Shown here: one piece after another, positions 1 to 64,000 of the stretch
How positions within the stretch are numbered: position 1 is the first letter of the stretch
How the letters are laid out: the number at the start of each line of letters is the position of its first letter
Source of the DNA: Tomocerus qinae
Taxonomy: Eukaryota; Arthropoda; Collembola; Entomobryomorpha; Tomoceridae
Reading direction: 5' to 3'
Length of the DNA stretch: 64,000 nucleotides
Assembly: GCA_020055645.1 (NCBI GenBank)
Contig: CM034549.1
Location: forward strand, 29,347,930 to 29,411,929
Made by a program: the position numbers and the translations under genes
The notes under the pieces: model-generated
The model's database searches: none
What the model was told of the DNA's origin: nothing
What the model saw: only the letters and a program-made list of their open reading frames with translations

Positions 1-3000
1 TCAGGTACTATGTGTGTGAACTGATTTCTGTTTGTTTTTGCAGTACTAACATTTATTAAGGATGCCCTACCCTTAAGAATAATAATGTAAACTAATGGGA
101 AAAATATGTAAAGATCCGTCATAAAAGATTTGGGGGGGAAGTTGTGATCTGTGCGAGAGTAGTCTACAGAATGATGACTTCGAGTAGTCGTTTCTTTCTT
201 TCGTTCCGTACTCAATTGACAGAGTTGAAAAGGAAGACAGGCAGGACAGGAGCCAGGGCCATTAGTCTTGCTTTTCTCTAAGCACATTATATTATTACTT
301 GCTCCTTGTACATAATAACTATAATGTATGTCTGAGTGCACTAGCTATAGATGTTTCTTCCTCTCCATACAAAATAAAGTACAAGTAGTACGTACAAATG
401 TCTAGTTTATAAGAAAAGTGTCTACAAACAAGTGTACTTACTACTCGACTGCACTACTCTCTATCTACTACACACTTAAAGATGCTGTGCGTGAAAAGTA
501 GACTAGAGGAATTCGTAAAATATCTAATGTGATGCACGTAGAGTGTGGTTTTACTTTGAAGTGCTATCTCCCAGAGTGCAGACTACTGCTAATAACATGT
601 AAATCTATAAAGAACCCCAATTACAGAAGAGGAGACATATATCTATAATATGTATCCATGTGGAAAAAAGTTAACTGAAAGGAATTCCTCTGGGTCTTGT
701 CTTGCTAGTGAATGACAGAGTGCCAATTCTAATTCAAGGAATAGAAAACTCACAACACATCAGCAATCAGCCAAACTTTTTTCCTCCGTTCTCTTTCATA
801 AGGTTCAGACAAGAGATTACTACTGAACTGACTTGATTTGACTTCACATACAATTACACATTAAAGTGAGTGGACACAGTTAGATTTGATAATTCGTTGA
901 ACTTAAAAAACTTGTAGGCTAAAAGGCTAACTAATCTAACTTAATTACATTGATTAGTCACTGTCACTCCGTGAATTATTGTACTACTTTCAGATAAACA
1001 TTTCAGTTCTCCGTATTGTGTATTAATATACACAGGGTTCAGTGATACCACTATTTATGTAGTCCGTAGTAATATATCCTTGCAGGAGCAGTAGCACAAA
1101 AACAAGGAGCCCTACTCATACGAACGCGAATTGTCTCACTTATTTTATTGCTCACTACTACTACTACTTAACTATTAAGACTGATACACACACATAGATT
1201 GACACAGCTGCAGATGCGAATTCGTATCGTAGCGTGAGTTCTCTCATGACGCAATGGATTGTAGCTAGCTCACATAATTTTAAGAACCCAGTAATGACTC
1301 ACAGTCGGTTTGTCCTATTCGCCCATACCTACTTACAACAATAGACGGACAAAACATTATCAAGTATGGAAGAATACCGCGTGTACATGCACAATGTTGA
1401 TTACACATAATTCAATGCTAGTGAGATATACCTGCTGTCTTAATTCCCTACCTAGCATAACATAGCATGTTCAAGTAAACGGTCAAGCATGCAGTTACAG
1501 ACGATTAAGGCAACGTATATTTATATAGTGTACATGAGAGGTATTACAATAAAGAAGAACTAACAAGTAACCTTCTGGTGTAAACTTGTAGTAAATGGTA
1601 TATTAGAGAAGTGAAGAGACCACAAATACAACATTCAAATGTACTTTACATTGTTGTGTGCATTTGAATATAGATATGGATGCATGCAGAACAGTGCAAT
1701 GGAAAACAAAAAAATCTGGCAAAGTAAAATGAGGGTGAGAGAGAAAGAGGAGAGAGAGGGTAGCTTTGGGACCGAGAGGAGCTTGATTCACTTGTTGAAT
1801 TTCATTGGGTATCTTTTGCCATTGCACTGCAGTCCCTGCTACGTGGACTATGTAAAATGTGAGTCTATCCTTATTGCTTCAGTTGCTAGCATCCATGCTA
1901 TGGCTATGAATGGCTCCAAGTTGCCCTCTCTTATGCATGTTGCTCACAATGTATCTTCAGGTATATTTATCAAGTATTTATATATATACGAGGTAAATAA
2001 TAAGTCTTTCCTTGACTTCACTTCAGGGAGAAACTCCACCATGCAGCAAACAAACTCGAGGCAACCTGACTAGACAATGATCATGGTATTTTGCTTGTTT
2101 GCCTCTACTTGTCCATGTGACTTCTTTACTCCTCTGTAAACATCAACAACAATGACGTCTTGCTTCTTCTTACACTCCCTGCACAATCATAATTATCCTC
2201 TGCGCAAAAAGACTACTTTTTTGGAATTCTATCAATCAAATTAATGTATGAAGCATTGCATCGTAGTAAATAATGTCTATAAGTCGATTTGTATGTACAA
2301 TCCCAGAAGAACAGGCATTCATTTGCTGATATAAAAATGGTAAATAAATATGTACCCCGTTTCATATCATACTCGGAAGAGATACCCAAAGCAAATATTT
2401 ACCAAGCACACTAACTCAGTGATACAATTTTTAAGACGGTACTACTTACATGTATGTACAAGGTTTTATTCATTCAATGTATGTAAACGGTAATGGTAAA
2501 TGTCTATAAGTTAGTCAAACTTCCAGGGCAAAGTACAAACACCAAGTATCAGCTATAAATAATGTTATTGTTATCTGCCTGCGACGAATGCTCATTCCTA
2601 AAGGCTTAAATTTCATTTCTCAGCATGCAGCAGGGACATTTCAAAGAAAGTCGATTCTACTAAAATATGTAGCTCTGCTCCACTACGTACTATTTAGGTA
2701 ATTATAATCCTGAAATATGCTGCAGCACAGCAGATGTGTTCAATATTCAAGTTTAATACTCAGGAACCTACTATACCCATACTGCGATGTGATCCGCTTT
2801 AGTTCTACTTTTCCTTGTTGGTTTATACAAAATGTGTATATACCCGGATCGTTTCCATTTATGCAAGGGAACGACCATTATGGATATTAGTATGTGGGCA
2901 CTAATGTGATGATAGATAACAATGGCGAAGCAGAGACATAAAATTCTATCCGTATAATTACATAAGGAGATTAGATTACATTTTAAAGATATACTGTTAA

Positions 3001-6000
3001 GTGAAATAGGTATTAGGTACTACTGGAGTACATAATCATAATTATTGCATAATTATGTAGGTACTTATACGTAGATTTACCATGTAATTTCATTATACTA
3101 GTTTTCTATAAAATATGTTATCTGTCTAATCATATGTAATTAATACAGAAGCTACCTTAATGAAAATACTGAAGGACAGGTAGACAGAAAGCCCATTATT
3201 AATGTAGTTATCAAGGAGCCAGCCAGGGAGCTACCAAAAAATGAAGCAAAATATTTCAACCATTAGATTATTACGGTACTCTTTCCCACAACATTTTAAT
3301 TGCTTCTTTTGTACATAAAAACAACATTGTACAAAGTACATGCAAGCAATAACAATTTACAGTACCAATACGCACAGATATTCATACTCCACACTCTGTT
3401 AACTGTCTCGCCTGACTTGAGACAAATAGGGTGTAGGAATGATTTTACTGCTAGCAAAATGCAGAGGGGAAGAAATTCCTGCAGATAAGGTCATAAAAAG
3501 TAGAAGAAAGCTTAAAAAAGGAGAAGGATGACATAATGCAGACTAACAATTAATAGGAGCTTAGCCTACTCTCGTGAAATGAATCCAGCCATGGAGTTGA
3601 GATCATCTCTCCGTCGTCATCTGGCTGGAAAAGGACTTTGAGAGAGAGAGCTAATAAACAAAACACAAACCTGATCTTTTTAACTTGATACGTAGATAAT
3701 GAATTGAAAAAATGATATTAAAACAATTTGTCTTTTTCCTTGAATGCATTTGGTGGGTACGCATGACAATTCGTTGTAAGTAAAGGAAAAGAAGATTCAT
3801 GTGGTCGCCAAAAGAATGGTTTCAGCTATTTAACTAACTTGGGGACCTTACCTAAATAAGTTTAGCATCTGCATGTGAGATCTTTGTCAGATGTATTCAG
3901 ATAAGGTACGACGAACGTGACCAATAAGGAAACAGAGCATAATATATCTTGGGAAACTGTCTCTTTGGACTTAAGGAATCTTTTATGAGACTCCTTCATA
4001 TACTTACTTACTTATGGGATGAATAGGCTGAGGAAGTTGAGTCAAGAGCAGGGACTATTGCTGATCACAGATTGGCCGATTCTGGTTCAGTTCAGTTTAG
4101 AGATTCTCTAATGCAATTGAATGCAGAATGTACTCTGTAACATGATAAGGAAATATCTAATGCCAAGCCACGCTACGCCACATGAATCACGACGATTAAT
4201 TTAAGGTCTTCTTTCTTGCCTTCATTTTTACTTTATGCATCTGCTATCTCGGCAATAAATCCATTTTATTATTGTACTCAGAAGTTACTTACTAATAGTC
4301 TCGTTATGTCATACTCGCATACATTAAAAACAACGTTTATAATTCCCTGCACTCTAAACCGTAGACGTCTAGTAATTAACTTCTTTTTTAAACTATTGCA
4401 TAATAACTTACAAAACTTGCCACAACACTTACATGGCTACTTTCATATAAACATTCTAGCAATAATAGTAAAAAGAATAATAAAAAACTTTTATTACGTC
4501 TAAAAATATGTACAAACTGTTAGGCCACAAGGATATAATTATTTTGTATCAATCTCTATTGTAAGATGTAGTAAGATGTAGGATATAGGATACTTGATTT
4601 ATTACATTTTGTGTAGAGCACTGGCATAACTTCTTTCTAATAGCTTCGCTCCTTACATATTCTAAAGAATCATTTCATTTGACCTAAATCTGATTACTAC
4701 TTTGGTTGTAGTAAATCAAGAAATCAAGTATTAATTATAAGATCAAGATCCAGTCAACTCCTCTAACTTTACATTCTTTCATAGATTAGATTTAGTAATC
4801 TAAAGTAGCGCAGTCGTAAAGTTTTGTGCAATATAATAATAACAAGAGTCATATAATAATAATATGCTAGTGACTTTATCTGTAACTGCCAGTGAACTGT
4901 GAGTAGTTAGTGAGCTGAACTCTAGCCTGAATAAAGATGAGATTATCCAAAAATGGCCTGTCAAATCAAAGGATGAAGTAAATCTTCCGAAATAAATCGT
5001 TTCATGTTGTGGAGGTGCGCAGCGTAGATTTATAATACCGACAGCACAGGGTTATCACAATTTAAACATACATCCCAGATGAGAGACCACGCAAGAAAAG
5101 CATAGCAAATTAGCAAAGACGCCGAAATCCAAGCCAAGAAGACAGAAACATTCTATTTATTTCCACACAGCACGGATCATTGATGCTGCAATGCGTTTAC
5201 AACTTAACCAGACCTCCTCTCCTCGTGTCGAAAATTGATTTTCCTTGTACTCTACTTACCAACAGACTTATCAGGGCATACTTACTTTGTTTTTACATCT
5301 ATTACATGTAGCATTTACTTATTTACTCATCGTCGAGTTTGACTTTGTGAGAACAACTTTTTAGCATACACTAAAATTGATAACTCGATAACAGCTTGTT
5401 TGTAAACTCATTACATGTATAAATATGAATTCTGATATTAATGTTCACATACACCTGTGGAGAATTTTATGTAGACATCGTATGTAGGTGCGCCGTAAAA
5501 TTAGATTAGAATACTATTGGGATTAGGTAAAGATTAATTTGATTTAACTATAAAAGACACATGCATCCAAAGAATTTACTCTAATTTTAAATTTCATCAC
5601 GATAACGTGCAGGGCAAGTGCCATTTTTTGTATGCTGATAAAATATTAAATGAACACTATGCAAGCAAATGATCTCACAATCAAGATGTGAATAGTAAAC
5701 ATTTTCATATTTTATTAATTCAAACTTTATAGTCTAAGTGACTTTTTCTTCCCTTGACAAAAACTATCTTTTAATAGTTTCACTTAAAGCACTAACTTAA
5801 CAATAGTAAGATGAAATAATATTTTATAGACACTAGTAATAATTTGATGCGCCGAGATGAATTTCAGGAGCATAAGTTTTTAAAAAAAGTAGTTTAGTAT
5901 AATCAAATAGCTACTGCATGTATAGCCAATAACTTTTTACATTGGATGCGTGAGAATGACCTGGGGTTATGACACTAAATTCTTTAGTGATGATCTCCGT

Positions 6001-6180
6001 GTAAACATCAATAGGTACGTCAAATTCTGACAGATCAGAAAGAGAATATTTTCTATATTGAAGGCGTTTTGTTGTGTTGTGATGATGAATCTGGTGTGTA
6101 GTGTTGACTATTTGCTCTGTATTGAGGTTTATTCGTTTTCAAAGAGGAAGGATGTTTTAAACTCAGGCTATCCGTTACAA
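1..6180. other. Intergenic or intronic, no gene recognised
   Basis: AT-rich sequence with only short open frames; none reads like a known protein or shows a run of conserved residues. An acceptor-like polypyrimidine stretch ending in AG near position 43, followed by a short frame that stops within about 50 bases, could be the last exon of a gene entering from the left, but this is too short to call. No inverted repeat, tandem array or RNA gene was recognised. Confidence 0.5.
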
Positions 6181-6332
6181 TCACTGGGTATTTTCACTTC
6201 GCGCTTGGGAATTATCATAGTTTTGATTTTCATTGCGATCGTTACGATCATTACGATCATTACGATCGTTTCGATCATTGCGATCGTTGCGATTTTGATA
6301 ACCTCGATTTTGATAATTTTTCTTCTGGTATC
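6181..6332 (-). CDS. Probable alternative last exon of eIF3c (Asn-Asp-Arg repeats)
   Basis: On the minus strand a consensus acceptor (…TTTAG) at 6333-6337 is followed by 152 nt open to a TGA at 6181-6183. Spliced to a GT donor at 6799/6798 inside the terminal eIF3c exon (phase 1 to phase 1), it replaces the last few residues with a 50-residue tail: Gly-Tyr-Gln-Lys-rich, then six or seven Asn-Asp-Arg triplets, then an Asn/Gln-rich end. Vertebrate eIF3c also ends in a Tyr/Gly/Arg/Gln-rich tail, so this may be the main rather than a minor form (about 940 aa in total). The donor is weak, so the splice is inferred from phase and composition only. The hydrophobic plus-strand frame over the same bases is its shadow. 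Confidence 0.5.
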
Positions 6333-6382
6333 CTAAATTCCGCCAATTAAATAACGGTAATAAAATACATTAGGTTAGTAAC

Positions 6383-6388
6383 TTTATT
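6383..6388 (-). promoter_or_regulatory. Candidate poly(A) signal for the short eIF3c form
   Basis: AATAAA on the minus strand about 390 nt beyond the TGA at 6780-6782 and upstream of the alternative last exon. Use of this site would give the shorter C-terminus; skipping it would allow splicing to the exon at 6181-6332. Confidence 0.35.
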
Positions 6389-6779
6389 AATCATGATCAC
6401 ATATAGAAATAATAATATAGTAAATGAGCTATGTGCAAGAAGGCATTGTTCAACTAAACCAGCATAAAGTGGATACAAAGCGAGTAAACAGTTCGTCATA
6501 AGTCAATTCACCAAGTTTACTTCTGTTTACACAAGGATGCTAGCATGAAATGAGAATAATAATAATAAATAAATAATAATAGCATTTACATATGTAATGT
6601 ACCAAAGTATTACGTACTATAAGCTAATTGCCAAATGCAGTACAGAAATCATACACCTAAGTAATTTAATTCAAGTGAGCTTAGTGATAGAACCAAAAAC
6701 CGACCAACACGGGAGGATAAAATAGGCTATTCATAGCAGCATGCTAGATGGATTGCATTGTGCATTCACTAAATAAAAA

Positions 6780-9700
6780 TCATTTTTGGTAATAATCACC
6801 GCCAGACTGTCCCTGTTGATTTTGGTTCTGGTTTCGTCTGTTCTTCCAATCTGGTCTATTGAACTGACGTCCTTTTCCACCAGGCCCTAATGTTCCAGGA
6901 CCTCCTTGGATCTTGGTTTCAAAGTTTCTGTCACTTGTTTCACGGAGAATGTTCACCTAAAGTAAAGAAATCTTTATTTACACCTAATCGTAACAAAAAC
7001 TCTTCATACAGAAGCTCAGACGCTACAGACATAAATCTCCTATTCTATTCACGGAAGTAAATATTTGAATTATCTGTGGATTTACCTTATCTGATAACTG
7101 GAGGAGCATTGATTGAAGGCGGCTGGGTTCTGTTCTATGAAGAACGACTGTTTTGCTAGGTTCGTCCATGGAAGCCTGGGAAATACAAACAAACTTAAAA
7201 TCTTCGAAAGATCTTGTACGTTTGATCTTTGATGGTTAAACCCAATTAAATTGTTTAAATGATTTACTATATTATAGCGTTTAAAAAAGTACCATAAGCT
7301 CCTGGTTGATAATCATTTTTGCCACAACTGAGTGAACTTGTCTATATTCCATCCCATACATTTCTGCTAATCTTGGCAATGAGATTGAGTCATAAACATT
7401 TGAGTACGTAAACAAATACGTCCGCAGACTCTCTTCACTTATTTTCCTCTTAAGCATTTCTTTCACTCCGAATCTATAATTAAAATTACAGTTAGTTAGC
7501 ATAAACAGTATAAATAGTTTTCTCATATATTTTTTCAGCATAAAATAAGTCAGGCACTTACTTTTTCTCATTTTGGGTGTACTCGTAAATAGCGAAGTAA
7601 TGCCACACTTTTCGATCCATCTTTTCATTAACCAAAGAATTGTAACACTTTTGCCAGTCTCCTTTCTTCATTGCTCTTGCAGCTGCTACGACATGCTCTC
7701 TCATTGATTCAGCAGGACCCGTTAAGCTTTGTTTCTCCAAAGTTCGCAGTTGATGGTAAAACGTTTTAGAAATGGGTCTTCTTTTAGCATCGAATTCATG
7801 TTCGGCGATGTAAGGGACTTCCATCAACATTGCGGATGCCAGATAGACGCATTCAATGACATCTAAATTTAATTGCATATGGAAGGGTACCTAAACACCA
7901 AAAAATATAAGAGTAAATTAATTTGTTCTTCCTAGTCTCATTTAATCATTTTTATTTTTGACATTACTTGTCGACTTCTTTCAATCTTTTCTTGTTCTGG
8001 GGATCTGTCATGCCGATGCTGAGGCATCAGACCTTGAGCCAACAATTCTTTCACACGACCACTCATCATTAAATCAGCAAGGGCATTATGAGCTTCAAGA
8101 ATTGATTCGTGACGGAATGCACAAATGCCCAACTGGACCATTGCACGATTGTACATAATCTAAATGCAAATAAATGAAAAACATTAAAGAACAATGGATA
8201 CATCAGGATAAATTGCTAAAGATAAATGCTATTATGTTAAAATTGAAATGTGAACTTTTTTTGCAGCGGATTATCGCATTTTTAGCCATAATCCGGGATC
8301 GTAAAGATCAAATTTACTATTGCACCCTTTTCTTTACCACCAACCTTGAAATAATTGGCAATACTGCGTAAGTGCATGTAATAAGAAAAATAATAACGAA
8401 ATAAGAAAATTTATTATAATTACTTGAGTAGGAGGATCTGAGTGATGAATAACTTCCTGAAGATGTGACATTAATAGCAAGTCCCGGGCTTCGAACCAAT
8501 TGTCATGCATTGCATGATGGTAGATGTGACACAATATTGCTCTTGTCCGCAGTCGATCCGTTGTATCTTTAACGTACACAAAACCGGCAAGACGTTGCAA
8601 TTCATCAACACTCGTCTCTCCCTTATACTCTCCCTATATTAAGTTTGGCATTAGATTATGAATACGATGGTTCTCTAGATAACTACCTAAGTAGAATCAA
8701 CTATAACTGATATTTACAATTTTAAGTAACGTTAAAAATGTAAGCTTATCTAAAGAGGATTTTTGAATCTATTTCAACAATCCAGTAGATAAATAATGCT
8801 AAATTTACTATTGCACTCTTTTCTTTACCACCAACCTTGAAATAATTGGCGATACTGCATAAGTGCATAATTTTACAAAACAAGACGAATATGATTAGTA
8901 TAAAGTCAGAAAATTACCCTTTTCTTTTTTAAAACACGAACGTCAAACTTGTAATACATGTGTTCAATCTTTTTAAAATACGCCCGACACATAATGCCCT
9001 TATCTTCAGCTAAGTGTGTACTTTCTAAATAGGAGATCAGACGATCCAACATGTCACATATTTTTTTCTCATCTTGAACTCTTTCAACATATTCAAATGA
9101 GTGCGAATCCAGTTCCTATTCAAAATAACAAAAAGTTACAAACAGTGACCCATAATGTAATGCTAAGTTTAGAATTTAATCTATACCTTTAAGACTTTCA
9201 AAAATTCTTCATCTAATCTCTCGAAAATAGTCATTAGACAACCTCTGACTCGGTACGGTGTCTTTTCCAATTCTTCGCCGTCTTCTGCAACATCTTCATC
9301 AATCTAGAACAATTAACAAAATTAAATGTAATTCAATTCAAATTCACTTCCAAAATATACCAGTAATTGCTTCCGATTTAATCAACCTTGGAGGGAAAGA
9401 TGGAAAGTTATCTGATTACATACCTTTAAAGTGTCTTTGGAAGTCGTAGCGATCCCGAGCATTTCATTAACCTTTTCTATCAATTTAATCCAATACTGAA
9501 CCTTTTGTATTTCGTGAACTTTCAAACTGTAATCAAAGATAGCGGCGACGAGAGAAAAGCCGATTTTAACTTGCACCGCAGGTCCCAAGTTGTGAGAATT
9601 AGCTATAGCTTCAAGTTCCACGAGTAATTCAATTTGTTCACGTCTATCAGTTCCCTGCAAAATGCAATTCATTATTTTTCAATGAACGTAGCAATATTAT

Positions 9701-11114
9701 AAATGCTGACATTTGAAGTATTAATTGAAAAGCCAGAACAACAATAAAAATGAGACATCATACTTTCTTTCCTCTGACTGCAGTTATTTCAGATAGCTTC
9801 TTGATCACTACAGGTGCATTGATTTCTTGGTCTTTCTGGAACATCTTTGGGCGCTCAGCTTGTGCTCCTCCTTTAACGGTTTCCCACTCCCCACCCAGTT
9901 CATCCCCATCATCTTCCTCTTCCCTTTTCTTTGTTTTCGCAGCAGACTTATTACGGTCTTTTTTCTTCTTCTTCTTTTCTTCATCGTCTTTATCCGTAGC
10001 TTTCTTTAAAAACTTTTCTCTGAGACTTGTATAATCTCCTTCATCTGACGAACTTGATGTTTCTGAACTAGAGGAACCCCAATACGAATCATCTGAATCT
10101 TCATCTCTAGCCCCACCATCCTCCTATTAATTGGGCACAGATATTAAATATAATTAAACAACAAACGACATTTGATCAGAAGTTTGGATAAATTAAACTA
10201 CCTTCAAAAATTTTTTTGATTCTGATTCCTTTTTAGATGGCTTTTTCTCTTCTGGCTCACTCTCGCTTTCGCTGCCTTTATCTTCTAATTCCTTTTCTTC
10301 GTCAGCCTCGTCCTCCTCCAATAACTCAGCGTTCTCTCGGAATTTGGCAAGATCTTCATCAAAATCTTTGTTATACTTTCTCAACTTTTGTCGTAATGGA
10401 CCTAAGCTTTTAGAGTTGTTTTTGGACATGTTCTTTTTGTTCTCCCATTGCTGATTAACAAAAGCCTCCAGTTGTGCAAGCGCCCGAAGATAGAATTGGG
10501 GAGTGACTCCTTTCTCCTCTTTTAAAATTATAGGCAAGGCTTTTTGATGGGCTTTAGTCAAATCTTCGAAACCTATTAAGCAGAAAAACAATAATTAATT
10601 AATAACTGTAGGTTAATGACAATTTGAAACGGAAATTATAATGCTACATAAGCTTAGAAATAACATACAATCAAGCAGATTGGACATATCAAAATTTTTT
10701 CTAAAATTGCGTATTTTTCGGATTAGGGTTAAGATTTCTTCATAACGCTTCTCCTTAGCAGAACGAACAATTCGCTTCCCACTTTCTTCTTCATCGTCAC
10801 TAAGCTGTAATTTGAATAATCAATAATTAGAAACCCTTTAGTTTAAAAAATTAAGTATGACGGAAACCAGACATTTCCCTCACTTTCATTGATTGAATGT
10901 ACTTACTAATGACTAATATTTACCTAATGTTACGCTAATTTAATATCCGAAATATGTAAAATACTGAAAGACAGTCTTTTAATCGATAATAAATAAAATA
11001 AAATTTTGAACTCACATATACGGTAGCCTGCACTGTAGGTTTAACGATAGGGGTTTCATCTTCAGAAGAGGATTCGGACTCAGAATCCGACCCTTTAGCG
11101 TAAAAACGACTCAT
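6780..11114 (-). CDS. eIF3c: Eukaryotic translation initiation factor 3 subunit C
   Basis: Core subunit of the cytoplasmic eIF3 complex that recruits the 40S subunit to mRNA. Thirteen exons join in frame: 11016-11114, 10669-10804, 10202-10572, 9764-10123, 9424-9654, 9187-9303, 8918-9115, 8424-8633, 7968-8159, 7562-7890, 7293-7473, 7086-7175, 6780-6956, giving 896 aa (animal orthologues are about 910). The N-terminus begins [14 protein letters not shown] and is acidic and Ser-rich, as in the family. A charged Lys/Asp/Glu stretch lies in exons 3-4, the conserved helical eIF3c core follows, and a PCI-type region lies in exons 10-12 (the VVLHRTEP motif and its flanks match the family). The first ATG of the conserved N-terminus at 11114 is the start. 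Introns 7 and 8 each carry an H/ACA snoRNA. Recognition is by eye; the identification is secure. Confidence 0.95.
8246..8376 (-). ncRNA. H/ACA box snoRNA (copy 1) in eIF3c intron 8
   Basis: About 131 nt in the sense strand of the intron 8160-8423. It has the hairpin-hinge-hairpin-tail layout. The 5' hairpin (8321-8376) has outer stem UGCAC/GUGCA and inner stem GCCAA/UUGGU separated by an internal loop. The hinge AUAGUA (8315-8320) fits the H box ANANNA. The 3' hairpin (8252-8314) contains a perfect 8-bp stem CGGAUUAU/AUAAUCCG. An ACA at 8249-8251 lies three bases from the inferred end. This class guides pseudouridylation of rRNA or snRNA with dyskerin; the target is not identified. The 5' half is nearly identical to the copy in the neighbouring intron. 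Confidence 0.8.
8736..8867 (-). ncRNA. H/ACA box snoRNA (copy 2) in eIF3c intron 7
   Basis: About 132 nt in the intron 8634-8917. The 5' hairpin (8812-8867) differs from copy 1 at only three of about 65 positions, counted together with the hinge. H box AUAGUA is at 8806-8811. The 3' hairpin (8742-8805) is different in sequence from copy 1 but also folds: outer stem UUAUCUA/UAGAUAA, inner stem GGAUU/AAUCC with a UUGAA/UUCAA extension. ACA lies at 8739-8741, three bases from the end. The two genes look like paralogues that share the guide pocket of the first hairpin and have diverged in the second. Adjacent-intron duplication in a translation gene is typical of snoRNA hosts. Confidence 0.8.
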
Positions 11115-11566
11115 TTTAAATACAATTCACTTTTACAGTTTGAAATACTTTAAAAACCAAAAAACCTGGACAATCTGTCAGCAGCGGTATTGCTGAGCTG
11201 AAATATCAAACTGTGCGGTGTGCGTGCGATAAATACAAACTATTCCGGCTGTCTTTCCCAATGACGGCAAGGCGTGCTACGCCAACGATGAGAATGGTAC
11301 TCAACGCTAGTTTTCATCGAACCCAGAAGGTAGCATTTACGGCTACGGCCACTAAGAGATTCCAGCATTATTAAATCTGCAGCGCCAAAATTCTAATAAT
11401 CGTGAAACAATAACATCGGCATTCAGCCATCAGCACCAGCAGCCAAAAGAGAATAGTTTTTATTTCGAAGGAAATACCCAATTAATTTCAGTCCAGTTTC
11501 CAGCAACCAGCTACTCAAAAATTGTCATTATCGTAGTCTACACTCTACACCACGTAAACTTCAAAA
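11115..11566. promoter_or_regulatory. Shared upstream region of eIF3c and SF3B6 (divergent)
   Basis: 452 bp between two divergently transcribed housekeeping genes, noticeably less AT-rich than the flanking intergenic DNA. No TATA box was recognised near either start. It probably acts as a bidirectional promoter; this is inferred from layout only. Confidence 0.5.
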
Positions 11567-12292
11567 ATGGCTATGGGAGCACAGAGACGAGCAAACGTAA
11601 GTCCGAGATTTTGGTTTAATCTTGAATGTTTAATTTAAAAAAACAAGTCGTTAAATATATCGTTACAACAAAGTTATTATTATTAATTAACCATGTTTAT
11701 GTCTAATAAAATAATTTCTGAATTAGGTGCGTTTGCCTCCTGAAGTAAACCGAGTACTCTACATTCGTAATTTGCCCTACAAAATCACTGCTGAGGAAAT
11801 GTATGATATATTTGGGAAATACGGCGCTTTGAGACAGATTCGTGTGTAAGTAAAATATATTATAAATAGTTATTATTTATATTCATTTATATTGCATATT
11901 GAAACTCTCGTAATTGTGCATCTTAAAAATCTCAATCGTAATTTCAAATGTTTAACGGCAGATTCCTATTAATATGCTAGTGATCAACTATTCATGATCA
12001 TGTCCAATCTATTTATATATATTTAATCGTTTATTTTGTGATATTATTATATTTCAGTGGAAACACGCCAGAAACAAAAGGAACAGCTTTTGTCGTTTAC
12101 GAAGATATTTTTGACGCAAAAAATGCTTGTGATCATCTCTCTGGATTCAATGTTTGTAATAGGTATCTGGTGGTCCTGTATTATCAAGCTACAAAAGCCT
12201 TCAAAAAATTGGATGCTGAGAAAAAATTAGAGGAGATAGAAAAAATGAAAGCTAAATATGGGTTAAGTACGCCGGAGCAAAATCAACAATAA
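11567..12292 (+). CDS. SF3B6: Splicing factor 3B subunit 6 (p14)
   Basis: Component of SF3b in the U2 snRNP that contacts the branch-point adenosine in the nucleus. Three exons: 11567-11596, 11727-11845 and 12058-12292, joined in frame to 127 aa (human 125). A single RRM fills residues about 17-95. RNP2-like VLYIRNLPY follows the start, then the [22 protein letters not shown] block, and [12 protein letters not shown] with RNP1-like residues. The C-terminus has the Lys/Glu helix of the family. Near-identity to metazoan p14 makes this very secure. AATAAA overlaps the stop codon and another lies near 12500. Confidence 0.97.
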
Positions 12293-12888
12293 AAATCGTC
12301 ATTTTTCTATTATTTTTTAATTAAAATGAATAATATGAATTGTTTGTCTATAATCTGATCCAATCAGTGTGTCAGGTTTGTATGTATGTAATATTTCCTT
12401 TGTAATAATATATATATCAATTTCTTTTAAAAAAAGCACACATTAAAGCATGTAATGATTTTAATTTTGTACATAGAATTGGAAAGGGATCATGATTACA
12501 AAAATAAAATATTATAATATTAGCCTTATATTATAATGTTTCATAATAACATCCATACTATAACTGTATTGTAAACTGTATCGGTAATACTCGGTACATA
12601 GCTTCCTTCGGTATTACCTTTTACTATAATAAACTCGACCATTAGGGTATTACTAGGCTGCCAGCATTGTGGGACTAAAGTTTGAAAAGTAGCTATCCAT
12701 TAAATATTTGCAGAATTAGAATTATTAGTCAACTCTAAATAAATTCAGTGTCAACATTTTTTGGTTAACTTTGAAACAAGCTAAATATTAACCCAGAGTG
12801 TAGTTCATTGTTTTTTGTAATATGCATTGCATAAACGCTTCCTTGGTCATTTTGCATTTGGGGTCACCCTACATGTCTATATATATTA
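12293..12888. other. 3' flank of SF3B6, nothing further recognised
   Basis: AT-rich 3' UTR and intergenic sequence with TA dinucleotide runs. No reading frame, RNA gene or repeat was recognised apart from possible poly(A) signals near 12500. Confidence 0.4.
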
Positions 12889-13605
12889 TATATACCTATA
12901 TATGTAGTAGACTGGGAGGGATAGGAGACTAGGAGGCATATAATGGCTCTCTCAGACTAGACTGGGAGGGATACCTTTGGTAATAATTACCAAACGGTAA
13001 TAACTAGATAAATGATACTAGCAGCTAGCACCATCGATTAAAACTAGTCTAATTAGCGTAGATTTGAAATCTTATTAAGATCGGACGTCCCATTCAAAAG
13101 ATATCACATAAATTCATTTTTACAAGTTTCGCTTTTATTGCAATATCTTTTGATTGGGATGTTCGATCTTAATAAAATTTCAAATCTAGGCTAATTAGAC
13201 TAGTTTTAATCGATGGTGCTAGCTGCTAGGATCATTTCTCTAGTTATTACCGTTTGGTAATTATCACGTACAAACACGTATGCTGAACTGAGTTTCGGAG
13301 GGGGCTAAATTTCCAATAGATATTTTAAGTATATATATTCGCGTGTAGCGCGAAAATTTTTGGTTGAAGGTAATGAATCAGAAATGGCCTAAAAATGGCA
13401 AATAATCGCATGGAGCGCGAAATTTTTTGCTATTTTGAGAAAAAAATTCTCTTTTTCTTGGATTTGGGGGGGGGGGGGGCTTCAGCCCGTAAAGCCCATC
13501 CCTAAATACGTCCTTGATCACGTAATTATTACCAAAGGTTTCCCTCCCAGTCTAGTCTGAGAGAGCCATTATATCCCTCCCAGTCTACTACATATATATA
13601 GACAG
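12889..13605. mobile_element. Nested fold-back (inverted-repeat) element
   Basis: Outer arms at about 12889-12990 and 13520-13605 are inverted copies. Both contain TGTAGTAGACTGGGAGGGAT and a block ending CCTTTGGTAATAATTAC; the left arm has an extra 15 bp or so. Inside and next to the left arm lies a second, nearly complete hairpin: 12984-13113 pairs with 13140-13266 around a 26-base loop. The remaining spacer, 13267-13519, carries two copies of a GCGCGAAAATTTTT-like motif and a run of 14 G. No open frame encodes a transposase, so this is a non-autonomous fold-back/MITE-type element or one inserted into another. A target-site duplication could not be fixed because the flanks are TA-repetitive. 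Confidence 0.7.
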
Positions 13606-13984
13606 GTAAAATTGCTTTAATTATCAAGTCTACGATTATATGTAGAGATTAGTCAAGTAAAGTCGTGTCGTATGGTTTATTAAAGTGATCATCGTTATAA
13701 ATGTCGATGGCTAATGACTTTTCATAACAGCGTAGGGGGACCTGGCCCTTTCACAATATTTTGCTAGGCCGCTGGTGGAAAAATATGATAAAAAGTGAGT
13801 TAAAAAAATAAGGGAGAAAAAGGAAAAGATAAGGAAGAAGAAAAGAAAAATAAACAAGCTTCTTTGGTATTGGTATTATCACCCGAGCTTTGGGCACAAA
13901 AAAGAACAAAATTTTTCACACTTAGGCAATTGTCTACAATAGTGAATATGAAACAGCCCTGCTATGTCCGAAACTGCATTTTGT

Positions 13985-14313
13985 CTGTATTACTCAATTC
14001 GCAACGCAACCTCTTATTCTGAAAGGTTCCAATGTACGGTATCAGAGGTACACGCTGTACCTGCCTACTTCGTCCGCGACGTAACCTCTTATTTTGAAGG
14101 TTTTCCATGCACGGTATCGGCGGTACAAGCAGTACTTGCCTACTTTGTCCGCGACGTAACCTCTTCTTTTGAAAGGTTCCGATGCACGGCATTAGCGGTA
14201 CAAGCTGTACCTGCCTACTCCGTCCGCCATGTAACCTCTTATTCTGAAAGGTTCTGATGTACTGTATCAGCGGTGCAAGCAGTACCTTCCTACTCCGTCT
14301 GCCACGTTACCTC
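13985..14313. repeat. 75-bp minisatellite, about 4 copies
   Basis: Copies begin at 14001, 14076, 14151, 14226 and 14301 (the last truncated), each opening with a variant of GCGACGTAACCTCTT. The period is 75 bp, a multiple of three, so long open frames appear on both strands. Copies differ at scattered sites without an obvious excess of third-position changes, and no start, splice or homology supports a protein. It lies between the fold-back element and PTRHD1. Confidence 0.85.
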
Positions 14314-14559
14314 TCATCTCATATATTAATATAATAATATGCTTACATTCATGATACTTTCCAATTCCGACTTCGACCAGGTCGCACCTTTGCTCGGCAA
14401 AGGCTTTGTTCTGTTGTGTGTATCTGAGGAATAGGCAAGTCTAAACTAAGCGCTGGATGTCAAAATATTATGTAACCACCGGTGTCAATCGATGCGGCTC
14501 ATTCAAAGTCTTATTGTGGCTTCTATGGCTCGTCCCATTTTTTGAATTGCATCAAAATT

Positions 14560-16970
14560 ATGAGTTTGGTCCAGTACATCATTTTACGAAAAGATTTGCA
14601 AACTGCGTTGGGTTGGCCATTAGGAGCGCTTCTCGGTAAGTACACACTTGTTTTTTGGTACACTGACAGTATTGGGTTAGGTTGACATTCGTCGTAGAAA
14701 AACAATGAAAATTCAAATTTTGTCATTTGTTTTGTATTTCATTTTCACGTAGTGTGTTTTTTGTCCTTTGCATGTAAAATGCACTGGTTTAAATCTAGTA
14801 ATTAACTCTTAATTGTCACAATGCTAGAATTTTAAATTTTTTAATCAGCTGACAGCTGCCTTTGGCTTTTGTTGCAGTTGCAGAGTACACTTGCTAAATG
14901 TCAAATTCGAAAGTTTAGTAACGAATTTTAGTAATGCATGACGGAGTCCAGAGAAATAAAATTGTCTATTTTGACCCTCACCATTTTTAATTCAAAATTA
15001 AAAATCTGAAAGTTTTCAGTCTAACAGACCAGCTACCACCACTAGTCTAATATTGCCGTATACTGTATACGGTCAGCAATTTTAATTACTTCTCTTACTC
15101 ATTAGTCATTATTTGTTATTAGCTTATTTTATTATATTGTATACAATCTTCTGTTTTAGATTTTCCACAATATTGTATATGTATATTGATAGCTTGGTAG
15201 TATAGTAATTATTAGCTTCTTACCTACCCATGGAATGTCAGTGGCACATTGATTTTGCTAAATTTTGGTTTGTCAAGTACATTTTAGTTTGTCATTCACA
15301 ATAAAAATAGAGTGTTGAAAGTCTTCCCTCATTCTCATGAGAGGACTTCCGGACTTCGTCCGAATTGTGAAGAATACCTTAAATGTTCTATGTCATATGC
15401 AATTATAACACAGCTTCCTTTCCTTACTACCTTACTAGCAGCATTTGTCAGATTTGTCAACACCATCAGACAGCAGATGCTGACAAGCTGGCAATATTTT
15501 CTGTAATTTGTAACATTTCCTCTACCGGATGTTATTTATATACGAATACAATACATTATTATACCAATTCTTACTTAATCTCAATATCAATTGACTCTTA
15601 TTGTTGACTTGATTTGATACACGTATAGGTAATAATAAGTACATTTACATAAGTCTTTTAGATTATAGTTTAATAGATAGCCTGTATTTACTAAAATATA
15701 CTGTCTCGAATATTTTAGTGGTACACAAACATTATGTTAATGAGTACAATACTTTACATGAATCCTGATTAGAACTTCTTAAATAGATTTACTTAAAAAG
15801 TTGAGCTGTACATAATGTTAATTGGTAAATGTCTTTTACTCATTCTATCAGCCAATCTTTGTTAGGATGATTTCGTAAAGTTATTAATGTACTTACTACA
15901 TATTAATATACATATCCAATTATCCAATCCAACCTAGTTTTTTTGTAACAGCGATAATAAGTATGTTATTTTCTTAGTATTTTTGTTATTAGATTTTCGG
16001 ATTCTGTTTAAGTCATTTTATGACCTCAAAATTGGAATTCCTAATTTTATCCATTAATGCCACATTTTTTAAAGATTGGCCACTGGCTCTGTAGACAATA
16101 AGTTGTAATACGATTCAGTCAGGTCTGCCTCTGTCTGAAAGTGAGGCTTTTCATATTTGCGTATGATCTACAAATGCGTTCAAATGATTTGCAGTTAAGT
16201 CAAGATATCTGCTTGCTTTAATTGCTATTTAAAAGGTTCATTCTTATTGCATCGGACATACGAATAATTATAATATATGTTAGTCGTAACTCTCGGAAAT
16301 GTACAATCTGAATCGTAATTCCTGTCATTCAAGGTAGTTACTGTAATGTGATTGTGATGAATCAAATGAATAAGCACTTTGTAAAAACCTTCAAGCCTAT
16401 GACGACAACGTATGCACTTCGATCTGTAAATGAAAGACAATGTCAAAATAGAAAATTGTGCCTGACGAGGAAAGAATATTTTGGGATAAATTATGCAAAT
16501 TAAATGAAACTAAACTATTCTCTCGTATGTATATATTATTATGTTTACTTTGGAATATGTCCGAATAGCCCAAGCTTGCCATGCTTCAACTGCAGTTCTG
16601 CATATTTTTAAAGATGATCCGAACACACAGACATATCTGGCTGAGTTGGACAGCATGCACAAAGTGGTATTTCCAATTCCAAACTCTTCCAATTTTCCAT
16701 TAATTTGTTGTAATTTTTCCATCAATGAAAATATTCATTGAAACTGTTGCAAGCAAGTCTGGTTATGTATGGAAATCATTTTTATGCAAGGTTCTTCAGG
16801 CTCCCGATGAGCAGTCTTTAACAGTGCTGGCAGCTAAGCTGACCGAAAATAAAATAGATTTCAAACTATGGATCGAGCAGCCAGAAAATATTCCAACGTG
16901 CATTGCTGTTAAGCCATATCCAAAAGATGAGATCAGGAAGCTTGTGCAACGTTTCAAATTGTACAGTTAA
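14560..16970 (+). CDS. PTRHD1: PTRHD1, PTH2-family peptidyl-tRNA hydrolase domain protein
   Basis: Small single-domain protein of the PTH2 (Bit1-like) fold. The human orthologue is called a putative peptidyl-tRNA hydrolase and its physiological substrate is uncertain. Three exons, 14560-14635, 16569-16666 and 16791-16970, join in phase to 117 aa (human 140, with a longer N-terminus). Exon 1 begins MSLVQYIILRKDL; exon 2 carries AQACHAST, the conserved His-containing loop; exon 3 carries VLQAPDE, the WIEQPENIPTCIA block and the C-terminal PYPKDEI helix. The only upstream in-frame start is a GTG, so the ATG at 14560 is used. Intron 1 is about 1.9 kb and AT-rich. Confidence 0.93.
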
Positions 16971-19900
16971 ATGGGAGAAAGGAAAGTTATGAGTTCTTCA
17001 TTCATGAGAGAATAAAACCAAGTTCAAAGATGATTATCCTGACTCTGACGCTACATTCTTTACAAACATTTCTTAAGACTTGTATAATGGTTCTGTAGCA
17101 TGAGGAAAATTAAAAGAATGAAAGATCATGATGAGTGAAACCATCAACAGCTTCATTGTTTTTTATTTTCTAACCCGAGAAGGGAACGTAGGAACCTCAT
17201 GTAGAGATGATAAAAACAATTTCCAATTACATAATGAATACGTCTTCTTAAGCACAGTGACTTGTTTGTAGTAAAATAATAGTAAATGGGCAAGGTAAAA
17301 ATAATACTGTTCATTCCAAGTCAAAACTAGCTATAAAATGTATGACAAGGACTGCAGATACTTTATGATATATTATTAGTATATTACAAAGACCTATAGG
17401 CATACATATTCTATTCAATTATCTCTTCTTGTTAACGTTAGAGTAGATTAGACATCAAACCATTAAAAATAACATAGTACTAATATCCCGTTGAGAATGA
17501 AATGAGTTGTAGTTTTAAATTAAATGGAGCATTAGGCATAGAATATGTTTTATAAATACATTTAGTTTTCAAACAAAGTTATAACAATGCATTTTGGGAT
17601 GTCTTGTCAGGAGTTGGGATCAGTAATCAGAACATAGCTGTAGTCAGGTCAGGTCGCAGGAGTGACATTTTATTAATCCCTATACCGGTTCGAGCTTGGC
17701 TGTATGTTCTTTTGTGGATTTAAGTGAAGTATGTAAGTTTGTTTAGTGTATGTGGAAGTGTTTATATTTAAATAGTTAGATATTAGTATTTAATGAAAAT
17801 AATGCACACTACCATAGGGTATAATGTATAATACTATTATAAGCTAATTGGACATAATATCTGTATGCTATGCACTTATGCACAGCGTTTAACCGTAAAG
17901 ATATTTTGCAATTTTCATTATAGTATAGTATTTAGGTCTCAAAAGCGCATTTTAAATGTTTGTGAAGAATGATTTTTTTATACCTTTAACAAACCAATAT
18001 TTTGCTCATTTATTTTTTAGCTTTCAGATCTAATTTCTCATTGAATCGTTTTCCTAGTTTCGTTTGTAATTTTGCCCTTTTAGTAATATTGCAGTATTTG
18101 TAGTGTTATTATTATGGGGAGATTTCATTAAAGTATATGAAAATTGGTATACTGAAAGACAGCTCCTTCTTTACTTAGAGTTATGTGTAAGTAAGTAAAA
18201 GTATACTAACTCTGTCTCCCCATTAAGATGTAAATGTACAGGATAAAAAATAAGCATTGTTTGTTTAAAGATTTATTGCGGGATGGAATGATATATGTTC
18301 GTAAACTCACAGATGAGAGTTTAGTTAGGATGTCTTTTCCTGACAATATGATGTGAATCTTGAAAGGTATGTTATGTTTGTATGTATTTGTAATGCCTAG
18401 AAGTGTGTGACTTGTCTGTGTCTGAAAAGAAAGAAGTTAGTTTTGTGGAAGTAGCTCTCTGGGTCGGATGGGAAGAAGAGTTGGGTATAGTTTCGTCTGT
18501 CTGTGTTCTGTTGTGTAGTAGTAGGTGTATGTATTTCCTATGTATTTCCTATTTCATTTTCATTGCTGTTTCTCTAGATCGTTAGTGCAGTTTCCAAAGT
18601 TTCCTTTCAGTTTTAGTGTTTTAGCTGCTGTAAGATTAAGATAATGTAAATACATAGTAGTTAGACACATCGGTGTAAGTAATATATAGCAAGTATATAT
18701 ACTATATTTAATACTTAGTACAGTTCGACATTACCTAACGAACGATAGCGACTGACTAGTCGTTTTAGGATGGTTTTAGTGTAATAGTTTCTCTTTAGTT
18801 ATTATTTGGCTTCGCCAACAAGTTGTCTATGTGATTTTATACACGACGAGTTCAATATTTAGTTGAGGGGACGTATGTATGTATACATAGACAGATAGGT
18901 ATAGCTGTTTAGCATACACATTAGATAATCTGTATGAGTTTTAAGTTGAATTAGGCACTTATAGAAATACTACGGTGACGGAACAGTATCGCATCACACA
19001 TACCAGTACGGTTGTCGGATGAGTTAAAAATAAAACCCGGCGTGAGGAGGGCATCACATCTTCTTAAAATAATCATTCAACTCTCTCAGTTAGAGGAGGA
19101 AGAATAACTAACAAAGTAAAGTTAAGTGAAGTGAAGGAAAAGTAAAGTCTTCGCTTTGGGTTTATGTTTTCCTCTTATTTTTTTCTCGACTTCCTTTCTT
19201 TTCCTTACGATTTGGTCGACAATCCAGACAGACGGTAGTAGGTAGAATCTCGAATGTATTTGATGTAGAATATACACATACACAAAACGGAGCTATTCCA
19301 ACCACACACTTATTACTTGTTTTCCTAACATTTACATTTCCTTGGCTTATTGGCAAACAACGGAAAAGCAAATATCATATACCCGGTGAACGGGTGAGGA
19401 AGGAAGAGCCAGGGAGTTTTCAGTGAGCCTCGTATTTATTATCGTGGCAGAGGGTCTATTAAATTAAACATTTTAGTTAACAATACAGACAGGACTGTTC
19501 TGTTAGTTACTATCCGAAAATTACGTTAACATTTTATTTGATCTGTGTGAAAGCAAGAAAAAAACCCCGTTTGGCGAAAGAAGACAGGTGCGTTCACACG
19601 AGTGAAGTAAAGTGCAGACGGCGTGACGACGGCATTCTTCTTTTCTGACTCGGCTTTTCATACGATTTTCACATCAAAGTTCAGTTTCTTTTCATATTAC
19701 ACTCACGTAGAAACTCTACATCTAAGATATATGCTCTTTTTGTTTAAATTTTCGATTGAGCTGTCTTTGGCTTTCAAAACGTTTATAGCGAACACATGGG
19801 TTCCTCCTTGGCACTATACTAATTAGGAGTAGGAGTTGCGGTTGAAAGGAGAAAAAATCTTCTACTTTTGAAAATCAAGACTTTCTGTGTTTCTGTTTCA

Positions 19901-20639
19901 AAATAGACCTGAAAAGCTACTAAAATGAGAATTTCTAATCTACCATTCCTATACTTGGTGTTGCTGAGATAATGACTCATCTTTTCGGCTGTAGTTTTTT
20001 GTTTTCTTTAGTGCTACATCCGTAACAAACAAAGTTTTCTTGCTTTTCATCAGTAATTACTGGGATTGGATGGTGATATGACATCAGCGCCAGAGATTTT
20101 CCTTAGCTAACAGATTGGGTTACTTACAAGTTCAAATATTTCAAAGTTTTATCGTTGTTACAGACTTAGATATATGCTCTTCTCTATCTTGGTTTACTTT
20201 ATAAAAAGTGAAACAGTTTTTGTGGAAAGTGCTAACGTGTGGTTAAATAACTACTGTATGTACATACGGAGAAAGAGATTGGATTTAGTATCTGTAAGTA
20301 GAGAGATTATAAGATATGAAGAGAAAAACGTGTTCGAGGTTTGAGAAATATGTGCAAATGAGAATGTAATGAATGGCACCATGTCATAAGGAGGCGTCAC
20401 GGTTGCCAAAATGAGTTCTCAAGAGAAGATGAAGAACGACTTGTGTGGCCAGATCCATGAGGTTCTCTCATACTTATTAGATTGAATGGAATGGAATTAG
20501 ATTTTTCAATTGAAATTTCTGTAGAAGAAAGTTGTAAAGAGAAAGTGGAGAAAGGATTTTTCCTTTGACATGGTTTTGGAAATCGAAATGTTTCAAGTAC
20601 TTTCATAGGAACAAGTTTGCTAGTGATTGAAGTGACACG
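16971..20639. other. Intergenic: 3' end of PTRHD1 and 5' flank of the K2P gene
   Basis: A poly(A) signal AATAAA lies at 17011-17016 for PTRHD1. The rest is AT-rich with short unrecognised frames. It presumably contains the promoter and any untranslated 5' exons of the potassium channel, but I could not place them. Confidence 0.45.
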
Positions 20640-22148
20640 ATGAGTTCGCGAAAAGGAAGAGTCCGCCATTCTGTGAGAAGCAGACCGGGGGGCACAATTG
20701 GCCGACATAGATCATGGGAAGATCCGGAAAGAATGATGATGGAAGTGGAGCCAGGGCGTCAGGCAAAGATAAAGAATTGTTGCCGTTCGCTGGCAACGTT
20801 CATGTGTACTCAGGTTGGTGTCGGAGGAATCATTGTTGGCTACGCTATAGTGGGGGCATTCGGGTTTATGGCCTTAGAAACTCAGGAACATTCTGTAACA
20901 GACACAGTGTTGGAAAATGTGACTAAATGTCGGGAACAAACTGCTCTTAGACTTTGGGCAGACTACCTAAAGCATCCATTTAATGAAACTGAGTGGGACC
21001 AAGCAGCTAATAAAGCTTTGCATGCTTTCCAGGTATTACTTTGTTTTATATTGTGTAGGAGAAAGAAAAATGTTGATTTTGATTAAAATTTTCTGAAAAT
21101 TCGTTTGCTTTTTATCCGAAATCTTAGAAAGAAGTTGTTAGCGCTGTGAAGAAAGGGTACGATGGTAGAAATGTCAAAGAACAATGGAATTTCCCCGCTG
21201 CACTTATGTTTACTCTGAGTATTTTTACGATGATTGGATACGGGAATCTTGTGCCGAGAACTCAGTGGGGAAAAGTCATTACCATCTTCTATGCCGTTTT
21301 TGGCATTCCTTTGTACATTTTGTACTTTATGAATATGGGAAGGGCCCTAGCTGGCACCTTTAAATGGATATACATTAAACTTAATTCCTGCTCTGTAGGT
21401 ACGCTCACTGTTTCATTTGGTCCTTTTCTTCGTTTGGCGTTCGTGTAGAATAGAAACTGAAACTAACCGTTTTTGCTGGCCGCTAACTATTCAGTCTGTA
21501 GTACATAATTCACTACTACCCATTTCCCAAATTGTCAGTAGAGTTTGCTAAATTATAAATTACTGTTTGAATTTATAAGTTTTAATAAGAAAACGAATAT
21601 AAAGATTAACAAGCATGATGGTGTTCCAAATTCTAAAGTATTTTGATAATTGATTTGGTATTGATGGAAAGTACTATTTGGGGGGTTGTTTAGTGAAGAC
21701 GCCAGACTCTTCCGCAGAGGATTTGGGCCAAACTTCTTCGGGTAACTTTAGAAATCGGAATACAGAGGAGGAGGAAGATGAGGCTGTCATAGTTCCTAGC
21801 TCTGCGTCGCTGTACGTTCTCATGAGTTACATCTGTGTTGGTACAATAATGTTTGCCGAGTGGGAGCAATGGGACTATTTAGACTCGGCATACTTTTGTG
21901 TTACAAGTTTGTGCAAAATAGGTCTGGGAGACTTTGTTCCAGGGACGAACATTGATGATTCAGAGGAGGGGAATCAAACGAAATTAGTTATTAATTTCAT
22001 CTATCTTCTTCTGGGCTTAGGACTAGTAGCGATGTGTTACAACTTACTCAGAGAAGAAGTTCTTGCTAAACTGAAACAATTGAAAAGTGATGTGAAAGAT
22101 TTGTGTCATTTCATCAGGAATGATTGCACATGTACAGATTGTAAATAA
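20640..22148 (+). CDS. Two-pore-domain potassium channel (TWIK/TWK-like)
   Basis: Plasma-membrane K2P leak-channel family; channels are dimers, each subunit with four membrane segments and two pore loops. Exons 20640-21032, 21128-21394 and 21672-22148 join in phase 0 to 378 aa. A basic N-terminus (1-50) precedes TM1 (about 55-78); an extracellular cap with an N-glycosylation-type site and Cys follows. P1 reads TMIGYGN at about 165-171, TM2 ends FGIPLYILYF, an intracellular acidic loop follows, then TM3, P2 (TSLCKIGLGDF), TM4 and a Lys-rich, Cys-containing C-terminus. The first filter residue is Met in P1 and Lys in P2, where Thr is usual. The donor of exon 2 (GTAGGT at 21395) was chosen because it keeps frame. 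A poly(A) signal is at 22458-22463. Confidence 0.9.
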
Positions 22149-22890
22149 ATTGAAAATTTCGAGTTCTGAAATCAAAGCGAGGCTAAGTTGAGAGTGAAGC
22201 TTTGAATGATTTATTACTTGAAACAATTTCCGATAGGACAGTGCCAACAAATTTATTTTATGCGAGAGCGAGAGTGCGTAACTCCAACAAGTCAAATAGA
22301 GAAAACAGCTGCAGCTCTTCAGTTGAAAAACTATCTTCCTATACAAGCAAAAAACATTCACAAATATTCACAATAGGCAGTAGACATGACATGAATACTG
22401 ACATAAAGCATTAATGCCATTCTTAAACATAAGGTATTGAATGTATTTTACTTAAGCAATAAACAAAAAAGTCAAGTCAAGTCGATGAGTAGAGTCAAAT
22501 GATTTTCAGATATATCTGTATTACCCAGTATACGTTCTTATAATAGTACTTTTACTTATAGGTAATCTTTATGCGTTTATTTCTATTTTTTCTATTTGTA
22601 CTTTGTACAATACAGAAAAGAGTTTTCGTGTTCAGTCGTATACATTTAACTGTTACGTTATACTAATTGATTTTATATATGCGTTTCGCATATGTAAATC
22701 AGTAATGCATTAGCTGTAAAAATAAAAAAGGTCGCTATTTTTTATGTATATAAATACATAGTACTTACTACTTCAGATATAATATTAGTAAACTGTACAT
22801 TATGAATGAAGTTGGGGGAATCTGAAATGCATTTATGTAATTTGTGAAACTGAATCATAAAGAAATTTTCCAACGGGACCTGACTAATCT
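22149..22890. other. Intergenic, 3' flank of the K2P gene
   Basis: Contains the AATAAA at 22458-22463 for the upstream gene. Nothing else was recognised. The downstream gene starts in the same direction, so its promoter should lie in the right part. Confidence 0.45.
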
Positions 22891-25756
22891 ATGGACTCAG
22901 TAACGATGCAAAGTGAAGAAAACGGTCGAGGAGAAAACGGGGAAGGGAACACAACGGTGGAAGGCAGCTTAGAGTACTCAAACTCACCCAGACGATTCAT
23001 ACATGTTGAAGGATATGACGGGAGAAAAAATGACATTGTTTATTGTCGACCTTTAATCGAATCAGATAAGGCTGCCTATGAAATTAATGGCGACTCGGAG
23101 TCGGATACTCAACCCGGTGGTAATGGAAATGGAAACCGTACAAAAGTCGTAGTATTCTTCGGGGGTGATATTCAGGTACGTCTTGTAATTATTATAGTAT
23201 ACTATTAATGTCACTCGAATCGAATAACCGAAATGTGACATTACGATTATGAGTATGTAATTTAATTGGAACTAATTATATGCAATTACTTCTTTTACAT
23301 AGATTTTAGTTTGTTTTTTACTAGTATGAGTAGCATAGACAGACAGTTAAGTAGACCAGAAGCACTCAGAATTAGAATCAGAATCAGGTTTTATGTGATA
23401 TATTCAGACTCAATGACTCAACTTATTCAGTGTATACTGTATACGCAAATAATTTTATAACCATTCATAAACTAGAATTTCTTAAACAGTCAGTCAAATG
23501 TTAGATGTAGGATGGTCAACGACCTATTTTACTTATAGGTATATATATATTAATAGGTGTTAACTGGGTTTCTTGATTTGTGTGTATTTACACTATATGT
23601 TGTCTCTTTCCGAGATAAGAATAAATTAGATAATTCAGCAGATTGAACTGAAGAAGTAGACTAGCAGACTCGTGTCGCAGACTGAATTTTGTTGGTTGAA
23701 CGTGCAATACACTTTGTCTTTCCGTGTAAAGAAAATAGCTTTATCAGTCTTGCGTTTCTTTTACGTATGGAGACAGGCGACAGTTTCATTTTTGACTTGT
23801 ATTTACGGTTAGATGCAGTATTCGCTATATTAAGATTCATTTAGAAGTGGAGGATGGATCGTAGTATTAGTTATTTTCGTCTCTATAAAAAGAAGTAAGC
23901 ATACATGTTTCAATTACCAGTTCCCATAAATATATGGCAGCCGTCAGATATGCTGAAAAACATCAAAAGTTACGTTTATTACGTCAACATTTTGCGTAAT
24001 GCCTGTAACTTATTTGAGTATCTGTACTATCAAGTTTCGGTATTAAGAACGGAACGAATGTAATGACATATTAGAGATATGAAGCAGGAAGTGAATTTTA
24101 TTAGTACGCACTCACTCCCCGGTTTATTAGATACGATACAGATAATGTCCTTTTTACTGAGATAAATATAATTTGGTTTGTAGGATTTTACGGAAATGAT
24201 GGAAATGCATCGAGATCATCGACAATACTCGAATTGGAATTTGGAGGCGACTGCACGATTACTCCAAAGACAGTTTCCCAACCATCACATTGTTGTTGTC
24301 CGCCCAAGTAGAATTCAAATGCTCACATTCAGCTGCTATGATAACTTTGTGCACTGTAACAACACTGGTGTTCCGGACCACGTAATCAACTACTTTGCTC
24401 TTTTCCATCTGGAGACGCTATTGAAGAATCTGTCAGAGCTAATTGAAACAGAAGGTGATCAGGTGGTGCAAGGAAAGGAGAATAACACAAGCACAAAGTC
24501 AGATGACGAAGACTCTATCGTGTCATCCACCACACATGAAGAAGTTAGTAATGGGGTGGATGTTAATTCCAAGCTTTCTCACTCTCCACCCGTAAATCCG
24601 CATTTTGATCGCGCTGCAATCACACTGGTTGGATTTAGTAAAGGATGTGTCGTGCTCAATCAACTTATATACGAGTTTCACTACATGAAGGTAATACCAT
24701 GTGCGTACGTTAGAAATTTTATTCGTCAGAGTGTGCAAAGAAGTCTGCATACTCAATATTTTAACTAGGTAGAGTAAAAAAGTCTGTAAACATGTGTTTC
24801 ATCCCTACCCACATATTTTATTGCTTACGAATACTAGTGAATTGTTACATGTAAAATGTTTTAAGCTTGAGTTCACCATTTCTAATGGAGAGATGTCGGA
24901 GAGCAAGTGTGGTGCATGTAGCTATATTATATGATTAAGCATCAAATGATGTGAAGTGTATAGTATACAAGTGTACTTGGTTTGTGTAAAGTTTTAAGTT
25001 GGCTTAGTAGGTATTTAAAAACTGAAAGCTCAGATAATGAGTATGGATGAGCATGGTGGTAAATTGGAGTAAACAAATGGAAATGAACACGGTCGGTATT
25101 CAGAATACTTTCTGAAAATGTCAAACAGAAGGTTGATTTAGTAATTCCCTATTGAAATTGTTTACATATTTTGTTAAGAAAAGAAATTACATGTAGAACG
25201 TAGGCTCTTAATGTGTTGGTTTCAATTTGTGTTAAGAATTTTTTGAAGTTCTGAGGGATTTCTTTGGGCTGATTTGTATTTAAGAATTTTTTCGTGTGGA
25301 AGGATTGAAATAGTTTTTGCTGGGATTTATTCTTGAATTGATTTAAGGTTTTTGTTTTTGCAGACTTTAACTCCTGATGACCTCACAATGGATGTATTTT
25401 TGAAATGCATAAAGGACATGTACTGGTTAGATGGTGGGCACAACGGTGGGAAAAATACGTGGATAACTTCCAGATCTCTACTTGAAACTCTCACTCGTCT
25501 CGGGATTCGAGTTCATGTGCATATGACACCATATCAATTGGCAGATGAACGGCGGCCGTGGATTCGTCGGGAAGAGAAAATATTTTCAGACTTCTTGAAG
25601 CGTTTCGACGCTCCGATCAGTCGTCATGTACATTTCGAAAATGAGATTGCTTCACTGGATTTACACCTACAACTCGTCGCTCAATTTGCATCTCCAGAGA
25701 ATCCGCCAGAGGAGAATCCCAACCAAACACCACACACTAGTGCCCTAAGCATCTAA
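22891..25756 (+). CDS. C2orf69: C2orf69-like protein (alpha/beta-hydrolase-like)
   Basis: Orthologue of human C2orf69, a protein linked to mitochondria and glycogen metabolism whose enzymatic activity is unproven. Exons 22891-23175, 24184-24690 and 25364-25756 join in phase 0 to 394 aa (human 385). A beta strand VVVFFGGDIQ leads into exon 2. Conserved blocks include HHIVVVRPSRIQ, a Ser/Asp/Glu-rich variable loop (about 190-235), and LVGFSKGCVVLNQL, which has the G-x-S-x-G nucleophile-elbow pattern. Exon 3 holds WLDGGHNGGKNTWIT and a His-rich strand. The N-terminus from the first ATG is acidic and does not look like a mitochondrial presequence, unlike what localisation of the human protein would suggest; a different 5' exon is possible. 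Confidence 0.88.
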
Positions 25757-28700
25757 TAATGAAGAACTTAACTTCACTTAAACTAACTTTACTCCGAACC
25801 AAACAAACTACCGAAACTTTGCATGTAAGATACATACACTTTATTTTTATGAAATGTGATTAGTTAGAAAAATATCCATTTTTTGGATAACTTATTGAGT
25901 TAATGGAAAAGTGGATGGTAGACAAGTGCATTGTAAGTGGACGAAGTGAGGTTACTATTAAATAACCCATCTAAGCCTGCGTACCTTACGGAAATATTTA
26001 GAGACGATGATATTATTGTTATTACAATTATATGTAACCAATTAGTGCATTGTTGTATTGTATTATTATGCTTAAATTATATAAATGATATGTAGAGTTG
26101 ATTAGGTTGAGGTATTTTCAGAAATTCAAAGTGTTATAAGTAATTATTATTTATTATTGTTGCTGCCGCTATCGAATAAGTTTTATATTAAAAACATATT
26201 GTATTTGTATGTATAGTGTGTACAGTACGGAAGAGTGTAAAAGTGAATATTGTGAGCGTTTAGACAGATTTTGTCGTTGTTGATGTCGGTATCTATCTTA
26301 CATACAATTGATATTAGATTTTAATGGAGTACTGGATACGGTAGGAGATTTTTCAAGTTCTATCTCGAATCATTGTATTTTAGTGGAGGTACAAATTGAC
26401 TGTAGTTTAGACATTTAAGTAGTAGGCCTTAGAAAATAGCTAATTATTTTTAAGCGACCCTTAGAGCTTGGGAACCTAAGTCGAACCCAGAGTCACTCAT
26501 TTAGCATTTGCATTGTTGAAAAGTGTATATTACGTTACAGTTACAACCTCATTAATAATTTACCGTTTACAAAAGAATGGATTTACTTACCATTCCTCAA
26601 TTACTCTAGCATAATAATTTGTTAACTAGCATAATAAAAAATATTATCGTTATGTAGGTCAGCCCATCAAACATTTTAGGTATTTTAGAATAAATTCTCT
26701 GAGTATTATTGGCAAAATAAAACAGGACACTGATGTCACATTCAACGACAGTTTTGTATTATTGGATTCCATGTATTTACCTTTGTAAAGTATGAATGAT
26801 GTATATTTGTTTGTATGAAATCTGTAATCAACTTGCACCGCACACTCATCGCTTTGTTAGTATTCAGGCTTTTCAGGCCTAAAGTTAACATCTTAAGTCT
26901 TGTCTGTATTAACAAGTAGTCTAAGAAGTCTTTTCGTTGCGAACATCCCAAAAGGCTAGACACGAAGCAAAATTGTGCTGTTGTGTAGAGATATGTATGT
27001 GAAAAATGTTAATTACTTACAATCTTTGAAAAATGTTTGTAGATATTATTGATGTGTGTGTATACAAATAAATTTATAAATATATATTAATTGACACTTG
27101 TTTTGTTTCAGTGCTTATCCGTCCTCTCTATTGATTTTGTGGATACCGTTATTGATTATTGAAGGTAGGTGTGAGTTTGTAGACGTATTGTGTATTGTCT
27201 TGCAGTCAAGTCATGCACGTAGACAAATTCAAGATACATATAATATGTCATCCATTCCATGAAGATTGATGTATGGATGACTTTAAGAAAAGAAAGAGAT
27301 TGAAATGGCTCCTAACAATTTATTAGACGCAATGTGACGGGATGGGTTTCTTTTCCCTGTACTTTCTGACTAGACTGACTTGACTTCACATAAGTGATTT
27401 ATGTCATCGGATTACTTGACGTTATATTCACTTAAGTTCCTCCGTTGGGTATTCTTAAGATATACAGACCTTCTCTACCATACCAGACAGATTAGATTAT
27501 AGATTGTCTATCTTTTCAGTTCAGTTGGGTATTTCAGTGAGATTTTTGGCCCAAGGCCCATTTGTCACTAGACAGACAAGGTATACCAACCACAACACAA
27601 CAAATATACATTATAATATATTCTGCTCTACCATTATATAATGAAGCCATAGCCAGACGTAGACCAAACTTAAGTAACGAAATAAAAGAGGAAACCAATG
27701 CTCTGAGAACCCTCACTTTTCTCCCTAGTCAACAGACGAGCAAACAAAAGTTTTTTAGCCTGATATTCAGAACAACAACCATCCTACTGACATCGAGCCA
27801 ACTCACTCCGCTCTTATACTGCTCATTATTACCATTTGGGAAAAACTCCCTTTACCTATCAAATTTTTCCTTTTTAAAACTCTGTTGAAACTGCAAAATC
27901 CACATGCTTTTGTCTATTTCACATTTTCTTATTGTGGGTATAGTCAGAATCAAACTCAAGAATTAAGTATGGCTTTTCTAAAATGCTGAACTTAAATTCT
28001 TAATTGGTTCTACTACATTAATGGCCGTTTAATCGCTGGCTTATCGTAAGTAGGTGGCTTGTAACTTAGACTTCCTTAATTAATACATTCTGCATTCAAA
28101 TTTCAGTTATGTAATCTATTTCTATTGTATTACCCAGTGAACCCGTGTACTTCTTTGGTACATTGACAGTTAAGAAGGGAAGAGTGAGAGGGGAAGAACT
28201 ATTTGGTTGATAAATATTTTAACACCCTAGTCTTTAGGCCTTCCTCGAGGATTTAATTGGCTACACACTCGTCAAGTTCCGAAGCTCTGCATTCTTCATT
28301 AATCTTGTTGCGAGGAACTCTAAACTATTCTATGACTACTTACCATTGGATTGTGAGACTTTTCTGCGACTGTGGATGATTATGTGAATGCGTACATCTC
28401 TTGGGTTCAAGTCAAGTCTATGTAGCAAGAGAAAAGTAACAAAATGATGAGACTAATGTTTGTAAAGAAACTGGAGCACATGAACTTAAATAATTTGTTA
28501 TTAAATGAATTACTAACGTATTTGGTATCTTAAATACTTCATTAAGGCAGTTAACTTGGAGATCCACGTGGGTGTCTACTCATCAGACAATGCTTACATT
28601 TACATCTTGCTATCACATTGTTTATGTCCAATTACCTACGTTCTACGTACACATACTGTTGTGCTGTGCTTTATGTATTTAAACGTTCGTGCATTTACAT

Positions 28701-29681
28701 CCTACTCGAGTATATAACTGTACAATGAATATAATTTAAAACTTGAAACCTTCAGCCAGTGAATTGAAATGAAATTGGCAAGTAAAAGCTTTTCTTTCAC
28801 TAAAAACAGTATTGGCATTTATTTATAGTGCGAGATTTGTACGAGTTTATATAATGTAACACGAAACATTCATTTTCATTACGTTACATGTAAATGTTAA
28901 CCTCAAAACAGACTAATAATAAATCAGGACTTACTGTACACCTTTACAACGACTATGATGTAATGGTAAGATCATTTTACGTGGGATAACCTAAAAAATT
29001 CTAGTCACATACTTAAAGTAATTCAACTTCGTTTTACATTAAGGAACAAAAGGACTAATTAGCAAATTAATATCTATCAAAACACGCCTAACCACGTAGT
29101 AGTGACAATTAAGTACAATCACAAGAACATTTAAGTCGAAATATTAATAATTCTCTCCCCCGTTTAACTATTTACAATTATTATCACAAATCTACATGCA
29201 TATTTTCTGGTCAAATGACTAAAAAATTGGTAAGAACACATTATTTACATTGTAAAACAATAAATTAGTCTTAAGGTTACTTAAATTCTGACTAGAGTAA
29301 TAATTGTAAAATCATACTGGCGAAAATCATCATGATTGAGTATAATAGTGTTTAGTTTTGTGACATGGCTGCAATTGTGACACGATTTTGTGTAAATATA
29401 ATATTTAAACTTTAACTAGCTTGTGGAGCAAATTGTACCATTATATAAATCTTATCAAAAAATCGAACCGTTAATAACGTAACATTAATAAATATTACGG
29501 AGCAATTGTACATGTTACATGATTCATATTTGTCAACGTTTAAGATTATGCAAATGGTAGATATCTTCTATATCTAAATGCAGTTATCTAATAATATCTA
29601 ATTTTAGTCATTTTTATAATAGTCAAACTAAAACTGTACAAAAAGATCGAAGTCGCTCGTTGCTTATTTAGATTCCCGAGG
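25757..29681. other. Intergenic between C2orf69 and ADAM17 3' ends
   Basis: About 3.9 kb between two convergent genes. AT-rich, with several AATAAA-like hexamers and microsatellite-like TA stretches (near 27070). Open frames here (for example around 27562-27888) show no recognisable protein. No repeat with defined ends was seen. Confidence 0.45.
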
Positions 29682-32600
29682 TCATTGATTTATGCCATAA
29701 ACATGATCCCCAGAACCTAATTTTGGTCGTATGTAAATGACAGGCCTCGAGTCATGAGGATGTATCAAATCGGATTTGTTTCTTGACCATTCATCTTCTT
29801 CTAGGGCCAATTTATGACTTCTTCTGTCTATATAGCTGACGATAGCACTCCCTGGTATCCACAATAGAGAGGAGATGAATACCACAGTGAAAATGATGTT
29901 GTCTTTAAGAAACTTGAGTAAGCGATTGATATTGATGTCTTCAATGATATCCCAAAATCTTTCGACGACATCATGGACCGTTCGTTCACATTGTCCCTGT
30001 AGCCAAAAAGGTAATTAAACTAAATGGAAGACTGTAGTCATTAAGTAGGAACAAGGAATTTCTTTTTACGTGAGTTCAAAAGTATAAATCCTTTTATCAT
30101 TTATACAAATACAAGGTTTCTTACTTTATTACAAATTCCTTGGATGCACGGCGTACCGTCAGGAAGAATTTCAGTAGGTTCAATTGCAAAACAAGTAGCA
30201 TTAAGATGAACACGACAACATCGTTTGCAGGCATGTTCCACTGTGAACAGAAAGTAAATACTCTGTTATACATGCTATAAAAGCCAACTCATTCCGAGGG
30301 AATGTGAAATTGGCAGCAGTTTACGTTTATCTGTAGCAGAATAGTTCGTCAACTTACATTTATCGCACATGCAACTTTGTTTCCCCAAAGTTTCACAATA
30401 GGGTATACATCGTCCTCCTTTACATTGCCCTTTCTCCAAGCAAGGCGTAGCATCAGCCATCGGGGCAGACTTGGGACACTCGGCGGAAGAACCTGAGCAG
30501 CGACTTTCTTGCTCACATGTTGCTAGTTGAGCTTCACGGCATTTCTCTCCCAATGCCATAAACTGACATGAGTGACAACACGGAGAGTTTTTATCACTGT
30601 AAAGAAAAGTCGCACAGCATCACGAACCAAGTTCCAGAATGTCTTTTCTTCTAGAGCATTCATCTCAAAAATTCGTTTGCATTTTGTACTATTATTCCTG
30701 ACCTGCAAACAGCTCCTTGGCGTAAGGTACAGTTAGGACGGCAGCAAGAATCCGAATCTTCCGTTCCTAACAAACCAGCATCGCATTGCTCGTTACCCTC
30801 TACACGAAGATTTCCACAAAAAGATTCCTCTGGTTCAGAAAAGCATCGCTCTGATTTTGTCAACAGCACCTTTCTTATTGAGCGGAGACTGCATGGAGAA
30901 AACCGCTAAAAAATTGTTTACTTTTATTTGCTTTGCATGTGCATTGAACCAGGTTTTATATTGGCAACAAAAAATACCTTGTTATTCAGATCGTATCCGG
31001 AAACAGAGTATGTGTACATAAGATAAGATCCTCCTTGACTGGCACTTGGGCTGCACTCGGGGTTGTCCGGATCTAAGGATTTACATGCAATACTCAGACA
31101 TTGTAATTTCTTTTAATTGTATGTTTATGAGGCTTTAATTGATTTATTAGTACCGTGCTCAGAACCCCAGTTGTGACCGAATTCATGAGCTGTGACTAAA
31201 TCAGCTTCCCGGGTTATAACGCGTTGTCCGTAATGGTTACGAGATGAACTCAGACCAGAATTAAGATACAGGGTGTATCCATTTTTGAAGTATTCTACGT
31301 TAAATTATGACTTTGTTACATACCAATTTATTCAATCGTTCTAAAACAAATCACTGTTTTTACTAACCAGGTGTACATATTCCTCCGACTGAGTTTCGTC
31401 TTGGAGATCCAACGTACGCCAGGCCAAGTATACCACCTTCGAATTTAATATCGGTGAAAAGATGAGCAAGGCAAAAATCTTTGTGCGTATACTCTCTGCT
31501 GAACACTTCAAGTAGAGTTCTGACATCCCATTTATCCATGTGCATGTTGTAGTGCATTTCTCCATGTTGAGTAACAGTGGGCTCAGAGTGGACAACGATC
31601 TTCTTGATCACAAATCCCATGCCATCAAAACCAACTTCGTCTGCTTTGTCTCGCCACTGAGTTTCTTCGTATATTTTAGTAACTCGGTCAATAAGGCTGA
31701 TGAGGTAGTTAATGGTAGACTTGTTACTAGAACCACCCATTTCTCGGTAAAATCTGTAGTCAGCAACTAATAAAAGAGGGCATCTGGTTTTGTGAGGGCG
31801 AAGAGCAGATCTCCTTTCCATTGATACATCCCTCCTCCACCTTTTCAGAATTGATTCGTAATCTGGCTCGGGTCCATCTTCGGTAGAATTCATTGGGCCT
31901 TCCTTCACATAAGCACAAACTGGGACATTTGGAACTCCAGAGTCTAGGTCGTTTTCCCAAGAATATTTGACATCTGATCCCTTGTAGGTTATCATCGTCA
32001 AATGGTCGCCATTTCGTAGATGTCTCCAAGAAGGCTATATTAAAAGAAGAATTATTTTAAGAAGTATATTATTAATTAACTTAAATGTGACTTAGAAAGG
32101 CCTTTACCTCTATATGGTACGTTTCATTTTTGGTTCTTATAGTTGCCGTCATAACCCCGTTTTCTTCTAAATGAGCTCTGACATCTGAATCTTCTTCACC
32201 AAATACACGACCTTCATAGAAGCTTTCACGATCTTCACATAAGAGGTTTTTTTAATAAGTAGATAGTCTTTATTAAAGTGGCTTTGTCAGTGGCTCACTA
32301 CTCTTAAATATAAAACTTTATCCTTTGTGTACTTATATCTTACCAATTAAAATGGGCATTTCTTTGCCATCCCGTCCGATTTCAAAAGCTTTAAACTGGG
32401 GGTGAAAAATTCCCTTGTTGGGATTTAGAACCAACAAAAAGTCTCTGGAAAATTAAAACATTATTAAAACGATGAACTATTTTTATCTAATTTATAAGGT
32501 CATTCGTAATTAACAGACAATTAGATTAGATCAAGTTTTGCAATACAATATTAGAGTAAATACCTTCCAAGAGTGTTAAACTGCAATTCCTTAATATGGT

Positions 32601-32787
32601 TGAAGGGATGGGGGCTGGGGTTTATTCCTCGTTTAACTATATGATGAGTAAGATCTATTGCACTCAAAATTTCATAGTATTTTAAGTTCTTTCTTAAATC
32701 TTCCTTGTATGCTTGAACTCGCGAAAAATGGGATTCCTTCAGGGAACCAAATATGGCTAAAAGAACGATGATACACACTTTCCCCAT
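29682..32787 (-). CDS. ADAM17: ADAM17/TACE membrane metalloprotease
   Basis: Type I membrane sheddase that releases ectodomains of signalling proteins. Ten exons join in frame to 741 aa: 32564-32787, 32344-32444, 32108-32232, 31368-32034, 31154-31294, 30978-31072, 30703-30905, 30358-30596, 30125-30240, 29682-29996. Signal peptide about 1-25; prodomain with a Cys at about 190 (cysteine-switch-like) and a furin-type RWRR at about 215-218; catalytic domain with the zinc motif [11 protein letters not shown] at about 409-419; a YSVSGYD Met-turn-region equivalent; Cys-rich disintegrin and membrane-proximal parts; a conserved [12 protein letters not shown] helix; TM about 671-692; a short tail. Human ADAM17 is 824 aa; the difference is mostly a shorter cytoplasmic tail. 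An upstream in-frame GTG was not used as the start. Confidence 0.94.
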
Positions 32788-33916
32788 TTTAATTTCAGTT
32801 AGTGCATTCACAAGATCATGAGCTGCTGAACCACTTTGTTGTCCATGTTTTTATCTTTATAGCTGTTAACCTAACCTAACTTTTACTATTAAGAGCAATC
32901 AATAACAATCTGCTATTAATGCGCTTTACAGCAATGTGTCACTCCACGTCCCAACCTCCAACTTCAACTGAAAAAGAAAACAGGCATCAATAAGTTTTCA
33001 GTCAAGTCAGTGGGCAAATTCTGTCATTGTTAATTCTAGTTCCCTAGTTAGTGCATATATAATTATTTACTAATTTGTATGTCAATGATTTAGTGGCTAG
33101 TAGTATTCGTTCTTACAAAGGTAATGTGAGCACATTCCTCGGATTAGTGAAATATGAAATCCAGGAAAGTTTTTCCTTTGGACAATCCTCCTCTATATCG
33201 GATAATTATTTTTGTCATCAGTTTCGACTTCGGGAGTGCAGATTTGGGATTGTGTCATATAGTTGATAGTTTGATAGTCGTAATATCTTCCACCTTCCTA
33301 GAATCGAAATTCTCCGTCCTCAACAACTTATAAACGGGCATTATTACACAGTAGTTAGTTATTAAGAACTTCAGATTAATTTTATAAAAATTGAATTCCA
33401 ATAATTTTCAGTTCTCAGTATTTATTTACCTTTTTTGTTGTTCAGAATTTTAGGACGGAGTAGGAGGAAGATGTAAATCCTTGAGGAGTTTGAGAGTTGG
33501 AGAGTGAGACCAAAAGCCCAAGTATAACACGAATGTTTGAATTTGCCCCTAACATTTTGCTGTTGAGCTTCGAGTTTCAAAAGTCATTTAATTGCCCTTG
33601 TTAATGCAATGCAATAATGTAACTCTGTCGAACAATAATAAATTGTTCTTATTCTTCAAAACAGTTTTTTTAAAATATTCTTTGTACTATCGTCATGAAG
33701 TTTAAATGCTTTCAGTAAGTATGGCTAAACTCCTTCGAGATTAGAGATATTTTTTGCTGATGCTGGTATAGCCTGTCGGTGAATTGATTTCGGTATTTTG
33801 AAGATTCTTCACCTATTCTATTCTATAATCCTTATGTAACTATTTTTTGCATTCTTTGATCAAAATCTAATTTCACAGGTACCAGGAGATAAGGGGTTTG
33901 GTATATTATAAGTGGG
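32788..33916. other. Divergent upstream region of ADAM17 and TSEN34
   Basis: About 1.1 kb between two head-to-head genes, so both promoters should be here. No TATA box or repeat was recognised; the open frame at 33075-33266 resembles nothing I know. Confidence 0.45.
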
Positions 33917-35088
33917 ATGGATTGTACATCAGAGCGAGAAATAAAAATTATGGTTTCCAAAGGGGTTCCGTATATATGGGCAGCTGAAGGTTATTCAATT
34001 TACTAATTCCGGTCCGGTATATCCTTATTTTCTTAATGCCTTCAGAATTAAAATTTACTGATTTTGAATTCTAGATTGGTACACGCTCAGAGTTGTTCAC
34101 CGTATAATTGGAAAATTTGATGGTGCAGCTCCTCCCTGGGATATGCCTAATAAGTTTCCAACTCTGGGTTTCATGCAAATGAATCTTCCACTCCGATTAA
34201 GCAACGAAGAAACGCTGTACTTGGTAAAACATAACATAGCTAAAACATACGAAGTGCCTGAAATGAGTGAAATGAAACCTCCAGTTGATGTAGAAAGATA
34301 TAAGTCTGTTCTTACCAGTCGCCAGGAGGTTCAGGTAATTATGACCTCTACGAGTCTTGCAGTTAGAAATATAAATAAATATTCATGGCTTTTTCAGCTT
34401 ATAACAAGATCATATTTAATTAAATTGTTTTAAAAACTTGTTAAATACCAGATCGAAAGGTATAAATTGAAGAGAAGAGCTGATATTGAGTCCAAAGTTG
34501 ATGACATTATTGAAGGAAAGAGAAAAAAGGGTCGTGAAGCTCCGGACAGGGAAACCATCATCAACGAAGAATTAGCAAAAGTTAAGATGAAGCCTGGCCA
34601 GTTTACGGCAATTCAGTTGAGTATGTGAAAATGAGCTTATTAGCTTATACTTAATTATTATGATTGAAACTAGATTTAAGAATATGTTTTCGAAGAAGTC
34701 AGTATTAACAAAGGATGTTTTATGTATTTTAGAGGATCCATGGACGCCCAAAGACCAAAATTATGTTCCTGTCGATTTCCCCATACCTAGTACTATCGTG
34801 GAGAAGGTGCGGTTTAGAGTGTTTGACGATTTTACATTTAACAGAAAATATTACATTACTAACGGAATGAAATTTGGAGGTGATTTTCTGGCCTATCCTG
34901 GCGATCCAATGGAACATCATGCGGAATTTATTATCGTTTGTGAAGATTGCGATAGAAAACTTCACGCATCTCATATAATTGCCCAAGCCAGATTGGCATC
35001 TATTGTCAAAAAAACTTTTCTAATTGCCTTTATAGATGCACAAGATGAGTTGAAGTACAAACCTGTTACTGTACCGTATTTAAGCTAA
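33917..35088 (+). CDS. TSEN34: tRNA-splicing endonuclease subunit Sen34
   Basis: Catalytic subunit of the nuclear TSEN complex that cleaves the 3' splice site of intron-containing pre-tRNAs. Four exons, 33917-33989, 34075-34334, 34452-34620 and 34733-35088, join in frame to 285 aa (human 310). The N-terminal domain starts MDCTSEREIKIM with a YIW strand; a Lys/Glu-rich linker follows in exon 3; the C-terminal nuclease domain has the diagnostic GMKFGGDFLAYPGDP block. The expected catalytic triad is visible: Tyr in LAYPGDP, His in the MEHHAEF strand, and a Lys in IVKKTFLIAF. The start ATG gives the conserved first strand and its 73-nt exon ends in the right phase. A poly(A) signal lies at 35127-35132. 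Confidence 0.94.
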
Positions 35089-35293
35089 ACTCGCTAGTCT
35101 TATTTCATATTCTTTCTATCAATGCGAATAAAATGCAAGATGCAAGTAAATGACCTTAATATTAATGACAATAAAGATGTATTATTGAAATGAAATAAAT
35201 ATAATGAATTTTTATGACAAATAAAATGTATTTTAAGTCAGTGACTTTTATTTCCAAACATCTTTTAGCCACACTTAGATATCGAAATAAAAA
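35089..35293. promoter_or_regulatory. Convergent 3' ends of TSEN34 and RPL7 with facing poly(A) signals
   Basis: Only 205 bp separate the two stop codons. AATAAA on the plus strand at 35127-35132 serves TSEN34, and AATAAA on the minus strand at 35247-35252 lies 42 nt past the RPL7 stop. The 3' UTRs therefore come close to each other or overlap. Confidence 0.7.
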
Positions 35294-37520
35294 CTAAACC
35301 ATACGTCTCAGGAGCTCATTGATCTTATCTTCGCGACAACCAAAGTCTCCCCCTTCTACATAATGATTGGTCTTCTTTCTCCATCCGCCGCTGGGGGTGT
35401 TTAACTGTAAATATTCAAATAGATTATTAGTTACACTATAATAACGTTAAATAAAGTGTACTTTTAATTTTTATTGAAAATAAAATAATGCATGCCTTAT
35501 GAACTAATGAACTTAAGCCTACAATGCTATGATGAGGCATATTTTGAGAAAAATTGGACTAATGCATAAAAATTAAATTCGTAAAAGCTATAATTAATTA
35601 GACATCATAATAGGCAATGAAAAATAGGCCAATAAATTGGTTGACAGACTTCGGATTAATATTATCTAGGAGAGATTCTTAACAAAAGACGAAAACGATT
35701 CTTTTTTGATATATAGATGTAAAAGCAAGCTACTCTTCCCATTTTTGACGGAAAAATAAAAGTGCTTTTGTGCCTCACGCTTAATCTACACTACATACGT
35801 AAGACCTAGGCTAGATTCTTTATGTAATTTTGTAATTTATTTTCAGAAAATCCTTAATTTATTTATTTTTTATTAAAACAAAATATCCAATAATTCCTCA
35901 CCTTGAATGGCCAAAGGAAATTGGAGGCGTATTTGAAGTTCTTTCCGACGGTAAAGATTTCGTGGACCAAATCTTCAACACAGATGATATCTTTCTTTCC
36001 TAACACCTTTTCAATTACACTGTTGGAAGTGAGAGGCGTACGTCTGTGTTCAACCTTGGCGTAACCTCTTTTGTAGATCAGGGTTCTTACGCTCTTTAAA
36101 TTAGGGTAACCCCAGGTAATGTACGGCTCGCAAATTCTCAACATGTTGATGGTGGCCTACAAAAAATCATTTCCTGTTAGTACATCGTTAATTTTACCTT
36201 TACCTCAGATTTTCCATTATATTGATGTATGTAAATTTTACATATCGCACAATTACGAAATTACCTTATTCAACTTAATAAAAACACCATTGTTGATTTG
36301 ACGAAGCCGGAAAAGTTGAAGAGCTTTTCGAACCTTAGGGTGAACTTGGTTGATACTACAAAAATATTTTTATTGTTAGCTTACTTGCATCATTTAAAAT
36401 ACCAATACTCAAACGTACATAATATTATAGTGTGTTTGGTCAAGCTTACCCTCGGATACGCATAACAAAAGCCAATTTAGGTTCAGCAGGAACATAATAG
36501 TTGTTCTTATTTCTGGCCTGTCTAGCAAGACGAATTTCATCACGCTCCTTAGTTCTATATTCTTTGACGTATTCTTCAGCACGCTTGAAGATTTTAACGC
36601 GCTTGTTCCGGCGGATTTTTCGGTCCTACAAAAAATCATTGAATTGCAATAATTTTTTAAGGATCAGTGATCCTATATATAGAGCATAACATTAATTGAG
36701 CCATATGGGTGGCCTCTGTCGCAAAGTTAACAGTGCAGGGGTGAGATACCCTACCTATGACCTACCTCTTATACAAAAAAAATTCATAATAAATATGAAA
36801 TCTTAACTGATGCAAATACATGAAGGGCACATGAACGTATTCTTGGAATCATGTCAAAGTGAGACAGTAGCTTAATAAAGTTAAAAAGAAATTCGAGGAG
36901 AACAAATCATATTGTTAGTATACTATAAATAAATTATCATGTATCATGTACCGACTAAATTTAATGAATTCCTGTCTGATTCAATGTTTCAATTCCTGTT
37001 CTAAACTTTAAAATGTAATGAAACGTCTAACTAAATTACAAATACATAATATAACATAAAAACATGCCAACATGTAATAAACTGTAAATTAACAATTATC
37101 AAGTACTGTGAAAGAGCAGCTGCTACTAAATACATTTATTCATAAATATTATTAACTATACTGACATCAAACGCTTAATTTGCCCGCAATGAAGTTTAAC
37201 TGTTAACCAGTATAATTTGTTATAACCATCTCAAAGTAATAGTCATCATAATAACAGTCATACCTGTGAAGCTAACTTCAGCTTTTGGATTTGTGAAACT
37301 ACATTCTTCTTCCTTCTCTTAAGAATGGATTCTGGAACCGCTGGTAATTTCTTGCCGGTTGGCTTAGGTCCCTTAGCTACTGCCGATTTCTTGCTGAAAT
37401 AAGAACATAATTTAATTATCAGACCTATTTATAGTATAAATATTGAGTTTCACTCCGAAATTTCGATGAAATTCTGAATTAAAATTTTGAAAACAGGAGC
37501 ACGCCGTACCTGTCCGCCAT
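35294..37520 (-). CDS. RPL7: 60S ribosomal protein L7 (uL30)
   Basis: Structural protein of the cytoplasmic large ribosomal subunit. Six exons join in frame to 257 aa (human 248): 37510-37520, 37393-37264, 36625-36450, 36355-36265, 36156-35902 and 35404-35294, given 5' to 3'. The first exon is only 11 nt, ending after MAD plus two bases; the second starts the Lys-rich N-terminal extension ([16 protein letters not shown]). The uL30 core is in exons 3-5 ([27 protein letters not shown], broken here over exons 3/4; [12 protein letters not shown]), and the C-terminal [18 protein letters not shown] is diagnostic. A CAG acceptor just upstream of the ATG suggests a 5'-UTR intron. Intron 2 (36626-37263) holds a GC-richer block. 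Identification is secure. Confidence 0.96.
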
Positions 37521-40500
37521 TTTTGCTTGCTGCAATGGGAATGAATGTGTTCAGTCTGTTCAGCAAAATGTGCTATGCGGTCTATATGCTTGTCCTCCGA
37601 TTGAACTCTCGCACCATCCAAGGGAATCTCAAATCTCACTCTCCTCCGTCGTATAACAAATCGCATAACCAGAATATAGCAGCTCATTTTGACAAGAGCT
37701 TTGTTGCTCATCGAGTCGGTTTATTTTAGGGCATCCAGAAAAAGAGTTCAGAAACATTACTTTGCTTGTAAATCGATAAAAATGAAGATATTTTGATCCA
37801 CTAGCACTAGCACATATTCATGTCCAAATGTCCATAATTCACACTTATCTTGTGTGACAATTTTAAAATTTTATTTCCATATTTTTAAATCCTCTAAAAG
37901 TTTTAATGTACTTTCTACTAACCTAAGCCGCTAGTAAATCTCAAGTAAAGTTCAGATTTACTTTTTCATAAGACTTGCAAATTAAATGCACAAAAAATCA
38001 CGACAGATGAATGCATTATTGCTTATCCATCATAATTTATTATGAATAAATTATATGCATTTCTAAAAACCCTAAATACGCAAACAAAAACCAAAAAACA
38101 ACTGCGTTTGTAAACAAAAAATCAAAGTTTTAATACCGTAGTTTGGAAAATCTCTACATTTTCTTTTATGCATTTCATGGTCATTGCTTTTCAGAAAGTT
38201 TATTATCATTAGTTTGTTTCCTATATAGATAGAGAGATTTAATACAGGGGCTTGAGAAAAATGCTTCGAAATTAATATTACTTATAGCTGGACACGTAAA
38301 GTTTATAACACACAATTTATTATTGTAGGCATATTAATTGAATAATTATAGAACATTAGAACATCAAATGACTTTGGGAGTCATCCAGTTCTTTGTTTAT
38401 GAATTGCAGTTAAGTTAATCCACAATATTAATCATTCAATAATATACATAATTATTTTCATCACCATATACATGTTATTCTCTTATTCAATATGAATATA
38501 TATTTATATATCATTATTGTGTATCATATTTTATATAGCTCTGTTATTTTTATTTTTAAACTGAATTGAACCATCATTTAATAGGGTTTGCTATATAACA
38601 CATTAATAATATCTGTAATTGGTTATCATCAGGGTACCACTTACAAATTGGAAATAGGTACACAATGAACAATTTCTATTATCTATGCTTCCCATCAAGA
38701 TAAGCAGAGCAATCTGCTTTTAAATAAGTATTTAAGATTCTCCGATGCAAAAGCCTCTCTTGCAGAGAAAACCGTCAATTATTACATAATAATAATAACA
38801 AGAGGTGACATTCAGTATTAATTGGATAATTTATACATATACCACAAGATACGAAAATTTTCTTTTCCATTGTACTTTAAGTACAGCAACAAAAATGATA
38901 TTAGAGAAGTTAAGAATAACAATATTGATTTATTTACCTTTGCTGTAAGGATTTCATATCAATTTTTGTTATTTACCTTGCTTGATTTAGTATAATGTAT
39001 ATGTACTTGTACGTAGGCTGGTTAGTTATGTTATAAATGTAATTTTTACTTTTATACAGAGTAAAATTTTAGGCTAGTTTTGTATTTTGTATTTAAAGTT
39101 TGTTTTTATTGATCTAGAATCAAGATAAAGAGTACGAATGCAATAAGCACGAGTAGAAACACAATGTAAGTGATGTACCTTGTGCCTTGTGTATACCATA
39201 ATAATTATCTTTGTTCTGGGCTCTCTCTGAACTTCATTTAATAAAATCAGTCAGATAACCAACATTCTTTTCTAATAGTAAATTCGAAGTTTTTACATTA
39301 ACTCTAAAACTACAAAATAATAATTACATAATACTATTCTACGAATTCATTAATTCCGGATTGTACCAGCGCTCTCCTGTTTCCATCCCCATACACAAAC
39401 GATTTCTATAATAATGAGTACCTTTTTAATAATACCTTTCATTTTTCATTGATGATTAGCAGCGGCTATGATTGTTTAAAGGGTCATGTATGGTATTATA
39501 TGGTACATTTACTTGACAATAATATCATTAGAGTTTAATTATCTATTAACACAGACAGGTACGCATTTTCAGAACACATATTGTTATTTACCAACTATAA
39601 GAGAGTATACTAATCTGTATACTTTTCTTCACATGATTATCTCTTCTTGTTAAAAGTTTTATTAATGTAATTACTACTTAATTATTAATTAATTGAAGAG
39701 ATGATCGCTATGTCACACGATACTGAAATTGGTTCTCTTTATCAGCTCCAATAAATTAACATGTCCATAAAACGGAGTAGAAAATTTCAAAAGTGAACAT
39801 AAATATTGAAAAAATATTGAGTTAATTTATAGTTCGGCCCATTGATAGGCCGTAATCCAAAAAGAAAACATCTTGCACGAAATCTGCTAGAGAGACGGAC
39901 AATAATTATTATATGTGCAAAATAACGGGTCATATTGAAAGAAGTATTGTGCCCTACGTACCATATAGTAGCATTTACTTTCTATATAGGTACCTAAAAT
40001 CCCTAAAAGAATTTTAAGGGAAACTGATTGACTTTGGCCATAGCCATTTCTAAATCCGTTTTATACAGTTAGACAATGACCCATTATTTCCTAAAGAAAT
40101 AGCTATTGAAATAAATCATAAGATACATTCAAGTATTATCAAATGTAAGTACATGATATAATTTCGTAATTTTAGCACAAAATTTTTTTAAATATATATT
40201 TGGGTAAGAATGATTATTGTAGCAATACATATACAGGAATGACGCAATAAATAGCTTATTACTTACTCTGCACTCAGTAGCTACTTTTATAATCATTTTC
40301 TAGCCAAGTGAGTCAAATTATGTCTACAAAAGTGAAAAAATGTCTTGAAGTTCTAAGAAAATCTATTTATGTAAACGCGATGAGAAAACACATTTAATTA
40401 AAGCGAGTACAACCTCGTTTTATCATGAATAGGGGGCCGAATCAAAGGAATCAAGTTTTATTGTAGCCTGTGAGCTTTAGCTAACTATAATAGGAATTCA

Positions 40501-41719
40501 TTCCTGCAAGTATAATAGTAAGATTTCAAAATGAAGCTTCGATAATCAGACAAATTGAATCTTGCAATTACGCATATTTGTATAACAACATGCTTTTTGC
40601 AAGCCATGAATGTGTAATTGTAGGGAAGATGTCTTACCAAAGAAAATTGAATTTGCCGAGATACGTAAAAAGTCAAGGCAGGTAGATACTGATTGAATAA
40701 AGGATTTTTCAATGTAGACATAATTTTAGCATATCTACGTATTAGATTGTAGGACATCTGGACAACAAAATAAGTAATGATATTTACTTGCTCCAAGGAC
40801 TAGTTTGTAAGAAAAAATTCTTTGAGTAGAGATACAAAATTATATCAATGCTGTCTTTGTTGAATAAGAGATATGCTTAGAGCTACCCTATTTTATAGTA
40901 TTTACGTGTCTCTTTTCCTTATTAGCATTTACTGTTGTATTTTTTCACAAATAATTTTCTAAAGCATTACAAAAGGCAGCAAATGTTCTGGGAGAATGCA
41001 ACTCTACAGTTGCTGATTGCCGATGGAGATGGAAGGAAGTAGGTTCATTACGGTGTTTGTCACCGTTGTACCTAGACATACGCCTTACTTTCATTTGAAC
41101 TATAGTAAATGCTACTGGATTATTTTTAATATCACTACTTACATTTGTATAGCACAATATTGTAGTACTTTACCATGGTTTGCATGCAGTCAAAATTTCA
41201 TGTTTCAGGCGGTATACCCACCCTACCCACCTGCACAAAGTAGTATTGATTTGGTCATTTCCATTGCAAGAAATAATTTCCAATCTTATTACATTAATAC
41301 CCATATTTTGTGAAGATTATGTAATTTGTTACTTATCCATTTAATTTTAGTCTACTATATGTTTCTACATTAATAGTAGAATTTTACATACATTTTCTTA
41401 CATACTATCCGTAATTATTATTACATTTGTTCTGCTGTATATCAATTAGTACTACATATAATGCATTTCCTTATTTCCTAAAATTGAATACAGCATTGTT
41501 CCTCAAAATATTGTAAATCTGTGTCCGATAATTATAATTGTCATTGTCATCAGCGTCATCATCATTATCATCATAATTTTCTTCTTCACTATCAGTATCT
41601 TTGGCAGTGGGGAATTTCCACAAATTCTTCGACGTAGAAGAAAAGGATGCTTCAGTAGCAGTTGTTGAATTCTCAATGTCTGCATCCCCACTGTAATCCA
41701 CATCCTTGGAAAGTTTATG
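37521..41719. other. Intergenic; contains an in-frame extension of the next gene
   Basis: About 4.2 kb, very AT-rich, between the RPL7 start and the stop of the RapGAP-BTB gene. The RPL7 promoter must lie just above 37520. Short open frames (for example at 40485-40796 and 41017-41313) show nothing recognisable. The right end, 41471-41719, is open in frame with the upstream coding exon and is discussed as a possible readthrough extension. Confidence 0.45.
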
Positions 41720-44700
41720 TTATAGACCATAATCGAAAGATTCCGAGAAGCGAGAATCTTGCTTCTGTAAGCGTTGCTGACATGCCTCAAGGTACGATTC
41801 TTGAATACGGTACATGCCTGAGTTGGCTTGAAACATTAGTGTTTCCAGAATCCTCTCGTTCTTAATAGCCTTGCTTGGCAGAACAATCTGAAATTGAAAT
41901 TCAAGTTAAAACACATAAATGCTCATCTCATTTTAAGTCATACCGTCAAATTAAGACTACATCATGCTTCAAAATACATTTCAATTTAAGCATAGGTTCT
42001 TTAAGGGTATTTTGAAACATTTAAGTATATATTTAAGATGAATTTCCAAACTTAGGGTTTGCAGGTTGGAGGACCTCCAGAAATTGTTAAACTGAAGTCA
42101 ACAGTAAGCAGACCTAAAACTATATCACACATCTATATAAATTACAGCACATTCATTTCACTTCGCTATTTGAACTTGTCTTGCTCATTTCTATTGGTAT
42201 TCTTTACCCCGCAACAACGCATTTGTCGACCCTGGACTTATGTAGTGAAGAGTTTCGGATGTCTTAATTGTGTACTGATCACATATCGATTATGTACATT
42301 CACCTCCTGCATTTTATTCAGTAGTAAATCATGAAAACTAAGCTTAAATTACAAATGAGAACATCGTTACACCTGTCTTTGATTTGTTACGGCTACCTAC
42401 TCTCTTAATAGAAGCCTATAAATAGCCTTCAACGTTTTTAAAATATTAACTACAGAAAAACTAAAAATTTCCTTTCAGAAAACATTTTTAGTGGTAACAA
42501 TTAAGGAAAAGTCTATCTAACTGTTCTTTCACTTAATAAGCAATTCTTCGTTGATATAATACCTTGGAAGTTGATCTACCTTAAGTGTATCTAGAGAAAG
42601 CCCGCTTCCGCTGGCTAGTCTAGAGCTAACTGTAATTCTAAGAATGGAAGTAGGGAACATCCTTTGGATCGCTAGGAAGGAGACAGAGTTCCTCAAGTAG
42701 AAACAGAAACTGTTGCACAACTTTTCTCCCGAATCCGGTCTATATGCTCATTGTGGCCGGAGTGTGCCAAAGATTCTGCTCCTCCCTTAGAATCTCCCAG
42801 TTTTAGCATTATTAATAGTAATCGTGTAAGACAAAAGGCTTTACATACTACACTAAGGCTAAAGGCTACAAAATATATTTTGGCGATTTCAATGTACACA
42901 CAAAAAAGTGGAATAATCCTAGAGAAGTGTTTTATCCCAACTTGAGTTTCCCATAGGATGTAGGCACCTTTTATTGTTGGTAATTGTAGCTATGTGTGAT
43001 GTTATTTAGTGCAAGGTAGGTTGGGCTATCCTTATGTACTTATGGTGATGTGCTATAGGTATTAGGGTAGACACCAGGCAAGAACAATGTAATGGGGCAG
43101 AATTGAAGTAGCACCTAAGCGAATAGCAATTACCTTGATGAGATCTTGAGGCGAAATGCGGTATAGTTTTAGGTCGCGTGCAAGTCTCTCCATAGTACAT
43201 TTGAACTCTATTTTGGCATCAATTTTGGATGTGGCAGGACGGCTACGAATTTTATGGCGAGCCCATGCGAGCATGGCTTCGAATTTACGTATCTCAGCTA
43301 CTTCTAAGTTGCGGCTCATGACCATCTGCACCATCGATTCGGAAAGACTTAGGAAGTCAACGCAGTCAAATAGCTGCAAGAAACGAGAGAAACAAATCCG
43401 GTACATATTCACAGAATTCTCACTTTACTCGAACATGTTTTAAAATAGACCATTAATGACTGTTTCTGCTACACTTTGTTCTTTTCGACAACTGCGTTTC
43501 ATTACTTTTCATGTCTTTCCCTTCCACAATAATCTCATAGTGTCACACACTTCCTTTCCACTAAATCACTATCCTCTACTCACTAACTCCTACTGCCTCC
43601 AATAAATAATAATAAGTCTTGACTTAAGCACACGCTTAGCCTTTAAATCAAAGCCTACAGCAAACCAAGTCAAACCCGCCCTGCTTCATTACCCACTCTC
43701 AAAAACCAAGAAAGCAGTTTTATGTATTTTCAAATCATACACCTGGGAAAATAATAGTGGCTGCCCCAAGGCGGGCTAAATTTCTATAGCAATATATTTA
43801 TCGTAGATACACAGGTGAGGAAAGGACTGTATATTACCATTGAAATGATAAGGACAAACTCTGGGACGAATCGTCCCAGATCATGGTACCAATCCAAATT
43901 CAGTTAGGAACTCATTTTCATTCGAATGATCATAAAGATATCATACAAACTGATAGTCATTTAGTTTCCAAATTAATTTGAAGTACTTAATACCTATGTA
44001 TCGAGATTAACGTAAAAGTTTTAAAAATTAAACTCGCAATGCAATTTATGCAATGGTACACGCAATAATTGCAATCATGGAAATCTGCAATCCCATTGGC
44101 TAAAAAGACAAAATGCATCCACCAATGAAAAGAGGCTTCAACCTCGTTTTTTGACAGTTTCAATTCCCTAAATGCTAAAGTACGATTCTAAATAATAGCA
44201 ACTCGAGTCTCACTGGGCAGCGGGGCAGGTGCTATATTTTTGTAATCCACCCACAGTACCACTTGACTCATTGGCCCCAAAACCCACAGGCGTGAGTTAA
44301 GCGAAATTCCTGAGGAATTTCATTCTGAAATCGACACTATTAATCTACTTAATCTACAACATTTCAACCGGCCGACCATTTTAGTCACCGGCTATCAAAG
44401 ATTTTCACCGGAGTGCATACTCCAACCTTAGCTCCGGAGCAATGGGAAGGTGCTTAATGTTCATGATCCTCAGTCTCATTCTCAGTTGCTCCAAACTCAT
44501 TGACCTGACCCCATGTGCACCTCTATCAGGATTAAGCGAACTTCTTAAGGAAGTACAACCTGAAATCGGCACTTTTAAATTATAAATGCGACACCTAAAT
44601 CAGTAGTCAACGAATGCATTAACTATTAACTGAAAAGCCTAGGCTATATTTGAATGAGGAAGTTCTACGAACAAATTGATTTTTTTAGCCTGGAGCCACC

Positions 44701-47700
44701 GCAAAGTCAGAATAATAAAATCATGTAAAGATAAATGCAATTTATAGACGCCAAAATTATCGAGGTTTAAATCCACTTAAACCATATGCACTCTTCCTGT
44801 AGGCTTGGAAAATAAAATACTGCAGCAGAACCTAACCATCGCTAATTCAAGCAATAGCCAATAGACTAACCGGGGGACCAACTCTGGGACAAAAATTCAT
44901 ATTTTTGTCCCAGAGTTTGTCCCCCGAAATAATGGTCCTTTCCCCACCTGTGTATAAGCAAAACAAGCGTCACTATAGAAATTTAGCCCGCCTTGGGCTG
45001 CCCCAAAATCATTCCAATCACACACATAAACTAATACGAATCATTACAATCAAAACCACTAACCCACACAATAAATTGACATATTTTACAATCAAAAAAG
45101 TCGAACTAATCTAAAAGTCATTTAAATTGCTTTTGAAACACTGCAAGTTCTGAGTTATTCTATGACAGTGCAACTTGTTGATAGAAAGAGCCATATAATT
45201 ATTATACTACGTTAATTGCATTTTACATTATCTAGATTGGGAAAAATTAAACAATAATAAACTTTCTTTTGTTAATGGCCAAATCATGACTGTACATGAT
45301 TATTACAAATGTAGTAATGTTATTTATTGTTTTCACAGACTTACCTGGTAGGCTCGTGTCTCAACAAAAGCCAGTATCATGTTGACAAGTTCCGAGGCGG
45401 ACGTGTACCTCCAATAATAATTCTCAAGTGAACACAGCATACCACAAACCTAGACAGACATTACAAAACATAATCAAATTACATTAGGGCTAATCATCAA
45501 AACATGTTTACGCATTACGATGATCAACAACTTAAACGAAAGCATAACATCTGAGGATGTTATTTATTACACCCGTTGTACTTCTCTCTAATGTTTATTT
45601 AGTTTTAGAAAACCTAGACAAGTAACCTGCATCAAAACAATGTGATCCTTTATCTTCAAAATATGTCATGAAAATAAGAGTATGATTGACAATGAACATC
45701 TTTATGGCTACAGCCATTTAGTCATTCAATTCACCAAACCCTATTTTGAATAAGAATATAGAATAGGGCGCTACAAATTAAACTATATAAAATTTTTCCA
45801 TATGAAACTTTTATATGTGAAAACATGACATGGTGAAAGTCATGGCTTTCATAGGTGAAAGTTTGTGTGTGATTTAGGCTTTTTAACGTTGTTGCGTCCC
45901 ACCCGGCTACAAAGGCTTTCATCAGCTTTAGGGATAACAGCTTTCATTATGAACTCATTTAACGTAAAGAAAATTCACAATTAGGTAGATTGAAATTGTT
46001 GTTTATGGAAAAACAGAACTGCTAAAAACAACGGGTATTAGCAAGCAGCGAGAGAATACAGGCACAATATTACATAAGTATAATGATTTTGGTAGGCCAC
46101 ATTGCATTGACCGGATAGCGTATCCATAATCGGATCAGATTCTCATTCTCATGAACAATTTGTGTTTCCGATTTCCGACACAATGAATGCGTGCTTGTAC
46201 TTAATATACTATTTAGAACCTATGTTCATTGTTACACAGTTTTGTTACGCTGCTACACTACCATTGCTGTTACGAATACAATTTAGGCATACACTAAGGT
46301 CCTTATTAAAACAGGACATCATATCATGGGAACAATTATGTCCACGTCATTAATTTCAGGAAACTCTGAAATGACACGAACACATTACCAAGCCATCGTA
46401 CGTTAATTAATCATTAAACCGAAGCAAGAGTTTACAATTACAAAAATCATCGTGCATGTCTTTCCAAAAAGAGTAAAATACCAATAAACAAGCAACTATT
46501 GCTCGCTAAATAGACTTTGCATCGAACGTCAGCGATTTTAACTTTCAGACAAAGGAATTTGTGTCCTCGCATAGAAGGATGGTGTGTGCTTACACCATTA
46601 CTGTATCTGTAGTTGGTAGTACTGCACTGTAGCATGTAATGCTATTTATACTTTCACATTTGAAGATTGCAATTCTTTGAAAAGCTTAGGTTAGTCTTGA
46701 CAGAGATTATATCTGTACATTTTAAGTCATATAAAATAATATAGCATCATCACTACCATCAAGTGTAGAATGAGTGCTTGTTTGAAATAATATTCAATGG
46801 AGAATTTTGGGATTTTTCGTTGGTTTTATCGGTACAATTGAGTCCTTTACTAATAAAACTCAGATATCCTTTTGCGAAAAAGGAGTTGTGGTGTAAGCAT
46901 TCAAAAAGTGTAAATCAAGTGTAGTAAATACATAGACAACTCTTACGAAGTACCATAATAATTTACCATAATAATATAAAGTAAAACCCATTCATGTGGT
47001 AGTGGCATAAACTTATTCAGTGATAAGGGCAGAATGGAGAAGGTAACAGGTACTTTACATTTAGTTTCTTAATGATGTAGAGACTCACCACTTCAATACG
47101 GAGAAATTGTTTGGCATGATGGAAGCAAGCTTGGAGTAAATCTGGTAGATCGTAATGCTCGGCAGCACAAATAAGTCCTGGTATATTGGCACACGTTAGG
47201 GGGCATGAACCCGTATGTAAGTAATCCAACAGGAGACGAAAGGTGTCTTGATCAAACTCAATAATCATGAACTACAAGGAAATGCAATTAAAATCAGAAT
47301 GGTGAACACAAAACCAACTATCATGTTGCCCCTTAAAACTTTCTTCGCATCTAGAATTGCTGAGATCTCAAAAGTAATCACAACCTCAGCTCTCCTTACA
47401 TCATTAGCAAAAAACTCGAGCATTTTCCGTCGTTATTCAACAGTCTTTCCCTCATTTCGACCCAAATAACCAATGTGTAACAAATATAAGATTTACTACA
47501 TGATAGAATGAATGAGGCTGGGAATAGAAAACGGTATTATATCCCCCTTTTGTGAATAGACACAGTCTTGCCTATTTTAATTCGGCACGTCTTAGAAGCT
47601 AAAGATACCGGCTGCATATACTTAGGACTAAAATTGAATTGTCAATGATATGACCTAGACTTCATTAAAAACCTAAGCTGCACCCGGAACCTATTTGAAT

Positions 47701-50700
47701 AGACAATCCTGAAAATGTGTCTTTTCAGGAGATTTCTAAACAAAAAACGAAAATCAAATTCCCTCACTTATCCTCTATTGCTGGGAAAAGAAAATATTGT
47801 TTTCGAATGTCCTCTATACATATGTAAATTCTTGCAACATTGTTATTTTCAATAGAGTATATAAATGAATAAAAACCTGGGAGTTTTGACAATGGGCTAG
47901 AGAAATAAATAAATAAAGTGAAAGGAAGTTCCCACCTCAGTTTGGGCCAGTTTTGCGCGATCAACTTTCTGAGCGTCAGCACAAACAGAAAGTCTTGGCA
48001 CTGCCAATTGCGGTTTATCTTTCCCTGTATCTTTATCTTTGTTTTCTTGCGAACAGTCTTGAGAGGAGCTCCACTTCTTCTTATCTTCGGCTGCCAATTG
48101 TTGTTGTTGATTCGCTTTACTCCGAGAACGACCCCAACCAGCCGTTAGACTTCCAAGGCGAGAAAAGGCGCGCATCACCATTGGCGAAGAAGGAACACTT
48201 TTTGGCCTATGAATTACGAAAACATTATTTTCCTGTTTGATTTAAATCATCGTTCCGAAAGAGTGTCTCTAGTATCTCCAATATAGACAGAATACAAATC
48301 CTTGGGGCACGTAAATAAGAGAAACATCTAATTTTCTCGCAGTAAAAATGTACATCATATGAGTATGCTTGTTTAATTTTTTGCTCTCGTTGAAACGCTG
48401 GATCTGAATTTCAATTTGTGCAGAAAAGAGTACCTTGGCATGTCTGTAACGTATGGATATGCCTTCGTATAATATGCATAGCATCCATTCAATACCTTAC
48501 TCACTTTTTCAGGAGACTAGGATGCAGTACTCAAAAATTCACAGTAAGATTTCTTGAACAATAACTTACAGGTGAAGTTTAATATGTAAGGAAAAGGCAA
48601 GGTAGATAGCAGATGTTGCACATATACTGAAGAAATAAAGAAAACTTGAGTTTTCCCCGATGTATTTCCTTTTCTTTTCTTTGCAGAATTGATGTGGGAC
48701 TTGGATTGTGTCTCGCTCCCCGCTCACCAACAACACAGCTTAGGAAATGGAAGGAAGTGGAATGGAAATGCATACCGAGGAAGACGAAAGGAATAAAGGT
48801 GAGGTACTAAATCTAAGCGACTACATGAAATTCCCCTTAAACGCCAGACAAACCTAAGTAAGCAACTTTCAACTTGTAATCATACAAACGGAGTATAAAC
48901 TTGTTCTTTCATTCCCCTAAAACATAGTAATGTGCGAGTTTTTGTTGCAATTGCATTCAATGGATATTAGAAGTTAGTAAACCTACCTACAGGTAGTTAT
49001 AATGCAAACTGTCTACCTATCCAGAACACATTCTGAAAGTGTACAGCAGTAACAAATATTTCAGAAATACAAATGTATCATATTTATGTACATACTACAT
49101 ACCTACATTATGCATAATGCATTGCTGGGAAAAAGCGGCGTAAACATAAAGATCCGAAAAGTTCCTACCTGGGTGATTCAATATCTGGGACTTGTAAAAA
49201 ATTTGAAGACTTTGGTCTACTCTGCGGAGAATGAAGCGTGGGCACAGCGCGGGCCAACAACTCTGCAACGGGAACCTGAGGTGAACCGAAACCCGTGGAA
49301 ATCCCGTAGAGCATCTCCTGAAAAACCCTGAACCCGAAATAACACAGCCAAGTCAACATAAATAAACATATATGCACGTCATATTATGATCAATAACATA
49401 ATATTCCCAGCACCGCTTTTCCCCTATAATGTGAAAGTGAGTATTACGAACATAGAGACAATATACAGTGAGTACAACACAAATATCTCCAAATGCGAGT
49501 GAAATTCCAATACCCAGGTACCCAAGTCAAGCGAAGAGTACCTCAGTCAATATTCATAAAATAAGTTACTGTTCAGAGACTCCATAAATTAATACCATAA
49601 ATCAATAAACATCAAAAACTACGCTAGACACAGAAGTAGAAAGTTCATAGATCATACACAAACAGCACATAATATGTAATTGTATAATCGTATAAAATGA
49701 AAACGTTCCTCATTTCATATTAGGCATAAAAATCCAAGACGCACAGAAGTTGAGTTCAATTTACCAATTGATTTGGCTATTTTTAGATAGAAAGATATAA
49801 GCATTGACAGAGCATTCCAGTTTTTACCGCAGAAGCCTTGTAGGATCTTGGATCTTGCATTCCACGACCAATTATACAGAATGCACATCGTAGCCAGATA
49901 ACGAATCAACGTTTCTCAACTGAGAAAACACTTGCCTGGAACGAACACCAAGAATCGCTCGTACTCCATACAGTTTCGATTTCTGCTTTCCTTGTCCTAC
50001 CATAAACACGACGTCAAAGAGAAGAAGTTGAGGCTCTTCCGAGTTCAAAAAGTATTTCGTAAAGTCCTTAGCCAGTTGGTCATAACCTGCTATTCAATTC
50101 ATCAATAGTTTCCAATCAAAATCTAATCCTCCTACCTTTTCCCTCATCTATCCTTTATTTAATTCATCAGAAACTACTTACTTTAGAAATAACTACTTGC
50201 TTCCTACTATATTCACTACTCATTCTCAGGTGTCGTAAGGTTCAGTCTTCGGGTGACATAATAAGCTTTTCCGTCTCAATTTTTTAATTGAAAATGCTAA
50301 AATATTTCACAAACACAGAACTTTCCCTCTCTATTCAATGTAATATGAATTATTTAAATTTTTCGCCCAAGAGAGAAAATTCCTTTATTTTATTTTTTAA
50401 ATTAAATTGATCATTTTTAACTGATAGGCACAAACTATGCATACAATTAAAATAATATCAATGAATTTTGCAAAAGGTTATTTCGTAAGAAAAGACAAAA
50501 ATGTCCAGAGAGATTCCAACTTTCTCTCAATACTATTGATTTCAAACTTTCATCGGTAAAATTACGTGCGTGTTGATAAAAATCGTAGTAAAAGTATTGG
50601 TGAAAGTTTCTAATGGAATCAAAAGAGAAAGTTTTTCATTGAATTTGTTCACGACATACTGTACTTAGAGTTATTGCATAGTATTTTATTATTTTTCGAA

Positions 50701-53700
50701 CAGTCTGGTTTTTTAAAAGATATTTATGTCACCCGACTATTATGTATCAAGTCTACTATTTAATGCTACAAAGTTTAACTACAAACTGATTTTCAAAAAT
50801 AGGCAGCTAAGCTAACTGATATACTGGTGGGTGTACTAAATGAGTATGGTAGGTAATTCAAATCTAAACTACTGAAATTCAAAGTTACAAATGGATATGA
50901 CTAGTGTCTATGGTGGTTTCTCTACTGAAGATAATAAGGTGAATGTGGTGTTTTTGATGCTGTGGTATTTCAATTCTAATGGGTGTACTTTACATTACAT
51001 TTTCTATATAGCTCTACTGCTAATTCATCTTGCAAACATTCGTTTAGGTTAGATATGCATTATTCAATTAGAATTCATTCACAAAAATAAACTTTACTCC
51101 ACCAACCTTCAAACTGATCCCGAACAGAGTCCAGAAGTGGACTGGAAGGTCTCATGTGTCCAATAGGACGCCAGGATCCTCGTCTAGAATAGTTTGAGAG
51201 ATTAATTTAATAATATATTCCTATTGTCATGCAATACTATTTGACATAGCGAACCCGGTTGACTAGACAGAACAGTCAGGATATAATCACCGGGATGACG
51301 ATAATAAAAGATGGCATGACGCAGGTGTGTCTGTGAAATTCCCATTTCTTTAAATTCACTTTAATGTATTTTAAAACTCAGACTTTGCCAAAATGTTTTC
51401 TTAACTCGAAAGAACTGAGTGAAGGAGCAAATGAAAAATAAGAGACAAATTGATCCATCAATAACGATGAGAAATGATGACATAAAAACATGACATAATA
51501 CAGATGGATATTCTGATCAAAGCAAAAATAGGAGAAAGTCAGTGAAAGCATTACAAGGCTTTATTATATCTATATTACTACGTTTTATATCCCAATATAT
51601 ACCTTTTGTATACAATAGTCTTTCATAGAGCATATCGTCATCGTCAGTCAGCTGACCGAGCTGACAAGGCGTAAGCATTCTTACACATTATAGTTACCCA
51701 GTTTGGAAATTTTGTTAGAATTCAAGAAAGGATGGGGTAAGAGTATATTGCGGTAGCTGTCACAGGAAGTAAGAAAGAGTAGAAATAAATGATAGTTGGA
51801 GGAAAGGCTGAGCCGCCCATAACGGCTCTACACACGTAAGTAACTCGCGAAATAAGTGAATAGAGAGTTGCTTGCTTTATGAAACGTGCGTGGCTGTATT
51901 TCCCGACTCTAGTAAATAGATCTGGGAAATATGAACAGGAAGACGAAGAGAGGCATAATAAAAGGACAGAGATACCTGTAGGGTTTTGGTATTTGTCCCG
52001 TCTCAGCATGATTCTGTAGATTGGCCACAATGTCTTCCAGCATCTGTGACCGCGTTCTCTCCTGCATCCGGGCGAACTTAGGAGCAGAGTAAGAAGCACG
52101 CTCGCCGTTCACTATCTTCGTCAACATCCACTCTCGAAACATGGCACCCTATAAAATAACAAGTAATTCCATTTCACTAATAGTCACTTCCTCTATCATA
52201 CTACTCCCAAGGAGAGCATTTTATTACGTGATAATACCGATAGCAATCATATCCTCAATATCTCCCGTAATTTTATTGACGACAACGAAAGCAACTCTAA
52301 AACATCCGTTTCCTTTCCACTGAAACACTTTGAAGTATTTTATCTAGTCCGGATGTCTGCACACATAAGTCAAAGTAATGTCACAGTAATATAATCGCGA
52401 GAATAATTAAAATTCGTGTACTTTCGTTGTTGACATAACGGAAACATGACTAAAAACATCCGCTTCCTTTCCTTTGAAAATATTTAGCGAATTATTTTGT
52501 TTAGACACAGAGGTTCAAGCAATTCTAGAATAAAGCATAAATTGAATTCACCTGAACATTCTAGAAACCTACAAGTAATCACAGACAAGCAACTCAACAC
52601 AAAATTTACAAAGACATCTGGATAGAAACATGGCAAATCTTTTAAGTACATGGGAAAAGCTTTTACTCAGCATTTATGTATGCAAATAGTCATAATTAAT
52701 TTCTAAGAAGAAACTTATTGGCACAATTGGTTGTTATAAAAGAGAGTAAAATCAAGTCAGTAAAGTCATAACAAATATTTGACTAAACTACATAGTAATT
52801 TATTTCTCAACATCAAATTCATTAGTTAGAATTTGTTTATCGTTAGTGTTCCTAAATAAGAAACTCTCTAATATTTCCAGACAACTAAATACAACAACTA
52901 CAGAGTCAGCCTTTTTAGCAAGGAACAACATTTATACAAAGAGATAGATGAAATAAAGTTTAGAGGAGGATCCCTTCCATCTGTAATTATGCTTTCTCTG
53001 TAGATCTACAAATTCCATCCATTAAGTCATCTAAAGTAATATTACGCATGGTGCAGATAGTGCAGAAAAGAAGACGCCATTAGAGTTACAATGTGAACAT
53101 AAAACATCCACGTACATAATTAATCCGACCATTTCAGCTTCCACTAAGCTTGTTACTAATGGATTTTGTACGAAATGCACATACATATTTACTTCGTTTA
53201 AGTGTTCTTTTATATTAACCGTCTTCTGTAGTTTTATCTGTAGTAGGAGCATAGACACATTCACCCAACTGTGTTCAGTACACAATATAAAGTAAATATG
53301 TACTTAATAATAAACAGAAGAAATAGAGCGGCTAAAATGGGAGACATATACTACTATACCATTAACTCCGTACACTATAGCTAGTACTTGATAAAAAAGA
53401 GTTAAACAGTACATGAAACCTTTTTCAGTCACTACATTAGGTTTTAGTACATCGTGTTTCATTTATTAAGAAATTATTTCTATTTCTACCGCTGTACACT
53501 GTACAGCAAAGAGGAAGAGACTACAATTCGAATTATGTTGAGAAGACAGAGTCGGTTGCTACATAAAATGTAAATGTAACTATCAATTTGCTGTACATTT
53601 GGAAAGGTAAACTCTAGAGACATAGATTTAAAAAAAATCTTGCTTGTTACTATTACTGTATATACGTATATATGGTAGTAGTAGTTATCTTTGTTGGGGT

Positions 53701-56700
53701 TGAATATACTGGAAAAATGGTACAGAACAAACTGTAGTAGTCTAGTTATAAATGGTCACGTTTCAGTTTGAGTAGCCCACAGATATTTGTATACGTATTT
53801 ATTTACTGTAGCATATGCAATGGGGTTTTAGTCGTAAATAGAAGTTCTTTGCTGGAGTGAATATATAGATAAGAATAGACCAGCATGGCTTGACTCTATT
53901 AACCCCTTTAACCATTATGACCGACATGTTTTGTTTCGTAGACTTTAATTTGAAAATCCATCCTGCCATTGCATTGCTCTCTTACTTGCCCACCAGGCAA
54001 CTCACGACTAGTGTATTAATACAAAGGAAAGTTTTCCTCTTTTGATTACACAACCATTGTTTTAATATATTATGCAGACACGTCCCATACTGACTACACC
54101 ATTATCCTATACATACAATTTATATACACGTGCCCTATATAATACCTACCCTGAAATGGACTTACAAATACTATTAGGATCCAGCACTTTAGGATTTCCG
54201 TTGAATTTAGAATATTACTTTTATGTCATAACTAACTAACCATGCATCATACTTAGTTAGGTAAAGTAACTTCAAAACTATAGCTAGCATGTAAATTTCC
54301 CATTGCACTCTCCTCGTTTCAGAACTATTTAGTTTTAAATGTAGAGGTTCTCCACGGGTGATCGACTAACTTTGCAATCAATACTAGCACACAATTCTTC
54401 CCTCAGACAAATTCAAAATGAAATGAATTTACCTATCTCACCTAACAAAGATAAATTGCCACACGATCATAAACATTCTGCATTTTGCAATGCTAACCCC
54501 AAAACCTAGAAAGTAGAAACAAATACATGCAAAAGGGAATCTTTTTAATTAATTTTCATTTCACATTGCCACCCAAGGTTTTCTCAAAGAAAATATTACT
54601 CCTATCATCAACTCATAATTAGATTTCTTGGGAAATTTTTAAATGCTAAAGTAAATCCGACAGATTAATCTCTAAGATTCACACTTACTTTTATTATTTA
54701 CTCATGGAGAAAGTAAACTTTCACTTTAACGATGGCGTACTCAGTTTTAGCACTTAGTTAGATTACTCAGTGAACTTAAAATGGAATTAAAGTGTTTATC
54801 GTATGCAATCTTCCTCAAGTGTTATAGCATTGACAAGTTTTACACACCTGTAATAAAACAGCGTGCCAGCCTACGTCATCAAGGTTTTAAGTGACCACAA
54901 GTATGACAAATAAACTTTCCGACAGAATATTACACAAACCTCAACGCTGGTATCAAAATTAAATTAAAGTTGAAACTTGTATAGAGCTATAAATAAATGT
55001 TTGTCAAGAGTGTACAAAGTTATGAGAGGTCGTCCATTAAACTATTTTTACTCATTTGCATAGCAATTAATTCCCACAATTAGCAATAGCTACCTACTTA
55101 TGGTGCCTTTTAGCATTTCAATGATTATGTAGGTACCACTAAAAGATTATAAATAGTAGCAAACAATCGATTTTTCTTTCATTCAAACATTAGTAGATAT
55201 TTTTGTATAGACCTCAAGGATAGTACTTATGAAACTGGATCCAGGAATTTTCACATCTAAAGTTTTACATCCTGGGGTAGTGAAGTTTTACAACCAGCCA
55301 CCGCAGTTTTACAACCAGCCACTGCAGTTTTACAACCACACACTGCAGTTTTACAACTACACACTGCAGTTTTACAACCAGCCACTGCAGTTATACATCC
55401 ACAAACGGCAGTTTTACAACCTTACAAATGTAATGAACTCAAAGTTTGGTAAAATCTAAATAAATGCTTAATAATTATATTAAGACGAAGTGATATGGCT
55501 ATGTTGCTGAAAGGTTGTTTAATTCATTTAAAGTAAAGAAAACAGTCAATGAAAGAGGTTAAACATGGTCAATGTCAAATGAGGATAAGCAATATGTAAA
55601 CGTTAACTCAATCTTATAATTTACGACGTTTTATGTTTTCTTTCTCCGATTTTAGCCTGACTCTTTAGCTGGGGCCATTTCACTAGTTGTTGAATTTGTT
55701 GCTGGGAATTTCTTTTTTCCTTTGCTTTTGTGGTGATTTTTTAGCAAATGAGCAATTGAGCGGCAGTAAATTGCGATGTCCACTGTGTTGTATGTTGCCA
55801 TATGGTTTTTTTCAACCTATCATCTATGTCTACGTATACTGGATGCAGACGCTTTCCATTGATGAGAGTCATTCAGTATTAAATTTTGACGCCAGTAAGT
55901 TGCTTCATTTCTCAAGTGGCCCATAAACTTCCAAAATGTGGGATGATAACAACGAAATCTTGCCTTCAAAGAGTTGTGATAGCCCTCTAAACTCTTAGCT
56001 AAACCATGTTTATAATCCTTCACATGACAATAAACGAAACCACGGAAAGCTAACTTATCTTTTCCTTTTCCTCTTACTGATTTTACAAAACTAGCCATTC
56101 TGCTTTTACAAAACTGCTACCGCTTGCATCAAATGTCTAAACTGTACTGCACTTCAGTTCCGTTTTCTCTTCTACAAGTTTACATTCATTGTATGTAAAC
56201 ACAATCATAATCTCTACCTACCTTTTACATTTGAATGGAGCATTTGCCATAATGCACCATTCCTTCGGCTATTAACCAAACTTCGTCTTAACGTAATTAT
56301 TAAGCATTTATTTAGGTTTTACCAAACTTTGAGATCATTACATTTGTAAGGTTGTAAAACTGCCGTTTGTGGATGTATAACTGCAGTGGCTGGTTGTATA
56401 ACTGCAGTGGCTGGTTGTAAAACTGCAGTGTGTGGTTGTAAAACTGCAGTGGCTGGTTGTAAAACTGCGGTGGCTGGTTGTAAAACTTCACTACCCCAGG
56501 ATGTAAAACTTTAGATGTGAAAATTCCCAATACCTATGAAACTATTTGTACCTGATGAGTGATGACCTACAATTAGGTTAAGGCTATAATTATAAAGTGT
56601 ACTAATACATAAATAGACAGATAAATCAATAGGAGAAAGTGAAGGAATAAACTTTTCCCAAATGAAATGAAGTTTTCTGCTCGGCTGGTTTTAATAGTGA

Positions 56701-59700
56701 AATACACGAAGTCTACCTGAAGGAACGCAATGGAAATCACGTTCGTTTCAATTATTTATAATGAAACTTAGCCAGCTACTGTTTTACCAGTTTATCAACC
56801 ACACTTATATATTCATTTGTAGAAAATGAAATGCTGGGAGAGGAGAGCTATAGTTGCATACAAATTAGACTAGTGGAAAATAAATCACAGTCAGAAAAAG
56901 ATAAACTCCAGACAGATGTAGCTTTTCCCTCGACTCAAGTCTTCATCACAGATTAGATTAAGATGATAGACTGAGAAATAAACAAGAACAAATGTTTGTG
57001 ACACGAATACTAATAGCATATGAAGTGTATCAGACATTATACGTTGAGGTACTTTGATATAAGTGCCACTTGTTTAGACATATTCAGTGGATACATTGGC
57101 TGAAAGGGGTTTACTAAATATTCATCTTATAATCTTGTATTTTAACTATGTTATAGGATAAATTTAGCTTATAGGACTCAGATGGGGATTTCCAGAGAAT
57201 CGGTTTAGCTCCCGTATATCACTCAACACTAATTATTTAGGGCACAGAATATGTTTGGTAAAATGAACCTAGGCATCTCAAGATGTGCTAAATTAATTTC
57301 CCAATGGAAAAAAGGGAAAAATGAACTGTCCGAACTCTGCCAAATTTGTCTTAACAGATAAATATCAGTGGAACTATAACTTCAGTATCTCTAAGCTTAA
57401 ATGAAACGAGAAAAAGAAAAACTATATACTTATTGACATAATGCTAGACCAAGATTTTTTTTCCAGTTCACCTTCATTATGTAAGATAGTTAAGTCGAAA
57501 TGATGGTTATAGGACATAGAAACTGTCACAAAGAGCAATATCAATATCATAACTTCCGTCTGACTCACTACAGATAATATAAAAATCTGAAGGAGAAAAA
57601 AAGCAAGAAATAAACAAGATTTCATTGAATTGCATTACCATTGTGTATGATAGACAATATACACAGCAGAGCACATTACAGTTCACTAGTAGAATCTAAA
57701 TCAAGAAAACTTGACTTGGACTTAGAAGTAGTACTTATAGTGGTAGTAGGTGCATGTAATTTCTAACTATAATGTAGAAAAGACATTTACAAGGCAGCTG
57801 ACGCTTTCTGAACTGCTACTCGTAGAAATCTTTAAGCTCCCATTCGATATATTTAGTAGTGCTTATAGCATAAGCTAGGGAAACAAAGACATTGGAGGTA
57901 GAGACAGAAGGAGAAGAGGAAATAGAATTCCCTGAGCAACTTTGTCTCACGTCTTACCTTATCAAAGACGGATTGTTCCCAAAGGTACGGCTTATAAGCA
58001 CCAACTTCATCCCTCGTGATCACTGATACTTCATAGCGTGTTGGTTTCCTCTTGTATCGAGGACTGGAGCGAACCACAATGAAGGTATGGAGAAAATGAC
58101 TCTTGATGCACGAAGGGGAGAAAGGCGTGTTATCCGCTTCCAGGAAGACGACACAGACAATATCATTACCAATATGACGTTTACGTTGCAACTGGAAAAA
58201 AAGAAATCTATCAATTACTTCTCTCACTTCACTTGACATCACATCAACCAGCTTTTTACGCATTATTAACGTTCCATAAGTAAACATTGCTGCCTACCCT
58301 ACCCACTTTAAAATTGACATCAGCCACCTGCCTTGGCATGTGCAATATTTTAACAAAACGAATAACAAAAAACAACTGAAATAACCAAGAACAGCAAAAA
58401 TCTGTCATAATAAAAAATCTAGCCGTCTGTCACTATTCCCTTGTACCTACTATTTATCATCTTTCTCCACAGTCATATCATCATATAGTACATATACAAA
58501 TAATAGAAACATATTTTTATATATTACCTATACGGATAAGTACATCTGCTCTCTTTCTTTTTCCGCAGCAAGTTTCAGCCTCACATTTATAAACTTTTCC
58601 TTTTGCAAAAGCTAACAATTTAAGCCTACTCGATACGTGAAGTCAAAATAACTCTCGGTACCTATTCAGCATCCAAGCATTTCATATGCATGAATAATAC
58701 AAGTTTTCTCTTGGCGATATCTTTGATATATTTTCTAATGCACGAACTTTAAAGTACGAGTACTCTAGTTTCAAGTTTGCTTGGCTTTTGCTGAATTCGT
58801 ATACATAAGTAGCAACTTGGTATTGTAGAATACACAAAAGCAATTCTCAATTTTATCTCCAGAATCCAGCACGGTTATGCATTATTATGCACTACTTTGA
58901 ATAAGTCTTCGCAACAACAGTAAAGGATTTCTTTTGTTTGACTTGTCCATGTAAGAATCGATGCACAGAGATATATTTTGCAAACCCACACACTTCTCAA
59001 TTATTAGTTTGTAGCCTATAACTATTAATCCAGTGTCCAGTATTAGCTTTCATTTATTTAAGAACTGCTGCTTAATCAGACGATGTCTGGTTGTTGGCTA
59101 CTATCGTTTCTCACTCGACGAAAAATGAATGAGAATAATTGCACAAGAAGATAGAGAAATTTAATACAGGCAAATACAGTGAAATTTTACATGCAATGTC
59201 TAAGACTTGTCTAGATCCTCAATAGCTCCGAAAGGGACTCCTCAAGCTCTCTAGGACTGATCAGTGATCAGAGTGACTCCTGAGGGGTTATATAGGCGGT
59301 GGAGTATGAGATGAGGTGATGGGTGGTGGTGGATGTACATTTGTCAAAACCAACTATTCTATGCATCAATCTATCGTATGTCACAAGTAATGGTACTCAT
59401 GTTACTTTCTCTTTTCTAATGGTAGTACCTCCATTTCACAGATACTTGTATCTGAATTCCGTGCGCATAATTTAGGGGTGGGGGAAAGCTCCATCATACG
59501 GAAAGAGAAAGGTATCATTGATTTAAATATAACTGCAAATAAAGGATTTACGATACACCACGAATAATAGAAAACCAATCAAAGAATCTTGGTCTATACA
59601 TATAATTGGCAATACTTTTTTTACTTCGCATGATTTCAAGTTTATTAAATCCTGCTTTGATGGACTCACATGATGCACTATCTGTACTTCCGAAGAGAAT

Positions 59701-62700
59701 ATTCTAGAATTATTTGAGTATTTGACTGGTTAACCACAATTCATTTTCATCTTTGAGTTTTTGATACTAGTTTGAATCTTTTATTTGTTTTCCTCCTAAG
59801 TGTAGTTCTGGGAGGTTGAAAATCTTTGCTATTGAGGACAATGGTATTGATTTATATTTTTTAAAAGCTGTTAGGGAATAGAAGCTTTGACATTTTGTAT
59901 TATCTCTTTTGTAACATGTAAGTAAGTATGTCGGAAGGTTTATTTCCCTTATCTTGCGACCAATAAATGCCGAAATGCGTCTCTGTGAGTTGTCTGTCAC
60001 TGAAATCTCCATTGATACATAGGTAAGATAATAGATGAAAAGTAGTTTAAGAGGGAAGTTGAGTTGAGTTCCTTTCATTTCGGCCGAGATAAGCAAATGT
60101 AAAACTAAGTGCAATTTTCGAGAGGGTTCTCAATGTGATTTTGGAAATACAAAAGGAGAGGCAGAAAGGTTGATTGAAAAGTAAGATTCAAATAAAAAGG
60201 AGGAAATGGGTACTTTGTCTCTGGTAACCCACGAAAGATTCGCGAAATCCAACTTGCAATAAAGCAATGTAGTCTATATGAGCACTTATACACGCTGACT
60301 ATAAATAGAGTATGCGTCTTATCTCGCCCTAACTTAACCTGTCGACATAGGCATCCCATTCATTTACCCGTTTGTGCCCATGAAGACTAAAAGTAGCTTG
60401 TGTCCCTGGCTAAGTATTTCAGTCAAGGTAGCTAATGCTGAGCTGAAGGTTTGCCTTTGTTAGTTTTCTGCAGAAAGGCAAGAGAAATTCAGGAAATTCT
60501 TTTTGCCCTCGTGTCGCTCGTTGTGAATGTCGCTTTTATCTTTTATTCTGAACACGGAGCTTAGCTAGTCTATAGTGTAGTGACAATCTTCCAAATCCAT
60601 GCAACCTACTAACTGTATTATAGTAACATTTTACAAGCACCACATCACACTATATGCCAACGTTCTGTTGATTATTACATTTCACCCGACTTGTGTGCAA
60701 AAGGTTTATGACAGGTAAAGCTAAGGTAATGTGCAAAACTGGCATATACGCACATTTATAGACGATCTCCTATAGATTTTTGCACAAGTAAAAGGGAATA
60801 AATACTTTATTGCCTATATATAAGTATACACAGCAGTTTATAGCATCTGCGTTATACCTGATGGAGATATATAATAAAGTGCATACATAAAAAAGATGCA
60901 ATAAACAGTTTAGGGGGGTTCTGATGAAATCCAATATTGCTTTGCAACAGCACAAAATATACGCAACGAAAGCATAAACTCAACTTCCTTACTAGTCTGA
61001 CATTTCCTCATAGAAAATTTCACTTTTTGGCCTTTGAATCAACATATAAACACTATACTATAACTTTTCTTCGCACCTACAACAACTTAGTCCAACCCTA
61101 TTACACTTTTTCATTCAAGTAGAATAGCTTTTTATGTACGTAGAATTCAGTCAAACAGAAGTGTATTAAATAAACGTACAGAATAATATTATTTCGACTG
61201 ATACATGCACAAATGCGACATTTCATGATAATGAATATGGATAATAATGAGATTTATCAAAACGATAAATAACATCAAAATATAAGTTACACAAGAAATA
61301 GTGAACAATAAAAACAGTTACCTTTTGTGGATCATTCCTTTCATATGGTAAAAGCGTAGATACATGGAACATAATTTCAATTCCTCTCCAATGCGTATAC
61401 ACGGAGTATAGTCCTGTGAGATCGTGAACAGTATCCAAACCCCCTTTGTACTTATCAAAGCCCTTGAGTCGCACTTTCTCCCCGAGAATTTGCATAAAGT
61501 CATCAAACATCGGACTTGTCTCATTGTTGTCCAAAATCTCTTCTTCTGAATATTGCCCTTCTTTCACGTAGATTACACCTACTTTCAACTCCGACTTGAT
61601 GAACACCTGAAAACAGCCATACATCACACGTAAGCATTAATTAATTTCGCTAAATACAATTATTTCACTTCTTGCTAAAATCAACATTGATATTTTTCAG
61701 TCATAATATATTTATTTATCATTATCTGCCATCTGCCTCAAAATCTCTCAATACCCCTATATACATAAATATTTTACTACCCTTCTAACACGCCGAGTTT
61801 ATCAACATTGTTGTGTAGATTAAACCTATTTCTTAACATCTCATTGGGGTTTCGTTTACAACTCCAAATAAGAGCCGCAAACACAATGACCCCTGAGCAT
61901 TTACAATGCATCAGTGTAGAAAAAACTTCGTTTTTCCACATTTTTAACTCTTATGGTGGTAGGAGTTTTAAAAAGCTATGAAGCCCCTTGTCATGCTCGA
62001 TTTTATACATTTGGATCTGATGTGGTCAACGCAATATTTAATATCGGGTTCTTTGAAGACTTTATGATTTTCTTCTATGATTTGAATCTAGTTGTATCTG
62101 GATGTGATAATACTATAAATATTTCCTCATAAATTGTTATCAGGTTTCAGTTTCTCAAAAAAACATAATATGATAGTAATTGTGTAAACATTGACATAAG
62201 GTCGTTTGTATTTTGATCGTTTATTGTTTGTTTTCTATGTGACAAATTCAAGATAGTATTTACAGGGAACGAGAAATGCAACCCGCAAAATGACTTTGGA
62301 ATATATATATTATATCTTACGTAAAACTTTCACATTGGCATATGCCTACTAGTATATGCCTTTCATATACTCATATGAAAGTTTGGCTTCAAAATAGAGA
62401 CCTTATATAAAAGGAGAAAGAGATATGAAACATTACGTAATGTGGACGCTGTAGTGAACGGTCGTACAAAGATATAGACATGATACTGTTTTATCTTTTT
62501 TCCCTAATGCAATCAATTCTCAAAGTATTTAACGAATTTTAGTGTCAATGTCTTATATTCGAGAAAAAAGAATATGATATTCCAATACGTAGAGAGAAAA
62601 CGCTTGCTACACATTTGCAATTCATATGATAGGATTCTCGGCAACTTAGAAAACCGAGATTGTCTCATCTTCATTCCAGCTAGCTTCAATTTCTAACTTT

Positions 62701-63549
62701 TTTTGGAAGTTGCACTCTCTAATATAAATGAAAATTCGTATTCGTCGGCTAAACTAAACCAATCTACTCAGTAACGAATCCAAAATAACCAAATTCTTAG
62801 GGCGTCAAATTTTTTAGGGATGGGAAGACGAGATAATCAAATAAGTAAAATGAGAGCATACACAAGTTGATAAAATGCTGGGAAAATCTTATATATTTAC
62901 GTGAGGTTACTGCTGTCTATAGGTAAAGTACGTATATATCATTTATAGACAATGTTAATTCAGAGATAGGGCAATACCCATAATAGGCATTCCTGCTATC
63001 AAAGATAAGTGTATACCTAGGTGATAGATAGTTTCCTATTAAAAGTCAGATTGTGCAAAGATATGAAAAAACATGGCGTATTGTCAAGTCGATCTTGAAG
63101 GGAATTCCTTAAACACTTTCTCCTTACAAAAACGTCGCTTCGACGAAATCCTATCTGTGATGGAACGAGATGAAACTTCTTGCTAGTAAAGAGAAAACTT
63201 TTGTCTTAGGGTAATCTGTATCAGTAAAGAGGGTAGAGAGGCAATAAGTACTGCAGGAAAAATTACGGAGAAAATATATGGACAATTCAATTAAATTTGA
63301 CTTTGCATGCATTTATTCGCATATAAAAGACACAATAGCAAAGGCTTAACTGAAGAGTTGACATATACCTGGTCTAGTTTGAGCAGCTCATCCGGAGTGT
63401 CTGGAAGTTGCCCTAGGATAAGAGGGGGATTAAGGTTGATTTCTTTTCCCAGGGAACGAACAACTTCTTCACGATTATAGCGATCGGCAAAGACACACGA
63501 GGCTGGAATTAGTCCATGAACGGTATAGCTGATTGCACGAACAAGAATC
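41720..63549 (-). CDS. Rap-GAP / BTB-BACK fusion protein (5' end outside window)
   Basis: Twelve exons in continuous frame encode the last 741 aa: 63549-63369, 61606-61322, 58191-57958, 52148-51976, 51183-51107, 50086-49936, 49327-49169, 48206-47936, 47271-47089, 45449-45345, 43373-43134, 41887-41720 (5' to 3'). Exons 1-4 form a Rap-GAP catalytic domain like Rap1GAP/GARNL3, including [12 protein letters not shown] and [10 protein letters not shown] with the catalytic Asn thumb, and the [13 protein letters not shown] helix. Exon 5 is a Pro/Ser linker. Exons 6-9 hold a BTB fold (DVVFMVGQ…[21 protein letters not shown], then [18 protein letters not shown]), interrupted by about 135 residues rich in Ser, Lys and Gln. 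Exons 9-12 form a BACK-like helical region. The BTB-BACK part resembles the arthropod serine-enriched protein (gprs) as I remember it; I cannot confirm that. Likely acts on Rap GTPases, possibly with a BTB-mediated partner. Confidence 0.85.
43767..44995. mobile_element. Non-autonomous hAT-like DNA transposon
   Basis: 1229 bp flanked by a perfect 8-bp target duplication GGCTGCCC (43759-43766 and 44996-45003). The ends are inverted repeats beginning CAAGGCGGGCTAAATTTC, identical for 23 bp and then patchily similar for about 120 bp, including subterminal hairpins around ACTCTGGGAC…GTCCCAGA. An 8-bp duplication and CAAGG/CAGGG-type termini are characters of the hAT superfamily. There is no transposase frame. 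An internal direct repeat of about 50 bp is seen near 44293-44345 and 44529-44580. It sits in the intron between the BACK-region exons at 45345-45449 and 43134-43373 of the RapGAP-BTB gene. Confidence 0.85.
55264..55432. repeat. 21-bp tandem array, left MULE terminal repeat
   Basis: About seven units of 21 bp, mostly variants of TTTTACAACCAGCCACTGCAG, the first and last diverged. The array gives a seven-residue repeating open frame that I do not regard as coding. Confidence 0.85.
55820..56098 (-). pseudogene. Remnant of a MULE transposase inside the element
   Basis: 92 codons from an ATG at 56098 to a stop at 55820. The first part ([13 protein letters not shown]) resembles the start of a FLYWCH zinc finger; the rest (an [19 protein letters not shown] block) resembles the end of a MULE transposase where the helical tail follows the catalytic core. 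The region that should hold the catalytic acidic residues is missing, so it looks like an internally deleted copy. Family assignment is by pattern only. Confidence 0.5.
56345..56507. repeat. 21-bp tandem array, right MULE terminal repeat
   Basis: Inverted counterpart of the array at the left end of the same element, with nearly the same order of unit variants. The equal length of the two 254-bp repeats suggests little unequal exchange since insertion, or homogenisation between ends. Confidence 0.85.
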
Positions 63550-64000
63550 CTGAAAAATCCCAAAATTTTACTACTTTTAGAATATATTCACATGCTTATA
63601 CACATATTGGAAATGAGATACTTTAGACATCTACGCTAAACTTTAATCAACAGACTGTATAAAAGTATGCTCTAGTTTAATATGTTTATAATTCCCATTT
63701 TATCGCTAGTTTGACTTACTTACACTAATCACTCTCCCAATTTTTAATTAAGTTATAGAAAAATATGAGAGCCGCAGGGATGTTTTTATACACACCCGAA
63801 ATGTTCACTCTGTGGAGGGCACAGGAAATGAAATTGAAATGATAGAACTATGCAAAGTATATGTAACTTAATGCCCCCAGACTGATCAGGAGAGTTATTA
63901 CGTCAAATAACAAGTATGTCATTCCACCTAAAGCTAAATACATAAAGACAGACGTCACAAGCAAAGTACAATTGAATTGATTTAACTTTTCTTGCTGGAG
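63550..64000. other. Intron upstream of the first visible RapGAP-BTB exon
   Basis: The exon ending at 63549 has a good acceptor (TTTTTCAG) and enters in phase 2, so at least one coding exon lies beyond the right edge. Nothing else is recognised in this stretch. Confidence 0.6.

Follow-up and report, generated by a model that had tools for sequence, protein, structure and literature searches.

Paired candidate box H/ACA snoRNAs in adjacent eIF3c introns of Tomocerus qinae, with a predicted common target in 28S rRNA

We have analyzed a 64,000-nucleotide stretch of Tomocerus qinae DNA (the window, to which all coordinates refer), contained in an assembly of 334 Mb and 115 contigs. The minus-strand gene at the locus is eIF3c, as the original prediction had proposed: the hand-joined exon translations matched eIF3 subunit C chains from the PDB, with a best E value of 7.4e-99. 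Two adjacent introns of this gene, both with GT/AG ends, each contain a candidate snoRNA, designated here as copy A and copy B. The intron numbers 7 and 8 are those of the original prediction, counted from an assumed gene 5' end. The features are as follows.

8634..8917, minus strand: eIF3c host intron of copy A ("intron 7"), 284 nt, GTAATTTT...AATATAG; splice sites read from the sequence, flanking exons within the eIF3c match
8736..8867, minus strand: copy A, candidate box H/ACA snoRNA, 132 nt (from fold, scanner and sequence layout)
8812..8867, minus strand: copy A first hairpin, guide strands AUGCAG (8855-8860) and AAGAAAA (8819-8825) (fold and sequence)
8806..8811, minus strand: copy A H box AUAGUA, fitting ANANNA (sequence)
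8743..8800, minus strand: copy A second hairpin (fold and sequence)
8736..8741, minus strand: copy A ACA box plus three 3' bases, ACAUUU (sequence)
8160..8423, minus strand: eIF3c host intron of copy B ("intron 8"), 264 nt, GTAATTAT...TTTAG; splice sites read from the sequence
8246..8376, minus strand: copy B, candidate box H/ACA snoRNA, 131 nt (from fold and sequence layout)
8321..8376, minus strand: copy B first hairpin, guide strands ACGCAG (8364-8369) and AAGAAAA (8328-8334) (fold and sequence)
8315..8320, minus strand: copy B H box AUAGUA, fitting ANANNA (sequence)
8252..8309, minus strand: copy B second hairpin, with a marginal lower stem (fold and sequence)
8246..8251, minus strand: copy B ACA box plus three 3' bases, ACAUUU (sequence)

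The proposed layout of a hairpin, an AUAGUA hinge, a second hairpin and an ACA three bases from the end, in 131- to 132-nt segments of adjacent introns, was thus found at 8736-8867 and 8246-8376. Both copies could adopt the hairpin-hinge-hairpin-tail fold, copy B marginally so in its second hairpin, with an H box of the ANANNA type in the hinge and ACAUUU at the position expected for the 3' end (the RNA 3' ends being predicted here). In H/ACA RNAs, 14-16 nt separate the pocket from the H or ACA box; the spacing was 14 nt in both first hairpins and 15 nt in both second hairpins.

The folds were compared with dinucleotide shuffles. Copy A (folded as 8738-8868, two 3' bases short) gave a z-score of -3.57, with none of the 200 shuffles as good, and copy B (folded as 8246-8377) a z-score of -2.75, with 1/200 as good. 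The second hairpin of copy B was the minimum-energy fold (-17.0) if the first ACA base was allowed to pair. With the ACA kept free and lonely pairs excluded, it reached -14.7, as against -16.5 for an alternative containing a small GAUC hairpin, a disadvantage of 1.8 kcal/mol. We have also run a home-made two-hairpin H/ACA scanner on both strands of the window. Its first version returned zero candidates since lonely pairs closed the pocket, and it was then modified. Copy A ranked first among the six candidates of the modified version (-33.6, the next being -24.0), and copy B was absent from these six. The best of seven shuffled windows scored -32.5, so that fold energy alone is modest and not decisive evidence; as a proof in itself it was dropped, given that shuffled windows score nearly as well.

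The two copies are most alike in their 5' halves. A 68-nt block, spanning the first hairpin and the H box AUAGUA with a few bases beyond, was 96% identical between 8310-8377 and 8801-8868, with three differences, which agrees with the three changes originally described for the first hairpin and H box. One difference falls in the pocket, one in the upper stem (U-G vs. C-G) and one in the lower stem (U-G vs. U-A). In a search of the 334-Mb own genome, made with a tool that passes over very frequent words and restricts scoring to the top candidates, the block was found at two places only, both in the eIF3c introns described here, and the second hairpin of copy A at one place. Within the reach of this search, we have therefore rejected a dispersed transposon fragment, the outcome that the original prediction had itself named as contrary to it. 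In the viral contigs searched, a 23-nt core had no exact match, which is in line with this rejection.

The near-identity had been read as a sign of selection on a shared pseudouridylation target. The three changes do preserve pairing, yet 59% of random transition triples would do so too. We have therefore rejected the inference of selection from these changes as not significant, and selection on the block is no more than a candidate explanation, since the block would look just as alike after gene conversion or a recent partial copy.

Directly 3' of the H box, the identity between the copies drops sharply. The second hairpins had been called unrelated in sequence yet both able to fold; the folding held, marginally for copy B, and the lack of relationship did not. 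With the ACAUUU end removed, their global alignment score was 7, as compared with a shuffle mean of -16.9 (18/5000 shuffles as good) and a mean of -18.9 for random pieces of the window (14/5000 as good). The local alignment was weaker, with 165/5000 as good. A GGAUU...AAUCC pairing stands at the base of the upper stem in both. The second hairpins thus look like diverged relatives, and this residual similarity suggests that the whole RNA was probably duplicated and that its 3' half then diverged. The GGAUU...AAUCC stem base could instead have been kept by a constraint on the fold.

No known H/ACA family could be assigned, since an Rfam search of the window gave zero matches at the gathering score. 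The best H/ACA match to Rfam was weak: TtnuHACA18 against copy A (8736-8865), with 21.2 bits against a gathering score of 100 and an E value of 1.5. A known Rfam snoRNA was accordingly discarded as the identity of the pair.

The guide pockets were then matched against the rRNA of the same species, as the original prediction had suggested. We have located the rDNA of the genome with an 18S query and retrieved two units; in one locus (L017), Rfam marks the 18S, the 5.8S and part of the 28S. The rRNA scanned comprised 1810 nt of 18S, 152 nt of 5.8S and the first ~2455 nt of 28S, L017 reading N beyond position 5180. Pockets were scored by our own scheme (GC 3, AU 2, GU 0.8, with at most one mismatch in each arm).

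The first pocket of copy A paired through 7 + 6 Watson-Crick pairs with GUUUUCUU-UU-CUGCAUG of the own 28S, at ~U1994 as counted from an estimated 28S start, the predicted target uridine lying in the context GUUUUCUU[U]UCUGCAUG. This site scored 35.8 and the next best site on L017 scored 12.2. The score was reached by none of 292 shuffled rRNA sets (maximum 28.0) and by none of 2000 pseudo-pockets sampled within the window, and the best score on antisense rRNA was 17. Copy B scored 30.8 at the same site (next best, 14.4), with one A.C mismatch in the guide and 7 + 4 contiguous Watson-Crick pairs still adjoining the target UU. Its score was reached by 0/292 shuffled rRNA sets (maximum 27.6) and by 1/2000 pseudo-pockets, with an antisense best of 15.8. 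Both first hairpins thus present bipartite complementarity around an unpaired U-N, and the 28S site was identical in the two rDNA units read. Within the 18S, the 5.8S and the ~2455 nt of 28S scanned, the first pocket therefore matches ~U1994 above chance. A 28S match far exceeding two controls, together with a block present at only two places, strongly supported the proposal that copies A and B are paralogous H/ACA snoRNAs with a shared, predicted pseudouridylation target.

By manual counting along the alignment, the 28S site corresponds to about position 1697 of the LSU model and falls within a region that is conserved among eukaryotes. Its 3' arm reads CUGCAU here vs. CUucuU in the eukaryotic consensus, and this departure indicates that the guide fits the 28S variant of its own genome. 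In agreement with this, the shared pocket had no convincing target among other eukaryotic rRNA fragments of unsettled origin (viral contigs, genome-bin contigs and an 18S from a plasmid record), as far as these were scanned, in part, at loci L005, L007, L009, L010, L011 and L012.

A new target had also been proposed for the second pocket, and this was not borne out in the scanned rRNA. The best site for copy B was 18S U636 (GUAG-UU-GGAUC, 4 + 5 pairs), with a score of 21.8 that 54/292 shuffles reached; in an alternative register its best was 18.6 (206/292). For copy A, the best site was 18S U799, with a score of 19.2 (145/292). All three were within chance, and 324/2000 pseudo-pockets reached 21.8 and 787/2000 reached 19.2. 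Hence, no second-pocket target rose above chance in the 18S, the 5.8S or the first ~2455 nt of the 28S. The stretch around 18S U636 carries pseudouridines in other animals, which we take as a lead only. Against L007, the second pocket of copy A formed 4 + 6 pairs near position 41 with a score of 23, in a region whose alignment to the LSU model is of low confidence.

We consider it highly probable (roughly 90%) that the locus encodes two intronic box H/ACA snoRNAs derived from one another by duplication into a neighboring eIF3c intron and whose first hairpins would guide modification of the same 28S uridine. Most likely, the pair is an ordinary intragenic duplication of an H/ACA snoRNA, an arrangement of a known type. 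One snoRNA would have been duplicated into the adjacent intron and, after splicing, each RNA would be released from its intron by trimming and would assemble with the H/ACA core proteins dyskerin, NHP2, NOP10 and GAR1. Both first hairpins would then direct pseudouridylation of one 28S uridine, GUUUUCUU-[Psi]U-CUGCAUG, at ~U1994. The second hairpins would have diverged while retaining the ACA box and a fold of the H/ACA type, and, with their pockets relaxed or changed, they may have separate targets or none.

The same features could be arranged differently. Copy A may be a working snoRNA and copy B a decaying duplicate, the block being alike through recent copying or gene conversion. The A.C mismatch in the guide of copy B, its marginal second hairpin and its absence from the scanner candidates are what such decay would produce; against this, copy B has kept the 7 + 4 contiguous Watson-Crick pairs beside the UU, the H box and the ACA box. 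Moreover, a recent copy of the whole intron is difficult to reconcile with upstream flanks that show no similarity (1336/2000 shuffles as good) and downstream flanks that show little (206/2000). We regard decay of copy B as less likely than not, and its mismatch may reflect either tolerance or early decay. It is less probable still that hairpins were shuffled between two older snoRNAs, partial duplication or gene conversion having brought just the first hairpin with its hinge beside a pre-existing, independent 3' hairpin. The sharp drop of identity just past the H box fits such an event, and the residual similarity of the second hairpins (18/5000 shuffles) argues against it, although a shared constraint on the fold could contribute to that similarity.

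Very improbable, in turn, is a repeat or piece of a transposon that has no function and folds by chance. A two-copy intronic repeat needs no function per se, and the fold energy was nearly equalled in one of the seven shuffled windows, but this reading has to contend with the confinement of the block to two places of the genome, both in eIF3c introns, with the complete H/ACA anatomy and with a 28S match above the controls. Returning to the duplicated pair with a common target, we would extend it only tentatively, and with more doubt than attaches to decay of copy B, to a 28S pseudouridine with a lineage-peculiar 3' flank guided redundantly by twin RNAs, copy B being part-way to a new guide specificity. 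If so, copy B, with its single guide mismatch and diverged second pocket, would represent a change of specificity caught under way.

Both the host and the layout have precedents. In chicken (PMC2653536), snoRNA paralogues arise in adjacent introns by intragenic duplication, often with the guide regions kept, and substitutions are said to create or destroy guiding functions in some cases; about 90% of the H/ACA snoRNAs are singletons, with lengths near 130 nt. The pair described here is similar in placing paralogues in neighboring introns of one host gene and in its ~130-nt H/ACA length. It differs from that mostly singleton repertoire (PMC2653536) in being a pair, 96% identical in the 5' half and strongly diverged in the 3' half, and it is known from sequence alone. 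In the Drosophila mfl (Nop60B) gene (PMC1821038), small RNAs occur singly in successive introns as tandem copies. Among them are snm60 a/b (introns 10 and 11), which are 85% identical overall and share an inner segment of 59 bp without a difference; this gene also hosts the H/ACA snoRNA H1. The T. qinae pair shares with that cluster (PMC1821038) the one-RNA-per-intron arrangement in copies; the duplicated mfl RNAs are there given as box C/D or of a class not known, whereas the candidates here are of the H/ACA type. For Drosophila as a whole, a preprint (PMC13228274) reports 138 annotated box H/ACA snoRNAs with a mean of 143 nt, 95% of expressed snoRNAs in host-gene introns, and similar snoRNA isoforms that do not necessarily direct methylation at one and the same site. 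The intronic location agrees with that repertoire (PMC13228274); sequences were compared through Rfam only, with no match at the gathering score. None of the titles listed in our literature searches, a part of the total, concerned snoRNAs in eIF3c introns.

The pair thus extends a known pattern and opens no new one, the predicted target being unusually clean. With a single genome as its source, a guide pair that Rfam does not recognize could be given a specific rRNA target open to testing, and it offers a clear small case in which one half of a two-pocket guide appears fixed and the other drifting.

The searches also returned observations on rRNA genes. The 18S query gave at least 24 matches in the own genome covering bases 1 to 1178 of its 1201, and at least six further partial ones, scattered over five contigs and mostly megabases apart; the rDNA looks dispersed and not confined to one array. 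Six contigs in bacterial genome bins (L004-L009) carried eukaryotic 28S rRNA, three of them also 18S, and were probably mis-binned. A 1764-bp "plasmid" record (L011, NZ_CP050525.1) matched eukaryotic 18S rRNA over its full length, and its end is what we take to be sequencing-adapter sequence; it is probably a contaminant. The same probably applies to a 2736-bp "plasmid" record (L012, NZ_CP082873.1), in which a 5S rRNA gene accompanies the start of an 18S of eukaryotic type.

Elsewhere in the window, a 75-bp tandem unit, its length a multiple of three, was repeated 4.2 times at 14000-14314 with 82% matches. Two arrays of 21-bp units, with 6.6 copies each, lay ~1 kb apart at 55284-55421 and 56350-56487, their consensus units being near reverse complements.
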